Shown here in pieces: positions 1 to 64,000 of a DNA stretch of 64,000 bases. Where the stretch lies: contig OX344749.2 of assembly GCA_947034885.2 (NCBI GenBank), positions 27,357,501-27,421,500 of the forward strand, in the 5' to 3' direction. The stretch's first letter is position 1, and each line of letters begins with the position of its first letter. Below the pieces are notes generated by a model. The model was not told the DNA's origin. It did not search any database and worked only from the letters and a program-made list of their open reading frames with translations. This DNA is from Thuidium tamariscinum (lineage: Eukaryota; Streptophyta; Bryopsida; Hypnales; Thuidiaceae). The position numbers and the translations under genes are program-made.

Positions 1-227
1 CATCAAGAACCCTTTTGTCATTATCGCTCGCGGTGGCTTATTGTTTCTCCTTCGATGATCCTCCCACAGCACCTTCGAAACACTGTTGAGTACTTGTGGG
101 CTTTCCCTTCTTGGCTACCTCTGAAATTGATGGCAAGTTTTCTTTCCGTTTTGTTCCCATTACCGTCCCGCTCATTTCTTTGCCCTTCACTGGCTCTACA
201 CGCACCATCGCTGCCTCCTGGACATCT

Positions 228-2004
228 TTACTGTTCTGATTCCGCACTAGTTTTGCTTCCACCTTGGACAGCCTTCCCCTTACGCATCATCTCTGACGCC
301 TTCCCCTGACCTCTCCCTTGGTCAGGATAAGGTAACAAGCGTCCTAGGTTTCCTGTGTCGTCCTTGATGGCCGGACACTGTGACAAGAAGCGATGTCGGT
401 TCAATCGCATTTTATTCGTAAAAGTCTTGTCTCCGTAGTGAATGCACTGAAAGAAATATCGGACTGGGTCTACGGCGCGAGGAATGTCCGTGACAGCAAC
501 AGTGGCGCACTCATTGAGTAACCTTGCAAACTCTGCTGCCAAGCCGTAGTTCACGTTGTAACCACGGCTGTCTATTGTTACCGTCTGCCAAAAGCTAGGC
601 TGTGGAAGTACAGCCTGACCTCTACTTCCTTCATTTTCTGCTGCGGGCTGTAGTACAAGATCAACAATTCATTGGCATCACAACATGCCTTGAAGCAACA
701 AAGTTTTTAACTCAAAAAAGGACCAGTAGCCTGAAATTGATTGGCGTGCTAAAGAGTACTTGAGCATTCACTGCTTGCTCCTCGCAGCTTGCATTTGTTG
801 TTGTTTGTCTTGATGTACCCTCAGTCATGGTCATATTAGCATGCTTTGTCCTGGCCATAGCACAACAACTTCGGAAATTGTACCCAACGTCAGCAATAGC
901 AAACCAGTTCTTCCACCCGATTTGTTCTCCCCAGCGAAACACTAGCTTGTAGTAGTACTTGTCCGAGTACCTAAAGGCAACCCTACAATGAATCAACAAA
1001 TGTCCATTACTCGTACAAGACACCACATTGAAGTACAAGAAATCCATCTCAGCAGAAATTCCCTAGTTACCTTCACGAAGAAGCCCTGTCTCCCCTCATG
1101 CCGCATAATTGACGGCTTAAATCCTAATTCCTCACATGTCTGTGGAATTCATGGCAATGTTGTGGCTCTCTTGCCTCCGTATTGTAAAATGAACCCAAAA
1201 CTAAGGTAACATTTGAAGAAACAATCGGTTTGGTAAAAGTGAGTCCAATGCAATCTAAAAATGTTCTCTACATAAAAGCTGTGTCACGCGCACCTAAACC
1301 CAGCACAAGCAACTTCGGAAAAAGAAAATGACAGCGCTTTTTGGTTTGGTGCAACACATCTTTCTCTGTAAACTTACTTCTAAACTACGCATGCTCCCCG
1401 CTCGAAGGTATTGCAAGCCAAAGTATGAAGAAAAAAAGAGGGGCAAATTCAAACCTGCATAGAAAAAGACGACGACTTCGATTTTGCCAGCACTAGACGT
1501 TGGAGCCGCTCATAAGCTTTTGAGTACTCTCCGAGGCAATGTGTAGGCAAACCTTATAGCCTATACCCTAAAACATGATTTTGGGTGACAATTAGAACAA
1601 CATTAACTTCTTAGAGAAATGTGGGCGTGAACTTGAGTGCGTCCCCTATAACCCCAAGGAAATGACAACCAACATCGTTGATTACGACCTGTAGCCCTAA
1701 ACCCAACAAATTAAAGAAGATGAAGCTCAGAGAAATGCGCATTACCTGAAAAGAAAGCAATGCTGTACTCATAAATTGAAGTAGCAACGGTGGCGCACGA
1801 AACATTGCGGCAACGTTCAAACACCATAGTGACATCGCGCACGCTAACTGATCTACGATTTTCCGTTGTGGTTCGGAGTCGTATAGTCTGTACCGAACCT
1901 AGACCCAAACCTTCCATTGCCCATCCTCGGACGAAACACAGAAGCTTGATCCCAGAGTTCTTCTTTTTGTAGAGTGTAGCTTTTTTTTTAGATGTGTGCT
2001 TCAT
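228..2004 (-). pseudogene. Unrecognised multi-exon gene, probably decayed
   Basis: I do not recognise the product. Exon-like blocks on the minus strand are 1746-2004 (ATG at 2004, donor GTAATG), about 1385-1455, about 1090-1160 (reads TCEELGFKPSIM...), 760-982 (reads VAFRYSDKYYYKLVFRWGE...) and 228-647 (ends ...KTSAESEQ, then stop). The last two join in phase 0 through GTACTC and ACTACAG borders and look protein-like, with charged and aromatic residues. The block at 760-982 needs two bases from the preceding exon, but the preceding candidate ends in phase 0, so the chain does not close. Another open stretch at 38-262, in a different frame, continues downstream of the stop, as if a frameshift had cut the tail. 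Either an exon is missing from my model or this is a broken gene. Confidence 0.35.
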
Positions 2005-2019
2005 TGTCCCTAGAGCATT

Positions 2020-4230
2020 GTATATTATTTATGGACTATTTGATTGGGATAGAACAATTGATATGATGGCATTTTTTCTCCAAAGTCTAATTTAAAGCAT
2101 AAAGGCCTTTTTGGATTTCTTAAATTGTAATTTCACTTCCATTTCTTTGGCCAAAACAATGACTTTGACCTAAAGTATGCTATTTTATTCGAGGAATATT
2201 GGTTAGGTCTTGGACCCTTTTTTGGATGCGTTTTTGGTGCCCTAACTCCATTTTCAAAAACAAAGGCAGTGAATTAAATTTTTAGATGCTCTTTTTCAAT
2301 CCCCATTGTCTTTGCCGGAATAATTAATTTTCCTAAAGTATGCTATATTATTCACAGCCTATTAATTAGGTGTTCGACACCGATTTAAATGGCTTTGAAG
2401 GTCTTAATTCTTTTTTCAGGAATGAAGACAAACCATGGAGTTTTTATTAATGCTTTTTCACTCCTAAATTTTGTGGGTGGTAAAATTATTTGGCCCTAAA
2501 CTATCCTACGTTATTTACAGCCTATTGTTTGAGAATCAAACACTTACTTTCATGTCTATCCCCTTTGTCCATTTCCTATTTGGAAAATAAAGAGTATCCA
2601 TAAAGTTCACATTAACCCTATTTTATCCCCCATTTTTTTGGCCTACACAATGACTTTGCCATAAATTGAGCTATATTACTCACGGCCTATTGGTTTGGAG
2701 TGGACACCTACATCGATACTCTTTTCTTGTGCAAACTTAAATTTTTTTTATTGAAGACAAAAAGAAATTTATAAACCCTTTTTTACTCCCCATTTTTTTG
2801 GGCTAAGAGAATGACTTAGCCCTAAACTATGCTATATTTTTAAGGCCAATTGGTAAGGAGTTGGACACCTACATAGATGCTAGTTTATTTGTCCAAAATT
2901 TATTTCTAGGAATGAAGACATTTAAAAAAAAAATTCTATAAATCCTTTTTTACTCCCCATTTTTTTTTTCCGAAACAATGACTTTGCCCTAAACTATTCT
3001 ACATTTTTTAAGGCCTTTCGGTTAGGGGTTGCACCCCTAAATTGTTGCCTTCTTTGTGTCCAAAGACCATTTTCAAAATTGAAGATATAAAATCAGGTTT
3101 ATATTAATGGAGATATTGAAAAAGAAAGTCCGTAAACCTTTTTTGACTCCACATTTTTTTCCCAGAAACAATGACTATGCCCAAAAGTATGCTAAATATT
3201 TTAAGGCTAGGTGGTTAGGGTTTGGACACCTACATTGATGCTCTTTTTGTGTACAAACTTCTTTCCTTTTAATGAAGAATAGAAAAAATTTATAAACCCT
3301 TTTTTATTCCCCATATTTTTGGGCCCAAAAAATTACATAGCCCCAAAGTATGCTAAATTATTCATGGCCTATTGGTTATGAGTTGGACATGTTCATCAAT
3401 GGTCTTCTCTGGTCCAAAATTTCCCTTTATTAATGAAGACATTAAAATAAATTTCTAGGGACCCTTTTGTGCTCCCCACATTTTTGGACGAAACAATGAC
3501 TTGGCCCTAGTAAAGTATGCTATATTTTTGAAGGCCTATAGGTTAGGAATTGGACCCCCAATTTGATGCCTTCTCTTATGTGCAAAGACCATTTTAAAAA
3601 TTGAAGACATAATATGAGATTTTCATTGATAAAGATATTGAAAAAGAAAGTCTATAAACCCTTTCTTGACTCCCAATTTTTTGGGCCAAAACAATGACTT
3701 AGCCCTAAACTATGCTATATTTTTTTCAGGCCAATTGGTTAGGAGTTCGACACCTACATAGATGCTCATTTATTTCCCCAAACTTCCTTTTTTTTAATGA
3801 AGACATTAAAAAAAAGTCTATGAACCCTTTTTTACTCCCCATTTTTTTGATCAAAATAGTGACTTTGCCCTACTAAAATAGGCTATTCTTTTGAATGCCT
3901 ACAGTTTAGGGGTTGGACCCTTCATTTTATGCCTTTTATAGTGTCCAAAGACCATTTTCAAAATTGGAGACGTGAACCTTTTTTTTTAAATGAAGCCATT
4001 TAAAAAAAAAATCTATAAACCCTTTTTTACCCCCCATTTTCTTTCGGCCAAAACAATGACTTTGCCCTAGTAAAGTTTGTTATATTTTTGGAGGCCTATA
4101 GGTTAGGGGTTGGACCCCTAATTTGATGCCTTTTATAGTGTCCAAAGAGGATTTTCAAAATTGAAGACATGAACCTTTTTTTTTAATGAAGACATTACAA
4201 AAACAAATCTATGAACCCTTTTATACTCCC
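2020..4230. repeat. Diverged tandem array, about 12 units of 160-200 bp
   Basis: A recurring block contains a variant of AACAATGACTTTGCCCTAAA, then a GCTATATTTTT-like tract, then GGCCTATTGGTTAGG, then GTTGGACACCTACAT, then AATGAAGACATT and AACCCTTTTTTACTCCCC. Its anchor (the GACTTNGCC word) falls near 2162, 2330, 2490, 2650, 2810, 2980, 3170, 3335, 3495, 3695, 3860 and 4055, a spacing of 160-200 bases. Units differ by substitutions and small indels, so the array is old. It stops abruptly near 4230. No coding potential is visible. Confidence 0.85.
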
Positions 4231-6060
4231 CAGGGTTGATGCCTAATTTATACCCTTCTTTCACACTCTTATTTAGAAGAATTAGATAGTTTATGTGCTA
4301 CTTCATATCTCTTCAATTTTTGACCTCATTTTTTGTGGAACCCTAAACCCCATTAAATGACTCACCTTTGTTTCATTTCACACCTCCTTCCAACCAATTC
4401 ATGCACATAACTATAATAACATCCATGCTTACACTATTGTGTAGCACTGCATCTGTGCAACCCCACTTTATACCCTGTAAAATTCAGAACTCTAAGCAAC
4501 CCTACACCGTGGCGATTAAAAAAAAGAGTTGTCTACTGTTGTGAAACACTGAAATACAACATCATTTCTGGAGCATAGAGATAACGTTAGTGCATGCCAT
4601 ACAGTCCACGGACCTTAGACCAGCATGCAACATGCTTTGAGATGAGCCTTGGACCCCCCGTCATGTGTGGGTTGCCCGCGTGCCCTTCTGAGCTAAAACA
4701 CTACTACTGAAACACTGCAATAATTCACAATATGCAGTTTTCGTCGGGCTGAAGGCGTATCAGTTGCCGGTAAAGGAAGGCATGTCAGGCGCGACGAACG
4801 AGGAGGCCAACACGGGACGAGGTGCAATAAAGAAGCCAGACTCATAATGAGCCGCAACAAGTAGGGTGAGAGAGAGTGTACACCGTAAATGGCATGGTCA
4901 TACTGTATGGATTCTTGTCCAATAGACTATTCAAACATGCACCCTAAGCTAACAATTAATATTCCAAGTGTCAACCTGCAGTCTGGCTTAAGGGAAAATT
5001 AGTTTGGCGCTCCTACTCTAATGGAGACTGCATACTAAAATTAATCCACAAATAATGACCAGTAACGGTTGTGGGAAAATTTATAGTTTCACAAACCAGC
5101 TCATCAGCAACAAGCTTGGCAGGGTAGTCAGGGTAGGAATATGATAAGTCTCTGATGGGAGTTCTACCTTGGTGAAGTTTCTTACCAAATTAGCTTAAGT
5201 ACTTGATTATCTCTTCAGCTGCTATCTGTTGTGAACACAAGGGCTTACTATCAAGTTGCTGCTGTCTGCTGTGAATACTAGAGCCTGTTAGCTTGCTGCT
5301 GTTGTGGTGAAAAAATGGCATCCTCACAGTCTAATACGTCCCTTCTTCAGGTTTTCTTGACTTGATTTTGTAAAGGTTTATTATTACTATCTGTTTTGTA
5401 TCTAAGATGTCTCTGTGTGAAAGCTATAACATGCGTCCGTGGGCTGAAGACACCTGCTGTATCCTCACTAACAAACAATTTGTTGTCTTGTTCTTGGGAT
5501 GGGCACAGGTGAGGCCCGCGACCACTCGGAGTATTTTTTGATACCTTGCAACTACTTTAAACCTTATACTCAGCTCATCAGTGGCTTAGATTGGAAAGTG
5601 TGCACATGTAATGTAAATATGTGATAATGTTTACAGAAGTTGGATACAGCTACTTGGGTGATCCTTGCTCATATGTGCACATATTGGAGACTTTGACTAG
5701 GAGATGGTTTGTGAGATACTCTGTAATACATGTAATACATGTAACTCACAATTTAGAGAGATGTCTGTACTGGGGAGTGTGTTTCTGACATCCTCACTAA
5801 GATTGATTTATTCAACAAAATGCTAAAGTATATGTTTAAAGGAGCACAGCATTGGGCTGGTACTTTGAATTGATAGAGTCAATATATAGTTTTGTTAAGC
5901 AATGTTTGAGGTTTGAAATGAGCCTGATAAGTGCCCAGAAATCTAGGATGTTCCAAAAACATGTATTTTTTAAATATTTTTTTATTCTGATCAGCAGGGC
6001 TAGTTCACAGAAACAAGGAACGAGGCTAAAACAGTCTCTCAACACCCCCGAAAAACCTCT
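4231..6060. other. Intergenic, no gene seen
   Basis: This stretch has slightly higher GC than the flanks, especially around 4560-4870 and 5400-5560. I see no sustained open frame with plausible splice sites and no clear repeat structure. It could hold the remnant of a retroelement or of a non-coding transcript, but nothing I can read supports either. Confidence 0.4.
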
Positions 6061-6220
6061 TATGATAAAGTATCCAATTTCAAGCCATATGGGAGCAAGC
6101 CTATTGTAAGCAAAATTGTATTAGCAGTGTACATTTTCAAATTTGAATGAACATTACTAATATAATGTTGCCCACAATGGACTTGCTCCCATTTGACTTC
6201 AAATGGGATAATTTATCATA
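6061..6220. mobile_element. 160 bp fold-back (hairpin) MITE-like element
   Basis: The left arm begins TATGATAAAG and includes ATGGGAGCAAG. The right arm ends in CTTGCTCCCAT...TTTATCATA, its reverse complement with scattered mismatches. The pairing continues to the centre near 6141, where TTTTCAAA meets TTTGAA, so almost the whole element folds on itself. This is typical of a fold-back MITE; it has no coding capacity. Confidence 0.8.
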
Positions 6221-7609
6221 CATGAACCAGCTTTAAAGATGTGTTTGAGGAATTTCAATAATTACTTTATAAGTTTTCAAAAGTAATTTTACTCACTAGG
6301 TTTAGGTTGAACACTTAGACCTTAATTGGGTCTTTAACTTAAAGTGACCAATCCCTTAGCTTATCAATCTAAGGTAAAATGACCCATCATTGTTATAATT
6401 GCTAGTTTGCCCTTATGCCTTTGATGAATTTTCTTGATTTTTTTCCACACTAAGACAAGAGCAAGAAATAGCAAGAGGAGTTGAAATAATATTTTTTCAA
6501 CAAAGTATGAATTTTCATGAAATGAATCTTGAAGCATTCAACCCAAAAGAGTTTGTAGACTACCCCAAAACCAACATACAAGTGCATCCATATTGCTCAC
6601 TAGTCCTTATTCTTCTAAAGTTAGTATTACAATTTTTTTTAAAAGTGGACGGTTTTTAAAAGCCACTTTCTACAATGACTTACACTAAAATAGGTGGCTA
6701 CTCTTAATGAAATCACCAATCACTCCATCAGCCAGTGTTTAGTAAGACATTGGTTGTAGACTTGTAGCTTGAAATCTCATAAATTGAGAAAAAAACATCA
6801 TAGGGTCATTCCTTAAGTGACCATCGTGGGTCATTTGACCATGATGAGTTGGTGTATTTCAACCCCTTAGTGCCGGGGGAGCCATTTCGTGGCTTTTGGC
6901 TAACTTTGCTGGGCTAGTAGAAGGCCTCAACTATAGTTTTCCCACCCATTTTTTTTTCAATGACCTTTCATGTTGAGTTATGAAGAGTATCCAACTGAAT
7001 TCTTAGTCTAATTGATGGATTTTTTTTCATATAGTTGAGAAGTAATTAAGAAAAATGGATAGTAAAATTTGCCACTTTAAGGTATTTTGAGAAATTGAGT
7101 AAATCTAAAATTCTCCTTGAAAATGACATTTTTTGAATTCAAGCCCAACTATTGAAATCGAGGTCCTCTACTCTAGTTTCTTCTCCAGTTGAAATTTTGG
7201 AAAAATTTGTAAAATTGAATATTTTATTGTAGTTTTAACTTTGGATGTATTTTTAATGTCCATTGCATTCTAATAATAGATGTTCAGGCAAATCATCTTA
7301 CACCATGTTGATTTTCACTGAAATGTTCACATGGTGAAATTTCCAATTTTTCAAGATTATTTTCTATTTGTATGATTTTTTCTTCAGTTTTTCTTCAAAA
7401 AAATTCAGAAAATACAACTTTCCTAAAAAAAAATCTGAAATTTTTGTGAAGTATAGAGGTCATGTAGTTCCATCTCTAAGTAATAACAAAAATTCATACA
7501 CATTTGGTTACAAAATGGCAACAAACTGAGTGACAACAGTGAGGCTTGAAACCAATTTGAGGTTGAGTTTTTACATTTGTGTCAAATTTTGCTCCACAAA
7601 ATAACACTA
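6221..7609. other. AT-rich intergenic, nothing recognised
   Basis: Low-complexity AT-rich sequence with short T and A runs. No open frame of more than about 60 codons with plausible borders, no hairpin and no tandem structure that I can support. Confidence 0.4.
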
Positions 7610-8165
7610 TACTAAGGGCTCAAAAACTCCTCCTCACAACTACACATGTTGGGAGATTTTGTATATCTTTTTTTTGGTGATTCATTTGAATTTGAAATTT
7701 GGAGCACATATTATCAACATAGAGATGACTTCACAAAAGAAAATTCTTGGTAAGAAACCAATTTTTCAGCCCTTGGGAGGGTGTCAAAGTTGGCAATTGT
7801 GAAAATTTTCTCAAAACTACACTTGTTGGGGGATTTAAAATATCTTCCTAAGAAAAAAAATTTTACCTTGAAATTTTTTATACATATTAAGAACATAGAG
7901 ATTGTTTTATGACAAAACTTTCATGGAAAAAGAAAAAAAACTCAATCCTTAGGAAGGTATCAAAGTTGAAAGTAATGAAATGTTTCTCACCACTATCCAT
8001 GTTGGTAGATTTTGAATAAATTTTTTTTGGTGAATCTTTTGGCCTTGAAATTTGGTATACATATAATTAACTTAAAGACGATGCTTTGGTAAAAATTTTG
8101 TGGTAAAATATCAATTTTTGAGCTCTCGGGAGGCTTTCAAAGTTGGCAATACTGAAATTTTTCTT
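7610..8165. repeat. Tandem repeat, three units of about 180 bp
   Basis: Three successive blocks carry the same order of words: CTACACATGTTGGGAGATTT or variant, a T-rich tract, GAAATTTGGAGCACATA or variant, AACATAGAGAT, and a GGGAGGGTGTCAAAGTTGGCA-like word cut here to its core TCAAAGTTG. The cores fall near 7788, 7963 and 8140. Divergence between units is considerable. Confidence 0.75.
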
Positions 8166-9885
8166 AGTGTGAATTCGAAAATGACATTTTGATTGGTACC
8201 CCACTATACATTCATTTTACTGTACAAAATTTTAGAGCACATGATACTGAACCATATAGTATTAAATTTTATACATTTATTTATATGATTTTAATTTCAC
8301 TTGATTTTGCGTGTTGAAGCTAGAGATTTACACAAAAATATGACTTCATTTAAGTTTATTTTACATCAACTCAACTAACCCTTAGGTACAATTTTGCCAC
8401 TATATAAACTATATTTTCTCCAATCCACAATACATAATTTGTCAATTTTTTGCAACTATTCCTGTAGACCCATTAAAATCACCATACTCCATTGCCAAAA
8501 ATTGAATGAGACAACAATGGTCCACGCCAACTAGCCCCCAGCTCAGCCCCTCCAAGTCATTCCAAGGGTGTAAGTAAAAAGAAAAGCCCCCTATTCCATG
8601 CTTGATTAATTGATCTTGTGCACCTGTCGACTAGCTAATTTGGGGCCTCTTATTGCAAATATGAATTAAAAATTTGCAAATTTGATCATGCATGAAAACT
8701 CACAAATTTCAGTGTTCTCTGGAAGGGTCAAACAAGGGCTAGGGTGAATTGACCCCCTTATTGCCCCGTTAGGGCAAACCTTGGAATTTTTTATTTTTTA
8801 CAAATTTTATTTTTTGCAAATTTTGAATTCATATATGGAATCTGAGGCCCTCAATTCTTCCTGCCTGTGAACTGAGCCCCTCCCTCAGCCGGGACATTAA
8901 ACTCGTTCCACGGCACCAAGTGGGACTAGTGGGCTGGATTTACAGGGGTATAGGAAACTTGTCAATCACTACACAAGCAAAATTCAAATCCTTTTCCATA
9001 ATTTTGTAGAAACTTGTAAGCTTTGAAACTTGGCATGATTATTAAATGTCATGTTAAGATTCACTTCTGAAAAATAAAGCACAAAAAGGTTTCCTCTTGC
9101 AAATTTCATTCCAACTCAAAAGTAACAAGCTTGAAATCTTGTAAGAAAAAACTTGTGGCCCTTCACCGTACAATGTGTTGAGCACCTATAATTTTATGCA
9201 GTGATTGGGAAGTTTAGAGTGCGGGGAGTGGATAGTCCCTTGTGTGGTGATTGGAAGTGTGTGGCGAATGACATGTTTACTGTAAACACTGAATTTTTTA
9301 ATTTTTTGCACAAATTTTTTTTGCAAATTCTGAATTCATATTTGCAATCAGAGTCCCCAACTTCGGGAGGGAGGGGGTAAGAATGTTCCTAAAAACACTG
9401 TGCAAAAATAGAGGCTTTTTTTTACTTTTATCCTAGGTAACATGAATTTTATCCTAGTGGACCTACTTTGTGGAAAGGATTTAACTTCCTACCTCCCTCG
9501 GCGTTTCCGGAAAGCCCTAAATTTGTTTTATTTTTCACACGTGATAAAATTTGCAATTTTTGAGTTCATAATTGTAATCAAAGGCCCCAAATTAGTTGGA
9601 GGAGGAGGTATAAGAGATAATATTTTCAAACACAAAATAGGTTAAAAAAAATTTTACTTGCACCTGCACAATGACTTAGAGGGACCTAGTGAGGGGAAAA
9701 TTCACGGAGATTGTTTATTATATCTAGGTGGCATATAAACTAGAATAGCATTTGTTGGCCAATTGAATATGGTTGAGTGCATTTCCACAATATGCAACAA
9801 TTTGAGCATTATGTGTAAGTGTATAAGGTTAGGAAATTGTGTTTGCCTCTATGGTCTTTAATCCTTATAAATCTTCATTAGAGGA
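8166..9885. other. AT-rich intergenic, no gene seen
   Basis: A mixture of AT-rich sequence and short GC-richer patches near 8520-8600 and 8870-8950. A few partly repeated words (for example CAAATTTTTTTTGCAAATT near 8800 and 9310) suggest decayed repeats. I see no supportable gene. Confidence 0.4.
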
Positions 9886-10229
9886 GATTTGAGGGCATTA
9901 GAAGACAGTGAGTTCTTTTGAGTTTCCTAAACTATAGGAATCTGCCACATCAATAGTCTAACATGGTTAAGAGACTACCACGCTAAAAAATAGTAAATTT
10001 TTTAATTAATTAATTAATTCTAAATTATTCATAAAATATTTTATTTTTTAATTTAAAAAAATAGTATTAGAATTCTTAACACTTTTTGGAAATTCTAAAA
10101 ACAAGATTACATTTCAAAAACTTGAAAGTTGAGCCATTATGGATTGATTTATTGTTTTTGAACAATACAAGGAACAAGCAAGGGAATGGCCCTGAAATGG
10201 CCTCTCTTGCCCTCAAATCTTCCCTAATG
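9886..10229. mobile_element. MITE family B, copy 1 (344 bp)
   Basis: The left end reads CATTAGAGGAGATTTGAGGG and the right end CCCTCAAATCTTCCCTAATG, an imperfect terminal inverted repeat of about 20 bp. The interior shares AGAGACTACCA, GAGCCATTAT and GATTTATTGTTTT with the copy at 44159-44502, and by my coordinates both are 344 bp. No open frame lies inside, so it is non-autonomous. Confidence 0.85.
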
Positions 10230-10519
10230 CATATTTAGGAATTGGATGCTCCTTAATTAACTTCATTGTAAATTTCAAAATATGCATTTTTGGTATTTGA
10301 TTTAACTAAATGAAGCATGAAATTTTTATACCTAATCCATTTTTAGATATGGAAAAGAAATCCAAAAATTCAATGAATTACTGCAATTCATTGCTCTACA
10401 TATTATAGGCCAAATTAAAAATATATGTATATTTATTTTAGTTTCTTTAGTAATTTTTAAAATTTTCTAATTCAATTTGGAAATTTTCTTCATTGATTGA
10501 TGTTCCAATTTCTAAAGGG

Positions 10520-10732
10520 AATGCTAGGATGTGAGTGTAGAATTTATGAGCCTATTAGCCTAGGAATTTATACTATAGACACCTTCTATTATAATTGATG
10601 TCTATGTTATAAATATCCATCTTCTGGCCTCTTTCTATAATATAATATACCTTCATTATAGGTACATATATTATAAACACCTTCAACTAGGTTCAAGGCT
10701 TGTAGCCTTATACACATGCTAGTATTGTTGCC
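10520..10732. mobile_element. MITE family D, copy 1
   Basis: The left end AATGCTAGGATGTGAG and the right end CACATGCTAGTATTG are inverted versions of one another. The interior is rich in TATAATATAG / CTATATTATA words and in AAACACCTTC. Related elements lie at 42860, 44503 and 46183. Confidence 0.7.
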
Positions 10733-11915
10733 AATTCTAACCTTCCATCATTTTTGATAAAAAATTCTAATAAGACTACCGTCTAAAATATATTCTTATT
10801 TTTATTGACAGAAATTAATTTGTAAATTATACTTGAAATTTGATCCTTACACCTAAAATTATAAGTAAATGAGTATTTGATTAAAAAAAAATCTTTTATA
10901 TATTCACAAATTACAACATAAATCTTTTGCCAATCAAAATCATTAAGACTAAATTAAACATGGTAGTAGTAACTTGACTTTAATGTCATTTCCAAAGTTG
11001 TTTTGTGTGTAGAAAAACAAATAATTATCCATACATAAATATTGTAAGCTCCCTAATGTTGTTCTTGGTACAATAGGAAAGCCTTTTGCAAGGAGGGGTG
11101 CACAGACTTTGTTTCATAGAGTCTGGATATCACCTATGGTAGGAAGCTCATAAAGCATCCATCTAAAGACAAATACACCCTTGCAGAAGATAGTATGCAA
11201 GTTAATGGGGTTTGTTTGATTTCAGTGGATAGAGAAGTAAAGAGCAATTCTAATGCAAGTAGAATCAGAATTTTCTGAGCCATAATGAATAAACTACAAT
11301 TTAATGAAGTAAAAATGCATAGGTATCTATTATTGCTCATAGGTTGAAGAAATTCTCAGTTTCAACATGGCTTTGAATAGAGCAAGTAATTCCAAGAAGT
11401 AACCAAGGTAGAAGTGCACAGTGCACATAAAAATCTGAATGGTGTCTTCATGAAATCAAAATTGGAGTGGTCTTCCATTTCATTTGTTTAAAAAAACAAT
11501 CTAAAGTAGTCTCCATGTCAGATGGAAATTGTGCATGTGGAAGCACATCCTCTCAGCATGGAGCCACCAATATTATAGAAATCATTATTTTTCAGAAGGT
11601 TATTTTCACCAACAATGGAAATAAGAACCAGTCATTATATCACTAATAGTCACCTTGTCAAGAGCCAAAAACCAAGCACAGGAACCCACATCCTCCGACC
11701 ACACAAACATTGCTTCATTAAGAACTTCTACACGTTGAGTTTTTACCTTCCCTAGGGACAACTGCAAATGAGCAGTCGCTTTTTGAGCCTCCTACCATAT
11801 AGTGTGAAAGTTATTAAATTTTGAAGGTTTTATGAAATACCAAATTAGAAATTTACTTTTACTTTTAGTTTGGCTGTGGCACTCTAGTTATCTGAGATTT
11901 GCCCACTTTTTCTTC
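10733..11915. other. Intergenic, nothing recognised
   Basis: AT-rich, with moderate-complexity sequence at 11040-11800. The only open frames are shorter than 70 codons and have no protein-like composition. A decayed retroelement is possible but not demonstrable from what I can read. Confidence 0.35.
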
Positions 11916-11919
11916 CAGT

Positions 11920-12165
11920 GAACAAATCTTTTGATCCAGGCTTGAAGATTCCGTTCCAAACTCGAATGGAGTTTTTCTTGAAACTCCGCCAGCCAGCAAT
12001 TCCAACAATTTGCAACGAGTTGGGAGCTCAGCATTGCGTGGTGGATTTGATGTTACCTTCTTGGTCTGCCTCACGTATACGAACGAGGTGCAGGTTACTT
12101 CTTGGCCTTAAGTTAATCTTACTCTGTTTTGTTTTTTGAGGAGCAAATTTGGGTGTAAGTTGGTT
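11920..12165 (+). repeat. Leader/promoter segment, copy 1 (matches 17255-17545)
   Basis: This segment upstream of the RING gene shares ordered words with a segment just downstream of that gene: CAGCAATT(C/T)CAACAATTT, GTGGTGGATTTGATGTT, ACGAACGAGGTGCAG, ACTCTGTTTTG and AAATTTGGGTGTA. The order and spacing are kept, so the two are paralogous. It is probably the promoter or 5' untranslated region of the gene that starts at 13470. Confidence 0.7.
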
Positions 12166-12498
12166 CTGTTTTCTTGGCAAATGTGGGTTCAAATCTCTAA
12201 GTGTACGCACGATTTCTCGCACCTCAGATCTCGATGAAAACAAAGTAGTCCAAATTGGAAACTTAGATGATTGGAACTTGGTCTTTGCATGCAAAGTGAA
12301 GCAAATTTGCTCTGATGGGGTTCCATCTTTGCTCGCAAATTCTCCATATAGTTGTTGTCCTGCGAGGTTAGGTCAACTTTTTTTGGCATTTAATCCATGG
12401 CTTTAGAGTGATTTGTTTGTAATTCTAGATATTTGAGTGAGATCATGAACTTCTTCGGGAGAGGTGTAATATGTTTGTGACACACGCTCATGTGGTGC

Positions 12499-12600
12499 CG
12501 CTCTCTGTGTTCTTTGAAGTTGGACCTTGTTTGTCTAGGAAGCGAACAGAGTTGATGTAGAAATCGAGTTTGGAACATACTTGCAGGAGAAGAAAGTGTG
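12499..12600 (+). repeat. Second leader repeat, copy 1 (matches 13347-13447)
   Basis: It shares CTTGTTTGTCTAGG, AGTTGATGT, AAATCGAGT, TGGAACATA and TTGCAG with 13347-13447 in the same order. Both copies precede the RING coding region. They look like duplicated 5' untranslated exons with the following acceptor region. Confidence 0.65.
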
Positions 12601-13338
12601 TAATCAAGTCTCAAGCAGCGACATTCCTCTGCTGTGGAATACTTCTGCATTTGATAACCACGTGGCTTCCAATGCCCCATCAAGCCTGTGCATTGACCGA
12701 AAGAATGAAATCCAGGTATGTTATTCACCCAATTAAATCTATTCCAATATGGAGAACAAAGAATTACATCGAATCAACTCCTATTTTCTTTGTAACAAGC
12801 GAAGGATGATATTCTACTTTAGAAAAGAAGCATTCTTGTTCAATTAATAAGCTTGCACAAACGGTTGTCTTTCCGATATTTTTTACGAAGTACAAATCCA
12901 GTAGCATCTAGTGTTGTGTTGAGAATTTTCAAAACTTCCACCTGCAGAGGAACTTTCGGCCTTGAATGGCGTTCCAAAAGCATCAACGTGGCTAATTTTT
13001 CGACAAAGGCACTGGTGCTGGTGTTCTACTAGTGATTGACATTTGTTTGACATGAGGGTGATTAGTTCATGGTATCTTTTGAGGCTTCAAATCTAACCTC
13101 ACATGTCTTGTTGTTGTTGTCTCTGTCAGGTTGGATACCAATCTGCGTAGCATGCTAAGTACTGATGGAGAGTACTTGCTTTTGTCCCTGATAGAGTGGC
13201 AATCATATGCAGGTTGCACAGACGTCTCCGAGGGGCACTTGGATCGAAGGCATCTAATTGATATATTGTCAACGTGCTGTGATATGTGATAGATCATCTC
13301 CGACACAGTCTTCAGTTGATATTCATGAAGTGAGCAAC

Positions 13339-13464
13339 ATGTCTGAGCTCTCCGTGCTTTTTGAATTTTGGCCTTGTTTGTCTAGGCAGAAGACTAAGTT
13401 GATGTTAAAATCGAGTGTGGAACATATTTGCAGAGAAGCAAAAATCTTGATACCCGTGAAGTGA
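13339..13464 (+). promoter_or_regulatory. Upstream ORF of 41 codons before the RING gene
   Basis: An ATG at 13339 opens a frame that ends with TGA at 13462-13464, six bases before the proposed main start at 13470. The word GAAGTGAGCAACATGTCTG occurs at both this ATG and the main ATG, so the main start region is itself a short duplication. If the mature mRNA contains 13339-13470, this uORF would reduce translation of the RING protein. A TTTGCAG at about 13427-13433 could instead be a splice acceptor that removes most of the uORF. Confidence 0.4.
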
Positions 13465-13469
13465 GCAAC

Positions 13470-16400
13470 ATGTCTGTGGAACCTGGATCTCTTGCAACAC
13501 CAGAGAGTGCTACGGGTCCTCGTGAAAAGGAGCAAGGATCCGATTCCAAAACAGAGGGTATCCCGGAGTGGAGTGTAAACGTACAAACCTACGATTTGTT
13601 GAAAGAGGGGCGTTGCGCATACAATGCCGAAGAGCAGTCGCTTGTGTGGCCGCCTATGTTGCTGATCTGCTCCTCGAACGATGCGCCCGACACGGACTTA
13701 GAGTACGATGTTGAGTGGTTGAGAGGCACGCTGGTAACAGAGGGAGTGCAGGCAAACAGCGTGGCAGAAACGAAACATGTCTGTTGTGAAGGGATCCGAA
13801 GCTACCATCTATTTGTGTTGCCCCCAAGTGGCCTAGCATTTGCGACTGCAAAAGCGATTGACTCTACGCATGGATTTAACTTTGATATCTTCTATCCAAG
13901 CTTGAAGGATATATTCGATATTAAAAATGGTCGCGTCCCTGAATTTTCCCGTCGTGTTGTCGAGGGCTTGAAATACCATGGGATGCCCAGACAAGCTTGG
14001 ATGAACCTTGGTGTGGACCTTGTTCGTGATGATGGCATCTGTGTTGGACGGGGAGTTTGTCAGAAACACGAAGCCACGGATAGTGTGGAGGAGAAACCCC
14101 TTGGTGAATTCCATGTGGGCGTACGAGTTTTGGAAGTGCTGGACGACTTGCTTTCTTCTCATTGGAAGGGCTCTTTGCGTCGCTGGAGAACGACCCATGT
14201 TTTGCACAACGGTGTATCGTTGTTTGAGTGCTTGCGACAACATGTGGAGGACGAATCTGAAGGTGGTTTTTGTGAGGATGGGTCAGATTCTGCAGGTATT
14301 GCAGGGGTGTTGAAAGATCAGTGCATATCAAGTGTGTTTCCTTGGATCAGCATTTCCAAGGTCAGTACAAGTAGTGATGGATGTGGGTTTAAGGTACTGA
14401 CTCCAAGTTTTTTCCTGTTTCTTTGTTCAGTGTGCAATTTTGGTCTAGTTTGATCTGCAGCCCGCACTCCACAAATGATCCTCGTTAGATTGGCAATGTT
14501 CTTGTGATTAAAATCTTCATGTTCAGTGCACAGGAAATCAACATATAGGATAGTATTGAATTTCGTACGATTATGTTCATATAACTTCATGCTTGTATTC
14601 CAAAGTGCGTCTCTTATGCTAAATTGTGAGCCTTTGGTCCTTTGACGGGGATGAATGTTCCGACTGCTCATTTTTTATCCTCCGCATTTCATTCTTGTGC
14701 AGGATTTGAATGAGTTCAACCATCTTTCATCGAAATATGCCACGACTTGTAGCACTGTGATACAAGACATTGAGAAGAATACTCTCAAAAGTGACAATGA
14801 AGGACCAATTCTGCATGATGGAGAGTCGTTTGCATCGAAGGTATGACATTGTCTTTGATAGTCTTGATTCAGAAAGTAACAAAATGGGAGAAACCTGTTT
14901 TTATACTTTGTTGTATATCCGCAACGGTTTCAATCTCTTTCCACATCTAGAGAACCTTCAGCAATTTGAGGTAAATATTACCCGTGTACTTGGTCATGTA
15001 TTCATTTGTTCCGCAGCTTGACATTGATGAATCTCTGAGGAGGGACGAAGTGAAGAAAATAGCAAAGGATACTTCTCAGAAAAGGTTGTGGATGAAGCAC
15101 TTGGGAACCATCAACAGTTCTCACTTGGCGAGAGATGTTGTAAAGCGATTGACGGTCTTATAAAAGCTCACCGCTTCTGCCAAGAGTAGCATTTTAATCT
15201 CGTCAATGTAAGTGGAAAGTTCAGTTCAGTTCACATACCGATATTTTGCATTTTGATGGTGGTGTCATGAAAGTTCTTACCTTTTGTGGTTCTTTCCTGC
15301 ACTGAACAAGAATCACATGGTTATATTGTGTTATCCACAGAGAATGAAATTTTTTTTTCTTTGTCCATTTTTTGAGCAGGATCAAAGAGGCAAAAAAAAT
15401 GGAAATTGACCTTTTGAAGTCTATTGGGGAAAGAGCCAAGCATGAAAATGAACGCAAAATGGAAATGGTTGGCTTTGATAAGGAGATGGAGAGCTTCATT
15501 TTACGGAGAAGGAGAGAACAACACAAGGAGCTGCTCCAGGTTTTTCCTTGAGTGTGGATTCTTCTCCAGCTACGTTTTAATGTGATAAATTTAAGCTTTA
15601 ATACACTACTACTTCCACTCATGTTTTTTGGAAGCTGCCCAATGCCACACTCATGGAACTGACGTTCTAACTTTTGAGTTTATGCAGGAACTCGTGAATC
15701 TGAATGCTAGGCATTTTTCTGCAATGGATGGTCTTGTTCGAAGTAAGTTCACATTTCTGAACAATATCGGAAGGATTACGGAGGAGACGGAAAGCGTGCA
15801 GCTCTGGCTCACCCATCACACTGCTAAAGCAACAGACAAGGTAATCCTTGACCAATCCATTTTTTGATATTCGAATTATACTCTCCTCCCATTCTCGTGA
15901 GATTCGCAAATTGAATGTTTCCTGTCTCCAAACTCTACAACATGGAATCAATGTTAATTTGATATTAAATTAGTCAATGTTTGTTTCGTGTCACATCAAC
16001 ATCACTCAACTTATCAGCTTTGACTGCAGCAATAAGTCAATTATAGTAAAATGATGTTGTTTGTAGATTTGTACGAACGTGACATTTATGTAACAATAAT
16101 GACAATAACTAACATTGGCTCAAGATTGTTTACCTTGCCCAACTTAATGTGCAATAGATAGGCATTAGTCTAATGCCTAGTAATATTTGAGATGACCAAT
16201 CCAGGAGCATAAAAAGTGGAAGGAAAAAGTTGCAAAGACTCGCATGGAGGAGAAGAAAAAGTGGAAGAAACAAGCTGCAAAGACTCGCACGGAGGAGCAG
16301 AAAAAGTGGGAGGAACAGGCTGCAAAGGCTCGCACGGAGGAGCAGAAAAAGTGGGAGGAACAGGCTGCGAAGGCTCGCACAGAGGAGCAGAAAAAGTGGG

Positions 16401-16831
16401 AGGAACAGGCTGCAAAGGCTCGCACGGAGGAGCAGAAAAAGTGGGAGGAACAAGTTGCAAAGGCTCGCATGGAGGAGCAGAAAAAGTGGGAGGAGCAATT
16501 AGCAAAGGCTCGAACGGAGGAGCAGAAAAAACGCGAGGAAATATCAGCCAAGGTGATGACTGAGTTGGCAGCTGCTAGGCAAGAGCTGGCAGACCAGGAG
16601 GAAGCCATGCCCAAGTGTGCAATTTGCTTCGAGGGTTTGGAGGGAACAATGGCCAAATGTGGTGAAAAACGCAGCCGAAGCGATATCGTGCAGAGAAAGA
16701 GGGCTTGTTTTACTCCGTGCATGCACTCAGGCATGTGTTTGGAATGTGCCGTGACGGCTTGGGAGAGGTTTCAAAGATGTCCAGTGTGCAGCACTCCCTG
16801 CTCCTCGAAACCGCAACCCATCTTCATGTGA
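13470..16831 (+). CDS. Coiled-coil RING finger protein, N-terminal domain possibly XS-like
   Basis: A six-exon model keeps frame at every junction: 13470-14393, 14703-14840, 15017-15084, 15380-15539, 15688-15840 and 16205-16831, giving 689 aa. Residues 1-308 form a globular region with a WPPM motif followed by a hydrophobic strand, which recalls the opening of plant XS domains (SGS3/FDM proteins); that match is tentative. Exons 3-5 are charged and helical. Exon 6 begins with a coiled coil of 15-residue repeats (KWEEQAAKARTEEQK). The C-terminus holds a RING-like zinc finger: CAIC, a long loop, then CMHSGMC, LEC, and CPVC near the end. A RING of this kind points to E3 ubiquitin ligase activity (family knowledge). 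The donor of exon 3 (GTTGTG) is weak. The exact start is the first ATG in frame. Confidence 0.8.
16214..16533 (+). repeat. 45 bp coding minisatellite, about 7 units
   Basis: Within exon 6 the 45 bp unit encoding KWEEQAAKARTEEQK is repeated. The outer units are diverged (KWKEKVAKTRMEEKK and KREEISAKVMTE) and the central ones nearly identical in both DNA and protein, as expected from recent unequal exchange. The repeat length is a multiple of three, so copy changes keep frame. The 15-residue period is compatible with a long charged helix. Confidence 0.9.
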
Positions 16832-17254
16832 TCCAGGGCTTGTACCTGGGTAACTGTAAATTCTTCATGTGGTACCTGTAAATTGTATTGGGTTTCTAGA
16901 GGTATTTATGTTTTTGATGTAATCTTCGGAAGTGGTGACATCTACCTTGTACGTTTGTGTCTTAGCTCTCCTTCGGATTGAGTGAGATAAACCCTGTGCT
17001 TGTACGTAGGAAGACCTCCTGAATGACGGCAAAGCTTCTCTTTCTGACGTCTCAAAGCTCCCGAAATAGCACTGAAAATCACTTGCAGCAAGGAGGCCCA
17101 AGTCATTGAAACTAGAGCGTGAACTGACGTTGCTCTTTCATTGGAACCTAAATACGGTATCTTACAGGAAGACTTGTTTGTCAATTTTCTTGCCTCTCAC
17201 TGACAGAGATTTCTAGGAAGTCTCTCGCAATTGCATTGTCCGTCATTGTCGAAG

Positions 17255-17545
17255 AGGGAGACTGGAGCTGCTGGTTTTGATCCTCAGGGCTTGAAATTTC
17301 TCGGTTGAGCTTAAGTTTGGGTTTTAGGACTGATGGAGCTTTTGCTCGAACCTGCGCCAGCAATTTCAACAATTTTGCAAGGGATTGGAAGCTCAGTAGT
17401 GTGGTGGATTTGATGTTGCGTTCTTGAACTCATCTCTTCTACGAACGAGGTGCAGACAGTAACGAAACTGATCCTCAACTCAATACTACTCTGTTTTGGT
17501 TTGCGGAAGTAAATTTGGGTGTAGTTCTATTTTCCTAGCAACTGT
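17255..17545 (+). repeat. Leader/promoter segment, copy 2, without a coding region
   Basis: This is the downstream partner of 11920-12165 (shared words are listed there). No RING-gene coding sequence follows it; AT-richer non-coding DNA and then the 3' end of the C2 gene come next. It is best read as the relic of a tandem duplication whose coding part was lost, or as a transposed promoter. Confidence 0.65.
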
Positions 17546-18252
17546 GTGTATTTCATTACAACTCTCAGATTGACTTCAGTATACAGAGCAAGTGAATTTA
17601 GTGATCAAATCATACAAATGAGCTGAGCCCGTCATTTGTAGCAAACATGTTCAGCCTCATCCCAATTTGTTATGTGCATTTTTAATGATTTGATCATTTC
17701 ATTACATTCATGAGCTCTGAGCCGTGTATTCCTGCCAGACGCGAATGCACTTAATATTCAATTAGAAGCCACAACTCACACAAGTCAATGAAGCTGAAGC
17801 ATGAATCCCGTTTCTCTCCTAAAGAGGTTACAGATAGTCAAACGATTGATTGAAAACGAGACGGCATTTACTTAGATGTCTGAGAAATTAGTGACGCTAT
17901 CATAAAGCCCATCTCCCAAAGAGGGACGAGCCACTACCTCTAAGGTTCTGTACTGTACATAAATTCTGTTCGATAGCTATCAGTGGATCTAAAACGAACG
18001 GAGCAAGCAAATTAACTCTTGATTCAGGCTTGTCTGGAAAAGAAGCCAAATTCCTTGTCTTCATACCTTTGCCAAGTCAAGCAAAAGGGGGCGTTCTGGT
18101 TCAATCTACATCCGGAGTGAAATTGGAGACTGGGTCTTGCAATCTCTACCAAGCGGCGAAAGATTTGGAGCGAGGATTGAGACCTCCAGAAACAAGGAAA
18201 AAAACTCAGAACCTGGCCAGATCTCAGACAGCTCCAACATAAACTTTCAAGC
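17546..18252. other. Intergenic / 3' region of the C2 gene
   Basis: No gene seen. The part next to 18253 is probably the 3' untranslated region of the minus-strand C2 gene. Confidence 0.4.
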
Positions 18253-19636
18253 TTAGAAGCCTCCACAGCCACCGAAACCACCTCCATCACCAAGAATTGA
18301 ACCAAGGAGCAACCCACCCAGGGCACCCCCTAGAAGACCAGTTCCGAATCCCCCGCCCAGGCCAGGTCTTGAAGGAGGTGGAGGCGCATATCCACCGTAT
18401 GGATAATATGGAGCTTGCTGGTTGATTGGATACGGCTGGGCTGCGCCATAGCCTGCGCCATAGCCAGGAGGATATGCAACAGTTGGAGGCGTATATGGTG
18501 AATGGTTGATCATCTCTCCCAGCTTTATTGACAGGGTCAACGTGCCTCTTACCCTCCCTGATCGCCTCACTACCTGAGATAATTGGGTTGAGATATGAGA
18601 ACAACATATCAAAGGATCTCAATCGAGCCAATTCAAAATGAAGTGGAACAGGGAGGTTTGTATTGTAGAGGCTAGGACCCCGACGAGGAGGCCCAGCATA
18701 CTGGTTGAATGCTCTAGGAGACCCCGCAAAGGAAGGTCCCATCCTAGTTTACAGATGACCTCCGAAGAACCTCATATGTCAAAAAACTTACTTAGCAGAG
18801 CGAATAGACTTTTGATAAGCCAGAACAGTTAGGGATTTTTGTAATCTTTTGTTGTCAAAAAATTACGACAAAAGTGTTCCCTAGGGCTTAATTTCATGAC
18901 CTTTGAGTTCTATAAATATACCAAAATTTCTGATAACACTTCGTCTGGACCGTCCAAAACCCATAGAAGGTCAGGTTTGCACTGCGAGTCCTCGACAGAC
19001 TTCTGTCCTGAGGATGAGCGGACAGATCTTTGCTTGGATTTTACTATATTCGTAAGTAAATGGCAATCTAGAGCAACACGCGATTGACGGTACACTTGAT
19101 GGGTTTTGGTCGAAGAAGAGGCTGTTGATGGGTTACATCGAAGCAGAAGCACACAATTTACAAAGGAAACAAACACATATGTAGCAAAAACAAAGAGACA
19201 GACAGAGACATGGTAACGTATGCACAGCAAAGACAAAGGCGGAAAGAAAATTAGCCGGAAACGGGATCTTTACCGGAACGGTCATGACATTGGACCCTGA
19301 CGAGGAGCTTTCCACCTGCTGGTCGACTTCCTCCTTCACTCTTAGGCCGGACAGGGGGACGGAGCTTGAGCCCACGAAGTTACTTCCCAACGAGCCATGG
19401 TTGTAAAGGTCGATGTGTACAATCGCATTCCTATCTTGCACGAGGCGCTCATCAGCAGTGAGCCTCAGTGTGGAGTTCCATGTCGGGTTCAGGTTCCCCC
19501 TGGTGTCCACCGGCGTTGCCACTTTCATGTTAGGGTAAATCCACACCACGCCGTACACTGTCATCCTCCCGAACGCGTTCACCTTCTTCAGATTCTGGGC
19601 TGAAATTAACGTCACTTCTATCTCTCGATACTCCAT
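18253..19636 (-). CDS. SRC2-like C2-domain protein, glycine/proline-rich tail
   Basis: Two exons, 19274-19636 and 18253-18573, join in phase 0 (donor GTAAAG, acceptor ATCTCAG) to give 227 aa. Residues 1-121 are a C2 domain: MEYREIEVTLISAQNLKKVN opens it, followed by NPTWNSTLRL and a VHIDLYNHG strand, the arrangement seen in plant SRC2 (cold-regulated C2) proteins. Exon 2 finishes the C2 fold (VRGTLTLSIKLGE) and then runs into a low-complexity tail with YPPGYGAGYGAAQPYP, PPPP and a terminal GLLGGALGGLLLGSIL stretch ending in GGFGGCGGF. In this family the C2 domain binds membranes in response to calcium and proteins act in stress signalling (family knowledge). The tail may help membrane contact (inference). 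The intron is about 700 bp. Confidence 0.88.
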
Positions 19637-21273
19637 CCCGATTCAGTCGTTCTTTGCACGCAGAAGAAAAGGGAAACTCTGACCATATCAATACCGATGA
19701 ATATCATTCCCTGTAAATCACGCTGAAACCCTTGCTCCCGAAACAAAACTCATGACAACTCCCGTGACAACTTCAGACTAGGTGCTCAAGAAAACCCCCG
19801 AATATTCTCGTTCTCCGGTCACTACTTCAGCAACAATTTGAACATTCTTCAATCTTTGAATACGCACTGTCTTACAGCGTCTTTAAAACAGAATCCCAAA
19901 ACCAAGTGCATGGTAATCAAAACGCGATTGAAAATTTGTGAGGACGAGAATATTCCATTTTCCAACCAGACAAGTTATATACATGCGATCTCGGCAAGTC
20001 TTCGTTCTGAGTCTCAAACCATGATTCTTCACCAGCAGCGGAGTAATTAGGCTCTAAGAACAGAGTAACGCCGTAGACTACTACGGAGTATATAATCGTC
20101 GAAGCAACTGGTTTCCGTTGCCTGATAATTTCAAAACTTCTTCGAATTCTATTGCACCTCAAAGTTGTAAACAACAGTACTCTTTCTTAGGCTGTAACAA
20201 AGAAATTCACAAAAATTGAGTCTCTCGAGCGCTTACCGGAGCTAAATGAAGAAAGTTAACCCAAACTCAAGCGAATCCACGAAATTTTGAAGGTGGCGAT
20301 TGAATTGCGTGACTGTGCGGATTGAAGCGGAAATGAAATTGGCCCTCCGCTCGGCGACTTCTTCTTCTTCCTAATCGAAACCCTCCGTTTCCTTCAACCA
20401 CGGCTTTCCAACTGCAACTCGCATGGAAAATCCTCGATCACCTCGATCAAAGACCCAAGTCATCGTCCATGAGATTTTAAATTAATTTTGAAGCAACTGG
20501 ACACTTGCAGATAATGATAGAGAATTTGCAACTGGGCTATGGCCGGTGAAGTTTAAAATTTTACTTGAAATATTCATTATGGAAGAGAAACAAGAAGTCA
20601 AAGTTGAGTTCAATTGGTACATTTTCAAAATCCATGACCTACTTATCATGCATCTAACGTAGGGACACCCAAGTAGATCCATGACCTACTTTATCTTCAT
20701 CACTGTGCATCAAGAGCATCTAACGTAGGGACATCCAAGTATGCTAGTTTAGATTTGACAACAAAATGTTGGAATGATTTACTTTTTCAATGTTCAATGG
20801 TTTGGGCAAGTTGAAAAATCGTATTTTTTAGATTTCATCACAATAGACTACTTTTTTTTTTTTGGTTTTTGTTTACCACAACTTTTCCATTGTCACGTCT
20901 TTTTTTATCTTTTCAAATTGATGATGATGCTTACTTAATAAATGTTTGAGAGTTTTCCACTTGATGATGGTACTCTATGCAATTTCCTAAAGAATTTAAA
21001 ATATTCCCCAAATTAGGTAATATAATGGAAGGAAAATTTCTGCAGACCTTTTGGTTATTCCATTTATAATATTTCAGAACTTCGGATATTCAAAACACAC
21101 TACATCTCCAAAACAAACGATTTAGTGCAGCCTTTAAGCTCAGCTGCTTTGTAATTGTTGTTTTGCAGTGGAATTCCATTTGTTGTAAATAAATGAAAAT
21201 TTAGATTTATTAAGAAAATAAAAAAATAAAAAAATAAACGTTGATTGCGCACCCCCAGGCGGATGCTGAAACC
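19637..21273. other. Upstream region of the C2 gene, then AT-rich DNA
   Basis: 19637-20460 has higher GC and probably contains the promoter and 5' untranslated region of the minus-strand C2 gene. 20461-21273 is AT-rich. A short repeat, GCATCTAACGTAGGGACA, occurs at about 20649 and 20713. No further gene is visible. Confidence 0.45.
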
Positions 21274-21278
21274 AAAAA
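21274..21278 (-). terminator. Pol III T-tract of the tRNA gene
   Basis: Five T on the minus strand, four bases beyond the tRNA 3' end, the usual RNA polymerase III stop signal. Confidence 0.75.
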
Positions 21279-21281
21279 GCG

Positions 21282-21354
21282 CACTCCCGGTGGGACTCGA
21301 ACCCACAATCCCCTGATTAGAAGTCAGATGCCTTATCCATTAGGCCACGGGAGC
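21282..21354 (-). tRNA. tRNA-Arg (anticodon UCU)
   Basis: On the minus strand the 73-base gene starts GCTCCCGTGGCCTAATGG and folds as a standard cloverleaf. It has a 7 bp acceptor stem with a G-U closing pair, a D arm with TAATGGATAA, an anticodon loop CTTCTAA (anticodon TCT), and a T arm GTGGG-TTCGAGT-CCCAC. There is no intron. CCA is not encoded, as expected for eukaryotes. The internal A and B boxes (TGGCCTAATGG and GGTTCGAGTCC-like) are intact. Confidence 0.95.
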
Positions 21355-22017
21355 ACTGCATATTCCAGCTGGCTTCGACACTCACTATATAGACTGTTAA
21401 AATAGGTGGACAGCACGGTACGTAGATTCTCGGGTTTTTTTATGGCCCAGAAGATTGTCATGAGTGCGTTTGCGGACAGACGAACGTGTGAATATTTTTT
21501 TCGCAGACCCAATGAGCTTGTAAAATATATTCGCGATACTGGACTCATGCTGGAGAAACCAGAAATCCTGTTCTGGAGTTGCAGATGCCGTGAAGCCAGA
21601 CGTCCATGTGAGAACAGAGGACAGCTTAACAGGACACGGTACCAAATAGATCAAAAGATTAACTAACCAGGATTCTCCAGAACAAGTGCTCCGGCCTTAA
21701 TTTACAGTTTGTATTGAAAGACAGGTCAATATTAGCGATAGCGACTGCTGAACTCTTGATGAATGAATTATTACCAGATCTCTTACAACACTGATGTACA
21801 GCACAAGCGACTAAAATTACTTAAACCGCTGCCCTCTATCTTCTACAGCATGAATCCTGAGAACGAGTGGTCATGACTCACTCAATTCACTCGACATGGA
21901 TTCCACCAGTAGTCTTGATCTCAAGACTGTTGAGGTCTCATCCTCCATTAGCAAAACTGGTCTGCGTTGCAGAGGTGTAGAAATGACTCCAAATATTGCA
22001 AGCAATTTACAACCAAA
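21355..22017. other. Region between tRNA-Arg and the release factor gene
   Basis: No gene supported. Open frames on both strands at 21397-21666 overlap and look like chance. The part adjoining 22018 is probably the 3' untranslated region of the release factor gene. Confidence 0.45.
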
Positions 22018-25000
22018 TCATCGCTTGGAAACTATCTCCTCCGGAGGCAAGGTATATGGAGCCAACTCGCCAATTTCCGGATGGTCGCCCTACATGACCA
22101 ATATATGTGAATAGTCAGAAGTAGCTGGAAAGTGGAGAAGGCTAGATGCACATAACCATTTTCTATGTCAATGTGTGCAGATTCTTATGACTAAACTTTC
22201 AAACAGTAGGAAGAATGAACCATACCAGCAATTGTGATACATTCCAATCATTTCGGAAAAGCAACACTGGTCTTCCCCACTGCACATTGTAAACGCAAGG
22301 ATTTGTCATGTTAGACAACGACAACTTCCTATTCGTGTTTCCTCGGTAACAACCGATGACCTCAACAAAACATGGCGACGCTCTGTAACAAAAAAAAATC
22401 CACGACAAAGAGCGACTGGGACGTGTGTGATATTGATAACATTATGAGACAAACACTACTAGAAAAGAAATCCAGAAATTCCAGATCTATATTTGCGGAA
22501 CGACCAGACATATTTGCTAGTAGTCTACCAAAAAAAGGTAAAGATAAAATAAGGGCTTTGCAATGTTTTAGGCTGGTCTCATTCAGGTATACTGAGAGGC
22601 ATACCTGATCTTTAACTGTTGAGCAATTGAAGATGTGGCCAACCTTTTCAAGAACAGGCCAGCCGCCCGTCACCCACCTTGCCACACTGAAGCTTAGTGG
22701 TTCAAGTAGTGTCTCGACTCCATATTCATTCTGCATTCTGTACTGCACAACCTGCAGAAGAATGGAAACACCGATAGAGAGATAGATTACAATTCAATCT
22801 TTTGAGCTGGTGCAACGAAACTCAGTTTCTTATACCCCATGTATACGAAACCTTTGCAATATGCAATCTCAATGCCACGAAAATTTGCAGTTGTAACGAT
22901 GTTGCAGCCTCTGGCACAAACTACAGCAAGCTCAGCAATACAGTGCTCACAGAGTATCCTCCACATAATAGATGAGCAAGCACTGGTGTATTGTGAACTG
23001 AATGCATACCTCAAATTGCAGCTGCCCAACAGCTGCAAGAATAGGATCTGCCCGTCCACTGTCTACTGAATATAATACCTGTTAAATGTGAAAGGAACCA
23101 CAAGCTCAGAAATGCTCAAGTAATTCACTACATGAAATCCAATACATAGAAGACATAACGAAAGAAAATTTTGCTGCGGTTGATTTCTATTACCTGCACA
23201 GCGCCTTCACCCAGAAGTTCATGAAGACCCTTCACGAATTGCTTGTACTTGGATGGGTTGGGGTTGCGCATGTAGCAGAAAAGCTCTGGAGAAAAAGAGG
23301 GAATTCCGGGAAACATACGCTTTGGTCCCGTGTATATGGTGTCGCCTATGCAAAAAGCGTTGGGATTGTTGAGACCGACAACTGCAATCCAAACGAAAAA
23401 TCGTCAGAACACAACCTTAAATTAATCTAGCAGACCGCCCCAGAGAGAAAAGAGACAAAGAGAGAAGTATGAAAACTTCTTGAATCTGTTAGTGCTATGA
23501 GAACAGGAGAGTAAAGATCTACAGCCGAAGATGATGGCATTTGAAATCTTCAAAAACTTACCATCTCCAGCGTACGCAGTCTCCATAGTAGTCCGGTCTT
23601 GGGCAAACATCTTCTGAGGCCTTGTTAATGCGAGTGTCTTCCCATTTCTAGCTATCTGCACTTTCATGCCTTTTATGAACTGACCTGTATCCATGAACAA
23701 CGCCGCTCAAGTTGGTTTTGGTGATTACGCATAGATGAATAGGACATTCTTGTAGCTACATTATGGTATAATTAACATCTTTTGAGTCAAGAGCATGCTC
23801 AACACACTACTACGCTGATTGACTGCCCTTCCATTCTGAGTCTATGTCAGTTCCAGTATCAGAAGCAATATGACACACCTGAACATACCCGCACAAAGGC
23901 CACTTTGTCACGATGTTTAGCATCCATGTTTGCTTGGAGCTGCAACAGCAGATCAAAATCTTTTATTAATTTATGCAGGGACGGATGACAATAGAGATAA
24001 AACGGTAATACTGAAAGGAACCAACTAAAGAGGAGACGAACAAAGGTTTCTTTTCGTTTATAAATTCCAACCAAGATCATACTTTGAACACAAATCCGGT
24101 GAAATTTGGATACTCAGGTTCGACTTCTCCAAGATCGCTGACGTGCGCCCCTGGTTGAACCGAATACTCCAAGAAATTTTCAAGAAAGAGCTCCACCTGT
24201 AGTGTGCAACAACCAAACTTCAGCTGACCACTCAAATCATTCACACTTACGGCAGCTGAAACCTGGAAAACTCTGAAGGACTCCAAAAAGACTGGCCTTT
24301 CACTAGGGCCATGATAAATCCATACACCTGCGTAAACGACGTCAACAAACTCCGGAAATTTCCAATATAGATCCATCAAGTCATATATAAGTAGAGGCGG
24401 TTTATTTCAGCAGCAAACGTAACAAAAAATGATTCAAGGTGCCATAGTATTCTTTATTACGTTTGTACAACGACGGCCAAGTTGAAAGGATAATTTTAAT
24501 TACACAGGCTGCAAAAGAATGAAGAAAAAAACTGCCTACCCCAAAATTGTTCATAGCACTGCCGAAATAGACGGGCGAAATATCCCCAGAGTGGATCTTG
24601 GCCATATCCAGAGGCGGCGTCAACTCTTCAAGAAGCTCTATTTCTTCCTGCACCATTTAGTCCGAACCATTGCTTAATGCGACACTGATTAATGACTCCA
24701 TAGAAAATCTGTCACATTCAGGCATTGTCGTTCGGTAAAGCACAAACTAGTTTAAAACCAAACAGACCTGTAGTTGTCGGAAAAGGTCATCTGCGATCAT
24801 TTCTTCAAGAACAGGCTCTCCCCATGGAATTACTCGCACGGAAGCGCCACGACTACCATGTTTTAATCCCTTTTCAAAAAGATGAACTTCGTTACGAGGC
24901 CTGTAATAAACACCGACGAACCTGCGAAAAAACGATGCCACCATTATGGTAGTCAACAACACCTCTGGATACTGTTCCAATCTCTCATCTTGAAGGCATG

Positions 25001-26621
25001 CCCCCACCAAAAACAATATTCAAATCTTCCAAAGGGGACAGACAAGTACCTGTCACCTGATCCAATTGGCCAGTTGACTGGATAAGTAGGTAAATTAAAT
25101 TCTTTCTCGATTTGGTCCATAAGCTCCAAGGGCTCAAGTGCAGGGCGATCCATCTTATTGATAAACGTAAATATTGGCAACTTTCGCATTCTGCACACCT
25201 GGAAGAGACATTGACATCACAATTCATAGGAGACGTTTCAGTCCTTCTTCTGGAACAGCACCTCAAAGGACCACTAAAGACCACAACCATTTGACTGTCA
25301 AGCTATGACAACCTCGAAGATAGAATAACTAGGATTTTCAGTGCAGAATCGTTGGAAACGTACTAACCTCGAACAGCTTCCTAGTTTGAGGTTCTAAGCC
25401 CTTTCCTGCATCCACCAGCATGACGGCATTGTCGGCAGCAGCTAATGTGCTGATCACAACAAGAGTCACAAGTTATGTTTAGGCACAAATGCCGTCCAAT
25501 TCTGCTGTCGCGAAATTTTCCCATCAATTTTGGTGACATTATATTTCAGCAAACCTAGCCATTGCTAATAAAAACAGAATACAAACGAAACTCACCGATA
25601 TGTATCTTCACCAAAATCTTGATGTCCTGGAGTATCCAATAGTGTTATTTGGAATCCTCTGTTTTCAAAGACTAGTGCAGTCGATGTGATAGAGATGCCT
25701 GAACAATTTAACAACAATGATAATTAGCCAGATAAATTTAATGTGACCACTATCATACCCTCAAAGATTTCAAGATCGTCCGTAAATTCATCATTTGGAA
25801 TGCAAAAGTTCATACCTCTCTGCTTTTCAAGATCCATCCAATCCGAAGTTGCATGCCGGGCAGACCTGCGTGCCTTAACAACTCCAGCTTCATGAATGGC
25901 CCCCCCGTAAAGGAGCAATTTTTCGGTCTACAATATCACAACAGAAGAAACCGAAATCAACTGAATAGAGCGATGAAGCGCTAGCAATCAGCGGTTTGTG
26001 GATGTTAACAACAAGATTTCGGTTCAAAAGAAACCTGGGAATGCACAATTAAGATTTACGAGAAAAAATGCCCCTGCACCTGAGAAGCGGTCTAAACCTA
26101 AGTGGTCATTTCACCAGCATCAATCTCAGAGAAATTCTGAACTGTGAATTTACCAAAGTGGTTTTCCCTGCATCTGGATGTGAGATGATTGCGAAATTGC
26201 GCCGCCTGGATACCTCCCTTTGCAATGCAGCTGGCGAAATGGCACCGTTCTCGCCCCCTTCTTCACTTAATTTCACCTCGTTTACATCTTCCTCCTCCAA
26301 GTCCGTCTCTTTCAAATCGAAACTTCCATTGTCAGTCCCATTGGATTCCTGAAGTGTGTCCGGTTCAGCAGCAGCTAAGCTACCTGCAACTGGGGGTTCA
26401 GCCAAAGCCCGACTTGTCTTTCCTAAACCCCGAACCCTAATTTGTGACCACTTGAAAACATTCGCATGCTGGCATACTACCACCAACGACAGTTGTCGTT
26501 CCGCTCTAAAGTCCAGAATACGAGAATTCGTCTCCCGAGGCAGGCTTGGTGCTTGGAATCCGAATTGGACAGGTCTAGATAAGGAAGTCGACGGGGCAGG
26601 AAAGACCGCCATAACGACCAT
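22018..26621 (-). CDS. prfC: Peptide chain release factor 3 (RF3-type GTPase), probably plastid-targeted
   Basis: Fifteen exons keep phase throughout: 26154-26621, 25816-25927, 25596-25698, 25368-25449, 25050-25198, 24768-24921, 24540-24647, 24083-24196, 23879-23939, 23562-23684, 23194-23381, 23010-23078, 22605-22751, 22226-22360, 22018-22089; 694 aa. GTPase motifs are complete: SHPDAGKTT (P-loop, ending at residue 155), RGISITS (from 193), [14 protein letters not shown] (from 215) and NKMD (269-272). Downstream come [27 protein letters not shown] and [10 protein letters not shown], then [12 protein letters not shown] and RWVTGG, which follow the RF3 rather than the EF-G order. RF3 recycles RF1/RF2 from the ribosome after termination (family knowledge). 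About 130 extra N-terminal residues rich in Ser, Arg and hydrophobic residues suggest a transit peptide, so action in plastids is inferred; mitochondria are the alternative. The acceptor of exon 14 was chosen to keep phase. Confidence 0.93.
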
Positions 26622-27439
26622 TCCCAGATACTAGAATTAGAAGAATTTTATTTTCAAATCAAACACTCGCACGAATCATCGCAGCTGCTCAAAACTTCTG
26701 AAGCTCACTTCTCCCCAGATCAATTCTTCCCAGCTCAATTCTCACCGAATCATATCTCTCTCCCCTGAAAGTGAGCCCCCCATCCTCAACCCTTCCAAGA
26801 CGCCCGCAGAGGCACGAAGGCCGTTAGCTACCAGGCGAGCTCTAGAAACCAACTCAACGTCAGGCAGAATCAGCAACAATGTGTGCGATTCTGAGAGTAA
26901 TAAGATTGGCAGTAACAGGAAAGATGGATGGACAGCGCGATCGGATAGTAGTGTGGATAATAAAAATTCGTGGAAATTGAGACGGAAAGACGTCTGGGGG
27001 TGGGGAGAATCTACCGACCAGTTTTCTCGGCGAGTGGACGACCACGATGTGAGGACGTGGATGCGGCAAGGGGGGGAACCAGGGTTTTTTTTTGGGCTTC
27101 TTGGTGCCAGTTTGCACCAGAAAAAATAATCTGGCTAAAAAACACCCCAAAAAATTCTGGAAAACTTGGATGAAATCGCCTAACAACTTTGAAATAAAGA
27201 AAAATACTAGATGAATTCACCTAATTTTGGATGAAAACCACACTATATATTCAAGAAATGGATGAATGTTGCAATTTGGAACATTCCTGTAACATTTTAT
27301 GTCGCCACTGTGGCTATTCTCCAAAAATGAAAAAAAAAGCCCTAGGGGGAACCGAAGGAGACATTTTTGCATTGCCGAAAGCTACATTTGAGGAAATTTG
27401 AGGAGGATCTTGCCCAAAAACGAAGCACAAATACAATTT
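26622..27439. other. Upstream region of the RF3 gene
   Basis: GC-richer sequence to about 27130, probably the promoter and 5' untranslated region of the minus-strand RF3 gene. After that the DNA becomes AT-rich. The open frames seen here on both strands overlap one another and have no family resemblance. Confidence 0.45.
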
Positions 27440-28386
27440 TTAGCCCCTAAATGCTCAAAACTGCGTTTTTTGGCAACATAGCAATTTTGGGCAGCTCATT
27501 ACAAATGGAGTTCTTATTTTTTTTATTTGAAATGTTCACACAACCTATATCCGAGGAGTAGCTTCAAGGCCCAACAATTTTCATAACTTTTGACACCATG
27601 GATAAAAAGTTATTGCATGATATGTGATTTCTCTTACTCAGCTGGCAGCCTGGGCAGCTGAAAAAATTTCTTCAAAAATCACTTTTTTTAAATTTGGAAT
27701 TTGAAATTCGATCTTTAGATTTTTTTTCTACTTGGAAAGCTTTTAATTATTCCATTTTGATTTATGAAATGAAAGTTATGGGAGTCTTAGTTTGAAGGTA
27801 GTTTGTGAGAAGTTATGGAATCTCTATTCCAAAATAAACTTTGAAGTCCATTATTGTATTCAATTTTTAATATTTTTGAAAAAGAATAAAAACATTAGGT
27901 GAAGATTGTCTATTACAACATTACAACCACTGAGATTGGAAATTTTCAATTTCAAAAATTAATTATTATTACTTTAGTATTTTGAATCATTTTCTACCTC
28001 TTTCTACTTACTAATTGTTTTCTACATATTGTACAACTCCAAATGATTTGAAATTTCTTAGGCATGTAGCTAACTTGACTAAAAGAATGAATCCAAAGAG
28101 TAACAACCATTTTGGACTTTTTTTCATACAAAAGTGAGCTACTAAAGTGCAGCTGCCCCACTTATCCCAGGGACAAAAAATGCATTTTTGACAATTCAAA
28201 CACTATTATCTTGCAATCTGCATGGTGGAAATTTCTGAAATTTTTTCCACATATTCTCAAAATAGTTTACTATAAGATCCACACATTTGTCTTAAAATGT
28301 TTTTTAAAAAGATTTTGGTCTTGTACTAGAAGTGGCAGTTTTGAAGTGTTTTTGGCAAAACATAGTCAAATACATTTAGGGGTTAG
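27440..28386. mobile_element. MITE family C, copy 1 (about 947 bp)
   Basis: The ends read TTAGCCCCTAAATG and CATTTAGGGGTTAG, an inverted repeat of 13-14 bp with one mismatch. The interior matches 56614-57557 over its whole length, including TTTTTTGGCAACATAG, CAATTTTGGGCAGCTCA, AAAAAGTTATTGCATGATAT and GCAGCCTGGGCAG. No transposase frame is present, so it is non-autonomous. Confidence 0.85.
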
Positions 28387-29810
28387 TACAGTTCTTCAAT
28401 TCTAGTTAAAAGAGGAATTTTGACCAAATTATTATGGACATAGGTTGCCCTACAACTTCATGTACCCCCTAAAACAATGTCTCATTCAAAAGGTCAGCAA
28501 ATTATTTCTTGTAATCTCTTCTTGACCCATGAAATTTGTATAATCAATGAATATGGATTTTTCATTCATTGATCACAGATTTCATCCATTTTAGGACAAG
28601 CATTTCTATTGAGCAATCTCCTTGTCGTTAGAAAAAATAAGGATTCTTCATCAAGGTTCACCCATTGCTCTAATCTAATTTTTTTAATTCAAAAATATTG
28701 CCCTTAGTGATTGCCCTATAGATTAAACATTGTGAAGACCAAATATAATAAATAAATCATAGATTCAAAGAGAGATTGGAAGAAAATCTAAACCATCAAT
28801 ATCTTTAAAATGAAATTGAAATAGACTAATTCCAATAGTGAGATTATTCTAGCAAGCATATTGTGCAATTTAACCTTATGAAAACACTAGTTCTTAAAAA
28901 ATTGTAGAAATTGAGTTCAAAAACAAATCCAATCCAATATTTTTTTCCAAAAAGTTTTTGTGACTGCTCAAAAAATAAGGAGCTCTATAACTTTCACATC
29001 TTTAATCTAAATAGAATGAATCAAAGTTTTTTGTGAAGACAAAAATATACTCTATAGGGAAAAAAATTTATCTATTTCAAGTCTTTGTTAATTTTTTTTG
29101 TTTCATGGTTTCCCTTGCTTTGAGTTCATTGTGGCATAGTTTTTGCTCCTATAGACTAATTGAAATCAAAATTATTCTCTAAAAGCTAATATATTTTCAA
29201 TTTTAAGAATTTTTTTCAAAAATCACCTCAAAAATTGAAGTTATACAAACCTACTTGAAATCCAATTTGTCCCTAGAGGAGACAATGGGACTTTAACCCT
29301 TGAAGGATGCATTAGTAGTTGAGAAAACCATGCATTTTGATATTGTGTGACATCATCTACTTTGAATAAGCCAAATATACTCATTGGAAGTCAAAATACT
29401 GTGGAACATCTCCCTCGTCCACACTTAATACCCATAATGAATAGTTGCAATTAGTCTATCCTACAAGGGAAGATTTTTTGTCATTCATCGGATACAAAAT
29501 GTCCACTATAGCGTTTAAAGGTTAACAAGGGATTAACTATTCTAGTAATTACTCTTATAAAAAGGCATGAATAATTTTGCATTGTTGGAAATGTTGTTTT
29601 GGAGCAAATGCTAATGTCAAGTTTGTGTACAAACAACAATACCTCATTCAAACCCCTTTCTACTTCCTCTAAAGATAGTTATTCCTCTCATGATTAGGCC
29701 AATGAGCTATTAATCATAAATGCTATTCAAATGGTTTAGACTAATCTATTTATTGACCTAATCATCTAAAATTGCATCAACACTGCACATTTCTTTTTGT
29801 TGATTTTTTG
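28387..29810. other. AT-rich intergenic, nothing recognised
   Basis: Low-complexity AT-rich DNA with no credible gene, tRNA or repeat boundary that I can support. Confidence 0.4.
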
Positions 29811-30118
29811 TCAATCCAATCATACAAGGGACTTACTTTGTTGTTCTTATAAAAATACTGAATCTTAACTAATGACAATTTATTATTTAAACTAGTTTCC
29901 AACTAATTATAACTTCCATTGTTCATTTGTGACTTTGCTCCTTGCTTCTTTATATTTTGTGAGCCCAATCACATATACGGTAGGAATTTACTTTGATGTT
30001 GTCATAAAGATACTAAATTTAAACTAATGATAGTTTATTAGTTAAACTAGTGTGCAACTAATTATAACTTTCATAGTTCATTTGTGACTTGGCTCCATGC
30101 TTCTTCATATTTTGACAC
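29811..30118. repeat. Tandem duplication of about 153 bp
   Basis: Two adjacent units share CCAATCA, TTACTTTG, TAAACTAGT, CAACTAATTATAACTT and GTTCATTTGTGACTT in the same order, at a period of about 153 bases. Confidence 0.75.
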
Positions 30119-30429
30119 TTTTTGCTACCTATCCTTTTAACTAAAATTGGATGTGACATATTCCATCCAATGGAAGGTAGTCCATATCACTGCTACTGAA
30201 TGTTATGTTAGAGTTGATTTTAGAAACATTTATTTTCAACACTTGAAATTCAAAAAAAATTAATACTGATTGTTCAAAAAATACATTCTAAAAATATCTA
30301 GAATCTTTGATTAGCCCCTAAAAAGTTCAATATAAGATTGTGAACCATGCTGAATTGCTTATTTGGATGCATTCAAGTGTTGTTACCTTGTTACCTTGGA
30401 TGCATTTTTTTACCCAATTTCACATTAAG

Positions 30430-31858
30430 CTTATGATCATTAGGGTTTAGTAATTGCTTGAAGAGCGAATTGGGGATTTAGGGTTGTGAATGTGTCCGTT
30501 GCCATGGTGCAGTAAGGCGGGAGTGCTGTAATTCCACAGTAAGTTGGTCCAGAGGAGGATGTCATGTTCAGCATTGCGGTATGCCAGAAGGAGCGCACTG
30601 GCAAATAAGGCATTGTACTCCAGAGTCCAGACCAGTATTTGCAGGTATGTCTCCAGCACCAACCTTGCACATGTTATAATTTTTGTGCAGAAAACATAAT
30701 TGGTTGGTTTTGCCATCATGTTCAAGGGACCGCAGGGAAATTCTCACCTGATCCTCGGGAGCTTCAATAAGAAGGTGTCCTGCATTTCGTTGTGAAATTT
30801 TACTCAGGCATCCCATAGCTTAGCAATGTTGTGCGTGTTGCAATTGAAGGAGAGGCATTCAATTGCGTGCCTGGTTGGTTTTCAGCTGGCCTCATCAATC
30901 GGGTTCCGTTCGTTTCGTAGAGTTTCCCTTCCTGAGCTAGCTTCCGACATTGGGTCGTCGTCAGGAAGACACGAATCTGGTTAGGGTGTAGTTAAATTCT
31001 CATGGTGATCCTGATATTTATATTGAGCTGCGATGGCAGGTCAATTTACTGGATTTATCTCTAGACTTCTGGAAAGACTTAATTGAAAAGCTTGTTGAAT
31101 TTGCTCCAGGAGGAATTTGCAATTGTGTTCCAGTAACAGACTCTTCGAAGTGGAAGTTTTGGTTGTGTAACTGTGGCTGTTGTCCACTTTGTTTTACTCT
31201 TGCAGTCAAACTCTGTGCGTAGAGGTACTTGAATAGTACAACAATGAGAGCCTTATTGAAAGGTTTACATAGTAACAATACAGATGCCACGAATGCTGCT
31301 ATTGTTAAAGAGAAAAGTGGAAAACCTGTAGTCCTCCAAGCCCAGTTGAGACACGATATTAATTTCTTTCGCTGTCTTGCGAACTCAGCGTTGCCAATGC
31401 ACACTATCAAAAGTCGACGATTTCCCGAAAGCCTTCAATTTGCAGTAGTATTTCGTTGGTCTGAGATAAATGCGTACTGGTTTGACTTGAACCATGTTAA
31501 TTGGTCACAACAATATGTCACAACATTATATCTATTACCTCCACAGTCTTCAAAATTCTTACATTTTTCAATGTGCGTACATGATATCTGCATCTTGAAT
31601 CAGAGTGTTGGTCTATAGAACTTGTTATGGGCATTGAAGGACTTATTTATGAACTTTTTTGCAGACATATTGACGCATTGAGTGCGTTAACAAGTTTACC
31701 AGCGCTGAAGATGTGAACATTTAGATTCAGCAACTTAACACATTCCTTTTTTGATACGCACTGCAACAGAAATAGCACCCAAAAGCTTCTTGTATCAGCA
31801 ATATTTTCGTCTGTGATACATCTATCTCTTTATACGTGTAAGATTGCTATTGTTAATA
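30430..31858 (+). promoter_or_regulatory. GC-richer upstream region of the ARF-like gene
   Basis: GC rises sharply at about 30440 and stays raised to about 31450, in contrast to the AT-rich flank. I see no convincing coding exon: the frames on both strands overlap and have no protein-like motif. It is most likely the promoter and a spliced 5' untranslated region of the gene starting at 31859. Confidence 0.4.
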
Positions 31859-32672
31859 ATGGGATTATACCTTGGAAAGTTCTTGTCAAGTGAATGGTGG
31901 GGAAAGAAGAACTATAAGATACTCATGCTGGGTCTTGACTCCGCAGGTATGTCACGAGCTTCTCTGATCTCTCTTACATCGACCTCTAATTCCTCATATT
32001 TTTTGCGTCTGCTTGCAGATTTCTGGAAGCGTCATACTCGGATTCATAAGGATCAAATTCTAAGAGTCTGAGCGTGGGTTTTTAATTGTCATTAAGCATG
32101 TTCTTTGGTGCTAGTCTACAGGGAAAACAACAATTCTCTACCAATTACAACTAAAACAGCAAGTAACCACCATACCAACTATAGGCTTCAATGTTGAGAC
32201 AATCCAGTTTGGCAATTTCAACTTCACCGTGTGGGATCTGGGTGCTTGGACGAATAATGCGATATGGAACTATTATCTTCATGACACAGTGGTAAGCCTT
32301 CCTCTGCAAGCGACCATAGATGCATGCGACGGGCTAGAAAAGTATCATGGGTACTAATGTGACCATCTGGATTATATTCTTCAGGGTTTGATATTTGTGG
32401 TCGACTTGAATGATAAGGAGAGGATTCAAGAAGCTCGAGACAAGCTCCACAGGATTCTGAATGATGATAAGACGTTATCAAGCTTGTTGGTGCTGGCAAA
32501 CAAGCAAGAGTTGCCAGGGGCTATGTCCATCCCTGACGTAACTGCAGAACTTGGTCTCGACAAATTGCAGCATCGGAAATACTTTGTGCAGGGCTGTTGT
32601 GCAAAGACAGGAGAAGGACTGTTTGAAGGGTTGGAATGGCTTGCATCTACAGTATCACTGAAGAAATTTTAG
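31859..32672 (+). CDS. ARF-family small GTPase with degenerate switch II
   Basis: Three exons, 31859-31946, 32122-32291 and 32385-32672, join in phase to 181 aa, the usual length of ARF/ARL proteins. The start MGLYLGKFL keeps the N-myristoylation glycine. The P-loop GLDSAGKTT (25-33) and switch [13 protein letters not shown] (45-56) are intact. The G3 box, normally WDVGGQDKIRPLW, reads [12 protein letters not shown] (67-78): the second glycine is Ala and the catalytic Gln is Trp at 72. The G4 box NKQD reads NKQE (125-128). The C-terminal part, including [16 protein letters not shown], is normal. ARF proteins recruit coats and effectors to membranes (family knowledge). This one probably cannot hydrolyse GTP normally (inference). 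Everything else is in frame, with no stop, so it seems to be an expressed divergent paralogue rather than a dead copy. Confidence 0.9.
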
Positions 32673-33466
32673 CTGCAATTCCAATTGAGCATACCGCCCA
32701 GTGCTGTCCATGCGTGATTGCAAACGCCAAATGTAAATATATTCTGCACTTCATGTCTATTGTCAAATTGCAGCCCAACGTATCTGTCGAGCGTGCTACA
32801 ATTTGAGAATTGGGGCTTCAATGATTAGCACAAGAAGTGTCAACGTAAACCTTCAGTGAGCATATCTTATGTTATTCATAGTTTGCCATTTGTCAAAACT
32901 TTCATGCAGTAGTGTTACTACCGGTAGCTGTTCCCAGAATTGCTGTTGTGCCCTGCCTGTAATGTAATCAAGTGAAGACTGTCGAGTTGACATTATCTGT
33001 TGTTTCTTAAATAATCTGATTTAGCAAGAGAACTTGCAGCTGTTTTGAATATGGATGTGCGGGAATGGTTTGAATGTGCATTTGTTCTTGCAAATATGGT
33101 ATCCTCTTATTTTCTAGGTCTCTTTGATCTTTGGAGTGCATTTTGAGTGGTTTAGGCCTCTCAGAATGCTGTAGCGGCATGAAACAACTTGACTGGGAGA
33201 CAATTAAGCCACTAGTGCACATGGTGGCCGGACAGGAGCATTGGTCACGTCAAATTCACTTGCGCAAATTAAGATGTTTCTCACCAATCTACAAATGTGA
33301 GTGCAGGAGATGTGGAAAGGGAGGATCCTCTACCATAGTAAATTGTCTCTGGGATGTGAAAGACCTAAATAACAACATAAGTGACCTCCAAAAGTTTGTG
33401 TCAAGTGGGGACTTCACTGACACTAAGACTCTTCAGCCGTCAACCACGCAAGATACTTTCTGTGGC
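32673..33466. other. 3' regions of the convergent ARF-like and KNOX genes
   Basis: The ARF-like gene ends at 32672 on the plus strand and the KNOX gene ends at 33467 on the minus strand, so this roughly 800 bp gap holds both 3' untranslated regions. The open frames at 33131-33670 are shadows of the KNOX terminal exon. Confidence 0.6.
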
Positions 33467-36400
33467 TTACAGATGCTCCAGAAGTCCAGTGGCTCCACGA
33501 GGAGCGTCAACGTCATTGAACTCTGGGTTGGGGTGCATGATCCTCTCCTCGCTATTCCAGTGTCGCTTGCGCTCATTGATGAACCAGTTGTTGATTTGCT
33601 TCAGCGTCAAGTTGCAGAGTCGCTGCAGGTGTGTTTTTTCCATCTCCTGCACCAACAATCATTTGTTTAAAATCGTATCAATGTAAGCACCTGTAGATTT
33701 AACCAAGTGAAGAGGTTGGAACTGCATTCCTTAATAATGTCATTAACACGGTAAACAGCTGCATTCAGGTGAATGTGGTAGGTCAACTGGGCAGAAATTT
33801 AAAACAACTCGTTTATCGCAGCTTCGGGCCACTTTAGATTTCAGAGGTCAAAGAAACAAACTTGAACTAACCAGAATTTATCATACACCTTGATTTGTAA
33901 ATAAAAATTCATTTTTTATCTGTGATAGTTTTGTTTGATGTTGTTTTCACATTAGTCTAAGTGACAGAAATGAGGATCATGAAGAAGTGATGCTTACTTG
34001 GCTCCTATTTACGGTATGTCTGGCATGCTGAAAACGTTTTTCAGATGGATTGGACACTGATTACCTCAAATGTGTCCTAAGCTACAGGTCATAAAATAAT
34101 GCATTTCTAGTCCTTCTTCAGCATGTTATCTATCTCAAGTGTGATTGCTCATGCATGATGTTGCTTCAAATTCTCAAGCTTGTTATCTAGAGCTTTGTTA
34201 TCACCAGCCTGAAGTCCGCGGCCCTTACACTCTCGGTTGCTGATAAGGTTTTAAAATGAATTGGACTCTAATTACCTCAAATGTGTCCTAATCTGTCATA
34301 AAATAATGCAATAATTTTAGCCTTTCTTCGGCATGTTATGTAACTCAAGCGTGCCTTTGCACATGCACGATGTTGCTTCCAATTATTAAGCTTGTTATCT
34401 AGGGTTTCTTATCTGCAGGCTAAAGTCTGTGGCCCTCACACTCCCGGTTACAAGGCTTGGAGCTCCACAAGACAACAAGCTCAAACTGAGAGAGTGAAAA
34501 GGGGAAAGCAGTGAAGAGGAGCTAGACAGTACCGAAGGATAAGGCCAGTGGGAGTGGAGGTTAAACCACTCCTTCAAGATGCGTCGAGCTGCATCGGGGA
34601 GCTTCCCTTTCTTGCGCACCCGATTGAACTCCGCCTTGAGAGATCCGATGTGTCGACCGTATTTCCGCCTGAGCGCTTTCTTGAGCTCTTCTTCGGAGGC
34701 GTCGGGATCCACCACGATGCTTTCGTCGATGTCTGCGGGACATGGCACCAAGGTGCTCTCATCCTCCCCTGGCGGGATCATATTAGTATTCTCCGAGTTG
34801 TCGTCGCTGTCTTGGGCTTCGTCTCGGGGATCAATGTCAAAGCCGAAGTTGTCCTCCTCCTCAGGTTTGGCTGCAGACACGTATCAAATTCAGTACCACT
34901 ACTCTGTCAGTGCGTAATTTGATTTTTGGACAGACTCCTTCAATTGACCCGAAATTGTGACATGAAGTTGCACTGAGCTCTAGGACCGGTGTGGATTTAC
35001 GATTCAGTCCACTGGACCTGTAAAGGAAGTGCAGTCTGTTGTGGTCAAGTACTTTATAAATTGGCATGATTCAGGCGGCGGCCTAAATTGTGACATTCAA
35101 GTGCACAAAGCTGAAAAAAACAAGCTAAGACGGCTCCTGATAAGGTAAATCTTGTTATATTGGTGCAATTCAGAGTTCCAGAATTGCGACACTGATAAAA
35201 TCAATCTTGTTATATCGATGCAATTCACAGTGCAAGAATTGTGACACTCAGAAAACAAAGCTCTAAAAACTAAGACTACTATAGATTTAGGTTTCCAGCC
35301 GCCAGCCTTGCAAAGTACCAACGTCGTGAATCTGACATTCGATGGTAGTTCCAGATGGACTTCTAGAAAAGTGCCAACTTCATGAATCTCCGTCAATTCA
35401 AGTTGACGAATTCGGCGATATTAATTTTGCTTAATTGTGGTTTTACTATAGTTACCTTAAATTTCATATGCAATTGAAGAGTACATAAGGATGAGGATAC
35501 TAAAGTTGTTAAGAATCTGATCCCGACTCAAATACTAAACTTCATTTATTCGATATATTGGGCAGATGTTCGCAGATATTCAGGACACTTGAAACCTAAA
35601 CCTACACCTGCCCTGAATTTTAGAACTTGAGTGTTACAATTTTGGTGCTCTGAATTGTGCCAATAAAAAAATTGACGGCACTATCTCATCAATTCAAATA
35701 TTAACTTGGTTGAACTTATTAGTATAAGCATGACTTGGGCAAATATGACTTGGATGAATGTCTATGACACATGATTTCTTTAAAGAAATGAAATTGCCTT
35801 CAGCCCTTCTGAAGAATGGTCTACAATCCTCCTTTCTGAAAATACATAAGAAATCCATGAATATTAAAAAAAAGAAAAAAGAAATTCCTCTCAAATGAGT
35901 CTGGCTCTTACACTTAAATGTATAGATCTCTCCTTAGCTCAATGAAAGCACACTCTTACGAATATTGATTAATTAGAACGCATGGTTTCTCCCATAGACT
36001 TACTTTCAACGTAGTGGCCACAGAGACCTTCCAGCTCCTTGGTGGTTTTGTCCAAGAACTGCGTGAACTGGTTGAAGGGCTCCTCCAAATTCTCCCGAAA
36101 ACTCGTTAGCAGAACCGCGTATGATTTCTGTTGCAAATCCCACATGAAATCAAATCACATCACTAATTAGTGTGCATCGATAATTATGTAATTATCTACC
36201 AACATTCATTGCAAAGTTGGCTTCAGAAATCAGGTACCAAGCAGGTGACGAATTACCATGAAGTGGTCAAGCTCAGGATCCTGGACAAGCTTGGAAGTAT
36301 CACGACCTTCGTAAGAGCGTTGAAACTTCTTGGTGACGTCGTCCAGTTTGGCATGAAGCTCCCTTGGTGCACCAATCTGCATTGAAATCATTGATCCCTA

Positions 36401-37760
36401 AGTTCTCAAACTAAAGATACTAAGGTGACTTTTGGAGATTTATGATAAATAATTAATTGAAACTGTTTTTATCATTGATTTGAACATGATTCATGTTGCA
36501 TTTGTTCTTCTTTCCATACTACCTGATTTTATTTGAAGCTTCGTCAATGAACAGTAATTCGATGAAACGCGGTTTTCACAACATACTGTACACCATCCTC
36601 CCAATGGATGCTTGAGCGATTAATTAGCGCTTAGGGGCTAATTGTCCAGTTGGCAACTAAGACTAGAATTAGCAACTCAAAGATGATTAATATTCGCAGT
36701 TTCAGTTGACAGAAGTTCGACAGGAGACGATCAAACATTGTACAATTTAAGGCGAGTTTTCTGACCTTGAGGATCGCGATGTGGGCAAGTGCCATCTCGG
36801 GATACAGCGGATGATCACAAATGGCCGTTCTGAGTTCGTCGGGTATTTCGTTGCCACACCCTTTCAGAGCTTCTTCTTCTCCATCGCCTTCGCTTAGTGT
36901 CGACATCCCCGACGGTCCATGTTCCTGAACTCAAACTTTCACCAGTACGTAAGGAAGGCTGATTTCGTACTCGTTTTGCAGGGGCTTAGTACAACACTGC
37001 AGTGTATTTGCAACTATTTGAGATTGACACAGTTTTGCAACAGTTTCAGCTTAGAAATGCATCGGTTCCGTGTCCAACACTCTTACAACTCTTTCACAAT
37101 TTATTAGCGAAGTACGAAACCGCTGCAAAACCATTGCAAACTAATTGTTGATGTATTCGGCAACTGCTACTTCCTGTTGTATTGATCGAACGTTAGCGAA
37201 ATGCAATGGAACGTACCCATATTCCGAAACCTGTGAACGCTACTTAACTATCTTCTTAACACTCTTTTTGTGTGAAACTGAGCTCAAGAACAGAGTATTC
37301 TTCATAGAGGTTCGTGAATCACCCAGTTTCAGGCAATCGAAAATAGAGAATGAGAGTCTAAGCTTAAACGAAAGGTTCTGGTTTCTGCCTGAAAAGGAGA
37401 TGTAGTTGCCATTAAAAGCTCTGACGAGTTGAAGTCAAACTCTTGGCGAAGGAGTGGCACAGCTTCAGCATGAGAACTCAAGTTCAGCGAGGATTCGTTG
37501 TTGAAATTATTGCTTGCCGACGCCAGAAGAAGAACTCCGACAGGCGACGGTATAAGAGCTTCTTCCACGCTTGCGTCGATGTGAACGAAGTTCGCGTACG
37601 CAGCTGCAGTGAGAACTTCATGAGTCGAGCTTAGCGACGAGCTTGAAGAGTCGGTGTCGAGGTATGGCTGCTTTTCAAAGAGGTGAATGGGATGGGACGG
37701 AGACGCCATCTCCTCCATTGCCACACCTTCAACTTGCTTGCCTCGTTGCGTTTCCTCCAT
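33467..37760 (-). CDS. KNOX homeodomain transcription factor, class I-like
   Basis: Five exons are secure and in phase: 36766-36924, 36257-36376, 36004-36127, 34533-34870 and 33467-33646, giving 306 codons. In order they carry KNOX1 ([20 protein letters not shown]...[14 protein letters not shown]), KNOX2 (DPELDHFM...[14 protein letters not shown]), an acidic linker, the ELK domain ([20 protein letters not shown]) and a TALE homeodomain with the three-residue WPYPS loop and helix 3 [13 protein letters not shown]. The ELK and homeodomain resemble class I KNOX. KNOX proteins act in the nucleus with BELL partners and control the diploid programme and meristems in land plants (family knowledge). 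The 5' exon is less sure: a Ser-rich frame starting MEETQRGK at 37760 fits in phase only if it ends at 37389 with a GC donor (CAG|GCAGAA), giving 430 aa. Otherwise translation may start at the ATG at 36906. Confidence 0.9.
34043..34460 (-). repeat. Tandem duplication of 211 bp in the last KNOX intron
   Basis: Two adjacent units share TTGGAC, ATTACCTCAAATGTGTCCTA, CATAAAATAATGCA, GGCATGTTAT, CAAGCTTGTTATCTAG and CTGAAGTC or CTAAAGTC, in order, at a period of 211 bases. It lies close to the donor of the intron that splits the homeodomain. Confidence 0.8.
36975..37195. repeat. Repeat R, copy in the first KNOX intron
   Basis: It shares TAGTACAACA, CAGTG(C/T)ATTTGCA, TTGAGATTG, TTTTGCAACAG, TTGGTTCCGTG or TCGGTTCCGTG, GCGAAACCGCT-like words and CTTCCTGTTGTA with 37905-38160 and 52020-52250. 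The order is the same but divergence is larger than between the other two copies. It lies between the probable first exon and the KNOX1 exon. Confidence 0.7.
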
Positions 37761-37889
37761 GTCTGCAGCCTATTGACACAACTCCAGAAGAGAAACTTCT
37801 TCAGCATTGAACGACTTCCAAAGTATATCAAATCCTCCTCTACTACAGGAGGGTGAGATTGCAATAGTTTTTGCTACGGCTTGCAATGA

Positions 37890-40800
37890 CGCCAGGGCAG
37901 AAATCTATCAACAAGTTTGCGATGGACTAGTACAACATTGTGCAGTGCATTTGCACATACTTGAGATTGCAATATGTTTTGCAACAGCTTAGCTAGCCTG
38001 AAAAGCTGTGCATTGGTTCCGTGCACAGGACTTTTGCTACAAGTTTGCGGTATTTTAACAATAGACCGTACATGAGTGCGAAACCGCTAAGAAGCTATTG
38101 CAAGCAAAATACTGGATGTTGTGTTGCGACCTCGGCTTCCTGTTGTAGCGCTCGTACACAAGACGAGCTCGTTCCCGATCCAACTGATTTCAACCCAACA
38201 ATGCAAGTTTGCATGCAGCGGTGCCTGGAATGAACAAAACAGTTAAGAGCGGTGCGTGTGGCGACATACCTTGGAACGGGGATTCTCTGTCAGCCCTCCG
38301 ACAGTCCCACAAAACTCAGTGGTCCCAATAAGATGTTTGTTTTCACGATGCCCTTCGAGTGAGAACACTTCAACCTCTTTGTTACAGACTGCGAAGGCTT
38401 TGGGCAGCTTGCACAACTTGGAATCTAAGCTCTAAACTCTCTGGTTTCAAAACTAGTGTAACTCACTGGAGGTAGCTAGCGATTGATTCTTCAGCTTCTC
38501 CCTTCTCCCTCTCAGTTTCAGTCGCAGGGAATTCGAACCGAAACGGACTACTTATTCATGTGCGTGGTGATGAAGAGGAGTCCAATGAAATTGCAAGAAA
38601 TTGAATTGGGTTATTAAGTGTTGTAGCTGAGCTGGAAATCAATTCAAAGCATTTGAAGAAGAACTTCAGTTCAGTCTTGCATGGAAAGGAATGTAAGTGT
38701 AAGTACTCCTTATAATTACATTCCTTGAATCATGGCCGTAAGGAGTAATTAGTATGAACGACCTGGATCGGAATTGAACGACGTCACTACACGAAAGAAC
38801 GGGGAAGCTCGGGAGCATTGGGAGGAGATCGGAACTTGGAGCTGGCAATGTGGGAGCTGGGCACGTCACAAACTCTAAAGGAAGGATTTTTCATGGCCAA
38901 AATACCAGTGAAATCAGTCGGCAGATATTCCTCACAAATAAGAATGTTGAATGTCTTGAGAGAGTATACATGATTATGGTTGTTTTGAAAGCCAAGGTAC
39001 CAAAATGGTCTAATGATCCAAGTGTATAGAAATGGTCCAAAAAGATGAAAAATAATTCATTTCAATGAACATTTCAAACCCTCCTCCCCCAAAAAATAAA
39101 TTGGAGTGTTGAAATTATGTTGGCAAGGTGGACTTGAATATGTGAGTAATTCATTTCACCAAGTTTTACTTCCTCTATATTGAAACCACTATAGGAAAAC
39201 CTATGGTTAACCTAGCTTGCTTTCAAGACTAGTAAGAATGAAGAATTTGTGAACCAAGTGCCCTATATGGGTAGCACATCCTTACCTAGTCTAAATATGC
39301 AATATCCAATTGTATGTATTAAAATTAAAAAAAAGGGGTCACGTAGAGAGATATTTTCAACTTAGTTGTATATTCTTCACCTATTGAGCCACTTTTATGA
39401 TCCACTCAATGATGATTTTTCTAAATTTATTTGATGGAATTCCACAATTTTGGCACTTTTCAAGCACATGGCCTAAAGCCTAAATATATTTTGATAATAG
39501 TTTTGATAATAGATTGTAGAGCATTTTGTTTTGTACTTTCAAAATTAATTCCTTGTGCTAAAAATTTGCTAATTTAATTTTTAGTATAAAAAAATAAATT
39601 GAAGAACAAATTGGTATAACACTTTGCAAAACTTATTATTGCATTTCATTTTGTTAGGCATCCAAATTCCCTACACACTTTAGTTTGTAACACATATTTT
39701 TACAAAACACTTATGTAAATAAAAAACCCTAGAAAACAAGATAACAAGTGACTTAATATTATGTTTCTTTTCTATCCCATCTAAATCATAGTAGCCTCCA
39801 TTTCAGTTAATGTCATATGCAATTGGTAAGATTAATCATGGTTTAATTCAAATGTTTTAAAGGACAACAGTTATTTCTATCATTCCATCCACCATGATCA
39901 TAAGTTGTTCTTCTCGTACAATGATGATTCTAGAGTACACAAGAATTTGCCAGGCACAATGAGTCAGTGAAGTGACCATTTTTGATCATTTCCACCGCAT
40001 GGGAGTTATGAGGAACCACTTATTAAAATGTCCACCTCTCTACAATTTTATTTCAGCTATTGGAATCCTATTTAGAGTTCATCCACACAATATCCTTGAA
40101 AGCAAGTGACGACATATGCCATTGTTTGATTTTTGAAAAAATTACATATATTATCAAGTTGTTTTTTTAACTCCTAAAGCTTTGAAAGCTCCCATGGAAA
40201 TTCTGAAAGCTTGAGTACTTTCATATAAAGTTAATCATGATTGCAATCATCATAAAAAGTGAGATTCTACCAAAGATGCACATTTCTATAAACTTTAAAA
40301 AATATATAATTTTCTTTTTCAATCAAGTGCTTGTGCTACTAGAAAGGGCAAGCAATCAAGTAATACATGAAGATGACTTCATAAACAATACTCCGCATCA
40401 TATTTTTTAGATTAAAATCTATTCTAAATTTTATAGATTCTATAAGATTTTTTCTACAATTTTGTGTATTCTAATTGATAAATATGGAAATATGAAAAGG
40501 ATGTAATTTCACAAGTTGTACAAAAGAAAATAATTGAGTCTACCAACTCAAATTCTCTTCATAGATTTGAAATTATTCAAGTATCCACAACTTTTTCTAG
40601 AAAGTGTTTCCAAGGCCTTTGAAATAGAAATGACCTACTAATTTGGAAGATAATGTAAATATGATATAAGAATCAAAATCTTTTGAGTTAACATTTAAAA
40701 CTCTATGCATTATATAAATAAATTAGAAACTATAAAGATGATCAACAATTGACTAATATATCTGTATCATCATTTAAGATCTATTTTGAAGTACTATGCA

Positions 40801-41720
40801 ATGGAAGTTTATGAATTCACAACTATCATTTTTAATATTTTCATTCTTTTGAGTGCATACAATCTTGATTCATTTGATGGAAAAAGAAAGAATTGCATGG
40901 TGAATACATTGTCACTTTTTCTTGAAGAAGCCCCCTAATGTAAAAATTTATATAGTATAAGCATACAATACTATTTTATAAATTTAGATTATTGAAAAAA
41001 AACAATTATTTCTAAAAATAGCATAAAGAACATAGATTTGTCTATTGGTATTATTTTTTTTTATCCCTTAATGACTACAACAACATTCAAATTTTAAGAA
41101 ATGGATAAACACAAATATATCTCAAGCATACAAAAATAAACTTTTTCATCCATCAATTTCTATAGATACTTGTGTTAGTTCCTTAATACTTGTACATTAC
41201 AAGTTTCAAATACTTTGTTTTGCAAATACTCTACTTATAATTCAAAAAACACTAGTACATTTGGCTTCAAAACATAACATTTGTTGTTAAAAAAAGACCC
41301 TTTGAAAATCACTTGAATTTATACAAGAATAAAAATAACAATCTTCAAAAATCACCTTGATTAGGATTTAACTTCTTGAGAATACTATAAACATTCTTGT
41401 GAAGTTCACAAATATTCAATCTACAGTGATTTGAGAAGGGATTTCCAAATTTTGGTTTTGAATCTAATTGAAATATATTGGTTAGTATAGTTTTTAATTT
41501 AACCAAATGAATATGATCTATGAATCATTTTCTACAAATATAATTTGAGAGTTTCCATTAAATTATTTCTCCAAGTTGCATTTTGTAATACATCTTCACA
41601 AATTAAGAAAATAATCTAGAGTATCTTTATATCCTCAAGGGATTAATGTAAGGTAGTTGCAAAACCTCATATTAGAAATCTATTACATCTAATTAGTGAC
41701 ATATAAGGCATATATAGGAT
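37890..41720 (+). repeat. Segmental duplication, copy 1 (upstream of KNOX)
   Basis: The block matches 51985-58950 in the same orientation. Near-identity holds for the first 1.2 kb (for example CAAGCAAAATACTGGATGTT and GAGCTCGTTCCCGATCCA in both), then the match continues more diverged through AT-rich DNA to about 41720. The last clear shared words are AAGGTAGTTGCAAAACCTCA. The proximal 500 bp has higher GC, and on the minus strand it contains an exon-like stretch ending in a CCAAG|GTATGTC donor near 38270. This could be a distal 5' untranslated exon of the KNOX gene. No transposon termini bound the block. Confidence 0.85.
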
Positions 41721-42859
41721 TTTGGTCCACTCTCTTATATGTTCCAAAATATCAAATGCTCTATATTGTGACATAAAGCCTTGTACTTCTATTGGCAATT
41801 ATATGGTTGTACTACCATGCTAGAGCCTTGTATATATGATTGAATTTCTTACATATTCTAAGGATCTCATTCTTTTAAGTGCATACATTTCTATGAAAAA
41901 AATTATAACCAATACAGACCTTGAAACAAAAGGCTCTCAAATTATTTAAACAATTTATTATGGCTTATAAAATAGAGGATGCTAGGATATTATCTAGCAA
42001 TAATGGTACAATAATTTAAAAAAAAACAATAGTATCTCTTTCTTGACCCCTATAGCTTTTTACTATATTTTCACCAAAAATGCTTTAAAAATTGACTTTT
42101 CTAATACAAGTACCAAATTTGGGAAGAAAAAAAAGATTTTTGGACCCACACTTGTAAATATAGGACCTTATAGTATGCTAGTTTGAAAAGATGTGGGAAG
42201 AATTTCAAAATTTTCTACAATGAAGATGGTAAGATATTAGCATTTGAAGTGACAAAAATCCTTTTGAAGGCCCTTCAAAAAACTTGGCATCTATATTTCA
42301 CAAGGTTACATTTGTAAGAAAAAATATTCAAAATAGTGGTTCTTATGTGGATTCATTCTTTAAGGGGAAATCACTTAGTATTTCCTAAACAAATCACATG
42401 TGTCAAAGTGAATTTTTGACCTATATTGCTAAAAATTCCTAACTAAAATAACATTTGAAATGATTTCTTGAATAGGTTGAAAAATGAACTAAAATGGCTT
42501 ATTTCTCAATTCAAATATTTGTAGAGAAATCAATGCATTTAAATGACCAAGGCATCAATATTCAAGAAAAAAAACTTTCAATAGAAGTTTATTTTTAACA
42601 TTTTTTAATCATTTTTTAGAAAAAAATTCTTATATAAAATAGGGATGTGAAAGTTATTTTTAGCTATGCAATGTACTTTTTTTACTTCAAAAATTTGTAA
42701 CTTATTATAATTAACACAAAATATCAATAATTCAAAACATAAACTTCCAAAGAAGGAATTTTTTTTTATGTATTTTTAATTTTTCTTTTTAATTTTAGGA
42801 TATAAAATATGGGTCCAAAATCTTAATATAAGTAGTCTCCAATGGACATTCTAAATCAC
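41721..42859. other. AT-rich intergenic, nothing recognised
   Basis: Low-complexity AT-rich DNA. No gene, tandem period or terminal inverted repeat that I can support. Confidence 0.4.
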
Positions 42860-43015
42860 AGTTGCTAATATGTGAGCATAGAAAATGTGAGCCTATGAGC
42901 TTAGAATTCTATACACCTATAATATAGGTATCTATATTATAAACACCTCAATGATTATAGTGTATCTATATTCTAAACATCTATATTATAGATGTTTATG
43001 TTATAAATACCTTCA
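42860..43015. mobile_element. MITE family D, copy 2 (truncated)
   Basis: The left end GTTGCTAATATGTGAGCATA is followed by TGTGAGCCTATGAGC and the family's CTATATTATA / AAACACCTC words. The right terminal repeat is not found. Confidence 0.6.
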
Positions 43016-43089
43016 AAAGAAGTATTTTGGACAAGTGATGGAGGAATCATGCTACAAACACCAATTGGCACCACCCCAGCAATACCTTG

Positions 43090-43690
43090 GCACTACTCCT
43101 AATTTTTTTTCCAAGGTGTCTCTTGGTACCAACAAGGGGATCTAGAAGTAATAGTCATGCACATTTTATTTTATTTTTTATTTTTTTTCAAAACCCCAAA
43201 CCCAACAAAGAGTCTTTTAGTACCAATCAAGAAGAGTTTGGAGAGGTGTTGGAGTCCAAAAAATTTAAATTACATAAATTAATATTATCGACTTTAGAAA
43301 GTGCCAAACCCTAACGGTCCAAAGAACTTCTTGGGATTGAGAGGATATTTTTGAATTTATCAAGTTTTTAAGAACTATTTTTTAAAGAGTTTTGAGGGTC
43401 GCAAACTTCAATATCTCTAAGGGACTTCTCAATACTAAGAGGGGGCTTAGATGATTTTATAGAGTTGCAAAATAAATAAATAAATAATTGAAAAATAAAG
43501 TTTTCAAGGTCCCAAACCCTTGGTTACTCAAAGGGAACTTTTGGTATTGAGTGGGGTTCCAAGAGTGATTTTACAAAGTCACAAAAAAAATTGAAAAAAA
43601 TTAAAAATAAACTGAATTTGTTTTTTAAATGATTTTTGAAAGTTTGAAATTCCAAAAAGGTCTTTTGGTACTACAAAATATTTCTAGGAT
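43090..43690. repeat. Degenerate tandem repeat around a TTTTGGTAC(T/C) core
   Basis: Related blocks of about 110-130 bp recur with the words CCAAACCC or CAAACTTC, CAAAG(A/G)(A/G)AC, TTGGGATTGAG or TTGGTATTGAG, and GATTTT(A)CA, separated by A/T runs. A weakly related inverted stretch is visible near 61790-61990. Confidence 0.5.
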
Positions 43691-43789
43691 GATGGAGTTA
43701 TATATTGAAAATAATGTAAATTTTTAAGTCTTTAACTAGTGTAATAAACTTATTATTTAAAAAAGAGCCTAAAAATGCACCTTGTAAAC

Positions 43790-44155
43790 TTCAAAAATAC
43801 ATAGGATTGCATGTGCAAAAGTATTGATTCTCAAAGTCCCAAGGCACATAGATTTTTTAGGCAACTCACAACAAATGAAATTTGTTTTCTTTGAAATTTC
43901 TACACAACATATGCTCAACAATATCATAATTTTGATTACATGATTAAAATTTTATTGTATCATATATGGTTTCTTTTCTAATCTAGACATCCTAGGTAGA
44001 TTAGAAAAAAATCACTTTTTGAAAAAATAAACATTTAAAATTGGTTTTCTTGATTTATATTTACGTAGGAAGCTTTGAATCATTCCATTTTGATTAATGA
44101 CATGAAAGTTATGAAGAGTTTTAGTTTGCAATCACTTATAAAATCAAGGTTTTTA
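43790..44155. mobile_element. Decayed partial copy of MITE family C
   Basis: Words such as TTTAGGCAACTCACAACAAA, TTTGAAATTTCTACACAACA, ATCATTCCATTTTGATTAAT and GAAAGTTATG follow the order seen in 27440-28386, but both ends are missing and it stops where family B copy 2 begins. Confidence 0.6.
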
Positions 44156-44158
44156 TAT

Positions 44159-44502
44159 CATTAGAAGAGATTTGAAGGCTTCAAAAGACCACAAGTTATC
44201 TTGAGTTTCTAGATTGTGAAAACACGCCATATCAACAGTCTAATATAGTTGAGAGACTACCATGTCAAAAATAGTAATTTTTGAAATTTATTAAAAATAT
44301 ATATTTTTTAATTTAAAAAAAATCAATTTGAGATCTCTAAAAAAAAAATTAATTTTAAATTTCTCAAAAAAAATGATTTCTTTTTTCAAAAATTGGAAAA
44401 TTGAGCCATTATCAATTGATTTATTGTTTTGGAATAGTACAAGGAACATACAGGGGAATGACCCTGAAATCACCCTTCATTACCTTCAAATCTCCTCTAA
44501 TG
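44159..44502. mobile_element. MITE family B, copy 2 (344 bp)
   Basis: The ends CATTAGAAGAGATTTGAAGG and CCTTCAAATCTCCTCTAATG are inverted repeats. The interior matches 9886-10229 (for example GAGAGACTACCA and TTGAGCCATTAT). The length equals copy 1 by my coordinates. Confidence 0.85.
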
Positions 44503-44646
44503 ACTATTTTTATGTTATAATGAACATACATTATATAGACATGTGTTATAAACACCTTCAATTAGTTGAAGGTACATACATAGCTAGTACAACTAGGTTC
44601 AAAGTTCATACACATGTGTCTATATTCATGTGCTAGCATTGTTGTT
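44503..44646. mobile_element. MITE family D, copy 3 (partial)
   Basis: It directly abuts family B copy 2. It carries ATTATATAGACATGTGTTAT and AAACACCTTCAA, and ends with CATGTGCTAGCATTGTTG, the right terminus seen in copy 1 and copy 4. The left end is missing. Confidence 0.6.
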
Positions 44647-46182
44647 GGTTACACTATCCCTTAAATTTTTGGAAGATCCAAATTGGGTCCATCCATTTCA
44701 AGAATAGTGGCATTTTTAGATTTAATTAGGATTGAATGTAAATAGTCACTTGAACTTAGGATCATTTTAAAGAGAATAAAGTTAGCTATAAAGTAATGGA
44801 GTCACATTTAGAAAAAGATTCACTATTAAAGGTAATAAAATTTCCAAAATGTCAGTGATATGGGATAAAAAATTAAAAGATAGAGAACTATGGTCAATGA
44901 AGTAAAGGCATGTGTTTTTTTACGTCCTCTTGGTATAAGCCTAGCGACAACCACTATAGCGCACATCATGCACTTGGTTGTAAGCCATTTTACAATTTAT
45001 ATTTCTATTATGTATCTTTTCTTGTGTTCTTTTACTTTACCATGTTCAATCTTGAATTTGGCTCCAAATTTGTAACAAATCTTCCATTCATCTCAAAAAA
45101 ATTTGAAATTTAACAATGGAACGGTTACTATTGCAAGATCATTTCCTCACTTATTATTGGTCTTAAAAATACAAGACTTGTTTCCATGTAGGTGGAACTT
45201 GGTTAACTCAAGTGAGAATGAGCGTAAGATGCCAACTTCTTAAATTGATATGGGTGAAAAAGAGCCACTCTAAGTATAGTTTAACCTACACTAAAAGATA
45301 GATTTTGTTATAATACCCTTTACTTTTATATATAATCTTCTAATCTATCACTTGAGTTCAAACCAAACTTTAAAGAGATGATAAGGGCTTTAATTCCACA
45401 AGATCTTATAATTAATTTTGCCTAAAAATGAATCATCTTATTTTGAGCTTCAATTCTTTACAACCTACAAAATCAAGATCTACAACACCTAGCTTGAAAT
45501 TGGCTAAGAAATTTAAGAGTCGAGCATATGATGGAGTGATGATAAGCACTTGCGTTTGTAACCCATTGGTAATTGAAGCAAGCATTAGATGAATGGAGAA
45601 GTTTTGGCACATGCCTAAATAACAACTTAATTACAACAACATGAGATGGAATGAGGGGTTCTAATACATGCCTAATTCCTTAGTGACTATAAATCAAACT
45701 TCTTCAAAATATGTCCAAATATAAAAATATAGGAAAACAAATTAAACATTACTTTCAAAACTTTGTTTTTGATTGGGAGGCTCCAACCAAATGCTATAGA
45801 ACAAATTTAGCAAAGTTTTGAAAATTGTAGTTTATATGTTCCTAGATATTTTACATTGATTGTTGTACTCCCTCCTTCATACTTCCAACCTTTGTACGTG
45901 TACAAAGAAATTACATTCTTCCTCTATATTTCAAACACAAGTAATTTATAAGGCTTTCAAACACAAATAGCCTAGTTTGTATGCAAAATTGAATGCAAAT
46001 TATATTAATGAATGTAATTCTTTTTATTAAATTTGAATTTGAATGTCAATAGATGACCATAATTGCCTATACTCAAATTTGTAATTATTGTAGAAAGTAA
46101 AGCATGTATATATAATCCTTTCATTCTATTTGATGCTTGTTATGACCAAGAGCTTAAACTTGTATTGGACCGAAGGTTGATA
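44647..46182. other. AT-rich intergenic, nothing recognised
   Basis: No supportable gene or repeat. Frames at 44890-45113 are short, overlap each other and are hydrophobic only because of T-rich codons. Confidence 0.4.
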
Positions 46183-46425
46183 TTATCATTATTATGTGAG
46201 CCTAAGAGTATGAGTCCATAAACATAGGAGACTATATACCTATAACATAAGTGTCTATATTATAGAAACTTTCTATAATTATAGTGCAATTATATTATGT
46301 ATACCTATATTATAAGTGTTTATATTATAAGCATCTTCAATGGTTATAAGATATCTACTTTAATTTTGTATATGCTCAAGGCTCACATGCTTGCATTTCC
46401 ATGCTCACATAATAGCATTGTTGTC
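46183..46425. mobile_element. MITE family D, copy 4
   Basis: The left end TCATTATTATGTGAGCCTA and the right end ATGCTCACATAATAGCATTG are inverted repeats of about 16 bp. The interior has the family words ACCTATATTATAAGTG and TATAAGCATCTTCAA. Confidence 0.75.
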
Positions 46426-47934
46426 ATTTGATCTATTAACCCCTAATTGCCTAGGCGACTGACTATATACGGTGGTGCAGAAAATTTCAACTCAAATCTG
46501 AATGGGAAGTTAATTTCCTTTGATTGTTCTGAAATTTTTTTCAAGCAGTTTTTAGTGTTAACTGTTGAAATCTTTCATTTTTTACAGAAAAAAAAGAAGC
46601 AAACATTTGATTATTTAGGGGTCTTCAAAGACATGTATGTAACATTAGTGGAGAGTAAAGCTTGCCAATTTTACTTCATTTTCCACTTTAGTACACAACT
46701 TGCCAATTCCACTTAATTTGAGATCTAAAAAATTAAACTTATCCAAATTCTTTGAAAATGGTTCCAATAGAAAGAGTAAAATATTTTTATGATTTTCACC
46801 ATTGAAAATTACATGTAAGTGCTCATTTGAAGATTCTTGCAATTTTCAGTTATAGAAAAAATTTGTATTACAACAATTGCAAGGTGGATTGTGTAATGAA
46901 TTTGATACCTTTTCAAGTGAAATTAAGTTTTTTGAAAGTACATTTTAGTGTGCTAACACTATTTATATTTGTTCATGTCACCATTAATCCCAAAAACTTT
47001 AATATACAAATTTCTAAAACATTGTGGAAAGAGGCAACATATTAAAAATAGAAAACATACATTTCAATCTCACAACTCCTTTGCAATTTTGCACTCAAAA
47101 TTGGTTTATAGTCTAATATGCAAGCTCTTAAAACATCTTTGCGGTATGATTTTGAAGAAAGAAAAATTTGCTTCATTGGAAATTACTAGAAGCCAATGTT
47201 CTTTTTTCATACAAAAAACACACTTGCCAAGGCTTAGGCACTTAGGGGTTAATGACATTTACAACAATATTATTGTAGATTTTAATTGCAAGATAATAAA
47301 TACCATTATAAACAAATTATATATTGCATAGAATAGAACTTTTTTTTTAATGTTTCTATAATATAATAATTTATGGAATTGCTCATAACTTTACTATTAT
47401 ATTCTCTTCTTTGTAACAATTCTATATTAAGGATAAGAATGTATAAGGTAGCTGACCTATTTCCAATCATTTAAGCAATTACACATAGTTAGAGAGTGCA
47501 TTTTTTATTGTAGAATTTTTCCCATGTATAGAAATAGAGTTTGAAAGGATAGCATATTTTTCTAGAATTTTATAATACAAAGTATAATTACTATGAATTT
47601 TTTAGTAGAAGATTCTTCTTGACCTATAATGGTAATATAGACCTTACTATTTCTAACCATAGGCTGATTGCAAAATCGACCAAGGGCTGATTGCATTTAT
47701 GAGAGCTTTACAACCAATCCTAATGTGCCACAATTGCTCCGGGAGTTGCACCATAATTTCATGGAAAGGAAGCAACCTATAAATTGAAAATAGGGAGGTG
47801 ATCGGAAATGGGTTGGATACCTTAGCCTCTATGTCCTAATTAATAATACAAAAAATAAACTAATTATACATTCAAAGAAAGTCTAAAGTGTTCCTTAAGA
47901 AGATGGAGATGAGAAACACTATCCTAATGATAAG
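46426..47934. other. AT-rich intergenic, nothing recognised
   Basis: No gene, RNA or repeat that I can support. The longest frame (46969-47331) has the composition of translated AT-rich DNA. Confidence 0.4.
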
Positions 47935-48090
47935 TTGAATGAATGAATTTTCTATTGCAGATACTTCAATTGTTTAAATGACACAAAGCTATAAATTTAT
48001 ATAGAGAGAGAGCTACAATTTAAGTGAAATTATAGTGTTATAATTGTAGATTGAAACAAAGCTTGAATCAAAGAGGGAAATTGTTTTAAA
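47935..48090. repeat. Dispersed repeat, partner of 59690-59835
   Basis: Shared words in order: CAATTGTTTAA, AGAGAGCTA, TTTAAGTGA, TTATAATTGTA and ACAAAGCTTGA(A/G)TCAAAGAGG. The two stretches have the same orientation. Confidence 0.7.
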
Positions 48091-48263
48091 AATAGTACAA
48101 GAACTATTTACATTTAGCACACAAATATAAAGAAGGTGCTCAACTGCTTGATGGTGACACATCATAGGATCACTATCCAAATCCAATCGACATGTAATTC
48201 CGCTATCATAAGACAAAAGAACCTATGAAATGTATACAAAAATAAGGTCAAGGCACCAATTAT

Positions 48264-48583
48264 CAACCACGCCCAACACCCAACTTGTAGGAGTAAAGGC
48301 CAAAATAGATTTCCAACCAAAGCTTGAATTGCATTTTTTTGGTCCTTCTCAAGGTTGAGACTAATGAGGTAATGACACATGTCCCAGATTAGTAAGTGGA
48401 AGAAGTGAGTGGAAATTTAACCATGCCCAACATCCAACTTATAGAAGTGCAATATTTCCAATCAAGGGCAAAATAGATTTCTAACCAAAGCTTGAATTGC
48501 ATTTTTTTGTCATTTTCAAGGCTGAGACTAATGAGGTAATGACACATGTCCCAAATCAGTGAGTGGAAGAAGTGAGTAGAAAG
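48264..48583. repeat. Tandem duplication of about 155-165 bp
   Basis: Both units contain GCCCAACA, CCAACTT, AATAGATTT, AACCAAAGCTTGAATTGCAT, AGACTAATGAGGTAATGACA and GTGGAAGAAGTGAGT. The second unit has an extra 12-15 bases after the CCAACTT word. Confidence 0.8.
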
Positions 48584-49462
48584 CTATTATGGAATGATTA
48601 GAATTTGGCTCTCAAAATTCACATTAATTTCAATTTTGGGAATAAAATTCTGAGAAAATTTCTATCCCCATATTTCCTATCTTCTTACATGGGGAAAAAT
48701 TTCCACCTCTTGATATTGCTCACCATGTACTACAGGATTGCTTAAATGATCGACTACTGGTGCCTCAGCCTTAAGGCAGCCTTAAGGTAGCAGAATCCAT
48801 AACCGTTAGTGCACCCAATTACTGATAGTAGAGTTATTTTAAAATGTTGTCAGATGTGCCTTCAAACCATGCCAATGCTTGATTGTAGTTGGTGGGATCT
48901 GATTTTTTTAGATTTTGGTGTGAGAATCAAGGCAACTTTACTAGAGTGTGGTTTGGGTGCCCTATAGAGTTCTACTTCGAAAATAAATTGAAATTTGATA
49001 CTTTATCCAAAAATTCTAATTTTTTTTTGAAAATTCATGATTTTCAATTGCTAATACAGAAAAAATATTTCTTTTAGGAAAAACTGCCTCTAACTATGTT
49101 AAAATTCCTTATTTTGATGGTTATGGATGCTGCTACCTTAAGTAGACGCAGGATGGGCTTGCCAAAGCAGTGAAAGCACCACGTTTGAGTAAGACATTAC
49201 AAAGATTACAAGCTGAAGGAGACAACGAAACTTGGCGAACCAGTGGTGCTGAAATCCTAACAGCCAGAACTAGAAGCTGCAACCCAAGAACAGGTCAGTG
49301 CAAGTCTTCGAGGAAACGAACTCAACATTAACTAACAGGAAATTCAAAATAAAAATGCAGCGTATTCAAGTCTAAAACTTTGAACCATTCAACAATCATC
49401 TTAGTCACCGCAATACGAGTTTTTCAGCTTGGAACTTCAATCATCTTCCCAGTTGCAGAACC

Positions 49463-49645
49463 TCAATCGTTGGCAGAAATGCTCATAAGCCCTAAAATCC
49501 TATCCCTCAAACTTTCATCCGAAGCAATGGCGATGTGTTGGTTACGGTCTGGAAGAAGAAGGATTTGTGAAGGAGGAACTTTTCCTTGGCGTGCAGGAGC
49601 AGGGGGGTTGTCAAGGATAACAATTTCAAGTAAGAAGAATCTTTT
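49463..49645 (-). pseudogene. Coding remnant or terminal exon of an unknown gene
   Basis: On the minus strand a frame of about 60 codons reads protein-like: FFLLEIVILDNPPAPARQGK, then a PDRNQHIAIASDESL core, ending ILGLMSISAND and a TGA at 49463-49465. Composition is balanced, unlike the translated AT-rich flanks. I find no matching upstream exon in phase. The plus strand over the same bases is also open (49380-49676), so strand is not fully certain. It may be an isolated captured exon or the 3' end of a decayed gene. I do not recognise the family. Confidence 0.35.
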
Positions 49646-50066
49646 CGGGCTCTATCTGTTTTTCAATTTACACTAGATGCAAAGTGGGATTCAATTCAGC
49701 ACATTTTTGTGGGACGTGCAACACATAGCGACAGCCATTGATCTTTTATCAATACAACCATTTAGTAAGTGTTTCAATACATGACACTGATCACTTCAGT
49801 GCATCCGATAATTCGGTTTTCAAAATGAAGCCTTCACAGAAAGGAATCTACGACTACCTGCAACTGGTACTTCCAATTGCCAGCTCTAGGCTTGCCTCAA
49901 AGAAATCGCTGAGTTTTTGAAAAAATCCGCTAGCAAATTAAAGAACTTGAGTGTTCAAACGAGAGTAGTAAGTCCACTTCCTTGATAACTGTGACGATCA
50001 ACAACTAACACACTAACATGAGTTTTTGGAAAAAAATTCAAGCATGTTAATTTTACCAAGTTGACA

Positions 50067-51293
50067 TCACAGTTCCTCAGAACAATGTGGACACGTTGTA
50101 TTCTTCATCTTTTTCCATCCAGCCAAGCACCCATCATGAAACAAATGTCCACAACCTGCAACACGTTGCGGGAACTTGGCAATACCGAAATTGTAGTGGC
50201 AAATAGGGCAATCTCCATTGCCATGTTCACCCTTCTTCCGACACAGTTGAAGAGGCTTGGCAGTGATAATAAGGCTTTTCCAAACAGCGGTATTCTTCCC
50301 TGTGGCTTCATCAAATCTCGCATACTTTTCCTTAGCCACTATCCACTGACTCCTCACATCCACTGATGCAATTCCCAACTTCCGACCTTCGAACATCCAT
50401 TCACATTTTCGGAAGCCACAAGTTTCGGGTTCAATACTCGACTTACAGATGGGGCACGAGACGTCATCATCGGAAAGTAAGTTAAACGCAGTCATTCCAA
50501 CGCCGCAAATCACCATCTGTGAGCAAGCTTGGCACTTGCGGTTGGTGCACCTCCCTTCAATGTTCAAGCCTTCTACCGACAGTCTCCATGGAGGGGCGTT
50601 CTTGGTAAGCGTGATTCTATCAAGAAACTCTGTGTTTTCAAGATCGACAAACTTCACGGGGTCTAGATTCGAAGTGTAAAATTGGAGTTTAGGGTTCTTG
50701 AATTCCATCGTCTCAGTTTTAGACCCTCCCAACAACTTACCCGTGAGGCGAATGTAGCATCCAGGTTCCAAGTTGCACTCTTTCAGTGTTGCCTCATCTG
50801 AATTCAATTGTCTGCCTCCTCGTGTCAACGAAATCATCCCGAACGACATGCCTTCGTTTCGTGCAATTGCGTTCTTCAACTCTTGAATCGTGCTATCAAG
50901 ACTAGGCATCGCCACTTGGTAAGTTTTCCTCTCCAGATTTTCAATGTTGAAGCAAATCCCATGTGCAAGATCAGCGAGAGGGGGAGCTTTGGTGTGGACA
51001 GAGAAACGAGGAGGGCCGATTCGGAAATCTGGAAGAAAGCTACTAAGTTTCCTAGCGTTCGTTAGCCTCACGCCATTAAACAGTACCGCGTTCACGGAAA
51101 GATTCTTCTCGGTGAAGATGCGATCTTTCAAATCTCCAATCGTGTCACAATTTTCGATGGAGACTGCAAAGAATCCACAAAACCGCTTCTGCTGAATGTT
51201 GCTGAACTGGAGGCACGTCAGTGGTCGAGGAGAAGGTGTTGCCTGTTTCCGCTTTGCGCACCTTCTGAGCTTCATCCTCTCTGACCTGCACAA
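50067..51293 (-). CDS. Intronless protein with two ubiquitin-like regions, Cys-rich domain and RING-H2
   Basis: A single open frame of 408 aa. Residues about 25-95 form a weak ubiquitin-like region (TIGDLKDRIF, then VLFNGVRL). Residues about 125-190 form a clearer one (STIQELKNAIARNEG, LTRGGRQLNSDEATLKEC, ending GKLLGG). A middle domain has paired cysteines: CTNRKCQAC, CPICKSSIEPETCGFRKC and WMFEGRK, likely zinc-binding. The C-terminus is a RING-H2: CPICHYNFG, CGHLFHDGCLAGW and CPHC. By family knowledge such a RING transfers ubiquitin from an E2. The ubiquitin-like parts may bind the proteasome or other partners (inference). Intronless structure contrasts with the intron-rich neighbours and is compatible with retroposition or horizontal acquisition. 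The start at 51293 is the first ATG; the ATG at 51275 is an alternative. Confidence 0.85.
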   Translation of the reverse strand: MCRSERMKLRRCAKRKQATPSPRPLTCLQFSNIQQKRFCGFFAVSIENCDTIGDLKDRIFTEKNLSVNAVLFNGVRLTNARKLSSFLPDFRIGPPRFSVHTKAPPLADLAHGICFNIENLERKTYQVAMPSLDSTIQELKNAIARNEGMSFGMISLTRGGRQLNSDEATLKECNLEPGCYIRLTGKLLGGSKTETMEFKNPKLQFYTSNLDPVKFVDLENTEFLDRITLTKNAPPWRLSVEGLNIEGRCTNRKCQACSQMVICGVGMTAFNLLSDDDVSCPICKSSIEPETCGFRKCEWMFEGRKLGIASVDVRSQWIVAKEKYARFDEATGKNTAVWKSLIITAKPLQLCRKKGEHGNGDCPICHYNFGIAKFPQRVAGCGHLFHDGCLAGWKKMKNTTCPHCSEEL

Positions 51294-51984
51294 CTCTAAA
51301 AACGCAACAATTCTTTAATTAGAAGAGATTCACGTGTTGGGTAGAATAGCCTATGACTGCCTAGATTTGGAAAATAGATCTCTTGTGCAATGTGCTAGTT
51401 GTTGCCTACATTTTTCAAAGAATCAATTAAATCTAGATACTGAAATACAAGTGGAATCATATTATGTAACTGTAACCCGCAGTCTTGATCAGGCCAGAAA
51501 TCTCATCTTACGCTCGGTACGTTCAGGGATTAATTAGAGACGGCCATACAAATGAATTTAACAGAAGTTTCATGGCTAGCCAGGCAAATCAGGACCTTCA
51601 GGTTCTTGCTCTTCGCTCCTGTCCATTGCCCTGTCTATTGCTCGCTAAAAATGCTTAACTCCCCTAATTAAGACAAGCTAGCTTGCTGAGACAAACAAGA
51701 GTGTAGCCCCGTGGGCACCCATTGCTCTCGCTAAAAATGCTTGACTTGAACCAAACGAAGACATTCAACCGTTCCTCAGGATAAGTTAAGCTAATTAAGT
51801 TGCGCACAAATGAAGAAGAGCAGACAGTATGTTTCCAACCGCCGAAACGAAGCACACAGTATGTTTCCACTCGACCCAACTGCAGTTTTCTAAGCTCCCC
51901 GCTCGCAATTGCTAGGTTGCTGGCCAGGAAAGCTCAAGACTCGATCACTGCAACGAGAATTCGCAGTAACAAATGACTTCCACC
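51294..51984. other. Upstream region of the Ubl-RING gene
   Basis: No gene supported. The word TCGCTAAAAATGCTT occurs twice (about 51642 and 51728), marking a small local duplication. It is presumably the promoter of the minus-strand gene ending at 50067. Confidence 0.45.
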
Positions 51985-53497
51985 ATCAACGGCTAGCTAT
52001 TGACAAGTATGCAATGGGCTAGTATAACAGTGTGCAATGTATAATTTGCACGTACTTGAGATTGTAATAAATATATTTTGCAGCAGCTTAGCCTGAAAAG
52101 CTGTGCATTGGTTCCGTGCACAAGACTTTTGCAACAAGTTTGCGGCATTTTAACAAAAGACCGTACATGAGTGCGAAACCGCTAAGAAGCTATTGCAAGC
52201 AAAATACTGGATGTTGTGTTGCGACCTCGGCTTCCTGTTGTAGCGCTCGTACAGAAGACGAGCTCGTTCCCGATCCAGCTGATTTCAACCCAACAATGCA
52301 AGTTTGCATGCAGCGGTGCCTGGAATGAACAAGACAGTTCAGAGCGGTGCGTGTGGCGACATACCTTGGAACGGGGAATCTCTGTCGCCCTCCGACAGTC
52401 CCACAAAACTCAGTGGTCCCCAAAAGATGTTTGTTTTCACGATGCTCTTCGAGTGAGAGCACTTCACCCTCTTTGCTACAGACTGCGAAGGCTTTGGGCA
52501 GCTTGCACAACTTGGAATCTAAGCTCTAAACTCTCTGGTTTCAAAACAATACAAGTGTAACTTACTGGAGTCAGATAGCGAGCGACTGATTCTTCAGCTT
52601 CTCCCTTCTCCCTTCTCCCTCTCAGTCTCAGTCGCTGGGAATTCGAACCGAAACGGACTACTTATTCATGTGCGTGGTGATGAAAGAGGAGTCCAATGAA
52701 ATTGCAAGAAATTGAATTGGGTTATTAAGTGTTGTAGCTGAGCTGGAAATCAATTCAAAGCAGGCTTTGCATTTCAATTGAGGCTTTGCATGAAAGAAAT
52801 GGCATGTAAGTACTCCTTACATTCCTTGAATTATGGCCGCAAGGAGTAATTAAAATGAACGACCTGGATCGGAATTGAACGACGTCACTACACGAAAGAA
52901 CGGAGAAGCTTGGGATCATTGGGAGGAGATTGGAACTTGGAGCTGGCAATGTGGGAGCTGGGCACGTCACAAACTAAAGGAAGGATTTTTCATGGCCAAT
53001 ACCAGTGAAATCAGTCGACAGATATTCCTCACGAATAAGAATGTTGAATGTCTTGAGAGAGTATACATGATAATGGTTGTTTTGAAAGAAGGTACCAAAA
53101 TGCCGGTCTAATGATCCAAGTGAATGGAAATTGTCCAAAAAGATGAAAAATAATTCATTTCAATGAACGTCTTGAACTCCCCTCCCTTCAAAAAAATTTG
53201 GAGAGTTGAAATTCTATTGGCATGGTGGACTTATATGTGGCAAAGCAATTCATTTCACCAAGTTACTCCTACTCTACGTTGAAACCAATCATAGGGGTAA
53301 GTTAATCTAGCTTGTTTTCAAGACTATTAAAAATGAGGAATTTGCATATAAATTGCTACATGTAGAGAGATATTTTTAACTTACTTAGTTATGTTGTATC
53401 TTCTTCACCCATTGAGCTACTTTTATGATCCACTCAATGATGATTTTTCTAAATTTATTTGATAGAATTGGATGATTTTGGCACTTTTTGAGCTCAT

Positions 53498-53985
53498 AGG
53501 ATTCCAATAGTTGAAATAAAATTGTAGAGAGGTGGACACTTTAATAAGTGGTTTCTCATAACTCCCATGCCGTGGAAATGATCAAAAATGGTCACTTCAC
53601 TGACTCACTGTGCCTGGCAAATTCTTGTGTACTCTAGAATCATCATTGTACGAGAAGAACAACTTATGATCATGGTGGATGGAATGATAGAAATAATTGT
53701 TGTCCTTTAAAAATTTTGAATTAAACCATGATTAATCTTACCAATTGCGTATGACATTAACTGAAATGGAGGCTACTATGATTTAGATGGGATAGAAAAG
53801 AAACATAATATTAAGTCATTTGTTATCTTGTTTTCTAGTTTTTTTTTAATTTGCATAAGTGTTTTGTAAAAATATGTATTACAAACTAAAGTGTGTAGGG
53901 AATTTGGATGCCTAACAAAATGAAATGCAATAATAAGTTTTGCAAAGTGTTATACCAATTTGTTGTTCAATTTATTTTTTTATAC
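53498..53985 (-). repeat. Inverted extra block inside duplication copy 2
   Basis: This 488 bp is the reverse complement of 39584-40069 in copy 1, with close identity (for example AACAAAATGAAATGCAATAA on this strand and its complement in copy 1). The expected direct version is also present, at about 54128-54606, but more diverged. A 27-base direct repeat whose core is CTACTTTTATGATCCACTCA flanks the rearrangement at 53417-53443 and 53985-54011. Confidence 0.85.
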
Positions 53986-56264
53986 TACTTTTATGATCCA
54001 CTCAATGATGAAAATTGAAGCTCTAGGCCTAGAGCCTAAATAGATTTTTATAATAGATTTTAAAGCTTTTTTCATTGTGATTTCAGAATTAATTCTTGGT
54101 GTACACAAAATTTACTAATTTAGTTTTTAGTATAATGAAATAAATTGAAGAACAAAGTGGCATAATACTTTGCAAAATTCATTGTTACATTTCATTTGTT
54201 AGGCATCCAAATTCCCTACACTCTTTAGTTTACACATATTTTTACAAAACAATTATGTAAACAAGAAATCTAGAAAAGAAGATCACAAATCATTTAATAT
54301 TATGTTTCTTTCCTATCTCATCTTAATCATAGTAGCCTCCATTTCAATTAATATCATAAGGAATCAGTATGATTAATCATGGTATCAAATGTTTCAAAAG
54401 ATAACAATTATTCCTATCACTCCACCATGATCATGAGTAAGTTGTTCATCTTATTGTACAATAATGATTCTAGTGTACACAAGAGGTTGCCAATCATAGA
54501 TATTAGAGTGATTGTTTGTAGTCATTTACACGGTAGCATGGGAGTGATGAAAAAACACTCATTAAATGTCTCCATTGCTATAATTTATTTTAGCTATTGG
54601 AATCCTATTTTAAAAGTTCATCCAAAGTATATCCAAGCAAGTGACATGTGTCATTGTTTAATTTTTTTAAACATTGAATACGTTATTCACAAGTTGAAGC
54701 TCCTATGGAACTTTCTTAAAACTCAAGTAGTTCATATAAAAATCAATCTTAATTGTATAAAAGTGAAATTCTTACCAAAGATGTACATTTTTAAGAACTT
54801 TTCAAAAATATAACATTTTTTCAACGAGGTGCATGTGCTATTTTAAAAAAAAGAAAGGAGTGAAGCAACATGTGAAGTTGACTTCATAAATAATATCATA
54901 TTTGTTAGAATAAATATATATAAATCATAGTTAGGGTGAGAGTACCAACATCATGATCACAATTCTTTAAAATAAATAAATAAACCAAATCATAGTAGTT
55001 TTTAGCATAGTTGTGAGTTATTTGTGCAATTCCAAACTTCTCAAGTATTCAAGGCATCAAATTACTAATGTTATCACAAGCTTTATAATAGTGTTGTGTA
55101 AGCATTATATAAATCCTCAACCGTCCCTTTGAAGCCTAGATATATTTAAAGAAGCTACCATTTTACATTGACTTTTGTATAAAATGAATCTTGTTGGAAA
55201 TAGAAATCTTAAGGAAAAAATATGATCATATTATTATATGATATGGAGGCAAATAGTGAAGTATTTACAAACTAAAAGACTTTGTCTAACAATGCAAATC
55301 TTACATATGAAATAGTATTTTCAATACATAATCTTATTAAAAAAATATCATTGACTTTCTAATTGTGCTAATTAATTTAGAATTAGATGAAGATCTTCAA
55401 CAATCACTAGTGCTAACAAAAAAAATGAAATTCAACTACAATATTATAATTTTATTTTCTTGTAGGCTTTCAAAAAAATTACAATAAATTCAAGATCATT
55501 TGTAGAAGGCTTACTACAATGGAGTAATTAAATTCATCACATTTTTTTTGCACAAGATACTTATATTTACATCAAAATTCAAAAAAAGAGGAATTTTTCT
55601 TATATTGGTGTCATATATATGGTAGTAGGAAAATAAATAAAGAAGATGTTCTTGGAAAAATTCAAAGAACTCAATCCTAAAATGCTGGAAGAATGAAAGA
55701 ATGTAAGAACAAATACAAATTTTAGATTTTATATCAAAAAGTATATTGAAGATTCATAGATTCAATGAAACTTTTTCTATAATTTTGTTTATTCTTGATG
55801 ATAAATATAGAAAGAGAAAAAGGATTTTATTTCATAAGTTGTACACAAGAAAATAATTCAATCCATCTAAATATGCCAAATTTTCCTCATACATTTAGAA
55901 TTACTCATAAATTCTCAATTTTTTCCTAAAAAGTGGTTGCAAAGGCTTTGAAATAATCATGGCCTACAAATTTGGTAGAAATATAAATATGATAGAAGAA
56001 TCTATTTTTACTAATTTTTACTAAAATCATTTGAATAAGCACATAAAATTCTACTCATTATATTAACAAATTAGATTCTATAAAGATGATCAACAATTGA
56101 CAAATATTTGTATATTAATTTCAAATCTATTTTGAAACATTATTTAATGGAATTGTATGAATACACAATTAAAGCATCACTTTAATATTTTCATTCTTTT
56201 GAGTGTATCTAATGTTAAAATTTACATATGTATGAAGAGACCGATTAAGAGAGATTTGAAGACT

Positions 56265-57940
56265 GGGTGATTGCAAGAAACACTTGTCCTATTTGTTGTG
56301 TTTTACTACAATATTCGTGACTTTTTTTGGAGTACTTTAAAATAAAAAAATTAATTTGAAAAAAATTTGAAAAGTATGAATAGTATATACACCTCTAAGA
56401 TGAAGGTTTTCACCAAAGGAAATTGATAGAAAAATTCTCTAAGTAGGAGAACTTAAAAAATGCCAAACCTCAAGAAAATACATACCTTCATGTTTTAATT
56501 CGAGAAAATTAGTAAGAATAAGTAAATAAAAAAAATAAAAAAGTTTCCATTTGCAACAACTCTATGGAGATGGTCATTCATCAAAAAAATCACTAAAATA
56601 ATACTTTATATATTTAACCCCTAAAGGACCAAATTGCATTTTTTGGCAACATAGTAATTTTGGGCAGCTCACTACGAAAGGAGTTTTTATTCTTTTTCTT
56701 TGAAATTTTCACACAATATACGCCCAAGGAGTAGCTTTAAGGTCCAACAAGTTTCATAACATTTGACTAAATAGTCAAAAAGTTATTGCATGATATGTGA
56801 TTTCCTTCGATCTCTGGGCAGCCTGGGCAGATAAAAAAACTTCTTTAAAAATAATTTTTTGAAAAAATGAAATATTGAAATATTTTACTTAGAATTTTGT
56901 GTATTCAAGAATCTTTGAATCAATCCATTTGGATTAGTGAGTCAAAAGTTATGAGGAGGTTTAGTTTGAGGTAATTTGTGGCTACTTACAAAATTCCTAC
57001 ACTACAAAAAAGTTTGAAATCCTTTATTTAATTCAATTTTTAATATTTTTGGATAAAAATAATTGATATAGGTGAAGATTGTTTATTACAACATTTTAAC
57101 CATTGGGATCAAAAAAGTTCAATTCCATAAATAAATTGTTTACAATTTAGTGTTTTGGCTCATTTTCTATTTATTTGTACTTGTTATTTTTTTCCTCTAT
57201 GTCTTACAACTTCAAATGATTTGAAATTTTTTTTGAATATAACCAACTTGCCTTTAAGAATGAATCCACAGAGTAACCACCAATTTGAACTTTTTTTTCA
57301 TACAAATGTAATCTTGTGAAGTACAGCTGCTTGGATTTCCATAGTGGTAAATAAAGGATTTTTGTCACTTCAAACACTAATATCTTGCAATCTACATGGC
57401 GGAAATTTTTTCCACATCTTTTTAAACTTGTGCTCTAAAAGATCCTACGGTTAGTTTAGTCCAAAAATGTTTTTTCTTAAAATCTGGTAGTTGTCTAAAA
57501 AATGACAATTTTGAAGCGATTTTGGTGAAAACATAGTCAAAAAACTTTAGGGGTTAAGAATGCAACCAGAAGGAAGTTCACTTTGTGGACTTCCACACAA
57601 CATAAAAATAATTTTTTTCAAAATCCCTCATATTAAGAGCTGTAAGTATATTAGAAGACCATTTCATCCAAATTTCATCTCAAAATCATTAAAATAAAGG
57701 TACTCCTTAGTGACTAAAAATCCCTAAACTACCAAGTGTGACATTCAATCACTAGTACTATTTTGAAATCAAAATATTCTTGAAAATTATGAAAAAATGA
57801 TAGAATGTGTATGGTACCTATGAGTATCTTTCCTATAAATCTTGAGTCATTTAGAGCCAAAACATAGAAGTTATGGCCAAAAAACAAATCAACACATTAG
57901 GTGTGACAGAAAATAGGACAAGTGTTTCTTGCAATTGCCT
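56265..57940. mobile_element. MITE family A, copy 1, itself interrupted by family C
   Basis: The left end reads GGTGATTGCAAGAAACACTT and the right end, in reverse complement, GGCAATTGCAAGAAACACTT. Removing the nested family C element leaves about 732 bp, equal to family A copy 2. No transposase frame is visible. Confidence 0.85.
56614..57557. mobile_element. MITE family C, copy 2 (944 bp), nested
   Basis: Perfect 13 bp terminal inverted repeats, TTAACCCCTAAAG and CTTTAGGGGTTAA. The interior is colinear with 27440-28386 (for example TTTTTTGGCAACATAG, AAAAAGTTATTGCATGATAT and TTTTTTCATACAAA). Confidence 0.9.
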
Positions 57941-58948
57941 GCCTCCAAAAGATTGTGAATTCACAAACTTTAGGAACATTGTCTTGTAAAGAAGTTGATG
58001 CAATTGAGAGACTACCACGTCACACAACATTAATTAATTAATTTTAAATTAATTCCTTAAGATTTTAAAAATATTTTTAAATTTATTTTTCAGATTTCTT
58101 AATACTTTATGAAATTTTGGATTAAAAAATCTCAAAAAAAATTTAATATTCAAATCAGTAGTAGCTAGTTTGCACCATTGGACAAATGGACACGGTTTCA
58201 AGAAACAACCTTGAAACAATCTTTTGGAGGCCCTAAATGTCTTCTAATGCAATTCCATTTTATAAATTTAGTTTAAAATCTTGTTTGCAAAAATCTCATT
58301 TTTTCTAAGAAAAGATAAAGATAATGCAAACATATGTCAAGCTTACAAAAATAAACTTTTTCATCCATCAATTTCTGTAGATACTTGTATTAGTTCCTTA
58401 ATATTTGTACATTGCAAATTTCAAATACTTTGCTTTGCAAATATTCTACTTATAATTCAAAAAACACAAGTACATTTGGCCTTAAAACATAACATTTGTT
58501 GTTCAAAAAAGACCCTTCAAAAATCACTTGAATTTAGAAAAGAATAAACTTAATAATCTTGATTAGGATTTAACTTTTTCAGGATATAATAAACATTCTT
58601 GTGAACTTTGCAAATATTCAATCTACAATTGATTTGAAAAGGAATTTCCAAATTTTAGCATTGAATCTAATTGAAATATTTTGGTTAGTTTAGTTTCCTA
58701 ATTTAACCAAATGAATATGATCTATGAATCATGTTCCACAAATATTATTTGAAAGTTGTCATTAAATTATTTCTCAAAGTTGTATTTTATAGTACATCTT
58801 TACAATTTTAGAAAATAATTAAGAGTATCTTCTTATCCTCAAGGAGTTAATATAAGGTAGTTGCAAAACCTCACCATATTACAAGTCTATAACATCCAAT
58901 GATATGTGAGGCATAGTATTATGGCCCTCTCACTTGTACATTCTTAAA

Positions 58949-59680
58949 GGGCTGTTGCAAGAAGGATTGTGCATTTTTTTTATAGCGTTTTGGCACATTA
59001 CACTTTTTTTTCCCGAGAATACTTTATATTTAGAAAAAAAAAAAAATTTTAAACATGAAAATATATTTAATGTATACACCTTTAAGAAGAAGGAACCCTA
59101 AGAAGGAAAAGCATAGGAAAAATTCTAAGTAGGTGAATTAGAAAAAAAGAAAATTTCATGAAAATTGGTACATTGGTGTTTTAATATGTCAAAAATAGAG
59201 AATTTTTTTCCAAAGAAACTAAAAATTGGAAATTTTGGAAGACTTCATGTAAGAGAGATCTCACCAAAAGAATGATCTTGAAACCATTTTCAATGTTCAA
59301 AATTGCATGCACAAAGAGCCCTATTTGCATGAACATAGAGGACATAAAATAATTCTTTTTTAATTCTTTTTTGTAGGCAAATGCCTCTCTAATGTGGAAA
59401 TAGACCATACAAATTTTAAGTCTATATCTTAAATTTGATGTACTCTACAATACTAAAAAACCCTAAACCCTAAAGTATGACAAAGTAGCCAAATTGAAAT
59501 TTAATTAGAAAATATTCTTTTGATATTTCCAACAAATAAGGATTTTCGTTACTATTAAGCTAATAATCTTCAGTAAAAATTTCTAATCGATTGACTTCAT
59601 ACCCCCAAAATTATAGCTGATAACAACTCCGGCATTCCAATTGTGACACCAAATAGGACTAGTATTTTTTGCAATCACCC
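58949..59680. mobile_element. MITE family A, copy 2 (about 732 bp)
   Basis: The left end is GGGCTGTTGCAAGAA; the right end in reverse complement is GGGTGATTGCAAAAAATACT. The interior shares AAAATTCT(C)TAAGTAGG and TGTTTTAAT with family A copy 1, in the same order. No coding capacity. Confidence 0.75.
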
Positions 59681-59689
59681 ATAATAAGG

Positions 59690-59835
59690 TGAAAGAAATA
59701 TTTATTGAAGATAATTCAATTGTTTAAGTTACGTAAAGTTATAGATTCATATAGGAAGAGAGCTATTATTTAAGTGATGTGGGGTTATAATTGTACACTA
59801 AAACAAAGCTTGAGTCAAAGAGGAAAATAGTTTTC
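59690..59835. repeat. Dispersed repeat, partner of 47935-48090
   Basis: The same ordered words as the partner copy (CAATTGTTTAA, AGAGAGCTA, TTTAAGTGA, TTATAATTGTA, ACAAAGCTTGAGTCAAAGAG). It begins immediately after family A copy 2. Confidence 0.7.
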
Positions 59836-60485
59836 ATAAACAATATAATGACTATTCATATTTGGTAGATAAAGTATTGAAAATTTAGTAGTAGTCTACT
59901 AGAATGACATCTTTTTTGGAAATTTACTCCCTAGCTATCTCCTAAATACTATCTTAATTAATACAAATTTTTTAATATACAGATATTGTGTATTGTGTAT
60001 TGTGGTCTGGAGGTGCGTGACACTTTTGATTACATTGCATTGCATGACAATTGTGTACAAATGAACTCTCTCTCACTTTAGTGAATGTATATATTGATAA
60101 AGATACTTATATACATTTCCTGTGAAATAATTAGATACACACTCTTACCTACATTTATTGTAAAGTTGTGAGATTGTAATCAATATGGGATAATATAACA
60201 AAATATATTTGTACATTGTTAGTATCCTATATCAATACTTATATCCTTGCATCATTCTATATTAATATCAATACATATATACATGTAATATATTATATTT
60301 GCTAATTGTATGTATTCTATATACAATATCCCTATCAAAGTTCTTTTTGGTTTGGATTTGGGAGGTGGAATGGGCAAATCAAATATTCTCCTTGTATATT
60401 GTGCCATTGTTTTTTTTTTGTTTTTTTTTTCAAGCTTTTCATCCCCTAACTGTATCAAATCTAGGGATGAACAAGATATGGGATT
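59836..60485. other. AT-rich intergenic, nothing recognised
   Basis: Low-complexity AT-rich sequence rich in TATAT words. Frames at 60252-60577 overlap on both strands and look like chance. Confidence 0.4.
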
Positions 60486-61202
60486 GGGTCGTTGCAAGAA
60501 ACACTTACCAATTTTGTCTCAAAATGGCTCAAAAATGTAAGTCTTGTGACTTTTGGAATAAATTTTTTTTAAATTGAAAAAAATATGGATAATTTGAAGA
60601 GCAATGAGTATATTATGACTCTTGAAATTCAGACCTAAGAATTTTTTTCTCTAAATGTTATAGACAATGGAAAATACAATGAAAATAGCTCTTTTTCACT
60701 AATTTGGTAAAAATAGTAAAAAAATTCAAAAAATGAAAATGAAAAATCAATTTTTTCTCCAAGTAAAGGTCTTTCTTTTCCAACAAATTTCATCTTTGGA
60801 AAAAATAAATTTTATTCTCCACACTTGCACAAAGTCAGCCACTTTGACAACATGTGGAGGTTGAACACTATAGTATTTTCAAAAAATCTCTTTGTGGTCT
60901 TGTGTAATTTTAGGTGAGGTCCTAGCATGACAATTTTCAGCTCAGAATTTGCATTTTTGGGTCAAAAATAGGACTGAAAACCCCCCAAATGGCCAAAGTA
61001 GACACCCAATCAGGGGCAGTTAAAAAATAGTAAACTAATTTTGCAAAAATTGCCAAAATTACGAAAAAATGTAAAACTTTTTTAGGCACCGTCATTTCAA
61101 GTTTCAAGTCAAATGAACAAAAGATGCAAAAGTTATGAGCAAAAAACTACCTCCTAGTGGTCAAGAGGACAAAAAAAAGGACAACTGTTTCTTGCAATCA
61201 CC
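60486..61202. mobile_element. MITE family A, copy 3 (about 717 bp)
   Basis: The left end is GGGTCGTTGCAAGAAACACT; the right end in reverse complement is GGTGATTGCAAGAAACAGTT. The interior is more diverged than between copies 1 and 2. Confidence 0.75.
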
Positions 61203-62484
61203 TGATTACAAAAGGATAACAATAGTAGGACAAGAAAGCCATATGACTATTAATAGTACTCCTATGTTATTAAAAAAAATAGAATGTTTTATACAATATA
61301 TATTTTTCACTTTATTTTTTCTTCAAAAAATAAAACATGTTAGTACTTATAAGGGATTTCAAATTACACTTTAGCAAATCCTCTCTCCTTATGTTTAGTA
61401 GAAGGGTAGTATTTAAAAAAATACTTAGTAAAATAGATTCTTGTCTATTTTTCATAGCCACCTTGAATCAATAGTTTATATTGTAAAGAAGATGGCTAAT
61501 AATTCCACTACTATAGAAATTAGTACATATGAACCAATAAAATAACTGAATAGCAAGATTTCTATTTTGTGATCCTAAGAACGTAAGCCTATGAGCCTGA
61601 AAGCCTGTGAGCCTCTAATTTTTTGTGATTTTTAGGATGTGGACCTATTATCATGCTTTAGGAATTTAGGATTTTTATAGCTAGTAACCCCCTTGTAGGA
61701 TTTGAAATTTGTGACTTTCAAAACTCTTTTTTTCAAAAACAAAAATTTAAATTTAAATTTTTTTTCTATGTTTTTTCTATTATTCTGTGTTTTTTGCAAC
61801 TCCATCACCCTCCAAAATCCCTCTTGATATTAAGATGTTCCATAGAAGTAGAGGAACTTGGAGCTCTCAAAACTTTTTTTAAAACTTTTTTCAAATTTTT
61901 TATTTTATTTGCGACTATGTCACTAGTTCACTTTTTTGCAACTTTGTCACCCTTCACACCCTTCTCTTGGTACCAAGAGATCAATTTGGGGGTGGAGTCG
62001 TGGAAAAAAAAGGAATTTTTCTTTAAATTTTAAAATTTAAAGGTATTATAGGCCTTTTAGAAATAATAGGGTTTGAAATTTTAAAATATGTTAACAACAC
62101 TTCTACAGTCATAGATCCATGGTCTTAGGGCTCAAATTTTACTACAGATAGAATTTTCTTAAAATGACTTTGCTTTTTTCTCTTTTGGCCTAAAAAATTC
62201 AAAGTTTTTTTGGTTAATGCTCTAGGTTCTCAAGGCTTATGCTCACAACTCTCAAGCTCATGCTTTTAAACTCATAAACTAGTGTCATTGAACTAAATAG
62301 AATGACGTTATATATTCTACATAAGTACTCTTATTGATAGATGAATAATTTAGTTTGGATTACATATCTTCACACAAATTTGCAGCTATAAGCTTTGAGT
62401 AAGCTACCAGGCATTTATAGGAAGTTCTAACTCATAACCTTCTAAAAGAACAAACACTAGAATTGGATAGTTTTACATTTAATA
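61203..62484. other. AT-rich intergenic, nothing recognised
   Basis: No gene. A stretch at 61570-61620 with GTAAGCCTATGAGCCTG and TGTGAGCCTC recalls the left end of family D but has no matching right end. Confidence 0.4.
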
Positions 62485-62702
62485 AGGTAGGTGAACCCAA
62501 TACCAACGACTAACCTAATACCACCCAAATCTATAGCCATCATTGATTCTAAAATGAGAATCTATAACTATTGTACATGCCTTAACTTCACTTATTGTAA
62601 AGTTAAGGCATTTCTTATTGTCATAAAATCTCATTCTAACATCAACAAGGGTCTTACATTAGAATGGCATTAGGTCTATGGTGGTATTGGGTTTACCTAC
62701 TT
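62485..62702. mobile_element. Fold-back element with a central perfect hairpin
   Basis: The left arm GTAGGTGAACCCAATACCA and the right arm GGTATTGGGTTTACCTAC pair over about 20 bp with one mismatch. At the centre ATGCCTTAACTT and AAGTTAAGGCAT form a perfect 12 bp stem around an 11-base loop (62576-62611). Intermediate segments (ATGAGAATCTATAA / TCATAAAATCTCATTCTA) also pair partly. Confidence 0.75.
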
Positions 62703-64000
62703 CAACCTGACTTTAGTGACTGAAACTTTGAAAATAGCTAGTTTTGAAACCCAAAAATGCAGGGAGATATTTAAGCCTACTTAGTGATTCTTTCTATTGC
62801 TTTGGTACTCACTAGAAATGATTCTTGAGACACTATAAGCAACACTGAGTTGTATAGCTACACTCGTTTTACCTTCTAAATAAGGAGTTTTGCTTGATTA
62901 TAACATTGCTATGTAAGACACGTAATTGAATATGGCGTTGTTTTAACTACAACCCAACAACTAAGTCTTTAGGGAATTATATTGCATATTTGAGTATGTG
63001 TTTTGGTAGTGATTGTATTGTTGTTTTGTTTTTTCTTATAAAAATAATACTACGTAACACATTGTCAATAAGCTTAAGACACCTCACACATAGATTCTAA
63101 CCTCATACTTTGACATTTGTATTCCATAGGTGCAGGTGAGGCTCACTACCTGATAAAGCAATTGACCTTCATGTTACAAGTTTTTCTACCACAAATACAC
63201 CTTCCTCTAGAATTTTAGAATATTTGGATCTTAGTCTATTTCTTTGACCATTTTTGTGACCTACGGAATACTTATTTAGTTTTGACCATGTACTATTAGC
63301 ATTGATCAAATAACTTGTTGCTTGATCAAACTAGTAATAATACCTTCATATGTAAAAAAATAATAGAATGCTTTCCATTTGTCAATATCTAAATAGCAAT
63401 ATATGCTCAAGATGCTACTTGACATGGGCTTGAGTTTATCATGAAAAAACATTGGTATTGCTTGTATTTTACTTGGCAGATAAAAAGATAACCTTTGTCC
63501 CTAGCAAGAATTGGATTCAATTTGGAAAAGATGAAGGTAGTGCCTAGTCTAAAGATGTACTCCGACAAACCTTTTTCTACAATAAATCAACTACATTGGG
63601 AGGCTGGGGGGATTTTTCTTCCTAAGATCAATAGTTAAGTTGTTTTTTTGAATTTGGAAGGAGGAGAGGGGTAAAAATGCCTACCACTTTAAGACTCATT
63701 ATTAGTAGAAAAATGTGAATAAAATCACTAAATCATTTAGATTTATTTCATGTAACCAATCTTGTACAAATGATGAAAATTCTAATGATATGTATTAAAA
63801 GTTAGTGACATGAATGTAAACCAAAGGAATCATAAAGGCATCAATTTTTATTGAATTGAAATTTACCGTGACTAATGAAAATTTTGTAATAGTTTCTATT
63901 CATAGTATATATAGATATGATTTTATGACAATAACATTATAATTTATGAATTCTTGTTGCAATTTCTAAAATATATATTTTTAGGACAACTAAAATAAAA
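62703..64000. other. AT-rich intergenic to window end, nothing recognised
   Basis: No gene, RNA or repeat that I can support in this last stretch. Confidence 0.4.

Follow-up and report, generated by a model that had tools for sequence, protein, structure and literature searches.

An ARF-family gene with a remodeled switch II: a candidate plant pseudo-GTPase

The window that we analyzed is a stretch of 64,000 nucleotides (C1:27357501-27421500) in a genome of 363 Mb and 19 contigs. On its plus strand lies an ARF gene of three exons (31859-31946, 32122-32291, and 32385-32672) with two GT-AG introns (31947-32121 and 32292-32384), which together give a 546-nt open frame for 181 amino acids without stop or frameshift. 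Exon 1 runs from Met1 to the first base of the Gly30 codon and holds Gly2 of MGLYLG, the N-terminal helix, and the GLDSAG that opens the P-loop. Exon 2 contains the remaining P-loop (GKTT), switch I, the interswitch, and a remodeled switch II, and it ends at HDTV; exon 3 begins at GLIFVVD and continues to the stop codon TAG. An earlier note on this DNA had placed the gene at 32122-32672, an interval that covers exons 2 and 3 but omits exon 1, so that the start codon, the helix at the N terminus, and the beginning of the P-loop fall outside it. A hidden exon with a canonical switch II was ruled out: intron 2 is 93 nt long, and reading resumes after it in register with L015, a paralogue described below.

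The product is clearly a member of the ARF family. It matches the Pfam Arf profile (PF00025) over residues 12-175 with an E value of 3e-56 and 190.1 bits, against a cut-off of 22.3. Its P-loop reads GLDxAGKTT and includes the Asp26 typical of ARFs, and switch I (32175-32201) is intact, with Thr48 and Phe51 kept (ARF1 numbering, used throughout). The solved structure closest to it is an ARF1 chain, PDB 3aq4 (E 2.5e-61), which we take to be ARF1 from Arabidopsis. The N-myristoylation consensus finds the context of Gly2 permissive, and Gly2 is hence a predicted myristoylation site, judged from sequence only. The N-terminal helix has one residue more than that of ARF1, and its hydrophobic moment (0.22, versus 0.27 to 0.82 in five other genes) is indecisive. 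The claim that the P-loop, switch I, Gly2, and the splice sites are intact agrees with both the gene model and the alignment.

The G3/switch II segment (32232-32267, plus strand) stands where ARFs read WDVGGQDKIRPLW. In the alignment used, Gly70 is replaced by Ala and Gln71 by Trp, Arg75 is lost, and one codon is deleted, so that the six residues TNNAIW stand against the seven of DKIRPLW; Asp67, Gly69, and Trp78 are kept. This deletion makes the pairing of Gly70 with Ala and of Gln71 with Trp ambiguous, and the missing residue could even be Gly70; under every gap placement, however, switch II lacks Gly-Gln. Further along, Lys replaces Glu106 (32442-32444, plus strand), and the G4 motif (32499-32510, plus strand) reads NKQE for NKQD, a change of Asp129 to Glu; just before LLVLANKQE there is a second one-residue deletion relative to ARF1. 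The altered motifs thus lie where they had been noted. The total length, described earlier as intact, is so in the sum of 181 residues, but that sum conceals the two deletions and the extra helix residue.

We aligned the product with ARF and ARL genes of the same genome. Gly70, Gln71, Arg75, Glu106, and Asp129 are kept in all eight of these genes, and all five are changed here; kept in our product are the P-loop, Thr48, Gly2, and the effector triad Phe51/Trp66/Tyr81. We then counted changes at invariant columns, defined as identical in the other eight genes and present in at least six. Eight of 46 such columns are changed: L8F, Y58F, G70A, Q71W, R75N, E106K, D129E, and W153Y. The same test gave 2 to 3 changes in 41 to 46 columns for L010, L011, L012, L015, and L021, and 13 of 56 for the distant ARL5-type L009. 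The value for L023 (0 of 43) is zero by construction, its identical twin L022 having stayed in the reference, and is not a control. The excess in the ARF gene is more than chance. Two of the changes, Glu106 to Lys and Trp153 to Tyr, show that the C-terminal half, described earlier as intact, is not entirely so.

Five of the eight changed residues sense or bind nucleotide (G70A, Q71W, R75N, E106K, and D129E). As an enrichment this is not significant (5 of 20 functional columns versus 3 of 26 others; Fisher p 0.27), and the functional set was drawn up by us. The weight of the five changes lies in their membership in one circuit rather than in bare enrichment. In the GTP state of ARF proteins, a salt-bridge network links Asp26, Arg75, Arg99, Asp96, and Glu106, centered on Asp26 and Gly70; the NH of Gly70 senses the gamma-phosphate, Gln71 serves hydrolysis, and Glu106 is a salt-bridge partner (PMC3012027). 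Of this network our product keeps Asp26, Asp96, and Arg99, while Arg75 is lost, Glu106 is Lys, and Gly70 is Ala. Active ARF and ARL GTPases have the catalytic Gln71, in whose place Trp stands in the alignment used, and a Gln results from none of the gap placements. Pseudo-GTPases are defined by the loss of one or more G motifs with function retained (PMC12722892), and here both G3 and G4 are altered.

Across the genome the Arf profile gave at least 62 exon-level matches, and 32 stretches besides the window were taken for comparison. A scan for the G3 motif found DxGGQ within one exon in 17 of them, the Rab-type DTAGQ in eight, and DLGGG in one (L039); two (L025 and L033) are apparently split by an intron at G3, and four had no match. 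GAW occurred at G3 in none of the 28 stretches with a G3 match.

Which of these loci are the relatives of the ARF gene? By identity, its product is 55% identical to L010, 53% to L022 and L023, 52% to L015, 48% to L021, and 40 to 42% to L009, L011, and L012. Bootstrap values around it in the protein tree are low (38 to 52), and relationship is hence better judged from the introns. The intron after GLDxAG, which ends exon 1 in phase 1, is common to the ARF gene, L010, L012, and L015; among these three, the intron before GLIFVVD is shared with L015 alone. The start of L015, MGLLLGKLLSSISWG, resembles that of the ARF gene, and a start like MGxxxxKLLSSxxWG is found in L010 and L015. L011 is similar from exon 2 onward; its exon 1 was looked for and not found. 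L016 (C5:24.756 Mb; L016:2365-3107) is a dead ARF copy of the same intron type, which has lost its ATG and carries two in-frame stops and a frameshift. L015 (C10:4.66 Mb), L010, L012, L011, and L016 all differ from the ARF gene in keeping WDVGGQ. The protein branch of the ARF gene is 0.60, compared with 0.30 for L015.

The ARF gene does not belong to the plant class-I ARFs (the ARFA1 group), having neither their exon structure nor their near-identity to ARF1: the class-I intron after PTIG, present in L022 and L023, is absent, and the intron after GLDxAG stands instead. With class-I ARF1 (3aq4; L022 and L023) it shares the fold family, the length, the P-loop, switch I, Trp66, Asp67, Gly69, and Trp78, the effector triad, and the N-terminal Gly. 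Unlike class-I ARF1, it lacks Gly70, Gln71, Arg75, Glu106, and Asp129, and it has other introns and the extra residue in the N-terminal helix. L021, which we take to be a class-A ARF (ARFB1b/c type), has different introns, and tree support for grouping the ARF gene with it is weak.

The neighbors of the gene fit a land plant. A KNOX-type gene on the minus strand (33480-37780) converges on it, with its ELK domain over the cut-off and KNOX1 under; we read it as a class 2 homeobox gene. The other neighbors are RF3-like pieces (under the cut-off), a C2 domain, and a ubiquitin/RING protein. We searched for a duplication partner of the locus through the synteny of the KNOX and ubiquitin/RING neighbors and found none. 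A paralogue of the KNOX neighbor (68% in the piece that was compared) lies at C2:31.577 Mb; in the 50 kb around it no ARF match was convincing (the best tblastn hit had E 0.14), and no Arf-profile match on C2 was among the matches listed. The closest paralogue of the ubiquitin/RING neighbor, at C3:11.73 Mb (78%), is megabases from any ARF match listed. Searches for orthologues in a genome-contig and a viral-contig collection, both poor places for plant genes, gave no relative. Elsewhere in the window, an open frame at 16196-16831 (plus strand) encodes about seven near-identical K/E-rich repeats of 15 residues and then a RING-type finger that falls slightly short of the cut-off (Pfam zf-C3HC4_3, E 1.4e-5).

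Is the gene maintained by selection? Codon likelihood tests were run on eight genes, the ARF gene and seven others; L022 (the same protein as L023), the dead L016, and the other ARL- or Rab-type loci were set aside. The branch of the ARF gene is 8.2 changes per codon long, and several changes per codon separate it from its paralogues; the split is hence an old one, with saturation at synonymous sites. On this branch an omega of 0.02 to 0.08 was preferred to an omega of 1 under each of three topologies (2dlnL 13.4, 13.5, and 13.4), and profile likelihood placed the upper limit of omega between 0.2 and 0.3. These data favor purifying selection averaged over the branch, as judged within a single genome and with saturated dS. 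Neutral simulations (2,000 runs per setting) left 0.6 to 1.5% of genes stop-free after 0.3 changes per site and 9 to 15% after 0.1.

We also fitted a two-part model in which the nonapeptide LGAWTNNAI was treated apart from the rest. The nonapeptide took a neutral length of 2.6 to 4.6 changes per codon and the rest a length of about zero (2dlnL 22.6, 17.5, 19.8, and 21.4 under four gap placements), for a switch II segment that was picked after it had been seen. A sliding scan with fixed parameters over six of the eight branches (all except L009 and L011) placed the maximum of the ARF gene at switch II (20.5). The maxima of L010, L012, L015, and L021 were 6.5 to 14.5, and L023 peaked at 22.0, in its N-terminal helix, a region with an alignment gap. 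There is good support for local release, or a change of function, in switch II. The whole gene may also have passed through a terminal neutral phase, of up to about 0.2 to 0.4 changes per codon at the end of the branch.

Perhaps the protein is a naturally GTP-locked ARF, one that is loaded by a GEF, cannot hydrolyze GTP, and remains on membranes in its active form with coats held there, as the laboratory mutant Q71L does? Gln71 is indeed gone, and the protein retains the P-loop, Thr48, and the effector face. However, the residues that read the gamma-phosphate, Gly70, Arg75, and Glu106, are missing as well. Lys73 and Lys38, presumably GEF contacts, are changed too, though position 38 also varies in other genes. 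In Ras, the G60A mutant is mainly in the inactive-like state 1 and its GTPase is impaired, Gly60 being a contact of the gamma-phosphate (PMC4867591). Ras Gly60 would correspond to ARF Gly70, and an "always on" protein of the Q71L kind is hence not the simplest expectation; the comparison is with a laboratory mutant in which Gln61 is kept. In Arabidopsis, the Q71L forms of ARF1 and of a class-A ARF disturb development and traffic, but a class-B ARF-Q71L was without effect on root growth or germination (PMC6264874), so that a tolerated locked ARF is conceivable. We consider a GTP-locked ARF unlikely, and the suggestion that the protein is locked in one nucleotide state is weakened by the loss of the gamma-phosphate readers.

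Alternatively, the gene could have been silenced recently and be at an early stage of decay, with most of its divergence dating from the time when it still worked. The short terminal neutral phase allows this, a dead relative exists in L016, and the protein branch is twice that of L015. The exons are also poor in CpG (observed/expected 0.41, versus 0.63 to 0.96 in eight other genes and 0.76 in its own introns), which may reflect past methylation. However, a comparison with shuffled synonymous codons gives a shortfall of about 2 standard deviations (10 CpG versus 14.4, sd 2.2), no greater than in L009 or L010, which fall shorter still. The frame has no stop or frameshift. The dead L016 shows the opposite pattern, with stops in its frame and an unaltered WDVGGQ. 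Moreover, the remodeling of switch II requires at least 10 to 12 base changes (three gap placements) and an in-frame deletion of 3 bases within 27 to 30 nt. The Poisson chance of at least 10 changes in 27 nt at 0.07 to 0.13 changes per site, the neutral length that is allowed, is 3e-5 to 3e-3; hence the remodeling largely predates any silencing. A recent neutral phase is unlikely to have been the sole maker of the switch II changes. We conclude that simple decay is unlikely, and recent silencing, taken as a whole, quite unlikely. In the window, AT-rich islands at 40001-44000, 28001-30000, 10001-12000, and 54001-56000 (GC 0.26 to 0.31; CpG observed/expected 0.06 to 0.15) are probably methylated transposon remains between gene blocks; the exons of the ARF gene are less CpG-poor than the islands at 40-44 kb (0.06 to 0.08).

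The Sar GTPases are active switches. At the place of Gln71 they have a conserved His (PMC3012027), and the ARF gene might likewise encode a working GTPase, with catalysis by another residue or by a partner. We regard this as very unlikely: a Trp would not be expected to place the water molecule in the way that Gln or His does, and the product also lacks the sensor residues. An assembly or sequence error, which the use of a single assembly would allow and which the earlier note had named for switch II, is hardly credible, for it would have to produce the many independent base changes and the in-frame deletion and to strike four separate places (switch II and positions 106, 129, and 153) with the frame kept throughout.

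We therefore favor, with somewhat better than even confidence, a protein-coding ARF paralogue that is maintained by selection and works as a pseudo-GTPase. The earlier proposal of a conserved pseudo-GTPase rather than random decay gains from the branch-averaged purifying selection and the concentration of change in switch II, within the scope of one genome. Such a protein would probably be uncoupled from the GTP state rather than locked "on." It would probably attach to Golgi or post-Golgi membranes through a lipid on Gly2 and the N-terminal helix, and it would still present the effector face of Phe51, Trp66, and Tyr81 to its partners. Nucleotide binding may be kept but weak, given Asp129 to Glu; GTP hydrolysis by the ARF mechanism should not be possible, and the shape of the protein would probably no longer be coupled to the gamma-phosphate, so that it would not switch. 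With hydrolysis and coupling lost, it could serve ARF partners as a scaffold or decoy, or titrate them, and be regulated through its abundance or through partner binding. More tentatively, and with rather less than even confidence, we propose that a plant ARF proper, not an ARL, has been selected into a membrane scaffold or decoy independent of nucleotide state, with switch II rebuilt around Trp and the effector face kept: a natural "switchless" ARF.

There are precedents for parts of this proposal among ARLs. ARL15, an animal atypical GTPase, has Ala at the Gln place and a GTP affinity of about 20 uM, and it binds CNNM whether GTP is present or absent; with GDP the Kd is about 40% higher (PMC10348743). 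It resembles the ARF gene product in the replaced catalytic Gln and is a precedent for GTP-independent partner binding. However, it belongs to another subfamily and has Ala where our product has Trp, and the two are likened by described features. ARL10, ARL13A/B, and ARL16 also lack the switch II Gln (PMC12722892); ARL13B and the other Gln-less proteins are of ARL subfamilies, not ARF proper.

Pseudo- or atypical GTPases of the ARF family have been discussed for ARLs (PMC12722892, PMC10348743). Among the matches listed from the open-licence literature, we recognized no plant ARF pseudo-GTPase in titles and abstracts; a eukaryote-wide survey excluded divergent sequences whose motifs were disrupted (PMC8358228). 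If a selected plant ARF pseudo-GTPase is confirmed, it would be a natural test of separating ARF effector binding from the GTP cycle.

Several other ARF-family loci deserve mention. L012 (C10:4.15 Mb) and L011 (C5:1.59 Mb) form a second diverged ARF pair, 76% identical to each other, in which the stretch before switch I is altered. L036:2487-5758 (C3:46.279-46.282 Mb) holds class-I-like ARF fragments with stops within the profile matches; its switch II reads DVGC, maybe at an intron edge. L039, from position 2011 onward (C10:285.9 kb), which we take to be ARL13-like, reads YDLGGGKSIRGLW, with Gly at the place of the catalytic Gln and the double Gly kept (DLGGG). Finally, we observed two inverted pairs: two class-I ARFs about 20 kb apart at C4:19.701 and 19.720 Mb, and, at C1:34.589 and 34.634 Mb, two genes of the ARF family that lie about 45 kb from each other and agree in their G3 stretch.
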